37,924 nucleotides of DNA from Candidatus Endomicrobium macrotermitis (GTDB lineage: Bacteria; Elusimicrobiota; Endomicrobiia; Endomicrobiales; Endomicrobiaceae), in the NCBI GenBank assembly GCA_031271405.1, contig JAISVT010000009.1, forward strand, positions 1 through 37,924, written 5' to 3'. Of this stretch, positions 1 through 37,924 are shown in pieces. The translations under genes and the position numbers were made by a program. Numbering within the stretch: position 1 is the stretch's first letter; every line of letters begins with the position of its first letter. Under the pieces are notes generated by a model. It worked only from the letters and a program-made list of their open reading frames with translations. It was not told the origin of the DNA and made no database searches.

Positions 1-1720
<1,720 letters not shown>

Positions 1721-1983
1721 CATTATCTAATCCCGCTTAAGAAGCGGATATCATAATGGTCATTGTACATCATTTAATAAATTGTGTTGTTTCAAAATAC
1801 GAACTTGTACTTCGATTTTCATCGAAGCGGCAAGGTACTTTGAAGACGCTTGATTTACCTTTGCTTTTTCTTTCGAAAAAACTTACTACTATTAAGTTTT
1901 CAATGACCTTTTGCTTCTATAAATAAATGAAAATGTCCGCCTTCGCTTTCGCTACGGCGCGACAAAATCAAATTTTTTGATTT
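1721..1983 (-). other. tRNA-Ala to 23S transcribed spacer
   Basis: Internal transcribed spacer of the rRNA operon with no gene. It holds three small hairpins: 1733-1747 (6 bp, just 5' of 23S), 1810-1827 (7-bp stem CTTCGAT/ATCGAAG closing a GAAA tetraloop in the RNA) and an imperfect stem at 1936-1964, also with a GAAA loop, right after tRNA-Ala. These are probable processing or folding signals for pre-23S; that role is inferred. Confidence 0.7.
1891..1907 (-). promoter_or_regulatory. boxA-like antitermination element before 23S
   Basis: The RNA strand reads GTCATTGAAAACTTAAT, resembling the TTCTTTGAAAACT boxA core in Firmicutes rRNA spacers. Its position between tRNA-Ala and 23S is where a second boxA is usually found. 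It would load NusB/S10 for antitermination. The match is partial, so confidence is moderate. Confidence 0.4.
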
Positions 1984-2056
1984 TGGAGATAGACGGGTTT
2001 GAACCGACGACCTCCTGCTTGCAAAGCAGGCGCTCTCCCAGCTGAGCTATATCCCC
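1984..2056 (-). tRNA. tRNA-Ala (anticodon UGC)
   Basis: 73-nt cloverleaf on the minus strand. The acceptor stem GGGGATA pairs with TATCTCC with one G-U, the discriminator is A, the anticodon stem-loop is CCTGC-TTTGCAA-GCAGG (anticodon TGC) and the T-loop is GTTCAAAC. CCA is not encoded (AAA follows), so the tRNA needs the CCA-adding enzyme. It sits in the standard 16S-Ile-Ala-23S spacer position. Confidence 0.97.
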
Positions 2057-2069
2057 GTTTCACCAACTG

Positions 2070-2169
2070 TTTCGGAAGTTTAGAAGCCGGGAAGTTCGGA
2101 AGTTTGGCAAGACCATCAATGTCTTTGCTAAACTTCTAAACCCTCTAAGCTCTCTGATCTTCTAAATTG
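2070..2169 (-). repeat. Imperfect palindromic repeat between tRNA-Ile and tRNA-Ala
   Basis: The spacer is made of GAAGTTTAGAAG-like units on one side and their complements on the other, so the RNA can fold into one long imperfect hairpin. Its core arms are 2100-2113 and 2121-2135 (AAGTTT(A/G)GCAA..GAC). The motif CCGGCTTCTAAACTTCCG is closely matched by CCGGGCTTTCAAACTTCCG in the hisC/aroF junction (30248-30338), so this looks like a copy of a dispersed element rather than an ordinary spacer. Confidence 0.6.
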
Positions 2170-2170
2170 T

Positions 2171-2247
2171 TGGTGGGCCTATGTGGAGTTGCACCACAGA
2201 CCTCACCCTTATCAGGGGTGCGCTCTGACTAACTGAGCTATAGGCCC
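2171..2247 (-). tRNA. tRNA-Ile (anticodon GAU)
   Basis: 77 nt on the minus strand including an encoded 3' CCA at 2171-2173. The acceptor GGGCCTA pairs with TAGGCCC, the discriminator is A, and the anticodon arm CACCC-CTGATAA-GGGTG gives anticodon GAT. It lies in the usual place between 16S and tRNA-Ala. In contrast to the tRNA-Ala beside it, CCA is encoded. Confidence 0.97.
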
Positions 2248-2405
2248 GCTAATACAACTCACGCCCTTAAAAGATATAGTTAGAGCAAAAACCAAATAAC
2301 ACGCAAATAAACGCCCCGACAAATCGGACAATCCCGAATGAGTAATTCAAGAATCGACCGTTAACATCCCGTTTCAGCCGAAGCTGATACGTATGTTTAC
2401 TCCTT
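2248..2405 (-). other. 16S to tRNA-Ile spacer with pre-16S processing arm
   Basis: Gene-free transcribed spacer. The RNA of 2342-2355 (GATTCTTGAATTAC) pairs with the 16S leader at 4020-4033 over 14 positions including two G-U pairs. This would bring both 16S ends together in an RNase III-type processing stem. A UCAGC-UUCG-GCUGA hairpin lies at 2374-2387. The pairing is seen directly; the processing role is known for rRNA operons in general and inferred here. Confidence 0.65.
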
Positions 2406-3927
<1,522 letters not shown>

Positions 3928-4266
3928 TAATTTATAGAGATTTGTTAATAAGCTCTTAATTACTGATACTACTCTTTTTATGAAAGCCTTTCGGCTTTCA
4001 CGAATTGATTTTTACAAATGACCCTTGAATTACATGATTGCCTCTTTTATCGAGGCGCTTGTCTGCGTGTTATTTAGTATTCAAAGAACTTCTTTATTAT
4101 TCAAACGACGCTTTCGCGCCGATTTTACAGAGAAAAATATTCTGCCCCTTGTCTTTCCGCTTTTTTATTAAATTTTTAAATTTAATAAAGCTAACAAAGG
4201 TTTTAATTTCAATTACATTTAGTTAGGGTGTCTTCCTGTCAGGAAAGAATCTTATTGACCCTTGAA
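3928..4266 (-). other. rRNA operon leader (pre-16S 5' region)
   Basis: No gene. It contains a perfect 8-bp hairpin at 3981-4000 (TGAAAGCC-GAAA-GGCTTTCA in the RNA), the upstream processing arm at 4020-4033, a 5-bp GCCTC/GAGGC hairpin at 4040-4056 and a boxA. The short plus-strand ORF here has no support and is noise in AT-rich leader DNA. Confidence 0.7.
4069..4090 (-). promoter_or_regulatory. boxA antitermination element of the rRNA operon
   Basis: The RNA strand reads AGTTCTTTGAATACTAAATA, a close match to the Bacillus leader boxA (GTTCTTTGAAAACTAGATAA), about 140 nt before 16S. NusB/S10 binding here would protect the untranslated transcript from termination. The role is inferred from the motif and its position. 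Confidence 0.6.
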
Positions 4267-4296
4267 ACTATACAAATCTTTTTTTAAGATTTTCAA
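4267..4296 (-). promoter_or_regulatory. Possible fifth rRNA promoter (weak)
   Basis: TTGAAA (4291-4296), an 18-bp spacer and TATAGT (4267-4272), read on the minus strand. It lies downstream of the four better promoters, lacks their CTTGAC signature and has a less ideal spacer, so it may be chance in AT-rich DNA. Confidence 0.3.
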
Positions 4297-4349
4297 AACC
4301 GTTTTATTTTCTACTTAAAACAAAAGAACTTTTTTGTGACTGCTTTTTG

Positions 4350-4378
4350 ATTAAACAAAATTCTAAAAATTTTGTCAA
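4350..4378 (-). promoter_or_regulatory. rRNA promoter P4
   Basis: TTGACA (4373-4378), exactly 17 bp, TTTAAT (4350-4355). It shares the GCTTGACA context with the other members of the array. It is the promoter of the four closest to 16S. Confidence 0.65.
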
Positions 4379-4399
4379 GCACTTTTTTGCAACTCGATC

Positions 4400-4428
4400 A
4401 GTTTACAAAGTTTTATATTTTTTGTCAA
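4400..4428 (-). promoter_or_regulatory. rRNA promoter P3
   Basis: TTGACA (4423-4428), exactly 17 bp, TAAACT (4400-4405), preceded by AAAAAATAC as an A-rich UP-like stretch. Confidence 0.7.
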
Positions 4429-4466
4429 GTATTTTTTAAAGAACTTATTTTTTTCTCTTCCGGCTG

Positions 4467-4495
4467 ATTGTATCACAAGTTTAAAATCTTGTCAA
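4467..4495 (-). promoter_or_regulatory. rRNA promoter P2
   Basis: TTGACA (4490-4495), exactly 17 bp, TACAAT (4467-4472): eleven of twelve consensus sigma-70 bases at the optimal spacing. Probably the strongest of the array. Confidence 0.8.
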
Positions 4496-4538
4496 GTATT
4501 TCTAAAAACTTTCTCGCGCGCCGTTTTAACCTTTGAGA

Positions 4539-4567
4539 GTTATAACACATTTACAAAAGCAAGTCAA
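4539..4567 (-). promoter_or_regulatory. rRNA promoter P1 (overlaps end of upstream gene)
   Basis: TTGACT (4562-4567), exactly 17 bp, TATAAC (4539-4544). The -35 hexamer lies inside the last codons of the AsmA-like gene, which stops at 4551. It is the most distal promoter of the array. Confidence 0.7.
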
Positions 4568-5480
4568 GCATTTTTTTATCTTTGCTCAAAGAATCCGAAA
4601 ACGGATATGAAATTATTATATCGTCGTCAATATCCTTTCTTTCGGATTTAACGCTTCCGCCGGCAGGCAATCCCGGGAAAAAGATATCGCGCAACTTTCT
4701 TTTGTTTATTTTAGCTACGTAAGAAAGTTTCAAAGAGCCGTCTTGCGAAAATTTTACTTCCCCGTCGGCGGACAGCGAAATATCCGGCGACAAAAAATCT
4801 TTTATATAAACAGTTTTAACGGCATTATCATATTCGAAAGAAAGACTTCCGTTACCCGAAAAAATATTTTCCCCGTCCGACATTATTTCATAAGAAAAAG
4901 AAACGTTTCCTTTAAAATTATCTTCATTGCTAAAGCCGCCTGACTTTAAAGTTATGTCTTTAAAATTTATCTCCGCCGAATCGAACTTTAAATTAATGCT
5001 GCTTTCATCAACCGACACGGAATTAACTTCTAATTTCCTGACCATCCCGTATTTTAAAGATTTATTAACAAACAAATATTGCAAATTTGCAAATAAATCA
5101 ACATATCCCGCTTTATTTTTTTTCCCGAAATCTAAATTAACATTAATACCCTTGGCATTAATATTTTCAATATAAAAATCTCTGCGCAGTATCTTAATAA
5201 TCGATAATTTTGCCGTTACGGAGTTTATTGAAACAAGAGTTCCGTGCTTAAATCCGCCTCTTTCGGCAACAGAATAATTCCGCATACTGAACATCCCCAA
5301 AGGCGACAAAGAAACAAGAGCCGCATCACTGTCTCTCTGAAACAGCATTCTGGTAATTCTTTTTGTTCCTTTCGATAATTTACCGCCGTTGAAATAGGCA
5401 TGAAAAGAAATCCAGTACGCGCAAAACGTAAGCCCAAAAAACAACAAGACAACAAAAAATATTATTATGATATTTTTCAT
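4551..5480 (-). CDS. Membrane-anchored AsmA-like protein (hypothetical)
   Basis: 309 residues. There is one hydrophobic segment at about residues 4-25, followed by a long region of alternating beta-strand character without cysteines or catalytic motifs. The pattern (N-terminal anchor, then repeated strands such as GEVKFSQDGSLKLSY) resembles AsmA/DUF748-type proteins that span or tether to the envelope, but it is short for that family and I assign it only by appearance. It is the last gene after the prepilin cluster (79-bp gap, no clear terminator between), so it may be co-transcribed with it. Its final codons contain the -35 box of rRNA promoter P1. A weak GGAA lies before the ATG. Function unknown. 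Confidence 0.75.
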   Translation of the reverse strand: MKNIIIIFFVVLLFFGLTFCAYWISFHAYFNGGKLSKGTKRITRMLFQRDSDAALVSLSPLGMFSMRNYSVAERGGFKHGTLVSINSVTAKLSIIKILRRDFYIENINAKGINVNLDFGKKNKAGYVDLFANLQYLFVNKSLKYGMVRKLEVNSVSVDESSINLKFDSAEINFKDITLKSGGFSNEDNFKGNVSFSYEIMSDGENIFSGNGSLSFEYDNAVKTVYIKDFLSPDISLSADGEVKFSQDGSLKLSYVAKINKRKLRDIFFPGLPAGGSVKSERKDIDDDIIISYPFSDSLSKDKKMLDLLL

Positions 5481-5559
5481 TTTAATTATTCCGGAACACC
5501 ATATGAAGTAATCCGTGTAAGGAGAGATTCAATACTTTATGCTTTTTATATTTTACTTT

Positions 5560-6039
5560 TTAATCCGTAACATATCCTTTTATAGGGCGCACATTTCCAT
5601 CGCTATCTGTTATTTTTGCGGTTATCTTCGGCGCCGCACTGTCAGTCCATGTCAAACTCATTACAATTCCCCTTGCTTTCGTATTCAAATCTGCTGAAGC
5701 AGTAACAACAAATCTGGTGCCTGCGGGGCTTACCTCTGTAAAAGCAATTTCTTTAAAATAATAATTCCTTCGTGCATCAACTCCCAAATCCTTTTTAAGT
5801 TTCTCGATATTTGTTGTTGCATTCTCGTCTCCAACCGTACCATCTCCCCAAAATCTGCCGTAGCGGTCTTTAAATATTTCTTGTGCCGCGGCAGCCTCAT
5901 TAAGCAAAGCCATCCCTTCCAAAGTATAAGACCTCTCCACATTTCCTCTGTATATCGGAACGGAAACAAACGCCAAAATAGCTACTATTACTATAACCAT
6001 CACTAACTCAACCAAAGTAAAACCATAATTTTTTTTCAT
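5560..6039 (-). CDS. Type IV prepilin, PilE/GspG-like
   Basis: 159 residues. Short basic leader MKKNYG, then the class III prepilin motif G|FTLVELVMVIVIVAILA: cleavage after Gly6, Phe at +1, Glu at +5, and a hydrophobic assembly helix of about 20 residues. The soluble domain has no cysteine pair. I chose the ATG at 6039 over the GTG three codons upstream, because AGGGTGG (6045-6051) is a good ribosome site for the ATG and overlaps the GTG. It is the last pilin of a five-gene prepilin operon and the best candidate for a major subunit, though without expression data this is a guess. Processing needs a prepilin peptidase not encoded in the window. Confidence 0.9.
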   Translation of the reverse strand: MKKNYGFTLVELVMVIVIVAILAFVSVPIYRGNVERSYTLEGMALLNEAAAAQEIFKDRYGRFWGDGTVGDENATTNIEKLKKDLGVDARRNYYFKEIAFTEVSPAGTRFVVTASADLNTKARGIVMSLTWTDSAAPKITAKITDSDGNVRPIKGYVTD

Positions 6040-6072
6040 TTTTGCCACCCTATATTTAAATTTTTTAAAAAT

Positions 6073-6567
6073 TTATGGAGTGGGAGCAGTATAACGCCCA
6101 TCTGTCCATTCAATTGTATTTGCGAAACGATTATATTTAGCCTTTCTTGTCACTCCTGAGGCAGAGCCTGACCCATAGAGCGTAACATAAAGGATATCTA
6201 TATTTCTATTTGTCCCTGTTGCATCAGGAGCTTGTTCAGTTCTAACTTCTACTGAAAATTCCTTAAAATAACTTTTCGTTCTCAAGTCAACGTTAAAACT
6301 ATCTATGTCGTCAGGAGACTTACCTGTTTGAGCTATGTCTCTAGTATATTTATTCATATGCGCAGCGGCATATATTTTTTCTTTTTCAATTATATCTTTC
6401 ATAATCATTTGCGATTCAATACGCCACCCGTCAGTAAGTCTGTCCTTGTCTCCCCAGCTTCCGGTAAAACCTACTACCAAAACAAACGCTGTAGCAAGAA
6501 CGATAACAATTTCCGTCATACTAACGCCTTTATTATTGCAAATAAAAAATTTTTTAATAATTTTCAT
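6073..6567 (-). CDS. Prepilin-like protein (GspH/FimU-like minor pilin)
   Basis: 164 residues. The leader MKIIKKFFICNNKG precedes V-S-M-T-E at +1 to +5 and a hydrophobic stretch IVIVLATAFVLVVG, so it is a class III prepilin with Val at +1 and the conserved Glu at +5. The rest is a small polar domain of unknown fold ending in a Pro/Thr tail. AAGGA is well placed before the ATG. It lies 33 bp upstream of the PilE-like gene and 9 bp downstream of the PilX/GspK-like gene, so it belongs to the same operon and probably the same fibre. The GspH/FimU label rests on gene order and is tentative. Confidence 0.82.
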   Translation of the reverse strand: MKIIKKFFICNNKGVSMTEIVIVLATAFVLVVGFTGSWGDKDRLTDGWRIESQMIMKDIIEKEKIYAAAHMNKYTRDIAQTGKSPDDIDSFNVDLRTKSYFKEFSVEVRTEQAPDATGTNRNIDILYVTLYGSGSASGVTRKAKYNRFANTIEWTDGRYTAPTP

Positions 6568-6576
6568 TTCTTATCC

Positions 6577-7956
6577 TTATATAGGCCTTGGTATTCTGCT
6601 TCTGAAATAAAATTTTACCCGCGGTTTGTTTGTATGAATAGGAGGATTAACATTATCATCAATATCTGTTGGATACAGGTTATATTGCCGAGCTGTTGCC
6701 GGGACTCCTCCATATGTCCTCTCATCCTCTATAAAAAAACGGGTTTCTATTCTGTATATTTGTGAGAATACTCCACCTTTGGACTGATCATTAAAACGCG
6801 CCTCGGCTATAATTGCAAAAAATCTTCTTCTTGCATTGCCTCCGTAATAATGATTATCCTGATTAGGAATAGGATTATTTATAAAAGCACCAGGAACAGC
6901 ATTAGCTCTACCATAAAAGAAATTCCCCGCCGGATCGGAAATTTTGTTCGCATTAGGCTGGGCACCGTCAGGTACAGTAATATGATAAAACCAAGACGGA
7001 GCAACATTGGCATTAACATCAACATTCGGCCAACCGTCACCCGCTCTTATTAGATCGGAATCGGATGAATCTCTGTTACCCAAAGAGTCAACTTTTGGAG
7101 GCAGTACAAACTCCTGATACATATAAGCCCTTACCATTACATTATTATCTGGGCTCATCTCGGGATGATGAACAATCCAAAAATCAGAGGCGGCATAATC
7201 ATTAGCCTCAACATAATTAGGATTTTCGGGAGTAAGGTGCATATGCCAAATCATTCTCCTATTATCTTCTTGCATACCTCCAGCATTATACCTGATGGCT
7301 TTACGCCACTTTAAGGGGTTTCCATCAGAAACATCAACCATTCTAGGGTCTTGGCTGTTAGATTTATATGTTACGTTAAAATCAACGTCATACACATACT
7401 GTTCGCCCGAAATAGGATCAGTAGGCTCAAGCTGAGTGCCATTAGTAAGAGGAGGCATGTCAGCGATAATTCCCGGATTTAAACTTATAGTTTCAGCAGC
7501 CAGTTTAGCATTAATGCCAGAACTCAAAATAGTATATGGGACTCCACTAAAATTAACATTTTGTGTGTATGGCGGATTGGGATAAACTACATCTGGAAGA
7601 AGAGTAGGATCATAATTAGGATGAACTCCTGACGCTATTGACCATACATTAGGCCAAATATCCCCTCTCATTTTATAAGAAGTAATAATGCGCTGAGTAC
7701 CGTCATGCGCCGCATTGTTACTTGGAATATGACCGGCAGGATCATACATCAAGTTTTTGGCAGCGGCATACATGGCTATTTCGCTTATACCGTCAGCCGC
7801 ATAAAAAAGCCTTAATCTGGCAATTTCTCCGTCCACTCCCTGATCCTGATCCATAGAAAAAAGAACTTTCATCGTCAAAACGGACAAAATAAGAAAAATC
7901 ATAGCAAAAACAGTAACCATCAATAATACTGACCCTTTAGCTCTTTTTAAATTCAT
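6577..7956 (-). CDS. PilX/GspK-like large minor pilin
   Basis: 459 residues. N-terminus MNLKRAKGSVLLMVTVFAM: a prepilin-like Gly followed by Ser and a 20-residue hydrophobic helix, but no Glu at +5. That absence is the hallmark of GspK and PilX, which cap the pilus tip. The large soluble region (about 420 residues, rich in Pro/Asn/Tyr) is far bigger than PilX and closer in size to GspK. It follows a PilV/GspI-like and a PilW/GspJ-like gene, the usual order for the tip complex. AGGA precedes the ATG. No catalytic motif is seen. It could carry an adhesin-like or substrate-binding role, but nothing shows it. Confidence 0.8.
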   Translation of the reverse strand: MNLKRAKGSVLLMVTVFAMIFLILSVLTMKVLFSMDQDQGVDGEIARLRLFYAADGISEIAMYAAAKNLMYDPAGHIPSNNAAHDGTQRIITSYKMRGDIWPNVWSIASGVHPNYDPTLLPDVVYPNPPYTQNVNFSGVPYTILSSGINAKLAAETISLNPGIIADMPPLTNGTQLEPTDPISGEQYVYDVDFNVTYKSNSQDPRMVDVSDGNPLKWRKAIRYNAGGMQEDNRRMIWHMHLTPENPNYVEANDYAASDFWIVHHPEMSPDNNVMVRAYMYQEFVLPPKVDSLGNRDSSDSDLIRAGDGWPNVDVNANVAPSWFYHITVPDGAQPNANKISDPAGNFFYGRANAVPGAFINNPIPNQDNHYYGGNARRRFFAIIAEARFNDQSKGGVFSQIYRIETRFFIEDERTYGGVPATARQYNLYPTDIDDNVNPPIHTNKPRVKFYFRSRIPRPI

Positions 7957-7965
7957 AATATTATC

Positions 7966-8769
7966 CTATGTGTTTCGTACCGAACCGATTCTATACGGTA
8001 TTCTTACAGTTCTGTTAACAAAAACTACCTCTCTGACATACGGAACTTCAACATCAGCCGCCATATTCAAATTGACATATAAAACAACTTCGCCGGCATG
8101 CCGTCTAGTATTATGATTAATAGTCCAAACATCCTGGGAATCCTCTCCGTCAGTAGCAAGATTACCCCCGGTTTGCGAAGGTTTCCTATGCGTGGTTGCC
8201 ATAAAATCTACCACGTCTCCCAAAACGACTTCCGCATAGGCGGCCTCCTCAGGCTTATAATAAGTAGTACTCCCCACATCTACGGTAAGGTCTGCGGCCC
8301 AAACGGTGCATATCACATTAGCTCTTCTATCCGGATTATCCGGAGTGGCATTAGGCGGTCTTGTAAAACGATATTCAATCCTTACGGTTTCGCCTGCGTT
8401 TTCATCAAAAAAATAAAAAGCAAAAGCTCTTGAAATTCTTGGTTTACTTGCATCGCTGAACCCGGAAATGTCATTACCTCCAGACCACCAATTAGCACCG
8501 GCAAAGTCACTATAAAGTCTTATTATATCCTGTTTATTTATCACCTCAGCATCTTCCATAAGCACATAACGGCTTCTGGCATTTCTTAATTGAGAATCTA
8601 GTTTAACTCTGAAATACAAATACCCTTCATTCTTATCGCTTTTGTCAAGAGCGCGATTTGAAAAATTATACAATTTGATAAGAAGTATCCCAAAAGCAGC
8701 AGCGATAATAGTGGTTATCATCATAACCAACATAACTTCAATAAGGGTAAAAGCTCTTGATTTTTTCAT
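7966..8769 (-). CDS. PilW/GspJ-like minor prepilin
   Basis: 267 residues. Leader MKKSRA then FTLIEVMLVMMITTIIAAA: Phe +1, Glu +5 and a hydrophobic helix. The residue before the cleavage site is Ala rather than Gly, a substitution prepilin peptidases can accept. Length and position between the PilV/GspI-like and PilX/GspK-like genes fit the PilW/GspJ role of minor pilin in the tip initiation complex. AAAAGG lies 8 nt before the ATG. The gap to the next gene is 9 bp, consistent with one transcript. Confidence 0.85.
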   Translation of the reverse strand: MKKSRAFTLIEVMLVMMITTIIAAAFGILLIKLYNFSNRALDKSDKNEGYLYFRVKLDSQLRNARSRYVLMEDAEVINKQDIIRLYSDFAGANWWSGGNDISGFSDASKPRISRAFAFYFFDENAGETVRIEYRFTRPPNATPDNPDRRANVICTVWAADLTVDVGSTTYYKPEEAAYAEVVLGDVVDFMATTHRKPSQTGGNLATDGEDSQDVWTINHNTRRHAGEVVLYVNLNMAADVEVPYVREVVFVNRTVRIPYRIGSVRNT

Positions 8770-8787
8770 TTTATAAACCTTTTCCGG

Positions 8788-9645
8788 CTAAACATGACCG
8801 TTACTTTCGTCCGGCCACTCGTAAATGCCGCTTACATGATGGGTTTTAATACGTAATAATTTAGTATTTTTATTTTGATAACCCGGTTGCCCATTCAAGC
8901 TTATTACCTTGTTTAGAGCGTTAATCATAGAAGGAACCCCTTTGAAAGTCTCAGCCGTTACATTTCCTTCGGCCTTGCTATTGCCTCCAAACAAATCATA
9001 ACTTCTTACCCTGCCAAACCCTGTCGTATTGGCCAAAGTTACGGCTTTGTCCACTGCTGATGAGTTCCCCGGACTGCCGGTTATAAAATTAGTAGCCAAT
9101 TTATTCCTAGCTTCTGATTGTGTAAGAGAAACAAAACCGACTACTTCAGATGTGAACAAAAAAACCCTATGATAACCCAGCTCGGGATCAGCTGTATATT
9201 GCGGAGATTTTTCGGAAGACCTATAGTATCCATTAGCGAGGGCTGTGCAAGTAATATAATTTCCATAAATCCAATCGATGGCAGGTCCTCTAAACGAATG
9301 TACCACTGCAAAAGGCATTATTTCATCTTTAGACATGGCATAATAACCTATCTCGTTTCTTAATGATTCAAATAGAGTGGATATTTTCCTAGACATCGTG
9401 GTAGCGCCTGGGGTATGCGCAGTAAGTGTATTATCACTAAAGTTCCTCGAAAGAGTGTGCAACCTTCTTGTTTCAAAACTGGCAAGAGCACCTTGAAAAA
9501 GCACAGACTCGCTGCTTGCGAGAACTTGCCTTCGCTGTATTCTCGCGAAAAAAGGAAACATCGCCGTTAAGATGATTCCGGTAATAACTATAGATACAAG
9601 TACTTCGACAAGAGTAAGCCCTTTGGCTGAATTTGCTTTAAACAT
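8788..9645 (-). CDS. PilV/GspI-like minor prepilin
   Basis: 285 residues. Leader MFKANSAKG, then LTLVEVLVSIVITGIILTA, giving Leu +1, Glu +5 and the assembly helix. The ATG at 9645 was chosen because AGGAAGG sits 6-7 nt upstream; the in-frame codons up to 9696 would add a Cys-containing extension unlike prepilin leaders and would start at the -10 of the likely promoter. It is the first gene of the prepilin operon. Order and size match the PilV/GspI position (I-J-K order in T2SS). The soluble domain is larger than typical GspI. Confidence 0.87.
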   Translation of the reverse strand: MFKANSAKGLTLVEVLVSIVITGIILTAMFPFFARIQRRQVLASSESVLFQGALASFETRRLHTLSRNFSDNTLTAHTPGATTMSRKISTLFESLRNEIGYYAMSKDEIMPFAVVHSFRGPAIDWIYGNYITCTALANGYYRSSEKSPQYTADPELGYHRVFLFTSEVVGFVSLTQSEARNKLATNFITGSPGNSSAVDKAVTLANTTGFGRVRSYDLFGGNSKAEGNVTAETFKGVPSMINALNKVISLNGQPGYQNKNTKLLRIKTHHVSGIYEWPDESNGHV

Positions 9646-9691
9646 TGCAAACCTTCCTTTTTTGCAACATGCATATGCCGTTCTCATTATT

Positions 9692-9720
9692 AACATACAA
9701 CAAAAAATTGAAAATGTCTA
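9692..9720 (-). promoter_or_regulatory. Promoter of the prepilin operon
   Basis: TAGACA (9715-9720), 17 bp, TATGTT (9692-9697) on the minus strand, with a predicted start about 40 nt before the PilV-like ATG at 9645. It is AT-rich on both sides. No sigma-54 GG-N10-GC site is seen, which matters because some pilin genes use one. Confidence 0.55.
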
Positions 9721-9776
9721 GTGTAGAAATTAAAAACAACTTGTAAAAAATCTGTAAAAAGTACATAGCTATTGGC

Positions 9777-10544
9777 TTATTCGGTTTTACTACCTTCAAC
9801 AGTTTGAGCCGATTCTATCACCGATATTTCATATTTTACGCTTTCTTTGTTTCCGGCTTTATCTGATACTGAAAATACTATCTTATAGTTTCCCGGGCGG
9901 ATAAAAGCATCATATATATCGTCGATTCCGTTCCACATTATCGTTTCCGGAATTGTTTCCGTAAACTTAAAACTTTTTATTTCATTATTTTTATAGTTGA
10001 AGACTTTTACGGAAGATTCCGCGTAATCTATCCCATTTTCGTCGCCGCAGCTTAAATATAAATTTATGCTTTTATTTATTTTGCCGCCGCCGTCTATAAA
10101 ATAGACATTATCGGCAGAGGCGACAGATACGAAAGGCGGAGTAGTATCAATTACGATATCCGGATTTTCAAACCGCATCTCGCTTTTGCCTGCCCTCGCG
10201 TAAAGCTCAACGCGATAACGCCCGTCAACGGCAGCCGAACCGAGATTATCAGAGCCGTCCCATACGATTTTTTCAGGGATACTTTTTTTACCGCTTAATG
10301 TTTTGACGATGTCCCCTTTTTCATTGCGAACGATAAACAGCCACATATCTATTTTGCCGGCGGCGCCTTTGACCGCGGGATAAAACATTATGCCTTCTTT
10401 CGCCTTTGCCGAGACTGAAAATAAAGAGTTCTCTGTCTCCACGCTCAAAGAAGGCTTTATCTCCTGCCGGTCTTGTGTTTCAGCCGGACAAGTAAAGAAA
10501 ACAAAAACAAATACGTGCAATACCGAAATTATAATTTTTTTCAT
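9777..10544 (-). CDS. Secreted protein with FlgD-like Ig domains
   Basis: 255 residues. N-terminal signal peptide (MKKIIISVLHVFVFVFFTCPA), then two domains that each carry the FlgD_ig signature: a stretch ending in WDGSDNLG..AVDGRYRVELYA around residues 90-120 and a second ending in WNGIDDIYDAFIRPGNYKIV around 205-230. This motif pair (W-[DN]-G-x-D ... G-x-Y) is typical of FlgD Ig-like and CHU_C-type surface domains. The ATG at 10544 was preferred over the in-frame GTG at 10550; neither has a Shine-Dalgarno. An extended -10 sits just upstream, so the mRNA may be leaderless. It is separated from ppdK by a strong terminator. Role in surface structure is plausible but unproven. Confidence 0.8.
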   Translation of the reverse strand: MKKIIISVLHVFVFVFFTCPAETQDRQEIKPSLSVETENSLFSVSAKAKEGIMFYPAVKGAAGKIDMWLFIVRNEKGDIVKTLSGKKSIPEKIVWDGSDNLGSAAVDGRYRVELYARAGKSEMRFENPDIVIDTTPPFVSVASADNVYFIDGGGKINKSINLYLSCGDENGIDYAESSVKVFNYKNNEIKSFKFTETIPETIMWNGIDDIYDAFIRPGNYKIVFSVSDKAGNKESVKYEISVIESAQTVEGSKTE

Positions 10545-10550
10545 AAGCAC

Positions 10551-10559
10551 ATTATAACA
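10551..10559 (-). promoter_or_regulatory. Extended -10 promoter of the FlgD-Ig gene
   Basis: TGTTATAAT on the minus strand is a perfect TGnTATAAT extended -10. No matching -35 lies 16-18 bp upstream. The expected start point falls at about 10543-10545, on or next to the ATG at 10542-10544, implying a leaderless mRNA. This is inference from spacing. Confidence 0.45.
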
Positions 10560-10594
10560 TTTTTAAATACTGCTGATTGTTGTGATTTTTTCTA

Positions 10595-10633
10595 TAAAAC
10601 AAAAGCCGCCCGTCTTTTGAACGGGCGGCTTTA
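10595..10633 (-). terminator. Rho-independent terminator of ppdK
   Basis: Perfect GC-rich stem AAGCCGCCCGT / ACGGGCGGCTT with a 7-nt loop (arms 10603-10613 and 10621-10631), followed in the RNA by UUUUGUUUU. It lies 12 nt after the ppdK stop codon. Confidence 0.93.
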
Positions 10634-10645
10634 ACATACACGTAT

Positions 10646-13450
10646 TTATTTCTTTTTTGCTTTTTTGGAGGGTTTTGCCTTTTTGGCGGTTTTGGCTTTA
10701 GGTTTTGTTTCTTTTTTAGAGACACTTGCCTGTTCCTTAACCGCAGACTGAGCGGCGGACAATCTGGCAATCGGAACTCTGAAAGGCGAGCAGGAAACGT
10801 AAGTCATTCCTACGTTATGGCAGAACTCTATGGATTTCGGGTCTCCGCCGTGTTCGCCGCATATGCCGATTTTCATTCCTTCTCTAACGTCTCTGCCGAG
10901 TTCAACGCCGTAAGCTATAAGCTGGCCTACGCCTTCAACGTCTATTGTCTGAAACGGATCGTCGGCAAGAACTTTTTTGCCCAAATAATCGCCGAGGAAA
11001 CCGCCTATGTCATCTCTTGAAAAACCGAAACTCATCTGCGTCAAATCGTTTGTTCCGAACGAAAAGAATTCGGCGACTTCGGCCATCTGATCGGCAAGCA
11101 AAGCGGCTCTGGGTATTTCTATCATGGTGCCGAAAGAATAATTCAACTTTTTAATGCCCGCTTTTGCGATGACTTCTTTATAAACTTTATCTACTATCGC
11201 TTTCTGGTTTTTAAGTTCGTTTACCGAGCATGTTACGGGAACCATTATCTCGGGGAAAACTTTTTTTCCGGCTTTTATAAGTTCTGCCGCGGCTTCAAAT
11301 ATCGCGCGTACCTGCATTTCGGTTATTTCGGGATATGTTATGCCTAAACGCACGCCTCTGTGTCCCATCATAGGATTTGTTTCATGCAAAGCTTCCGCTC
11401 TCTTGTCAAACTCCGCAACGGTTATGCCTATGCTGTCTGCAATAATCTGTTTCATCGCAGTTTCTCTTGGTATAAATTCGTGCAAAGGCGGATCGAGAAG
11501 CCTTACGGTCACCGCATATCCGTCCATCGCTTCCAAAGTGCCTTTGAGAGAAGCCTTGAAGAAAGGGAAAAGTTCGTTGAGGGCTTTTACTCTTTCTTCC
11601 GTAGTGCCGGACATTATCATTTTTCTGAGCGCGAAAAGAGGTTTTTCGGAATTTTCGCCGTAGAACATATGTTCCGTTCTGAAAAGACCGATACCTTCGG
11701 CTCCGAACAATCTCGCTTTTTTCGCGTCCGAAGGAGTGTCCGCGTTTGTGCGCACTTTAAGTGTTTTTACGGAATCGCAGACTTTTAAGAAATCGAAAAG
11801 AAGAGCGTTTTCGGTAGCGTCAACCATTTCGAGTTTGCCTTCGTAAACGTTTCCTTTAGTTCCGTTAAGAGTAAACCAGTCGCCTTCTTTATAAACTTTA
11901 TTCTCTATTTTTACGGTTTTAGCGTTTAAATCTACATGCAATGCCGCGCAGCCGACTATGCAGCATTTTCCCCAGCCTCTGGCCACAAGAGCGGCGTGAG
12001 AAGTCATACCGCCGCGCGCCGTAAGAATCGCCTGGGCGGCTCTCATACCTTCGACGTCTTCGGGGTTGGTTTCTTCTCTGACCAAAATGACTTTTTTACC
12101 TTCGTCATTCCATTTTACGGCTTCTTCGGCGGTAAAAACTATCATTCCGGCAGCTCCTCCGGGACCCGCGGGAAGACCTTTCGCCAAAACTTTTGCCGCG
12201 CTTTCGGCTTTAGGGTTTATTATGGGGTGGAGAAGTTCGTCAAGCTGTGCGGGCGAAACTCTTAAAACGGCTTCATTTTTCGAAATGAGTTTTTCTTTCA
12301 GCATATCCATCGCCATTTTTACGGCAGCCGGACCGTTTCTTTTGCCCGAACGGCACTGAAGCATCCAGAGTTTTCCGTCTTCTATGGTAAACTCGATGTC
12401 CTGCATATCTTTATAGTGTTTTTCAAGTTTTTTCTGTATTGCGAAAAGTTCCTTATAATCTTTAGGCATTGTCTGTTCAAGGGTTTTTTCGCCTTTATTG
12501 TGTTCGCTCTTTGACGCTTCGTTGATAGGAGCCGGCGTACGTATGCCTGCGACAACGTCTTCGCCTTGAGCGTTTACCAAATATTCGCCGTAAAATCTTG
12601 AATCTCCGTTACCCGGATTTCTTGTAAAAGCAACTCCGGTCGCAGAAGTATCGCCCATATTTCCGAAAACCATCGACTGAACGTTAACAGCGGTGCCCCA
12701 TTCGTCGGGAATTCCTTCGATTTTTCTGTAAGCTATCGCTCTTTTTCCGTTCCAGGAAGCAAAAACCGCGCCGATTCCGCCCCAAACCTGTTTGTACGGA
12801 TCATCCGGAAAATCTTTCCCCAAAACTTCTTTCACTTTTTCTTTAAACTGAACGCAGAGTTTTTTGAGGTCTTCGGCGTCAAGATCGGTGTCGAGCGTTA
12901 CGCCTTTTGCTTTTTTCGCCGCTTCCATTATCCTTTCTAGCTGCTTGCGTATGCCCATATCGTCTTTGGGTTCTATGCCGGCGGCTTTTTCCATAACGAC
13001 GTCGGAATACATCATTATGAGCCTTCTGTAGGCGTCATAGACGAATCTTTCGTTTTTCGTTTTTGCTATCAAAGCGGGAATCGTTTTTGTCGTAAGCCCT
13101 ACGTTTAAAACCGTTTCCATCATTCCAGGCATCGAGCTTCTTGCGCCGGAACGCACGGAAACCAGCAGCGGATTTGTTTCATCTCCGAATTTTTTCCCTA
13201 TGACTTTTTCCACGGACTTCATGGCCGTTAAAACCTGTTTTTCAAGTTCCACGGGATATTTCTTGCCGTTATCGTAATAATACGTGCATACTTCCGTCGT
13301 AATCGTAAATCCGGGAGGCACGGGAAGTTTCAAATCTTTATGTCCCGCCATTTCCGCAAGATTGGCGCCTTTGCCGCCGAGTAAATTCTTCATACTGCCG
13401 TTGCCGTCGGCTTTGCCGCCGCCGAAAAAATAAACATACTTGTTAGACAT
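10646..13450 (-). CDS. ppdK: Pyruvate, phosphate dikinase
   Basis: 934 residues; family members are usually about 870-880. Interconverts pyruvate + ATP + Pi with PEP + AMP + PPi in the cytoplasm and is commonly used glycolytically by anaerobes. Visible in order: N-terminal ATP-grasp nucleotide-binding domain beginning with YFFGGGKADG; the swivelling phosphohistidine domain with GGMTSHAALVARG (catalytic His near residue 485); and the C-terminal PEP/pyruvate TIM barrel with LFRTEHMF and GICGEHGGDP. The ATG at 13450 was chosen for its GGAG 8 nt upstream; nine upstream in-frame residues are unlike the family. The protein ends in an extra tail of about 29 residues rich in Lys and Ala after the normal end PIARLSAAQSAV. 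It is monocistronic by its terminator; the 141-bp upstream gap carries a dispersed repeat. Confidence 0.97.
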   Translation of the reverse strand: MSNKYVYFFGGGKADGNGSMKNLLGGKGANLAEMAGHKDLKLPVPPGFTITTEVCTYYYDNGKKYPVELEKQVLTAMKSVEKVIGKKFGDETNPLLVSVRSGARSSMPGMMETVLNVGLTTKTIPALIAKTKNERFVYDAYRRLIMMYSDVVMEKAAGIEPKDDMGIRKQLERIMEAAKKAKGVTLDTDLDAEDLKKLCVQFKEKVKEVLGKDFPDDPYKQVWGGIGAVFASWNGKRAIAYRKIEGIPDEWGTAVNVQSMVFGNMGDTSATGVAFTRNPGNGDSRFYGEYLVNAQGEDVVAGIRTPAPINEASKSEHNKGEKTLEQTMPKDYKELFAIQKKLEKHYKDMQDIEFTIEDGKLWMLQCRSGKRNGPAAVKMAMDMLKEKLISKNEAVLRVSPAQLDELLHPIINPKAESAAKVLAKGLPAGPGGAAGMIVFTAEEAVKWNDEGKKVILVREETNPEDVEGMRAAQAILTARGGMTSHAALVARGWGKCCIVGCAALHVDLNAKTVKIENKVYKEGDWFTLNGTKGNVYEGKLEMVDATENALLFDFLKVCDSVKTLKVRTNADTPSDAKKARLFGAEGIGLFRTEHMFYGENSEKPLFALRKMIMSGTTEERVKALNELFPFFKASLKGTLEAMDGYAVTVRLLDPPLHEFIPRETAMKQIIADSIGITVAEFDKRAEALHETNPMMGHRGVRLGITYPEITEMQVRAIFEAAAELIKAGKKVFPEIMVPVTCSVNELKNQKAIVDKVYKEVIAKAGIKKLNYSFGTMIEIPRAALLADQMAEVAEFFSFGTNDLTQMSFGFSRDDIGGFLGDYLGKKVLADDPFQTIDVEGVGQLIAYGVELGRDVREGMKIGICGEHGGDPKSIEFCHNVGMTYVSCSPFRVPIARLSAAQSAVKEQASVSKKETKPKAKTAKKAKPSKKAKKK

Positions 13451-13518
13451 ACGTAAACTCCTTTGTATAAATTTCATATGCTGAATTTAAAATCCGATTT
13501 TAGCTGCAGAGTAAACAG

Positions 13519-13570
13519 AAAAGTTAAAGACAACAGCGGATTGTGCCGTATTTCAACTTTTAACTTTGCG
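13519..13570 (-). repeat. Dispersed repeat, copy A (TPR gene to ppdK gap)
   Basis: The minus strand holds GTTAAAAGTTGAAATACGGC followed by ACAATCCGCTGTTGTCTTTA. Copy B at 29137-29196 reads GTTAAAAGTGAAGATACGGC then AAACGGCGTTGTTTTT, and a third, more divergent copy lies inside tyrA. The similarity over about 45 nt is too long for chance. Copy A lies between the TPR gene and ppdK. Confidence 0.6.
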
Positions 13571-13591
13571 CTTTTTCATTTTTCGGCTATG

Positions 13592-14428
13592 TTATCTCAA
13601 TTCCAACTTAATCTGTTCCATCAAAAAAACGTATTCCGGATTTTTAGGGTCCATGGCCAAGGCTTCTCCCAGAGAAGCTCCGGCAGCTTCAAACATTCCG
13701 GATTTAAAATATTTCAAGGCTTTATTGTACAACGGCTTTGTCCGTTTTTCATTAGAATAGGTAAGCTGATAAACATCCATTAATCCCCTGAAAAATTTCA
13801 GACTGTTATATTTGTCGGATAAAGAATATAATATCTTTTGGGCTTTTTGAAAATTTCCGTCTCTGAACGCTTCCACGGAATCTATAAATTTATTTCTGTC
13901 TTCCGGCGCGTATTTCAAAGACTGCGCTTTTAAATCGGCCATTATGAAGTTATAATTACGGGTATCGTTCATCTCCGGAACCAACCCGACTGCCTTTTTA
14001 TAAAACAAAAGCCCTTCGTAAAAATTTCCGTCCCTTAAAGCAGATTCCGACTCAAGCATATATTCATCGGCCGTGCTTATTTTGAAAGTTTGTATTTTAT
14101 CTTTTAATTCCAAAATCTTATTTTTAAAATCAAGAGCTTCCATATATCCGGGATTCGCAAACAGAATTTTATCCAAAAGGCTTTCGGCTTTATCGACTTT
14201 GCCGTCATAATAATAATCACGTACGGTATTAAGAGATGACCTGTCAGGCCCCTTATCCTTTTTATTCGGCTCACTCGCCGACATAGAAGTATTTATTTTT
14301 TCGGTAACTGCCGCTTTAGCTTCTTTATCCGCCTTTTTTTCGGATGACTTTTTATTTACGCCGGCACCGTAAGCAACCGGGCCCGCCATAATGAAAGCGA
14401 CAAAAACACAGACTAGTTTATTTATCAT
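13592..14428 (-). CDS. Exported TPR-repeat protein of the pilus operon
   Basis: 278 residues. An N-terminal signal peptide (MINKLVCVFVAFIMAGPVAYGA) is followed by a Lys/Ala/Ser-rich linker to about residue 65 and then helical TPR-type repeats (for example NTVRDYYYDGKVDKAESLLD, and the last repeat with ALKYFKSGMFEAAGASLGEA). The ATG at 14428 has AGGAG 6 nt upstream, and the Shine-Dalgarno lies at the stop codon of the receiver gene (8-nt gap), so the two are co-transcribed. TPR lipoproteins such as PilF/PilW pilot secretin assembly; this one has no lipobox cysteine, so a PilF-like role is only a suggestion. It is the last gene of the pilM-led operon. Confidence 0.85.
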   Translation of the reverse strand: MINKLVCVFVAFIMAGPVAYGAGVNKKSSEKKADKEAKAAVTEKINTSMSASEPNKKDKGPDRSSLNTVRDYYYDGKVDKAESLLDKILFANPGYMEALDFKNKILELKDKIQTFKISTADEYMLESESALRDGNFYEGLLFYKKAVGLVPEMNDTRNYNFIMADLKAQSLKYAPEDRNKFIDSVEAFRDGNFQKAQKILYSLSDKYNSLKFFRGLMDVYQLTYSNEKRTKPLYNKALKYFKSGMFEAAGASLGEALAMDPKNPEYVFLMEQIKLELR

Positions 14429-14436
14429 GTAAGCTC

Positions 14437-15000
14437 CTAACCCCAATAAAAATCTTTTATTCTCTTCATTATTTTATCGGGAATTGATATTAGTTTTCCT
14501 ATAGACCCGGCTTTATTTACTGGAATAAGATTTTCTTTACTTGCGAGTACTTCTATTTGATCGTCGCTTACATCTTTTAACTCTCCGATAACCGAATTGT
14601 GAAGATTCACCTTACCCTTGTAAAAAGAATCTTTCTCGTTGATTACGGTTTTTATTTCAGACATAAGCGCGTCTATATTTACCGGTTTCATCAGATAGTC
14701 GTATGCCCCGACTCTCATCGAATCAACTGCATTCTCAACGGAACTGAATGCCGTAACAACTATAGGCACAATTTCTTTGTCTATTACCAAGGCGTCTTTT
14801 ATTACAGTGAGCCCGTTCGTATCCGGAAGCCTGAAGTCCACAAGCAAAATTTCATAGTGAGCCTGTTTTACCAATAACAAAGCTTCCGCGCCGTTTTCGG
14901 CAATATCAACGACAAAACCCTTTTGCCTGAGATTTTCAGCCAAAGTGTCTCTTACTGCTTCATCGTCCTCAACGATAAGAATTTTAATATCCTGATCCAC
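14437..15000 (-). CDS. Receiver-domain response regulator with novel C-terminal tail
   Basis: 187 residues. Residues 5-122 form a CheY-like receiver: acidic pocket Glu11-Asp12-Asp13, phosphoacceptor Asp55 in ILLVDF, Thr83 in VVTAF and Lys105 in LMKPV. All key residues are present, so it should be phosphorylatable. About 60 residues follow that match no DNA-binding or enzymatic output domain I recognise. Start is GTG at 15000 with AGGA 8 nt upstream. It lies 119 bp after pilQ and 8 nt before the TPR gene. Context suggests control of pilus assembly or twitching by protein-protein interaction; no histidine kinase is in the window. Confidence 0.9.
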   Translation of the reverse strand: MDQDIKILIVEDDEAVRDTLAENLRQKGFVVDIAENGAEALLLVKQAHYEILLVDFRLPDTNGLTVIKDALVIDKEIVPIVVTAFSSVENAVDSMRVGAYDYLMKPVNIDALMSEIKTVINEKDSFYKGKVNLHNSVIGELKDVSDDQIEVLASKENLIPVNKAGSIGKLISIPDKIMKRIKDFYWG

Positions 15001-15119
15001 AACGCATCCTTTTAATTAAACCTTTTTACTTTATCCGAATCACTGCCCTGAATTGCTGCGTCGAAAACTCCATTTTCTCATCTTAATGACACAAATAGCG
15101 AATTTAAAACCTGCTTTTA

Positions 15120-16520
15120 TCAATTTAAAATTTTTGCAGAAATAAATATCGTAAGTTCATGCCTTACTTTATCTTTTGAAACGGTTTTAAAAAGATAGCC
15201 TAAAATAGGAATATCTCCCAAAAGAGGAATTTTGTTTACCGTTTCATTTTCCGTTTCTCTTATCAATCCGCCGATAACAGCCGTTTCTCCGCTTCTTAGA
15301 ATCATTACTGTATTTGCCTTGCTTACGTTAATAACCGGAACTCCATCAAGGGTTTCAGCCGTTCTGAAACTTTGCTCCGGTACTACGCTAAGAACTATAG
15401 TGCCATCTCTGTTAATTTGAGGTTTTACTTTTAATTTCAAACCGACTTCCTTAAATGCCGTAGTCGTAGTTATGCTTCCGTTTTCATTTATAGAACTTCC
15501 GCTTATGTAAGGCACTTCTTCCACTATATCTATTTCCGCTTCCTGATTATTCAAAACTATCAATTTAGGATTGGTAAGAACCTTCGCATTTGTATCCTGT
15601 ATTCCGGCATAAAAACTCCCTAAAATATTATAATCACCGGCTATAAGAGCCGTACTGAGTCTGCCTACACCCGCAATATTGGTTAAATTAGAAAGAGAAT
15701 GCTGGTAATTTGCCGTAGGCCTGTAAGAAACTCCATCTACAATATCCAAAGGATCTGCCCAAAAATATCCGGAAGTATTTATAGTTCCTCTGCCGTAAAT
15801 GTCAGTAGGAGAAACTGTAACTCCTCCGGGAACATCTGTAATTGTAGGAGGAGTATTAATATTAGATTGAGTAATATACTGCCCTGCAGAAGACAGTCCG
15901 GTAACATTCACTTTCGGAGCCCTGTATATATTATCTATCTGAGTACCTATCTGAAATCTGTTGCTTAAAGTAACATCTACAATTTTTGCTTCAATCTGAA
16001 CCTGGGGAGTAGGAACATCTAAAGAGCGTACCAGAATTTCTATTTTATCTATAGTGTCTGCCAAATCCGTAACAATAAGGGAGTTTGTTCTTTCGTCAAA
16101 TGTTATTTTACCGCCTCTTGTAAGCCTTGCTTCAAGAACTTTCGACAACGCCTCTGCTTTGGCATAATTGCAAAAAAGAACTTTTGAAACTGTTATAGGA
16201 GACACATCGCTTTTACTTTTTATAACATAAATATCCGTATCGCCCTGTCTTACGTAATAAAGATCATAAGTATCAAGCAAAGCGTTTATAGCTTCATCAG
16301 GAGTAACATCCTTTAGAGTAAGAACTATTTTCTTGTTTAAGAGGTCGGCATCGGTAATAAACTTTCTTCCTGTTTTCATGCTTAATACGTTTAAAACCGT
16401 ATAAAGAGTTGTGCCCTGAAAATCCACGGAGATGTTACCCCTTCCCGTAGCAGGCGCAGCAAAAACAGTCTGAACTAACAACAATACCGAAATTACTAAA
16501 ACCGCTGATTTTTTCATCAT
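15120..16520 (-). CDS. pilQ: Type IV pilus secretin PilQ
   Basis: 466 residues. Outer-membrane secretin through which the pilus leaves the cell. Signal peptide MMKKSAVLVISVLLLVQTVF, a secretin N0/STN-like domain (about 28-105, FQGTTLYTVLNVLSMKTGRK), a NolW/N1 domain (about 110-180, ending LVRSLDVPTPQVQIEAKIVDV), then the secretin beta-barrel domain (about 310-465) with the conserved VPVINVSKANTV and GLIRETENETVNKIPLLGDI segments. It is short: no AMIN domains, unlike proteobacterial PilQ (about 700 residues). GGGAGG precedes the ATG. It starts 2 bp after the PilO/P gene stops, so it is tightly coupled to it. Confidence 0.95.
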   Translation of the reverse strand: MMKKSAVLVISVLLLVQTVFAAPATGRGNISVDFQGTTLYTVLNVLSMKTGRKFITDADLLNKKIVLTLKDVTPDEAINALLDTYDLYYVRQGDTDIYVIKSKSDVSPITVSKVLFCNYAKAEALSKVLEARLTRGGKITFDERTNSLIVTDLADTIDKIEILVRSLDVPTPQVQIEAKIVDVTLSNRFQIGTQIDNIYRAPKVNVTGLSSAGQYITQSNINTPPTITDVPGGVTVSPTDIYGRGTINTSGYFWADPLDIVDGVSYRPTANYQHSLSNLTNIAGVGRLSTALIAGDYNILGSFYAGIQDTNAKVLTNPKLIVLNNQEAEIDIVEEVPYISGSSINENGSITTTTAFKEVGLKLKVKPQINRDGTIVLSVVPEQSFRTAETLDGVPVINVSKANTVMILRSGETAVIGGLIRETENETVNKIPLLGDIPILGYLFKTVSKDKVRHELTIFISAKILN

Positions 16521-16522
16521 TA

Positions 16523-17437
16523 CTAATCCTCCCTATTAAATTTGATTATGTATTTTTTATCTTCCAAAGTGACCGTAATGTCTCTTTCGCGTATATCCGT
16601 TATTTTCACATTTTTATAATTGTCGCCTTTACGGTATAATTTACCTTCAATTATGACTATCGGGTTTTCGCTGTCATACATTACACCGGAAATTTTAATC
16701 TCAGGAAGCTTGGGTCCGACAACTACAGGTCTTTTAATATTATCAGACTTTTTAGGAGGGATGTATTCATAGAAAGGATTTTGAGGTTCAGGAGTTATGT
16801 CTCTCCACGAAGGTACATGGTCGCTTTCCAGCAAAATTTTAGATGATTTATCAAAAAGTTCTTTAAAATACCCTAGAGTCCTGAAATCATCTCTTTTCTC
16901 TCTTACTCCGCTGAAATAATTATCCACATCAAGCGAATATAAAACCGGCGAACAAAAAACGACAACTTCACCGTTTTCGTTTACAGAAAAACTCTGCACT
17001 TTTGAAAACATTTCAATTGAAAACAAAAATTTATATAACGCTTCGTATCCAGCATTAAAATCAATTGCCATCGTTATTGTTCCGGTTTCTTTATTTTCAC
17101 TTAAGGAATAATCACTAACTTTGATTCTGCCTGCAGCCGCGGCGTCTAAAACCCTGTCTTTGTACTTGACATTTAAAGCCTGATTTTGTTCATATTGCAT
17201 AGGAATGCTTTTTATTATATCTTCTATTCTCTTTTTTGTTTCGTACATATTTTCATTCAACTTTACAAAATTAAGCAGTTCGGCATAAATCACTCTGTAT
17301 TTTTCGTTTAAAGAAACTTGCTCTTTAATATCGCTGCTGAATTTAGCGTATCCAAAACTATAAATTAAAAAAATCACAGCCAGAAATATAATATTTCTTA
17401 ATATTACCAAAGCTATATCTTTTTGCAAATTAAACAT
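16523..17437 (-). CDS. pilO: PilO-PilP fusion, inner-membrane alignment protein
   Basis: 304 residues. Residues 1-30 hold a cytoplasmic stub and one membrane helix (VILRNIIFLAVIFLIYSFGY). A coiled coil and the ferredoxin-like PilO domain follow to about 175 (GYEALYKFLFSIEMFSKVQSFS is typical). A Pro-rich linker runs to about 235, then a C-terminal beta domain (ISGVMYDSENPIVIIEGKLY ... ITVTLEDKKYIIKF) like the PilP homology region that binds secretin N-domains. Separate pilO and pilP genes are usual; here no lipoprotein PilP exists between pilO and pilQ. GGAG precedes the ATG. It follows pilN by 15 bp. Confidence 0.88.
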   Translation of the reverse strand: MFNLQKDIALVILRNIIFLAVIFLIYSFGYAKFSSDIKEQVSLNEKYRVIYAELLNFVKLNENMYETKKRIEDIIKSIPMQYEQNQALNVKYKDRVLDAAAAGRIKVSDYSLSENKETGTITMAIDFNAGYEALYKFLFSIEMFSKVQSFSVNENGEVVVFCSPVLYSLDVDNYFSGVREKRDDFRTLGYFKELFDKSSKILLESDHVPSWRDITPEPQNPFYEYIPPKKSDNIKRPVVVGPKLPEIKISGVMYDSENPIVIIEGKLYRKGDNYKNVKITDIRERDITVTLEDKKYIIKFNRED

Positions 17438-17452
17438 CTATATTCTCCGAAA

Positions 17453-18070
17453 TTACTTTTTTTGCTTACCCTTACCGCCGACTTTATTGAGTACTACACC
17501 CTTTAACGGAACAATCATGCCTACAGCATCTACATTGCGCCCTTTCACACTTATAGAAGACATCTTATCGGACATTTGAAAAGGTTCGCCAATCAACTCA
17601 CTGCGGTTATAAGAATTTTGCATTATTTCTTCGTAAGGCTTTGGTCTGAATTTATCGCTATCTAATCCTATTATACTTATTAACCCTTTTATTATCTTAT
17701 CTTCATTCAACTCAAAACGCAGTATTTTATAGCCTTCGGGCATATATAGTCCAACATCCCTCAAAAGAGAGCCTGTTTTGGTATTGTTTTTTATTACATC
17801 CTGCACGGCAAGCATTTTATAATAATTCGCTTCCCATTCACTTTCAACGTCCTTAATTTTGTTAAGTCTTCTTTCTTCATCAATATTCATTTTTAATTTT
17901 TCGATTTTTTTAAACTCGGCATCCTTCTCAAAAAAAGCCATCACCGACAAAACGATTAACCCGAAAATAGCAAAAGTAAGAAACAAAGAAAACAGTTTCA
18001 GATATTTAACGATTTTAAGATTTTTATCCAAAGTTACAATATTTTTTCCGATAAGATTTATATTATACAT
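17453..18070 (-). CDS. pilN: Type IV pilus inner-membrane protein PilN
   Basis: 205 residues. The N-terminus MYNINLIGKNI matches the short cytoplasmic NLLP-like peptide by which PilN binds PilM. It is followed by one membrane helix (about 30-52, LFLTFAIFGLIVLSVMAFF), a coiled coil and a periplasmic ferredoxin-like domain. The ATG at 18070 was chosen over an upstream in-frame codon because it begins exactly at that motif and overlaps the pilM stop by 8 nt, with AGGA upstream; the longer form would add residues encoded within pilM. Ends with a Lys-rich tail GGKGKQKK. Confidence 0.9.
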   Translation of the reverse strand: MYNINLIGKNIVTLDKNLKIVKYLKLFSLFLTFAIFGLIVLSVMAFFEKDAEFKKIEKLKMNIDEERRLNKIKDVESEWEANYYKMLAVQDVIKNNTKTGSLLRDVGLYMPEGYKILRFELNEDKIIKGLISIIGLDSDKFRPKPYEEIMQNSYNRSELIGEPFQMSDKMSSISVKGRNVDAVGMIVPLKGVVLNKVGGKGKQKK

Positions 18071-19073
18071 TGTCCATTTCCTTAGTGACGGCAAGCCCTA
18101 GCGCGACAGGAATAAAAAAACCTTTATCAGCGTTATACACGCCTCTTATTATATCGGACTCAAATGGATTCCATTTTACCGTATTCACGCCCAAGGTTTC
18201 CCAGATAAAATTGTCTAAACTTCTAAGCATTGCTCCGCCGCCGGTTATAAATATTTCGTCAAATTTGGAAACTTTTTGCTTTGAGATACAATATTCCATA
18301 GACCTGAAAACGGCTTCTATCAAATCGTTAGAACTCTTTTTAAGAATATTTTTAATATTTAAACCGATTTGCCCCCAAACTTCAGGCTGTCTTTTAATTT
18401 GTTCAGCTACATAATAACTGACTTCATACGCCATTGCAATCTCGTCAGTAATATATTTTCCTCCGAAAGAGGCATTTCTCATAAACACAAGTCTGCCTCG
18501 GTCTATTACTATGATTTTTGAAACTTCATGGCCAATGTCTATAACCATAACCGACCCGGAGGCTTTAGCGGAGTTAAATGTTATGAAAGAATTGGCCAGA
18601 GCTATATTATCGACTCCGACTCCTTTGACTTTGATTTCCGCAAGAGAAAGCCCTGCAAGTTTTTTATCTATTTTTTCTTTTGAAGAAGCCACAAACAAAA
18701 CATCTGTGCTTTCGGTTGAAATATCGGGAAGTTCCTGATAACCGGAATAAAAATTGTTAATATTCTCAAATATGCTGTTTTCCGCCTCAAGCATAACGGC
18801 TCCGCGCAAATGCTCACCGCTCAAACCGTGCGGGAAAGAAAAATCCCTGAAAATTAAATCTACGTCGCTTGCAGATAAAACGGCGACGTTATCTTTTGAT
18901 TTCAACTGATTCGTAAGTCTTTTAATTTTATCTTTTATCTGAAGTTCTTCTCCGCTTTTCTCAAATTTTAAATCAGAAGAAAGCATAGCTGCATAAACAA
19001 TATAAGTTCCGTCGCTTTTGGTCACAACGGAACATGCTTTTGTAAACTTCGCCCCCATGTCAAGACCTATCAA
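18063..19073 (-). CDS. pilM: Type IV pilus actin-like ATPase PilM
   Basis: 336 residues. Cytoplasmic actin/FtsA-fold protein that binds PilN. Phosphate-1 motif IGLDMGAKFTKA at the N-terminus, phosphate-2 VMVIDIGHEVSKIIVIDRG near 175-193, and adenosine motif FITGGGAMLRSLDNF near 275. Start is a TTG at 19073 with GGAGG 7-8 nt upstream; the reading fits because PilM proteins begin just before the GLDIG motif. First gene of the pilMNO(P)Q operon behind a consensus promoter. Confidence 0.95.
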   Translation of the reverse strand: MIGLDMGAKFTKACSVVTKSDGTYIVYAAMLSSDLKFEKSGEELQIKDKIKRLTNQLKSKDNVAVLSASDVDLIFRDFSFPHGLSGEHLRGAVMLEAENSIFENINNFYSGYQELPDISTESTDVLFVASSKEKIDKKLAGLSLAEIKVKGVGVDNIALANSFITFNSAKASGSVMVIDIGHEVSKIIVIDRGRLVFMRNASFGGKYITDEIAMAYEVSYYVAEQIKRQPEVWGQIGLNIKNILKKSSNDLIEAVFRSMEYCISKQKVSKFDEIFITGGGAMLRSLDNFIWETLGVNTVKWNPFESDIIRGVYNADKGFFIPVALGLAVTKEMDNV

Positions 19074-19143
19074 ATTAATCCTCCGTTATAAGCACAAATA
19101 CAAACCAACGACTAAACTGCAATAAACACTCACAAGTCGCTAT

Positions 19144-19172
19144 ATTATATACGAAATATTATTAAAAATCAA
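19144..19172 (-). promoter_or_regulatory. Promoter of the pilM operon
   Basis: TTGATT (19167-19172), exactly 17 bp, TATAAT (19144-19149) on the minus strand, about 65 nt before the pilM start codon. It lies downstream of the pilC terminator, so pilM-led genes form a separate transcript from pilBC. Confidence 0.75.
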
Positions 19173-19202
19173 CGCTTTTTCATTACAAAAATGTAACTCT
19201 CT

Positions 19203-19228
19203 AAAAAAACACCGCAGACTATGCCGGC
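19203..19228 (-). terminator. Terminator after pilC
   Basis: The RNA strand forms CCG(G)CA-TAGTC-TGCGG, five pairs with one bulged G, directly followed by UGUUUUUUU. It is about 55 nt after the pilC stop and upstream of the pilM promoter. A short stem, but the U-tract is strong. Confidence 0.55.
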
Positions 19229-19282
19229 TTAAAACTAAAACAGTTTAATGAATAATTATTGATTACGGTTATTTGATGTAAT

Positions 19283-20536
19283 TTAAACGCCTTGGCCGGA
19301 CATCATCGCGCCTGCAAGCTGGAATATAGGGAGATACATAGCCGTAACCGCTATGCCTACTATAAACCCCAGCCCGATAATAAGTACAGGTTCCACTATG
19401 GAACTCAACGACGCCACGGTATTATCGACTTCATCGTTAAAATAATCGGTTATTTTGTCAAACATGGCGTCAAGCTGTCCTGATTTTTCGCCTACTGCCG
19501 TCATTCTTGTCACCATTCTGGGAAAAATTGAAACTTTAGACATTTCATCCCCCAGCGGATTTCCCTCAAGAACCCTTTCTTTAACGCCTGTGAGAATTTT
19601 TTCAGTATAAACGTTATCGACAACGTTTAATGCAATCTCCAAAGATTTTATTATGTCGACGCCGCTTTTTACAAGAGTCGATAAAGTTTGAAAAAAACGG
19701 GCAAGAACGATTTTTATATAAATCTTGCCGAAAATGGGAATACTAAAAAGCGTCCTGTCATATATCATTCTCCCGCCGGGAGACTTTTTAAACATAATAA
19801 AACCAAATATAAAAGCGCCGGTTCCCAGTATAATCCAAAGCAAATTTGCAATCATAAATCTGCTTATTCCCATAACTATCTGAGTAGGCAAAGGCAATTC
19901 CGCTCCGAAAGACACAAACATTTCTTCAAATTTCGGAATAATGAACAACACAAGAGCAAGCAAAACTATTACAAAAAACGCGCCGACTACCATAGGATAA
20001 GTACTTGCCGCCTTCACTTTTCTTATAAGTTTCAGATTATTTTCAAGGTACAATGCCAAATCTGCAAGCACTTTTGAAAGTTTTCCTGAAGCCTCTCCTA
20101 CAGAAACCATTGCTATAAGCGTATTGGAAAACTCTTTTTTATATTTTCTCAAACTGCTTGAAAGATATTCCCCGCTTCTCAAATCCGCCGCAATTTGTTT
20201 TAAAACAAAGCTGAGCCTTGCACTATTTGTCATACCGGCAATATCCTCAATGGCTTCCAAAACGCTTACGCCTGCGTTTACTAAAGTTGCAAGCTGTCGG
20301 CAAAAAAGCGCCACATCCTGAAGGTTTACTTTACCTTTTTGAGCTTTATTGGCAGACGATTTGGCAATTGCTTTCGATATGGTAGATTGAGCGCCTGAAC
20401 TCGACTCTTCGACTTTTACCGGAAAAAGTCCCTCGGCTTTCAAAGCCAGAACAGCTTCTTTTTGAGTAGCCGCTTCTTTCACACCCGAAAAAGATTTCCC
20501 TTGAGAATTAATAGCCTGATAATTAAATTTTGGCAT
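19283..20536 (-). CDS. pilC: Type IV pilus platform protein PilC (GspF family)
   Basis: 417 residues. Inner-membrane platform that couples the ATPase to pilin insertion. N-terminal MPKFNYQAINSQGKSFSGV is typical of the family; two homologous cytoplasmic helical domains (about 80-205 with LFCRQLATLVNAGVSVLEAI, and 280-380 with RFFQTLSTLVKSGVDIIKSL) are separated by paired membrane helices near 185-260, with a last membrane helix at the C-terminus (IVEPVLIIGLGFIVGIAVTA). Full length for PilC/GspF. AGGAG precedes the ATG. It follows pilB by 33 bp in the same operon. Confidence 0.96.
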   Translation of the reverse strand: MPKFNYQAINSQGKSFSGVKEAATQKEAVLALKAEGLFPVKVEESSSGAQSTISKAIAKSSANKAQKGKVNLQDVALFCRQLATLVNAGVSVLEAIEDIAGMTNSARLSFVLKQIAADLRSGEYLSSSLRKYKKEFSNTLIAMVSVGEASGKLSKVLADLALYLENNLKLIRKVKAASTYPMVVGAFFVIVLLALVLFIIPKFEEMFVSFGAELPLPTQIVMGISRFMIANLLWIILGTGAFIFGFIMFKKSPGGRMIYDRTLFSIPIFGKIYIKIVLARFFQTLSTLVKSGVDIIKSLEIALNVVDNVYTEKILTGVKERVLEGNPLGDEMSKVSIFPRMVTRMTAVGEKSGQLDAMFDKITDYFNDEVDNTVASLSSIVEPVLIIGLGFIVGIAVTAMYLPIFQLAGAMMSGQGV

Positions 20537-20569
20537 ACCTCTCCTTTAGATTTTTTATTTATTTTTATC

Positions 20570-22249
20570 TTATCCCGAAATTGTAACACCGAATACTTCG
20601 TCTATAGTAGTGACACCTTCTTTAAGCTTGTTAATTGCCGCGTTTCTTAAAGTAACAAAACCCTGCTCTACCGCTTTATCTCTTATTTGCAAATCCGTTG
20701 CATCGCTGACGATTAACTCTTTTATTTCCCTCGATATCCTTAAAATTTCAAATATGGCCGTTCTGCCCTTGTATCCCGAGCCGCCGCATTTTTCGCAGCC
20801 CGCTCCACGATATATATGAACATCTTTAGTTATCCCGAGACTTTTATAAATATTATCGGGGATATCTTTCAATTCCTCTTTGCAGTTCGGGCAAATTCTT
20901 CTTATAAGCCTTTGCGCCATAACCAAGTTTACGGCATCGGCAACCAAATATTTTTCTATACCCATAAACGACATTCTCGAGAGAGTACTCACGGAATCGT
21001 TGGTGTGCAGAGTCGAAAACACCATATGTCCCGTGAGCGCGGCCTGTATTGCGATCCCGGCGGTTTCCTGGTCTCTTATTTCTCCGACAAGTATAACATC
21101 TGGGTCCTGACGCATAAAAGAGCGCAAAACGCTCGCAAAAGTCAAACCTATATCTGCGCGCACCTGAACCTGATTGACGTTTTTCAATTCGTATTCGACA
21201 GGATCTTCGGCTGTCAGGATATTTACGTCGGGAGTGTTTAAAGCCTTCAAAGCTGAATACAAAGTGGTAGTTTTACCGGAGCTGGTCGGGCCCGTGACAA
21301 GTATCATGCCGTAAGGCATATTAATGGCTTCTTTAAACGAATCCAGTTCCGCCGCGCTCATTCCTATTTTTTCTATGTCAAGCGCAAAAAGGTCTTTATT
21401 TAGCATACGCATAACGACCTTTTCGCCGTATATTGTCGGTACAAGCGAAACACGGACGTCTATTTTATTGTCGTTTACTTTAATTTTGCATTTTCCGTCT
21501 TGAGGCAGTCTTCTTTCGGCTATGTCCAAGTCGGACATAATTTTTATTCTTGAAACTATGGCATTGTAATATTTTTTCTGCGGCGCGGGAAACTCTCTCA
21601 ACAATCCGTCGATTCTCATTCTGAGAGCGACTTCTTTTTCGAATGCTTCCAAATGGATATCCGAAGCCCTCTTGACAGCAGCATCAAAAAATATGGAGTT
21701 TACATATCTTATTACGGGAGCGGCATCCGCATCCATGTCTTCGCCGACATTCTCTTCTTTTATTGATACGTCGGGGCCGGTTTCGTCGCCGTCTCCGCCG
21801 AGACTTGTCCTGACATAGTACTTCTCTATGACTTCTTTTATCTCGGTTTCATCCATAAGGCTGACCGAAATTCTCATATTTATAATTTTTTCGATTTCAT
21901 CTTTTACAATAACATTGGAAGGATCCGCCATTGCGACGTTCAAAACGCCGTCCGTCACGGAAAGAGGCAAAACCAAAAATCTTCTGGCATTTTTTTCGGT
22001 CATCAAAGCAAGAACGTTTCTTTCGATTTTGACGTCGTTGCCTCTTAAAAAAGGAACTCCGAGGCAATACGACGTCGCTCTCAAAAGATTTTCTTTGCTG
22101 ACATAATTATTTTTAAGTAAGATATTTCCTAAAGATTCTTTGGTCTCTTGCTGTCTTAAAATGCAGGTTTCAAGCTGTTCGCCGGTAATCAGACCCTGGG
22201 CAATTAATGTTTCTCCTAAATCCTTTCTTTTCAAAACGGAAATAGCCAT
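20570..22249 (-). CDS. pilB: Type IV pilus assembly ATPase PilB (GspE family)
   Basis: 559 residues. Hexameric cytoplasmic ATPase driving pilus extension. MshEN-type N-terminal domain (residues 1-150, LGETLIAQGLITGEQLE), then the GspE core: Walker A GPTSSGKTTT (320-329), Asp box TAEDPVEYE, Walker B-like DPDVILVGEIRD (382-393), His box TGHMVFSTLHTND (407-418), and a zinc-binding tetracysteine C453/C456 and C485/C488, which marks extension ATPases rather than PilT. AGGAG lies 8 nt before the ATG, behind a TTGACT-17-TATCAT promoter. Confidence 0.97.
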   Translation of the reverse strand: MAISVLKRKDLGETLIAQGLITGEQLETCILRQQETKESLGNILLKNNYVSKENLLRATSYCLGVPFLRGNDVKIERNVLALMTEKNARRFLVLPLSVTDGVLNVAMADPSNVIVKDEIEKIINMRISVSLMDETEIKEVIEKYYVRTSLGGDGDETGPDVSIKEENVGEDMDADAAPVIRYVNSIFFDAAVKRASDIHLEAFEKEVALRMRIDGLLREFPAPQKKYYNAIVSRIKIMSDLDIAERRLPQDGKCKIKVNDNKIDVRVSLVPTIYGEKVVMRMLNKDLFALDIEKIGMSAAELDSFKEAINMPYGMILVTGPTSSGKTTTLYSALKALNTPDVNILTAEDPVEYELKNVNQVQVRADIGLTFASVLRSFMRQDPDVILVGEIRDQETAGIAIQAALTGHMVFSTLHTNDSVSTLSRMSFMGIEKYLVADAVNLVMAQRLIRRICPNCKEELKDIPDNIYKSLGITKDVHIYRGAGCEKCGGSGYKGRTAIFEILRISREIKELIVSDATDLQIRDKAVEQGFVTLRNAAINKLKEGVTTIDEVFGVTISG

Positions 22250-22288
22250 TAACGCGCTCCTGTATGCGGATTATATATATCTCGTATA

Positions 22289-22317
22289 ATGATAATTTAA
22301 TTCAAGTAAAAAGTCAA
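22289..22317 (-). promoter_or_regulatory. Promoter of pilBC
   Basis: TTGACT (22312-22317), exactly 17 bp, TATCAT (22289-22294), about 33 nt from the presumed start point to the pilB ATG. It lies downstream of the rpsI terminators. Confidence 0.7.
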
Positions 22318-22403
22318 CTTATTGCTTTGCTTTTTCGGTACGCGGATACGCCCGTTTTTTATTTGATTTATAAAAACTTTGTATGCCGGGATAACGCCCT
22401 TCG

Positions 22404-22448
22404 CATAAACAAAACGGCGTTTCGGCAACAATTAAATAACGCCGTTTT
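22404..22448 (-). terminator. Second terminator-like hairpin after rpsI
   Basis: Perfect 11-bp inverted repeat AAAACGGCGTT / AACGCCGTTTT (22411-22421 and 22438-22448) with a 16-nt loop, followed in the RNA by UUUUGUUU. It sits just beyond the first rpsI terminator, making a tandem pair. The stem is bidirectional by sequence. Confidence 0.6.
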
Positions 22449-22455
22449 CGGCACT

Positions 22456-22490
22456 AAAAAACGCCCTCCGAAAAATCGGAAGGCGTTTTT
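22456..22490 (-). terminator. Rho-independent terminator of rplM-rpsI
   Basis: The RNA forms a 12-bp stem AACGCCTTCCGA / TCGGAGGGCGTT including G-U pairs and a short U loop, followed by a U-run. It starts 17 nt after the rpsI stop codon. Confidence 0.88.
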
Positions 22491-22506
22491 GAATTCCGGG
22501 CAAAAA

Positions 22507-22902
22507 TTAACGTTTTGAAAATTGGAAGCGTTTTCTGGCTTTAGGCCTGCCGGGCTTCTTTCTTTCGACCATTCTCGAATCTCTGGTCAAAAGCCCTTCT
22601 TTTCTCAGAGCCGCTTTCGAAGCCTCATCGATACTTAAAATGGCTCTGGCCAAAGCGTGGCTCACCGCGCCGGCCTGTCCGCTTACTCCGCCGCCCGAAG
22701 CGTTTACGAAGAAATCGTATTCTTTCGAACCTTTCCAAATTTCAAAAGGTTTCAAAACTACGCGCTTATTTCTTTCAAGTCCGCCGAAATATTCGTCTAC
22801 GGTCTTATCGTTGATTATCAGTTTTCCGCTGCCTTTTTCAACGGTAACGCGCGCTACGGCGTTTTTTCTGCGTCCCGTGCTCAAATAAGAAACTTTGCTC
22901 AT
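22507..22902 (-). CDS. rpsI: Ribosomal protein S9 (uS9)
   Basis: 131 residues, normal length. Signature GRRKNAVARV near the N-terminus, the GQAGAVSHALARAIL helix, and the canonical C-terminal KARKRFQFSKR whose last Arg contacts P-site tRNA. The ATG directly abuts the rplM stop codon (TAA-ATG), so translation is coupled to rplM, the usual partner. Two terminators follow. Confidence 0.99.
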   Translation of the reverse strand: MSKVSYLSTGRRKNAVARVTVEKGSGKLIINDKTVDEYFGGLERNKRVVLKPFEIWKGSKEYDFFVNASGGGVSGQAGAVSHALARAILSIDEASKAALRKEGLLTRDSRMVERKKPGRPKARKRFQFSKR

Positions 22903-23346
22903 TTATTTTACCTCTTTGCTATTTACAGACGCCAATTGAGCGCCGTGTTCGTGATTTTCGTCTCTGTAAATTTTAAGTCTTTTAAGCTGTTTCGCGGCAA
23001 GCTTATTTTTCGGCAGCATCCCTTTGACCGCGACCGTCAAAGCCTTCTCCGGATTTTCTTTCATTAAAACGGAATAAGGCGTAAGTTTTGCCCCGCCCGG
23101 ATATCCCGAGAATGAAAAATGAGTTTTCTGGTCAAGTTTTTTTCCTGTAAGGGTTATTTTGCCGGCATTTGTAACTACGACAAAATCTCCGCAGTCTATA
23201 TGGTTAGTATAGATGACTTTTTTCTTTCCTCTTAATATGTCGGCTATTTCAACGGCAAGCCTTCCCAACACTTTTCCGTCGGCATTTATCAAATGCCATT
23301 TCCTGTCGATTCCGTCAACTTTCGGTAAATACGTTTTTTTGTTCAT
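22903..23346 (-). CDS. rplM: Ribosomal protein L13 (uL13)
   Basis: 147 residues. Typical L13: RKWHLINADGKVLGRLA near the start, GDFVVVTNAGKITLTGKK in the middle, and GMLPKNKLAAKQLKRLKIY. Large-subunit assembly protein, first of the rplM-rpsI pair. CAGGG lies upstream of the ATG. The roughly 95-nt leader contains a terminator-like hairpin between the likely promoter and this gene, so expression may be controlled by attenuation. Confidence 0.99.
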   Translation of the reverse strand: MNKKTYLPKVDGIDRKWHLINADGKVLGRLAVEIADILRGKKKVIYTNHIDCGDFVVVTNAGKITLTGKKLDQKTHFSFSGYPGGAKLTPYSVLMKENPEKALTVAVKGMLPKNKLAAKQLKRLKIYRDENHEHGAQLASVNSKEVK

Positions 23347-23393
23347 CGTTAAAACCCTGCCCTGTTAATTCTTTTTATATTCCGGCTAGGACG

Positions 23394-23419
23394 AAAAAAA
23401 CTCCTGCGGGGCAGCAGGA
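23394..23419 (-). promoter_or_regulatory. Attenuator-like hairpin in the rplM leader
   Basis: The RNA forms TCCTGC-TGCCCC-GCAGGA followed by G and seven U residues, a complete intrinsic terminator. It lies 48 nt before the rplM start and about 25-45 nt downstream of a probable promoter start point (promoter 23450-23479). Known L13 leaders in Firmicutes show that rplM can be leader-regulated, but I cannot show homology. It could alternatively be the terminator of the rpsA operon if the promoter call is wrong. Confidence 0.6.
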
Positions 23420-23449
23420 TTCTCAAACGTCTTTACGCCAAGAGCGTTT

Positions 23450-23479
23450 ATTATACATATTTATTTGCCAAAAAAGCAA
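23450..23479 (-). promoter_or_regulatory. Probable promoter of rplM-rpsI
   Basis: TTGCTT (23474-23479), 18 bp, TATAAT (23450-23455) on the minus strand. The -10 is perfect, the -35 moderate. It lies upstream of the attenuator hairpin. Confidence 0.5.
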
Positions 23480-23507
23480 ATCCCAAGCCACTGACGCTTT
23501 GAAACGC

Positions 23508-23561
23508 GGATGCACTGCGGGAAACAAAGGAACTTTGCCCAAAAGTCATAACTATGCATCC
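23508..23561 (-). other. Folded element between rpsA and the rplM promoter
   Basis: A 54-nt segment bounded by a 7-bp inverted repeat GGATGCA / TGCATCC, with an inner CAAAG/CTTTG hairpin and GGG/CCC flanking it. There is no U-tract, so it is not a terminator. It may be a 3' end structure or repeat remnant after rpsA; no function is evident. Confidence 0.35.
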
Positions 23562-23579
23562 GAACTTCTTTTTTATTCG

Positions 23580-25259
23580 TTACTCTTCTTCCGTCAAAAT
23601 CTGTCCCAAAGTAGGCGTATCATCCTGATTGGCATACTTTTTTACCAGTTCTTTTTCTCTGTCAAACTCAAGTTTTTTTACAGACGCTTCTATTTTTCTT
23701 TCCCTTGCGTCGTTCTTTATTATTTTGGCTTCAACTTCATCGCCTTCTTTCAGAATTTGCTGCTGCTGGCTTCTGTCGGCGGCTTTAATTGACGTAGCTT
23801 CGCTGTTTTTAATCAGAGCTTCAATACCGGGCTCGATTTCCATAAAAGCGCCAAATTCCGCGACGCGGACAATTTTGCCTTTTACTATTGCTCCGGCTTT
23901 GTACTTTTTATAAGGATCGGGCTGCGTGTGTTTTATGGAAAGAGAAATTTTTTCGTTCTGCGGATTTACTTCCAAAACCATAACGTCGACTTCCTGACCC
24001 TTTTTGACGACGTCTTCCGGGCGCTTTACTCTTCCCGTCCACGAAAAATCGCTTATGTGTATAAGGCCTTCGATGCCTTCGGGGAGTTTTACGAAAGCCC
24101 CGAACGGCATAATATTTTGAATTACGCCTTTAACCATAGTCCCCGGAGCATAATGTCTGTACGCTTCGTCCCAGGGATTTGCCTGCATTTTTTTTACGGA
24201 TAAAGATATTTTTTTGCCTTCCTTATCCACGTCTATGATTTTGACTTCTATTTCCCGGCCTTTTTTAACGCCGCGCTTAAATTCGCCTTCGCTGTCGTTC
24301 CATGCGTATTCAGAAGCGTGCAAAAGCCCTTCCACGCCGGGTTCAAGTTCCACAAAAGCTCCGTAATCCGTAACGGAAGTCACAACTCCTTTCATTATAA
24401 GCCCTATCGGAAACCTTTCCGCAGCCGAGTCCCAGGGGTTGGGCGAAAGGTTTTTCATACTTAAAGAAATTCTGCCGGCTGTTTTGTCGACTTTGACGAC
24501 CTGTACGCGAACGGTCTGCCCTTTATGGAGTATTTCGTCCACTTTTTTGACTTTATGCCATGCGAGTTCGCCTATATGAAGCAACCCGTCTATGCCGCCC
24601 AAATCTATAAAAGCCCCGAAATCGGTAATTCTTGCGACAGTACCGTCTAAAATCTGCCCTTCGGCTATCGAATTTAAAACAGATTCCCTTTTAGCAGACT
24701 TTTCGTCTTCCAAAATCTTTTTGCGGGACACGGCGGCTTTTTTCGCTCTCCTGTCAAATTCGGTTATGGCAAACTCGTAGGATTTTCCGATATATTTTTC
24801 GGTGTCGCTGACAAAATGCGTGTCAATCTGCGAAATATGCAAAAACGCGTCCACTCCTATATCTACAATCAGCCCGCCTTTAACAGCTTTCAGTACCGTT
24901 CCGTGAATATGTTTTCCTTCATTGAACGCTTTTTCAACATTGTCCCATTTTGATTTTTCTACGACTTCCCTGTAAGAAAGAACCGGCTGCCCGTGAAGGT
25001 TTATGACTTTCACCTTAACTTTATTTCCGACTTTCAACTCCGCGGGAAGAACTCCTTCGCCGTACTCTTTTTTAGGGATTAATCCTTCGGACTTCATACC
25101 CAGGTCAACCATAAACCCGTCTTCGTTTTCTTCTATAATCGTCACTTCGATTTCTTTGCCCAGAGACAAATTGCCTGCGCCGTCATACTCTTTCATAAGA
25201 TCGGCCATGCTCATGTCTTCATTTTCTTCGAAATTGGTTATCGTTTTATTTAAAACCAT
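23580..25259 (-). CDS. rpsA: Ribosomal protein S1 (bS1)
   Basis: 559 residues, six S1 (OB-fold) repeats, the normal architecture. Repeats begin near LGKEIEVTIIEENEDGFMVD, GTVLKAVKGGLIVDIG, GTVARITDFGAFIDLG, GVVTSVTDYGAFVEL, GVIQNIMPFGAFVKL and GKIVRVAEFGAFMEI. S1 brings mRNA to the 30S subunit. The ATG at 25259 has GGAG 7 nt upstream; a longer in-frame ORF would run into ispH and is rejected. It is the last gene of the aro/plsC/ispH operon (26 bp after ispH), as in many Firmicutes and related bacteria. Confidence 0.98.
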   Translation of the reverse strand: MVLNKTITNFEENEDMSMADLMKEYDGAGNLSLGKEIEVTIIEENEDGFMVDLGMKSEGLIPKKEYGEGVLPAELKVGNKVKVKVINLHGQPVLSYREVVEKSKWDNVEKAFNEGKHIHGTVLKAVKGGLIVDIGVDAFLHISQIDTHFVSDTEKYIGKSYEFAITEFDRRAKKAAVSRKKILEDEKSAKRESVLNSIAEGQILDGTVARITDFGAFIDLGGIDGLLHIGELAWHKVKKVDEILHKGQTVRVQVVKVDKTAGRISLSMKNLSPNPWDSAAERFPIGLIMKGVVTSVTDYGAFVELEPGVEGLLHASEYAWNDSEGEFKRGVKKGREIEVKIIDVDKEGKKISLSVKKMQANPWDEAYRHYAPGTMVKGVIQNIMPFGAFVKLPEGIEGLIHISDFSWTGRVKRPEDVVKKGQEVDVMVLEVNPQNEKISLSIKHTQPDPYKKYKAGAIVKGKIVRVAEFGAFMEIEPGIEALIKNSEATSIKAADRSQQQQILKEGDEVEAKIIKNDARERKIEASVKKLEFDREKELVKKYANQDDTPTLGQILTEEE

Positions 25260-25285
25260 CTTTTTCTCCGTTAATATCTGAAATT

Positions 25286-26158
25286 TTAATTTTTCAAAAC
25301 GCAATTTATTCCCAACCGCCTCTCAACCTCCTTTTTAACGTTATCTATAATCCAGCCCGGAGTGGAAGCCCCGGCCGTCAAACCTATCTTCTTTTTATTT
25401 TTAAACCACCGGACTTTAAGGTCTTTGACGGTCTCTATATGATAGGTTTCGGTCTTTGCGGCGCAAATTTGGGCAAGCCTGGTCGTATTTCCGGAATTTT
25501 TTCCGCCTATTACTATCATTAAATCCGCGGTTTTTGAAAGTTTTTCAGCGGACTTTTGCCTGTCAAACGTGGCTTTGCATATGGTATTGAAAACTTTTAC
25601 TTTATAGCGTTTTTTTAAGCATTTTACAATAGCGTTAAAATTTTCGGGCGTCTGGGTCGTCTGGCTTACTACGCTTAAATTCCCCTTGCTTTTAAGTTTT
25701 TCGGCTTCTTTGACGTTTTCAACGACAATGCATTTCCCGTTGCCGTAAGAAACAAGAGCGACCACTTCGGGATGGATCTTCTCTCCTACGATAACTATGG
25801 TTTCGTCTTTTCCGCCGAGTTCTTTTACTATATCCTGCGCTCTTTCCACAAAAGGGCAGGTCGCGTCTATAATTTCAGCCGATTTTCTTTTTTTCAGCTT
25901 ATCGTGAAGTTCCAAAGGAATACCGTGAGTGCGCAAAATTATAGTACCGCTTTTTACGCTCTTAATGCCTTTTAAAGTTTTGATTCCCTGTTTTTCAAGG
26001 CGTTTGACTTCCTGCGGATTATGAATTATCGGGCCTAAAGTATATACTTTTTTGTTTAAACCGGCGGTTTTTTCTGCCAACGCTATGGCTCGTTTAACCC
26101 CGAAACAAAAACCCGATTTATCCGCAATAAAGATACGCGGCAAAGGTTTTGTTTTCAC
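25286..26158 (-). CDS. ispH: 4-hydroxy-3-methylbut-2-enyl diphosphate reductase
   Basis: 290 residues from the chosen start. Last enzyme of the MEP isoprenoid pathway, a [4Fe-4S] protein. The three cluster cysteines are visible: Cys18 in SGFCFGV, Cys101 in DATCPFV and Cys194 in NTICKAT, with SQTTQTP and TAGASTPGWI also typical. The start is uncertain. The ORF is open to a GTG at 26215, but those 19 residues are encoded by GGCAGG-type repeat sequence and are absent from the family, which begins about 15 residues before the first Cys. I therefore use the GTG at 26158, although its ribosome site is weak. Confidence 0.93.
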   Translation of the reverse strand: MKTKPLPRIFIADKSGFCFGVKRAIALAEKTAGLNKKVYTLGPIIHNPQEVKRLEKQGIKTLKGIKSVKSGTIILRTHGIPLELHDKLKKRKSAEIIDATCPFVERAQDIVKELGGKDETIVIVGEKIHPEVVALVSYGNGKCIVVENVKEAEKLKSKGNLSVVSQTTQTPENFNAIVKCLKKRYKVKVFNTICKATFDRQKSAEKLSKTADLMIVIGGKNSGNTTRLAQICAAKTETYHIETVKDLKVRWFKNKKKIGLTAGASTPGWIIDNVKKEVERRLGINCVLKN

Positions 26159-26169
26159 GCTTTTCTTAC

Positions 26170-26234
26170 ATTTCCCGGCATCCCTGCCTACCCGCTTCTC
26201 TGCCTCTATATGCACACTGCCCCCGATTACCTGC
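26170..26234 (-). repeat. GGCAGG-rich degenerate repeat between plsC and ispH
   Basis: The minus strand contains GTAGGCAGG twice and related GAGGCAGAGAAGCGGG and CAGTG units within 65 nt, directly after the plsC stop. Its style matches the short direct repeats in other junctions of this operon. It may have lengthened the open frame in front of ispH. Confidence 0.4.
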
Positions 26235-26822
26235 CTACATTGCCGCTATGGCGTCAAGCACCTTTTGAGAAAGTTCGGTATAATCGTTTTTCGTAAAATT
26301 TTCCGGCGGATATATCGGCTTTCCGAACTTTATTTTTATTTTTTTGAATTTCAGCATATTGTTTGTGTTTTCTATTTTTACGGGTATCAAAGGTACCCGG
26401 GCATTACAGGCGACCATTCCGGCTCCGGCTCTTGCCTTGCCTATATTTCCGTCTTTAGATCGTGTGCCTTCCGGAAACATCAAAAGAAGGCTCCCCCGTT
26501 CGAGTAAAGAAAAAGCGTTTCTCATAGCCGCCATATCCTGTACACCGCGTTTGACCGGAAAAGCATTTGTCCGGCTTATGGCCCAGCCGAAAACGGGAAT
26601 ATCGAAAAGTTCTTTTTTCGCCATAAAATACAAAGGCCGCTTCATCGCAGCCCCTGCCAAAGGCGGATCAAACCAGCTTATATGATTAGGCGCTATTACG
26701 GCGCCCGAATTTTGCGGAATATTTTCCGTACCCGAAATTTCGCGGCGGTAAAAAACCGCAAACATTATTCTGAACATCTGTCTGCCCAAAAGAAATAAAA
26801 AAGCCGATTTTTCTTTTTTCAT
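26235..26822 (-). CDS. plsC: 1-acyl-sn-glycerol-3-phosphate acyltransferase
   Basis: 195 residues. Makes phosphatidic acid from lysophosphatidate at the membrane. Catalytic motif I NHISWFD (NHx4D), a block FPVKRG in the motif II position, motif III FPEGTRS and motif IV VPLIPVKI are all present. A hydrophobic N-terminal segment suits a membrane-bound enzyme. Its ATG overlaps the aroA stop codon by 4 nt (ATGA), so it is translationally coupled to aroA. In many genomes cmk lies between aroA and plsC; here it is missing. Confidence 0.95.
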   Translation of the reverse strand: MKKEKSAFLFLLGRQMFRIMFAVFYRREISGTENIPQNSGAVIAPNHISWFDPPLAGAAMKRPLYFMAKKELFDIPVFGWAISRTNAFPVKRGVQDMAAMRNAFSLLERGSLLLMFPEGTRSKDGNIGKARAGAGMVACNARVPLIPVKIENTNNMLKFKKIKIKFGKPIYPPENFTKNDYTELSQKVLDAIAAM

Positions 26823-28099
26823 TCGCTTACCTTTTTCAGCAATTCGTAAAAGTCCGGAAACGAAATGTTAACGCAGTCCGCGTCTTTTATCGTCATTTCG
26901 CCTTTTGCGGCCAAAGACGCCGCGGCCAGAGTCATCGCTATCCTGTGATCGCCGAAACTTTCAACCTCTGCGCCTGCGGGCTTAAAATCGGAACGGCCGT
27001 TTATAATCATTCCGTCTTCAAGCTCCTCTATTTCAACGCCTATTTTTTTAAGCTGCGAAACTACGGCGGTTATTCTGTCGGTTTCTTTAACCCGCAGCTC
27101 TTTTGCTCCCGTGATTTTCGTTACGCCGTCCGACATTGCGGCGATCAGCGCAAAAACCGGAACTTCGTCTATCATTCTGGGCATTATTTTAGAGTCTATA
27201 TTTACGGCTTTAAGTTTTGAGTATTTTACGTTTATGTCCGCGGCCGGTTCCCCGGAAACGTCTTTTATATTTTCTAAACTTATATCGGCGCCGGCCTTTT
27301 TAAGAACTTCCAAAATGCCGTCTCTCGTAGGGTTTATCCCTACGTTTTTTACGGTAAGTTCCGAACCCGGAACCATTAATGCCGCGGCAATAAAAAACGC
27401 GGCGGAAGATATGTCCCCCGGAACGGTTATTTCCATGCCGCGAAGTTTTTCGGCGGGATAAACGGCAACCGAATTGCCGCTAATTTTAATGTCCGCGCCG
27501 TAAGCCTCAAGCATTCTTTCCGTATGGTCGCGCGATTTTACGGGTTCGGCGTACACGGTTTCATTTTCCGCGTACAAACCTGCAAGCAGCACAGCCGATT
27601 TTACCTGCGCGCTGGACTTATCGCTTTCATACCGGATTCCTTTAAGCGGCGCGCCGTTAATAGTCAAAGGAAGCAGACCGTTATTTGATTTTATATCCGC
27701 GCCCATTTTAGAAAGAGGCGCGATAACCCTTTGCATAGGCCTTTTTGAAAGGCTTTTATCTCCGGCAATAACGCTTTCAAAACTCTGTCCGGCCAACACT
27801 CCCGAAAGCAGCCTTGCAGTCGTTCCGGAATTTCCGCAAAAAATTTCGTTTTGCGGCTTATCAAGTTTTAAGCCTTTTCCTTTTATATATAAGGTGTCTT
27901 TGACGCTTTTTATATCCGCGCCCATTTGCCTGAAAGCGTCTATAGTTCTTAAACAATCGTCTGAAGGGAGGTAATTTTTTATTACCGAGTCTCCTTCGGC
28001 TATTGACGAAAACATAACCACCCTGTGCGTTATGGACTTATCCGCAGGAACTTCTATTACGCCATGCACTTTATCAACTTTGCTTAATGTTATATTCAT
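26819..28099 (-). CDS. aroA: 3-phosphoshikimate 1-carboxyvinyltransferase (EPSP synthase)
   Basis: 426 residues. Sixth step of the shikimate pathway. Phosphoshikimate-binding DKSITHR near residue 20, PEP-site GNSGTTARLLSG near 88-99 (Bacillus-like), and the C-terminal RVKETDRI and FGDHRIAM segments are all intact. The ATG at 28099 is fixed by the family N-terminus, but no Shine-Dalgarno precedes it. Instead, the mRNA has CCTCCC just upstream, the complement of a ribosome site. Overlaps plsC by 4 nt. Confidence 0.97.
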   Translation of the reverse strand: MNITLSKVDKVHGVIEVPADKSITHRVVMFSSIAEGDSVIKNYLPSDDCLRTIDAFRQMGADIKSVKDTLYIKGKGLKLDKPQNEIFCGNSGTTARLLSGVLAGQSFESVIAGDKSLSKRPMQRVIAPLSKMGADIKSNNGLLPLTINGAPLKGIRYESDKSSAQVKSAVLLAGLYAENETVYAEPVKSRDHTERMLEAYGADIKISGNSVAVYPAEKLRGMEITVPGDISSAAFFIAAALMVPGSELTVKNVGINPTRDGILEVLKKAGADISLENIKDVSGEPAADINVKYSKLKAVNIDSKIMPRMIDEVPVFALIAAMSDGVTKITGAKELRVKETDRITAVVSQLKKIGVEIEELEDGMIINGRSDFKPAGAEVESFGDHRIAMTLAAASLAAKGEMTIKDADCVNISFPDFYELLKKVSE

Positions 28100-28131
28100 A
28101 CCGGGAGGATTAAGGATATGAAATACCCGAC

Positions 28132-28168
28132 GTTCACTCCTGACTCCTCATTTCTGACTCCTGACCGT
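28132..28168 (-). repeat. GGAGTCAGGAGT direct repeat between tyrA and aroA
   Basis: Two close copies of GGAGTCAGGAGT/GGTCAGGAGTCA are separated by AAATGA in the minus strand of the 71-bp tyrA/aroA gap. It resembles the short tandem units in other junctions here. Confidence 0.5.
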
Positions 28169-28170
28169 CT

Positions 28171-29025
28171 TTATAACTGTGTTCTCAAGATTTCTTTTTT
28201 TACTTTAGCTTTATTTTTCAACACTTTTTTAAAAGCGTTGAGCTCTTTTATAAACGCGTCAAGGCGTTTGATTATATTTTCGCCGTTTGCGGCAAATATC
28301 GGAGCCCACATATCCGCGTTTGACGAAGCCACGCGCACCATGCTTTTAAACGATCCGGCGGTAATTTTATCGATTTCCGGATCCTTCCTTTTAGCGTCTT
28401 TATAAACTTTATTAAACGAAAAAGCTATGCAGTGGGTCAAATGGCTTGTCAAAGCCGCAAGTTCATCGTGCTTTTTTGCAGACATATTGATTATGTTTGC
28501 TCCCGCGTCTTTCCACATTTTTGCAATGATTTTTTCTTTCTGCGTAAATTTGCCGGTTATTATTACGTTCGCGCCCTTAAACATTTGCGCGTCAGCGGAA
28601 AAAATCCCTTTTTTCTCATTGCCCGCCATCGGATGAGAGCCTACAAAAGAAAGAGCGGAATTGACGGATTTTGTATTTTCACTCTTCACTCTCAACTCTT
28701 CAATTCGGCATTCTATAGAATGCTTCACGCTTCCCGTATCCGTAATAATTGTACTTTTATCAACTATTTCGGAAAGCTGCTTATAAATCGGCACTATTGT
28801 GTCCACAGGCGTGCATATAACAACAATACCGCATCCTTTTACGTCCTGTAAAGACAGAGAAACTTTGTCCGCCGCGCCGGTTTTAAGCGCGGTTTTCAAA
28901 GTTTCCCTTTTTCTTGATACACCTATTATATAGTATTTATTCCCTGCGGATTTGCTCTTTAAGGCAAACCCTAAAGAAGCGCCCATCTGCCCCAAACCTA
29001 TGATACCGACTTTTATTCTTTCCAT
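28171..29025 (-). CDS. tyrA: Prephenate dehydrogenase
   Basis: 284 residues. NAD(P)-dependent oxidative decarboxylation toward tyrosine. N-terminal Rossmann fold with GIIGLGQMGASLG (residues 7-19), TDTGSVK (95-101), catalytic-region SHPMAG (130-135) and the helical C-terminal dimer domain (AALTSHLTHCIAF). Between TDTGSVK and SHPMAG, residues about 106-126 (EELRVKSENTKSVNS) form an insertion encoded by a copy of the dispersed repeat seen between genes elsewhere. The ATG is preceded at once by an in-frame TAA and lacks a good Shine-Dalgarno (a GAGGGG lies 14 nt upstream). No ACT domain. Could also use arogenate. Confidence 0.94.
   Translation of the reverse strand: MERIKVGIIGLGQMGASLGFALKSKSAGNKYYIIGVSRKRETLKTALKTGAADKVSLSLQDVKGCGIVVICTPVDTIVPIYKQLSEIVDKSTIITDTGSVKHSIECRIEELRVKSENTKSVNSALSFVGSHPMAGNEKKGIFSADAQMFKGANVIITGKFTQKEKIIAKMWKDAGANIINMSAKKHDELAALTSHLTHCIAFSFNKVYKDAKRKDPEIDKITAGSFKSMVRVASSNADMWAPIFAANGENIIKRLDAFIKELNAFKKVLKNKAKVKKEILRTQL
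28649..28710 (-). repeat. Dispersed repeat, copy C, in frame inside tyrA
   Basis: The minus strand contains GAGTGAAGAGTGAAAATAC followed by AAAATCCGTCAATTCCGCTC. This is a diverged match to copies A and B (…GAAATACGGCACAATCCGC…), preserving the reading frame of tyrA. It encodes the insertion near residues 106-126. Confidence 0.5.
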
Positions 29026-29120
29026 TTGTTAAAATACTACCCCTCACCATCTTGCTTTGCTTGCCGGCATTGCCGACCCCCGGACGCTTACCGTCCCGCA
29101 TCCTTCGTCAGACGGCTCGA

Positions 29121-29139
29121 CTCTCCCGCAAGGGGCGAG
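29121..29139. repeat. Short palindrome CTCTCCCGCAAGGGGCGAG
   Basis: A GC-rich palindrome with a GCAA loop, resembling the CTCTCCCGCAAGGGGAGAG-type intergenic repeats found in many unrelated bacteria. It lies in the aroF/tyrA gap beside copy B of the dispersed repeat. Another hairpin (GCCGGCATTGCCGAC) is at about 29073-29087. Confidence 0.5.
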
Positions 29140-29196
29140 GAAAAACAACGCCGTTTGCCGTATCTTCACTTTTAACTCCCCGCTCTTCACTCTGCC
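29137..29196 (-). repeat. Dispersed repeat, copy B (aroF to tyrA gap)
   Basis: Minus strand: GGCAGAGTGAAGAGCGGGG, then AGTTAAAAGTGAAGATACGG, then CAAACGGCGTTGTTTTTCC. The central 40 nt match copy A at 13519-13570. The repeat begins at the aroF stop codon. Confidence 0.6.
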
Positions 29197-29197
29197 T

Positions 29198-30217
29198 TTA
29201 AAGAACTTTCCTTCCTACGGCTTTTGCCACCGAATCCAGCTCTTTCATAAGAGTTTCAAACTGCGCGGGAATCAAACTTTGCGGACCGTCGGAAAGCGCT
29301 TCTTCGGGTTTCGGGTGAACTTCTATGACAATCCCGTCCGCTCCCGCGGCTATGCAGGCTTTGGCCATTGTGCCGACATGTTCTCTTATTCCTATACCGT
29401 GCGACGGGTCTAAAATCACGGGCAAATGGCTTAATTTTTTAAGAACCGGAACGGCATTCAAATCCAGAGTAAACCTTGTGGAATCTTCGAATGTCCTTAT
29501 GCCTCTTTCGCAAAGCATAACGTTATAATTCCCCTGCGAAAGAATATATTCAGCGGAAAGCAAAAGTTCTTTTATGGTAGTAGCCATTCCTCTTTTCAGC
29601 AAAACGGGTTTCGGCTGTTTTCCCGCGGCTTTAAGCAAATCGTAATTTTGTATGTTTCTGGCGCCTATCTGCACTATGTCGCAATATTTTGACAAAAGGC
29701 CTACCTGCTCTACGGTCATGGCCTCGCTTATTGTCGGCATATGGTATTTTTCGCCCGCGGCTTCTATATATTTTAAGCCTTTTTCGCCAAGACCCTGAAA
29801 AGCGTAAGGAGAACTTCTCGGCTTAAAAGCGCCGCCGCGAAGTATCGCAGCGCCCGCGTCTTTAATCGCTTTTGCGGTGTTAAACATCATCTCTTTGTTT
29901 TCTATCGCGCAGGGGCCGGCCATAACATGTATTTGTTTTCCGCCGATTTCCACGTTTCTGTTTATTTTTATTACCGTATTTTCTTTTTTGAATTCTCTGG
30001 AAGCAAGCTTATAAGGTTTTTGAATCTCGCTTATATGCTCAACCGCGTCCATAGCTTCAAAAGAGTCTTTGTATTTTTCGGCATACTCGCCTATCATGCC
30101 GATAATGGTTACGTCCTTGCCTCTTGATACGTGCGGCTTATAACCCAGCTTTTTTATTTTATCTAAAACTACTTCTACTTCTTTTTTCTTTACACCTTGT
30201 TTAAGCGTTATTATCAT
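29198..30217 (-). CDS. aroF: 3-deoxy-7-phosphoheptulonate synthase (DAHP synthase, type I beta)
   Basis: 339 residues. First step of aromatic synthesis, PEP + erythrose-4-phosphate to DAHP. Residues 1-65 are a ferredoxin-like regulatory domain (MIITLKQGVKKKEVEVVLDK) as in Thermotoga enzymes, followed by the TIM barrel with VMAGPCAIEN, GGAFKPRSSPYAFQGLG, LLKRGM and LDPSHGIG. The N-terminal domain usually gives feedback inhibition by Tyr/Phe. GGAG lies 8 nt before the ATG. It follows hisC after a gap filled by a palindromic repeat. Confidence 0.97.
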   Translation of the reverse strand: MIITLKQGVKKKEVEVVLDKIKKLGYKPHVSRGKDVTIIGMIGEYAEKYKDSFEAMDAVEHISEIQKPYKLASREFKKENTVIKINRNVEIGGKQIHVMAGPCAIENKEMMFNTAKAIKDAGAAILRGGAFKPRSSPYAFQGLGEKGLKYIEAAGEKYHMPTISEAMTVEQVGLLSKYCDIVQIGARNIQNYDLLKAAGKQPKPVLLKRGMATTIKELLLSAEYILSQGNYNVMLCERGIRTFEDSTRFTLDLNAVPVLKKLSHLPVILDPSHGIGIREHVGTMAKACIAAGADGIVIEVHPKPEEALSDGPQSLIPAQFETLMKELDSVAKAVGRKVL

Positions 30218-30247
30218 AACTTTACTCCGTAAATTTTAAGCAGCCCG

Positions 30248-30338
30248 GAAGTTTGAAAGCCCGGCAGCGGCAAATTCCCGCAACAATTCTTTTATCTTTG
30301 CCTTTCCGAGCTGCCGGTCTTCTGAGCCTCTGAACTTC
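30248..30338 (-). repeat. Palindromic repeat in the hisC/aroF junction
   Basis: The outer arms GAAGTT / AACTTC and a perfect inner stem CCGGCAGC / GCTGCCGG (30261-30268 and 30310-30317) bracket a 41-nt centre with its own GGCAAA/TTTGCC pairing. The outer arm overlaps the hisC stop codon. It shares CCGGGCTTTCAAACTTCCG with the repeat in the tRNA spacer at 2070-2169. Confidence 0.6.
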
Positions 30339-31455
30339 ATTTTTTAATTATTTTTTCCAATTTCTTTACAAACAAAACGTTCTCTCTATGCAGCCCCACG
30401 GTCATTCTTACCCAGTCCGGCAAATCGTATTCGTCCATTGACCTTGTGATCACTCCCTCTTTTAACATTCTTGCAAAAAATTCTTTGCCTTTGAGCGGAG
30501 CGCAGTTAAACAAAATAAAGTTTGCCGCGGATTTTAAAAACGGGACTTTGAGTTTTGTAAACTCTTTATACAAAAACGCTTTTTCCGCTTTGACGAGTTT
30601 TTGGCTTTTTTTGACCTGTTCGGTGTCTTCGATAGCCGCTGCCGCCGCCGCCTGCGCCAAAAGGTTTACGTTAAACGGAGGCCTTGTCCTTTCTATATAA
30701 TCTACAATTGCTTCGCTTGAAAAACCGTAGCCTACCCTTAAACCGGCAAGTCCGTAAATCTTTGAAAAAGTCCTGAAAACTATCAAATTGGGATTGCTTT
30801 TGAGAAAATCCAGCCCGTCCGGATAATCTTTTTCAAGTTTCGCGTATTCGAAATACGCTTCGTCCAAAATCACTACAGGCTTTACCCCGAACTTATTTTC
30901 AGGCAGGTTTTTCAGAAATTTTGCCAGCTCTGCTTTCGTATTATATGTTCCCGTAGGGTTATTCGGGTTTGTTATAAAGACCGCTTTTGTTTTTTGTCCG
31001 CACGCTTTCGCCATTGCTTCCGGATCGTGCGTAAACCCTTCTCTCATAGGAACGACAACCGCTTTGGAACCCATCAGTTTTGCCGCCATTCCGTATCTTA
31101 TAAACGAGTGCTTCGAATACACGATTTCATCTTCGGGATTAAAGAACACTTTGGCGATAAGTTCTATAATCTCGTCTCCGCCGGCTGCGGTAAAAATATT
31201 ACCCGCCGGCAATCTATATCGTTTTGACAGGGCCTGTTTTAACAAAAAAGAATTAGAGTCCGGATAAAAAAATATCTTTTCTATATTCTCTTTTACCGCT
31301 TTAACGGCTTTTTTTGAGGCTCCCAAAGGATTTTCGTTCGAAGCCATTTTTACGACCGATTTTAAGCCGAGTTCCCTTTTTATCGTTTCAACTGGCTTTC
31401 CCGCAATATAAGGCTCAAAACCGAGACAGGTTTTTCTTACAAGTTTTTTTATCAT
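30337..31455 (-). CDS. hisC: HisC-family aminotransferase (histidinol-phosphate / aromatic)
   Basis: 372 residues. Fold-type I PLP enzyme of the HisC family: SNENPLGAS near the start, NPNNPTGT (163-170), VILDEAYFEY with Asp198 binding the pyridine N, and Schiff-base Lys232 in FRTFSKIYGLAGLRVGY, then RPPFNVN. No other his genes are nearby; it lies between pheA and aroF, so transamination of phenylpyruvate and hydroxyphenylpyruvate is a likely job, with or without histidinol phosphate. Start ATG at 31455 with AAGGGG 5 nt upstream was preferred to an in-frame GTG at 31476. Confidence 0.93.
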   Translation of the reverse strand: MIKKLVRKTCLGFEPYIAGKPVETIKRELGLKSVVKMASNENPLGASKKAVKAVKENIEKIFFYPDSNSFLLKQALSKRYRLPAGNIFTAAGGDEIIELIAKVFFNPEDEIVYSKHSFIRYGMAAKLMGSKAVVVPMREGFTHDPEAMAKACGQKTKAVFITNPNNPTGTYNTKAELAKFLKNLPENKFGVKPVVILDEAYFEYAKLEKDYPDGLDFLKSNPNLIVFRTFSKIYGLAGLRVGYGFSSEAIVDYIERTRPPFNVNLLAQAAAAAAIEDTEQVKKSQKLVKAEKAFLYKEFTKLKVPFLKSAANFILFNCAPLKGKEFFARMLKEGVITRSMDEYDLPDWVRMTVGLHRENVLFVKKLEKIIKK

Positions 31456-31458
31456 ATT

Positions 31459-31495
31459 CCCCTTCTTTATCTTCACTCTGCCGTTTTTTAGTTTT
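31459..31495 (-). repeat. Partial dispersed repeat between pheA and hisC
   Basis: The minus strand reads GGCAGAGTGAAGATAAAGAA, matching the GGCAGAGTGAAGA start of copy B and its GTGAAGATA segment. It covers the end of pheA and the 32-bp gap and ends at the hisC ribosome site. Confidence 0.4.
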
Positions 31496-32549
31496 TAGGA
31501 TAAGACCCCAACACTTTTACAAACACGCATTTTTGTTTAAGTTCTTTATACGCTTCCGCCACGTTTTTATCTTCGATATGCCCTTCCAAATCCGTAAAAA
31601 ACACGTATTCCCACGCTTTTTTCTTCGTGGGGCGCGACTCGATTTTCGTAAGGTTTATTTTATTTTTATCGAAAATCCCCAAAATGTGATAAAGTATCCC
31701 GACTTCGTCTTTTACCATAAAAACCAGAGTCGTTTTATCGTTTCCGGTAGGGCGGGCTTGGATTTTTCCTATTACAAAAAATCTCGTAAAATTTTGTTTG
31801 CCGTCCTGCACGCCTTTGCTTAAAACTTTCAAGTCGTATATTTTAGACGCGGCTTCCGAAGCTATCGCCGCCGCATGGCTTTCCCTGGAAGCGTTTTTAG
31901 CCGCTTCGGCCGTAGAAGAAACGGAAATAAGCTCGGCTTGCGGATAATTTTTACTGAGCCAGTTTCTGCACTGCGCCAAAGCGTGGGAATGAGAATAAAC
32001 CCTCATTATCTTGGCTTTGGGGTCTTTTGCCAAAAAACACTGTTCTATTTTCAAACTTATCTCGCCGCATATCGAAAGCTCGGTATCGGCAAGCAAATCC
32101 AAAACGACGCTTACCGACCCTTCGTTGGAATTTTCAACCGGAACGACGCCGAAATCCGCGCGGCCGCTTTCGACTTCGGCAAGCGTTTCCTGAGGCAGTA
32201 CGCACGGTACAAAATATCCCGCGGAACCGAATTTTTTTATCGCCGCCTGATGCGTAAACGTAGCCCAAGGCCCTAAAAAAGCGACTTTGACCGGAGTTTC
32301 CAAATCCCTGCATACTCCTATAATCTCGGTATAAACGGTTTTCATCGCTTCGGGACCTAAAACGCCCTTTACGGAACCGACGTTTTTCAATACTTCTTTT
32401 TCGCGGGACGGCGCGTAAACGGCTTTGCCCGAAGCGCCTTTTATTTTCCCGGCTTCAACGGCAAGCTTTGCCCGCTTGTTTATAAGCGCCGCTATCTCTC
32501 TGTCAACTTTGTCTATCCGGCTTCTTGTCTGCTGCAATTTCGTTTTCAT
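31488..32549 (-). CDS. pheA: Bifunctional chorismate mutase / prephenate dehydratase
   Basis: 353 residues. Residues 1-85 are an AroQ chorismate mutase (LQQTRSRIDKVDREIAALIN, VYAPSREKEVL). About 95-275 is the prephenate dehydratase domain (VAFLGPWATFTHQAA ... NFTRFFVIG). The C-terminus is an ACT domain with GILYHILGIF and ESRP, the Phe-sensing site. The ATG at 32549 starts right at the mutase domain; the frame is open for 35 more codons up to the hydF stop, but that stretch holds a terminator hairpin. First gene of the aromatic operon. The Shine-Dalgarno is weak (GGGTG). Confidence 0.95.
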   Translation of the reverse strand: MKTKLQQTRSRIDKVDREIAALINKRAKLAVEAGKIKGASGKAVYAPSREKEVLKNVGSVKGVLGPEAMKTVYTEIIGVCRDLETPVKVAFLGPWATFTHQAAIKKFGSAGYFVPCVLPQETLAEVESGRADFGVVPVENSNEGSVSVVLDLLADTELSICGEISLKIEQCFLAKDPKAKIMRVYSHSHALAQCRNWLSKNYPQAELISVSSTAEAAKNASRESHAAAIASEAASKIYDLKVLSKGVQDGKQNFTRFFVIGKIQARPTGNDKTTLVFMVKDEVGILYHILGIFDKNKINLTKIESRPTKKKAWEYVFFTDLEGHIEDKNVAEAYKELKQKCVFVKVLGSYPKN

Positions 32550-32563
32550 TGTTTCACACCCGT

Positions 32564-32598
32564 ATAAAAAATAACCCCTATATACGGACATAGAGGTT
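32564..32598 (-). promoter_or_regulatory. Terminator/attenuator hairpin between hydF and pheA
   Basis: The RNA forms a 9-bp stem AACCTCTAT / ATAGGGGTT (arms 32590-32598 and 32573-32581, one G-U) with an 8-nt loop, followed by AUUUUUUA. It ends hydF transcripts, and with a TATAAT at 32604-32609 just upstream it could also act as an attenuator for pheA. Tyr and Phe codons cluster across it in the pheA frame. Confidence 0.65.
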
Positions 32599-32603
32599 TT
32601 ATA

Positions 32604-32609
32604 ATTATA
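32604..32609 (-). promoter_or_regulatory. Possible -10 box of a pheA promoter
   Basis: Perfect TATAAT on the minus strand, but the bases 17 bp upstream (GGCAAA) are a poor -35. If used, transcription would start at about 32597, right at the hairpin. Confidence 0.35.
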
Positions 32610-32650
32610 CAAAATTTTTTGTCTTATTTGCCCTTCGCCGTTACCCTGCA

Positions 32651-33886
32651 TCACCGCATCTTTGCCGTTTCGTAGGCTTTCAAGGCTTCCGGGAAAATTT
32701 CCAAAACTTTTTCTATTACGCCCTGCATTACTGATACCGCTATGCCGTAATTGGTTATGGCAATACCCGCTTCAACGGCTTTATTGAGCCTTGCAAGCAT
32801 GGCTTTTCTGTTTAAAACGCACGCTCCGCAGTGGATTATCAGCTTATATTTTTTCAGTTCCTCGGCGGACGGAAAATCTCCGCCGCTTACATAATCGATT
32901 TCCGCGTTTTGGCCGGCGTATTTTTTTATGCTGTCCGGAATTTTGACTTTGCCTATATCGCCGCTTGAAGCGTGGTGGGTGCAGGCTTCGGCAATCAAAA
33001 CCTTATCTCCGGTTTTAAGAGTTTTCAAAACGGCCGCGCCTTTGGCCATTTCAACAATATCCGATTTATCCGCCGCGTAAAGCGTGGAAAAAGTAGTGAG
33101 TTTTATGTCTTTCGGGGTAATTTCCGAGGCTTTTTTGACAACCTGAGAATCCGTTATAACAAGCGCCGGTTTTGTTTTCAGGCCGTTTAATGCCGCAGGG
33201 TACTCGCCGTCCTGCGCGACATAAGCGCAGGCGTTTAAATCCAGAATATTCCTTACCGCCTGTATCTGCGGCATTATGATCTTGCCGCGCGGAGCGCCCG
33301 CGTCTATAGGCGTAACCAAAACAACCGTATCGCCTTTTTTGACTATATTTTTGAGCGCCGTATAATTTTCCATATAATTGTCAGGCAAAATTTCCGTGAG
33401 CATTTTTTTAAGCGCGTTTAAAAAGCCGTCCCGGTTTCCGGTCACGGCCGAAAACTCCAAAACATATTTCGACTGCAGCTTAAATTCTTTAATAAAATCG
33501 TCATCCGGCATTTTTAAATCGGTTTTGGATATGACTATTATGACGGGCGTTTTTCTTTTATCCGCTTCTTTTATCAATTCCTTTTCAAAACCGCCGAACT
33601 TGCCGCTTTCGGCAAGAAGCAGCATAATATCGCAGGAGTCTAAGACTCCTTTGGTTTTTTCTATTCTGGCAGAACCCAAAGCGGACGCGTCGTCAGTTCC
33701 CGCCGTATCGAACAAGGTTATTTGCCCCAAAGGATTCAATTCCATTTGTTTTCGGACAACGTCGGTCGTGGTGCCGGGGAGCTGCGAAACTATCGAAACG
33801 TTTTGCCCGGTCATAAAATTCATAAGGGTTGATTTTCCGGAATTTGTCCTGCCGAAAATTCCTATCTGTACGGTAAGCGCTTTCAT
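32651..33886 (-). CDS. hydF: [FeFe]-hydrogenase maturation GTPase HydF
   Basis: 411 residues. Scaffold/carrier on which the H-cluster subcluster is prepared with HydE and HydG. The N-terminal Era-like GTPase has Walker A GRTNSGKST (12-20), switch PGTTTD (37-42), DTAG (60-63) and SKTD (120-123). A dimerisation domain and the C-terminal Fe-S domain follow with C302-T-H304 and H352-C353-G-A-C356, i.e. CxH-x47-HCxxC as expected. It implies [FeFe] hydrogenase in this organism; hydE/hydG are not in the window. The ATG overlaps the stop of the upstream LPP20-like gene (ATGA), so it is read from the same mRNA as the envelope genes. Confidence 0.97.
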   Translation of the reverse strand: MKALTVQIGIFGRTNSGKSTLMNFMTGQNVSIVSQLPGTTTDVVRKQMELNPLGQITLFDTAGTDDASALGSARIEKTKGVLDSCDIMLLLAESGKFGGFEKELIKEADKRKTPVIIVISKTDLKMPDDDFIKEFKLQSKYVLEFSAVTGNRDGFLNALKKMLTEILPDNYMENYTALKNIVKKGDTVVLVTPIDAGAPRGKIIMPQIQAVRNILDLNACAYVAQDGEYPAALNGLKTKPALVITDSQVVKKASEITPKDIKLTTFSTLYAADKSDIVEMAKGAAVLKTLKTGDKVLIAEACTHHASSGDIGKVKIPDSIKKYAGQNAEIDYVSGGDFPSAEELKKYKLIIHCGACVLNRKAMLARLNKAVEAGIAITNYGIAVSVMQGVIEKVLEIFPEALKAYETAKMR

Positions 33887-34827
33887 AATACGGTTTCCAA
33901 AAAGCCGCGTATAACGCCGTTAAGCCATGCGTCCGCGGAAAGATCCGCGCTGTCTTTTGCGGCGTTTTCAATTTCCGAACTCTCTTCGCCGGACAAAGTA
34001 TCTGAATATATTACGGTATCCGGATTATAAGCGTCCTCAAAAATTACGCCGGCTGTCCAGACGTATTTAAAACCGGCCTCGGAATCAGCTTTCGACACGC
34101 TTTTTTTGCAGTTTACGGTTATTATGTCTTTGCCCTGATTTTCATCGGGCGCCGAAGGAAGCATAAGCAGCCCGTTATCCGAAAAAAACTTTTTTATTCT
34201 TGCGTCTTTAAAACCGTCCCCTTTAAAAACGTACGAAACTTTTTTAAACAATTCTTTTCTTTGGCTTTCAAGCCTTTCCCTTTCCAGAGACAGCGGCTCA
34301 AGAACGGGCGGTTCGCCTTTCAAATACTGCTTTATCAAAATCATAATATCTTCGCGCCTGTATTGCGACAAAACGCCGTCTATCTCTTTGATTTTTTTGA
34401 TCGTTTTGGAAACGGACTCTTCAAGAACGCGCAGGTTATGAATCGTATTTCCCTCTACAGAAAGTATTTCTTTTTCGATATCCATTCTTATAAGGTTTTT
34501 GTTGACCGTCCCTAAAACGTAAAACCCGGAGCCGCCTTTATCGTTATAAGACAGAGCGGTTGAATAATATTTTAGAATAAACCCGCCGATATCGTCGGTT
34601 TTATATATTTTAACGCCCGCTTTTTTTACAAATTCGAAAATTTCATCCGTAACGGCTTTTTTTGCCGACGCTTCGGCTTCTTCGCGCGACGCGCCGCTGC
34701 CCGTAACCGCGATAAACGTATCTTTCGGGTAATCCGCGTAATTTCCCGTACTAACCCATTTCGGAACCGCCGCAAAAGCGCAAACAAAAGCAAACATACA
34801 CAAAAAAGACAAAATTGCCGGTTTCAT
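33883..34827 (-). CDS. LPP20-like secreted envelope protein
   Basis: 314 residues. Signal peptide MKPAILSFLCMFAFVCAFA, probably cleaved before AVPKW; no proper lipobox, so likely not a lipoprotein. Residues 20-70 (VPKWVSTGNYADYP ... GSGASREEAEASAKKA) match the LPP20 family pattern of a Trp followed by an Ala-rich helix with EEAxxxAxxA. The rest is mixed alpha/beta with a coiled segment near 180. It overlaps the COG3014-like gene by 4 nt and has GGAG in place. LPP20-type proteins are often encoded next to COG3014 and LpoB-like genes, as here. Function in envelope or peptidoglycan upkeep is inferred only. Confidence 0.8.
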   Translation of the reverse strand: MKPAILSFLCMFAFVCAFAAVPKWVSTGNYADYPKDTFIAVTGSGASREEAEASAKKAVTDEIFEFVKKAGVKIYKTDDIGGFILKYYSTALSYNDKGGSGFYVLGTVNKNLIRMDIEKEILSVEGNTIHNLRVLEESVSKTIKKIKEIDGVLSQYRREDIMILIKQYLKGEPPVLEPLSLERERLESQRKELFKKVSYVFKGDGFKDARIKKFFSDNGLLMLPSAPDENQGKDIITVNCKKSVSKADSEAGFKYVWTAGVIFEDAYNPDTVIYSDTLSGEESSEIENAAKDSADLSADAWLNGVIRGFLETVL

Positions 34828-36236
34828 AAAACTCCTCTGGCGAACATAAAATTCTTCTTCCCCTTTTCTATACTGACTGTAACTTTTTCGGATTTAATTT
34901 TATTTCCGGTCCTATCCAGAAAATTCAAAACGATTTCGTTTTCCCCTTCCGGCAGATAAAGCCTTGCCATAAGTATGTTTTCCGGCAAAACGTTCCACCC
35001 TCTTGTGTCGGCTGTTTCGGACAGTGAATTGTACACGTTGAACGCCGCCTGCGTCAAAAGCCCCCAGCCGGAATTGTTTGTATTGTCGGCAACGGCTTTC
35101 GAAACGGTTTTTCCGATGACATATTTGACAGCGGCTCTCGCAAGGGCTTTGGCGCGTATTTTGCTTATGTTGTCGTCAAGGCATTTTTGCGCTATGCGCG
35201 CCAAATCCTGCGCCATATAAGAATTGCCGGTTTTTCCGTTTGTTTCTACGGAAAAATAAGCTATGTCATTGGGTATTTTTTCGTATTTAGGAAACGCGAC
35301 TTTAACGTAATCGTCCGCAAAAAACGAAACCGCGGCCGATCTTGCCCTGTTGAATTCTTCCGCCTCTTTTTCATTGTCAACTTCAACCTGATTTACGTAC
35401 GGCCATATGTTAAAAAGCGCGAACTCCAAAACGTTGCTGACTTTTTTCGGCATAAAACCGTTATAACATATTATCACAAGTTCGCCGGAAGAAGAAGGAA
35501 TTCCGCCCGCCCGCGCAAAAGGAAACTCGGCTTTTATCTCGGCCGCTCTTTCGGACATTCCCAGAAGCAAAGCCGTGGAATAAGCGTCGTTTATCAAATC
35601 TTTCGGAGGGGCAATCTCCGAGATTCCGTCCTTATAAGCTTTAAGCGCCAGATAATAAGAAATGTGCGCGTCGTTGAGTTCTCCGGAGTTTTCGTAAACA
35701 AGCCCCATAAAATATCTTATAAAACCGTCGTCTTTATAAAAATTTTTATTCCCGCTTTGCGCGGCGAACTTTACAAAAACCCTGTCCGACTGCCTTGCTT
35801 CGACAGCCGCTTCCGCGCCGTCGCCGGAAAGAATATAATTCAACGATTCGAATACGCGTATGTGCGCTTCTTCAAAATTCTCTCCGTAATAAGGCATTGT
35901 CGAATCGTTAAAAAACATGGAGGCGGCGCCCGCGCTTACGCTTTTTTGATAATATTCTTCAAACTTCGATTTTGCGTTTTCAAAATTTTCTATGCTTTTA
36001 CCGTAATTTCCGGCAAGATGGTTTGCAAAACCGCTGTCAAGATAAAACAAGAGAATATTTTTTTTGCCGTATCTCTTTTTGGATTTTTCCACAAATTCCG
36101 CGGCTGATTTATAATCCCCCGAATCGATTTTATCTCTTAAATCCGAATAATACGCAGGCTTTAAAGAAGAAGCGCATCCCCCGAGAATTGCCGCTAAAAA
36201 AAACAAAACGGCAAGACGCAAAGGACGCGCTTTCAT
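34824..36236 (-). CDS. COG3014-like TPR lipoprotein
   Basis: 470 residues. The signal peptide ends in the lipobox LAAILGGCASS, so it is a lipoprotein. Residues 35-240 are TPR-like helices (DYKSAAEFVEKSKKRYG, GNYGKSIENFENAKSKFEE, GELNDAHISYYLALKAY), followed by a C-terminal domain with a fairly conserved KVSNVLEFALFNIWPYVN and NILMARLYLPEGENEIVL. I recognise this as the COG3014 family, uncharacterised, commonly next to LpoB-type and LPP20-type genes. The ATG at 36236 was chosen for the signal peptide; an in-frame ATG at 36260 is 2 bp after the lpoB stop and cannot be excluded. Confidence 0.83.
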   Translation of the reverse strand: MKARPLRLAVLFFLAAILGGCASSLKPAYYSDLRDKIDSGDYKSAAEFVEKSKKRYGKKNILLFYLDSGFANHLAGNYGKSIENFENAKSKFEEYYQKSVSAGAASMFFNDSTMPYYGENFEEAHIRVFESLNYILSGDGAEAAVEARQSDRVFVKFAAQSGNKNFYKDDGFIRYFMGLVYENSGELNDAHISYYLALKAYKDGISEIAPPKDLINDAYSTALLLGMSERAAEIKAEFPFARAGGIPSSSGELVIICYNGFMPKKVSNVLEFALFNIWPYVNQVEVDNEKEAEEFNRARSAAVSFFADDYVKVAFPKYEKIPNDIAYFSVETNGKTGNSYMAQDLARIAQKCLDDNISKIRAKALARAAVKYVIGKTVSKAVADNTNNSGWGLLTQAAFNVYNSLSETADTRGWNVLPENILMARLYLPEGENEIVLNFLDRTGNKIKSEKVTVSIEKGKKNFMFARGVL

Positions 36237-36262
36237 AATATCGAAACCTTTACAGGTCATTT

Positions 36263-36865
36263 TTACGCTTTATAACGTCTTTTAGCCACAACTTTTTTTA
36301 TCTTTTTTTGCCCCATCCATACTTTTTCATTGCTTTCCATATCTATCATTTCAAGTTCTACCTGATAATATTTGACTTCGGCTCCGGAGCCGGTGTCAAA
36401 AATGGAGTTGATTTGGCCTTTAAGCATAAAATCCGCTCCGGTTTCCTGACCCGTTTGCTTTATCGTGGACGCTTTCGCGTTTACCGCCTGATCTTCTCTT
36501 TCCGCCCTTATTTCGTCGCGCTGGTCTTTTGAAGCGACAAAAACCACCTTGCCGGTATTTATAAGGCTTCTTTCAAGGTCTTTAACGAAAGTTTCCGTGG
36601 CTATGTGTTCTTCCGTTTTGTTCAAAACGCTTCCGACTATTACCGTAGGTTTTTTTCCGCGGCTTGTCATAAAATCGGCGTACCACGCGTAAGTAAGCAC
36701 TTCGGATATCATTTCTTTTGAAACTTCCTGCGAGTCGGTATCGTTCCAGTTTCCGCTCAAATCGACTACTTCGTCAGGACTCACTCTTGTAACTTTTGTT
36801 CCTGAACATGCAGACAAATTCAGCATAAAAACCGCCGCAAAAAGGCATAATAACAATTTTTTCAT
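36263..36865 (-). CDS. lpoB: LpoB-like lipoprotein (penicillin-binding protein activator)
   Basis: 200 residues. Signal peptide and lipobox MKKLLLCLFAAVFMLNLSAC, then the LpoB/COG3417 pattern: VDLSGNWNDTDSQEVSKEMI, PTVIVGSVLNKTEEHI, DLERSLINTGKVVFVAS and TGADFMLKGQINSI. In E. coli LpoB is an outer-membrane lipoprotein that reaches through the murein to activate PBP1b. The ATG at 36865 has GGGGGAG 6 nt upstream; a longer ORF to 36949 lacks such a site. It is 94 bp after tyrS, with no clear terminator, and 2-26 bp before the COG3014-like gene. Confidence 0.9.
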   Translation of the reverse strand: MKKLLLCLFAAVFMLNLSACSGTKVTRVSPDEVVDLSGNWNDTDSQEVSKEMISEVLTYAWYADFMTSRGKKPTVIVGSVLNKTEEHIATETFVKDLERSLINTGKVVFVASKDQRDEIRAEREDQAVNAKASTIKQTGQETGADFMLKGQINSIFDTGSGAEVKYYQVELEMIDMESNEKVWMGQKKIKKVVAKRRYKA

Positions 36866-36959
36866 TTTTTCTCCCCCGCTGCTTAAAATTAACTTTCCAT
36901 ACCCCGTTTCGGAATTTTTTAAAAAACTTACGGCTTTCGGGGACAACAAACTCCGCTCG

Positions 36960-37924
36960 TCATTTTTTCACTACTATTTTTTTAAACTTTCTTTTTCCGG
37001 CCTGCAAAACGCAGTCTTTATCTATATTTATTTCAACGTCTCCTGCCGCTTTTTGCAGATCGATCTTGACTCCGCCCTGCTCTATAAGCCTTCTGGCCTC
37101 GTTTTTGCTTGAAACCATATTGCATTTGACAAGCAAATCCGAAAGTTTGACGGCGCAGCATTCCGAAACGAACTCTTCCATGTCTTCGGGAATATCTTTT
37201 TTCGCAAAAACCTTTTCAAACTCTTCCCTGGCTTTAAAGGCTTCGCTTTCGCCGTGGTATCTTCCGGTAATTTCAAGGGCAAGCGCGGCTTTCGCTTCTT
37301 TGGGATGCATTTCTTTGACGCTTTTCAAATCCGCCTGGGTAAGAAGTTCGTAATATTTGTACATAAGCGCGTCGGATATCGACATTATCTTTCCGAACAT
37401 ATCTTTTGGAGTATCGTTTAATGCTATGTAATTGTTATAGCTTTTAGACATTTTTTTGACGCCGTCCGTCCCTTCGAGAAGCGGCATGGTTATGACTATC
37501 TGCGCCGCCTGGCCGTAATCTCTCTGCATCTCGCGGCCGAGCAAAAGATTAAATTTCTGATCGTTTCCGCCGAGTTCCACGTCGGCTTTCAAAGCGACGG
37601 AATCGTAAGCCTGAAGCAGGGGATACATAAATTCCACTATGCTTATCGGTTTGTCTTCTTTGTACCTTTTCTCGAAATCGTCTCTCACAAGCATTTGGGC
37701 GACGGTATTTCTTGCGGCAAGTCCCAGCAGCCCTTTTATGCCGAGCTCTTCAAGCCATTTGCTGTTGTAAACGACTTCGGTTTTGCTTTCGTCGAGTATT
37801 TTGAAAACCTGCTCCGTGTAGGTTTTTATGTTTTCGGCAATTTGTCCGTCTGTCATCATCGGGCGGGTTTCGGAGCGGCCTGACGGGTCGCCGATTCTTG
37901 CCGTAAAATCTCCTATAAGAAAAA
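36960..37924 (-). CDS. tyrS: Tyrosyl-tRNA synthetase (5' end outside window)
   Basis: About 320 C-terminal residues are present; the first roughly 70-80 with the HIGH motif lie beyond base 37924. The frame stays open from the window edge through IGDFTARIGDPSGRSE, a typical class I TyrRS stretch; the internal ATG at 37859 is not the real start. KMSKS is intact (KKMSKSYNN, around 37440-37454), and an S4 RNA-binding domain closes the protein (ARRLIEQGGVKID). KMSKS rather than KFGKT suggests the TyrZ-like subgroup. No T-box can be judged, as the 5' end is missing. Its stop is 94 bp before lpoB. Confidence 0.97.
   Translation of the reverse strand, partial: FLIGDFTARIGDPSGRSETRPMMTDGQIAENIKTYTEQVFKILDESKTEVVYNSKWLEELGIKGLLGLAARNTVAQMLVRDDFEKRYKEDKPISIVEFMYPLLQAYDSVALKADVELGGNDQKFNLLLGREMQRDYGQAAQIVITMPLLEGTDGVKKMSKSYNNYIALNDTPKDMFGKIMSISDALMYKYYELLTQADLKSVKEMHPKEAKAALALEITGRYHGESEAFKAREEFEKVFAKKDIPEDMEEFVSECCAVKLSDLLVKCNMVSSKNEARRLIEQGGVKIDLQKAAGDVEINIDKDCVLQAGKRKFKKIVVKK

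Follow-up and report, generated by a model that had tools for sequence, protein, structure and literature searches.

The 37,924-nt stretch of DNA analysed here (the window; contig C47 of a 1.89-Mb genome of Candidatus Endomicrobium macrotermitis in 64 contigs, labelled G000) contains a tyrA gene with an in-frame insert, which is very probably a copy, in part decayed, of a small non-autonomous repeat found in Endomicrobium and a sister genus. The repeat was found to be dispersed through the genome, to be palindromic with common ends, to occur in frame within several genes and to be absent from the corresponding positions in relatives, while its mobility in trans, its neutral tolerance by the host and the turnover of its arms by slippage or exchange are inferred. 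A preliminary description had reported a repeat in two gene gaps and a diverged copy in frame within tyrA; this observation was confirmed, all three copies being real, and its interpretation was supported and widened, although actual movement is still an inference.

Copies of the repeat in the window

The following features were identified:

28171-29025, minus strand: tyrA, encoding a prephenate dehydrogenase of 284 amino acids, host of the insert (PF02153 and PF20463; best Foldseek hit A. aeolicus prephenate dehydrogenase 3ggp, TM 0.86)
28649-28705, minus strand: element copy in frame within tyrA, comprising left arm, core and right-arm remnant and reading RIEELRVKSENTKSVNSALS; absent from the E. 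proavitum, G049, G052 and g3 orthologues
28677-28697, minus strand: left arm of this copy, three heptamers AGTTGAG AGTGAAG AGTGAAA, with two overlapping matches of the genome-wide pattern
28665-28676, minus strand: element core ATACAAAATCCG following the left arm; a longer version, GATACGGCAAAGACAAAATCCGT, is present in the G050 tyrA insert
29050-29197, minus strand: element copy that follows immediately on the aroF stop codon and reads GGCAGAGTGAAG...AGTTAAAAGTGAAGATACGGC; a second repeat, ..CTCGCCCCTTGCGGGAG.., lies nested inside; heptamers at 29164-29177
13519-13572, minus strand: copy in a gene gap, both arms present, AAAGTTAAAAGTTGAAATACGGC...GTCTTTAACTTTT, forming a short hairpin (predicted stem 13519-13561, not better than shuffles, z -0.32)

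The repeat had been described as a core of about 45 nt, which held as far as its existence was concerned; what the three copies have in common is a 7-nt tandem unit, AGTKRAR, and a short core, ATACGGC..AATCCG, and not just the 45-nt core that was quoted. Similarly, the copy that had been placed at 29137-29196 is present and extends further, over about 29050-29197, where it fills most of the aroF-tyrA gap because of the second repeat nested within it. The exact 74-nt copy at 13499-13572 had only weak whole-length relatives when the genome was searched.

The tyrA insert is read on the minus strand as the codons CGA ATT GAA GAG TTG AGA GTG AAG AGT GAA AAT ACA AAA TCC GTC AAT TCC GCT CTT, and the reading frame is unbroken across it. 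The span from TD to HPM of TyrA is 39 residues long in this genome, compared with 25 in G049 and G052, 28 in E. proavitum and 32 in G004, so that residues are indeed added, with a net gain of 7-14 amino acids over insert-free relatives in place of the 10-20 estimated at the outset. In the AlphaFold2 model of TyrA (mean pLDDT 92) the insert extends helix 102-118 together with the subsequent loop, and precedes the strand leading to the conserved His131. The tyrA copy folded no better than shuffled sequences.

Heptamer arrays of three families were observed at the TyrA loop across five species: AGTGAAG arms with a common core in G000 and G050, TACTCACTACTCACTACTCACTGCTCACTGCC in both G045 and G048, and AATTACG units in G046. 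Orthologue comparison revealed no repeat insert at this loop in E. proavitum, G049, G052 or g3; as most aligned relatives lack it, the insertion is not shared by all TyrA orthologues of the phylum, the outcome that would have refuted the preliminary description. At the aroF-tyrA junction (29026-29197 in the window) five species have an element that begins at the stop codon of aroF, with differing arm families, other families than that of the window being found in G045, G046, G047 and G050 (L044, L045, L047, L064), while in relatives without heptamers (L048, L049, L066) aroF and tyrA abut and the junction is empty.

The tyrA gene of G048 (L046:124-948) was observed to look mosaic, its 5' part resembling that of G045, which belongs to another genus, and its 3' part that of G050, with the switch near the insert. 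The 5' parts of G045 and G048 are 88% alike over 147 nt and agree at 65-75% downstream of the insert, where G048 and G050 agree at 76-87%. Such a pattern suggests that the genera have recombined, the breakpoint lying close to the insert, although misassembly is possible, since the G048 assembly is a draft in which tyrA begins 124 bases from a contig end. Wholly independent ACTCACT insertion into the two genes was dropped as an explanation, the 5' parts being unusually alike.

Genome-wide distribution and structure of the repeat

The two-unit pattern AGTKRARAGTKRAR had 90 matches (about 61 sites) in the 1.89-Mb genome compared with 8 for the reversed pattern, and the dispersal first proposed from the window is therefore far beyond chance. 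Of the 61 heptamer sites, two were set aside because, judged from context, they resemble native codons: one in valS near C53:49571 and one in a UvrD-like gene on C37. The genome belongs to the same genus (g1) as Endomicrobium proavitum, in the family Endomicrobiaceae of the Elusimicrobiota. When heptamers were counted in 77 genomes of the family with the reversed pattern as control, AGTKRAR was clearly above control only in g1, in three of the five g4 genomes and in g5, and was at or near control level in 42 g3 genomes and in the g4 genomes G049 and G052. For E. proavitum the counts were 88 against 58; some genuine A-rich arrays, in the AAAGTGA register, also match the control, which makes the contrast conservative, notably in this species. 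A tree of five proteins joined g1 and g4 and placed G049 and G052 together inside g4 with low support (55), leaving unresolved whether the repeats were lost there or never present. A second heptamer family, AATTACR, was abundant in g1, G048 and G050, and a third, AGTGAGY, was rare.

Full copies were found to be imperfect palindromes consisting of an AACGGCA(G) end, a forward heptamer arm, a centre, a reverse arm and TGCCGTT (element ends TAACGGCAG...CTGCCGTTA), the palindromic full copies L020, L075 and L084 being roughly 85-100 nt long. Hairpin folding relative to shuffled sequences gave z values of -4.8, -6.8 and -6.8 for three full copies and -2.8 for a fourth, and one complete example of terminal inverted repeats was identified (AACGGCAGAG...CTCTGCCGTT). 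A reverse two-unit arm followed 12 of the 61 arrays within 160 nt and preceded none of them. The end AACGGCAG adjoined 13 of 61 AGTKRAR arrays when a match of at least 7 of 8 bases was required (0.07% at random), and AACGGC adjoined 10 of 27 AATTACR arrays when at least 5 of 6 bases had to match (0.7% at random), the same end flanking both families. The centre often contained other repeats, for example ..CTCGCCCCTTGCGGG.., and both arms or perfect ends were kept in a minority of arrays only; no target-site duplication was established, there being too few copies with both ends intact. Many copies lay immediately upstream of start codons or directly after stop codons. At the 3' ends of some genes of this genome (L081, L086, L028), heptamer copies seem to provide new C-terminal residues and the stop codon.

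In-frame copies in other conserved enzymes

A scan of the reading frames at each site (genes named by NCBIfam) identified in-frame copies in rsmA, mnmE, a gene for a FabF-like ketoacyl synthase, ispE and valS in addition to tyrA, while a 598-amino acid frame of unknown kind on C62, for which no orthologue comparison was made, is a further candidate host. Orthologues were compared by means of a chimeric query against 11 relatives followed by alignments. The segments were absent from G004, G044, G049, G052 and G057 wherever an orthologue was found, the loops of heptamer-poor relatives being clean, and repeat-derived segments were frequent at the same loops in G045, G046, G047, G048 and G050. The five repeat-bearing relatives include the PacBio-finished isolate E. 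proavitum, and some of the inserts belong to other heptamer families (AATTACG, ACTCACT). The lengths of the stretches concerned were as follows:

RsmA: 88 residues here, 118 in E. proavitum, then 65, 63 and 47; 22 in clean relatives (29 in G052 and G057)
MnmE: 82, 58, 52 and 43 residues, against 30-32
FabF-like: 108, 67, 56 and 49 residues, against 42
IspE: 75, 49 and 47 residues, against 39
ValRS: 81, 68, 64 and 61 residues, against 50

By hand count, and leaving this genome out, a repeat-like segment was present in about 22 of 29 gene copies of the five heptamer-rich relatives and in none of the heptamer-poor ones; as the six genes were picked because this genome bears a copy there, the rate is not unbiased. 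A second repeat, PSPLAGGSPRNNEDES.ARCERPGSEEKRGE, was nested within the heptamer element of rsmA, mnmE and the fabF-like gene of this genome (L078, L095). Two further observations concern the inserts themselves: that of the rRNA methyltransferase gene rsmA of E. proavitum (L142:333-1370) contains a tandem duplication, QSGKWKVESEINGKSKDKDEQQQSLKQVQGD then QSEKWKVESGINGKSKDKDEQQQSLKQVQGD, and IspE (L039) has a second extra segment at about residues 50-90, SGRNPGSPVIPEIHGRESAVNSIASLP, which is repeat-derived by appearance.

In the AlphaFold2 model of RsmA most of the enzyme folds confidently and residues 89-152 (pLDDT about 26-29) are predicted to be disordered; few aligned sequences cover the insert columns, which alone is enough to lower confidence there. 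A perfect AGTGAAG array has TGA in every frame within 21 nt, and the copies within genes have TGG, TTG, TTA or TGC where the perfect array has TGA. Within genes, AATTACG arrays run only in the direction that has no stop in any frame (ITNYELR), and the same is true of ACTCACT; stop-free copies and open orientations are to be expected if the copies are translated.

Origin of the inserts and alternative explanations

The dispersion, common ends, palindromy, nesting and empty sites in relatives fit a small non-autonomous mobile repeat. A full copy would consist of AACGGCA...TGCCGTT ends, an AGTKRAR arm, a reverse-complement arm and a variable centre, often with nested repeats. Insertions would go mostly between genes, and those within genes would survive where the frame was kept, no stop codon was introduced and the protein tolerated the loop, the surviving copies being translated as a helix extension or a disordered loop. 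The loops of TyrA, RsmA, MnmE, FabF-like, IspE and ValRS and the aroF-tyrA junction would then be recurrent sites at which the heptamer family varies by species, through repeated insertion, replacement of one repeat by another or recombination between lineages. Arm length was probably changed by slippage, and the copies within genes are most likely tolerated passengers. A broader proposal, put forward tentatively and with slightly less than even confidence, is that one mobile design, whose ends stay constant while its heptamer arms can be exchanged, has entered and re-entered the same essential-enzyme loops time and again in two genera. The loops would act as landing pads, and their repeat content would be replaced more quickly than the genes change, in part through recombination across genera.

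The heptamers might instead have arisen and expanded in place, without movement, by replication slippage in loops tolerant of length changes. Units of 7 nt are a common product of slippage in bacteria (PMC4679880) and the E. proavitum rsmA insert includes a tandem duplication, but simple slippage cannot make inverted arms, the heptamer families at a site match those dispersed in the genome, and the same core, ends and nested second repeat (PSPLAGGSPRNNEDES...) recur within a single genome in rsmA, mnmE and the fabF-like gene; this explanation is considered unlikely. Retention for a function, whether message stabilisation or separation by RNA hairpins or tuning of the enzymes by the loops, is about equally improbable. 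The position of many copies just before start codons or after stop codons would suit such a role, as would the strong hairpins of several copies, whereas family, length and content differ among species at one site, species free of heptamers live with empty sites and the RsmA insert is predicted to be disordered.

Far less credible is a naturally variable TyrA loop with only a chance resemblance to the intergenic repeat. Its length does vary in relatives free of repeats (TD to HPM, 25-32 residues), but three AGTKRAR units in a row in one gene are very improbable (about 33 bits), three heptamer families occupy the loop in five species and five other genes of the genome are alike, and the genome-wide counts and orthologue comparisons already contradict it. 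An artefact of draft assembly or binning, conceivable for a genome in 64 contigs, can be discounted to the same degree, as reading frames were intact in the genes examined and similar in-frame inserts in rsmA and mnmE are present in E. proavitum Rsa215, an isolate with a complete PacBio genome (PMC4505116). The preferred reading remains a copy of a mobile, non-autonomous repeat.

Comparison with known repeat systems

REP/REPIN sequences with their RAYT transposases are likewise short palindromes in many copies. A Y1/RAYT transposase was rejected as the mover of the Endomicrobium repeat, as its distribution does not track the repeats: Y1 transposases were present in G045, G048 and G050, with a single match (171-amino acid frame) in G000, but were missing from the repeat-bearing G046, G047 and G053, and no transposase tied to the repeat emerged from the distribution of Y1 across genomes. 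MITEs such as ERIC and RUP are also short and non-autonomous with terminal inverted repeats (here the AACGGCA(G) ends enriched beside arrays), and some of their copies lie in genes; unlike them, the Endomicrobium repeat has no identified target-site duplication or parental transposase, no search having been made for an insertion sequence with matching ends.

Heptanucleotide arrays of cyanobacteria, Beggiatoaceae and Bacteroidetes (e.g. TAACTGA) are mostly intergenic and often near start codons, their orientation within genes being limited by stops (PMC4679880). They share with the present repeat tandem 7-nt units at many places, but are mainly direct repeats, whereas the Endomicrobium heptamers are arranged as inverted arms in an element whose ends are defined and which occurs also inside conserved enzymes. 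Arrays of four or more AGTKRAR units were observed in at least 118 stretches from other phyla (L180-L297; Bacteroidales, Prevotella, Acidobacteria, Cyanobacteria, Akkermansia, Nitrospirae and others), many in long open frames and mostly in the orientation open in every frame, and heptamers within genes may be common; the AACGGCAG end was not found beside these arrays. A text search of the open literature, which does not extend to subscription papers, gave no mention of such repeats in Endomicrobia, nor did term searches of the family genome paper (PMC11257099).

The small palindromic repeats of Rickettsia and Wolbachia lie in intergenic positions and also, without breaking the frame, in protein genes that are conserved and mutually unrelated, where they are tolerated as extra peptide segments (PMC2229807, PMC10969869). 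The likeness to Rickettsia elements that had been suggested for tyrA was strengthened by at least five more in-frame copies in conserved enzymes and by the palindromic full copies, without membership of that family being demonstrated. In-frame copies in several unrelated conserved genes (here tyrA, rsmA, mnmE, fabF-like, ispE, valS), absent from orthologues, are common to both systems, and full Endomicrobium copies, though not the partial tyrA copy, conform in kind to the palindromic form with its length of about 105-146 bp, terminal inverted repeats and long stem-loop. An insert in RNase P RNA, reported for Rickettsia and not strictly defining, was found in none of six repeat-bearing species (337-349 nt, the range of most relatives), and tmRNA, matched in full in nine genomes, had no obvious insert in any of them, G000 and G046 giving no full-length match. 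The Endomicrobium repeat differs in its arms of tandem heptamers, in having several families with the same ends and a centre that is often another repeat, and in its host, an elusimicrobial lineage. By analogy it appears to work like the Rickettsia and Wolbachia palindromes with another architecture in another phylum; no homology has been demonstrated and kinship is not claimed.

Rickettsia and Wolbachia are obligate intracellular bacteria. The Elusimicrobiota case, which includes the cultured, free-living E. proavitum, indicates that in-frame invasion by palindromes arises in another phylum and that intracellular life is not needed for it. As the same loop is clean, once-invaded or differently invaded among related species, the family offers a ready set for testing the entry and cost of foreign peptide segments in essential enzymes.
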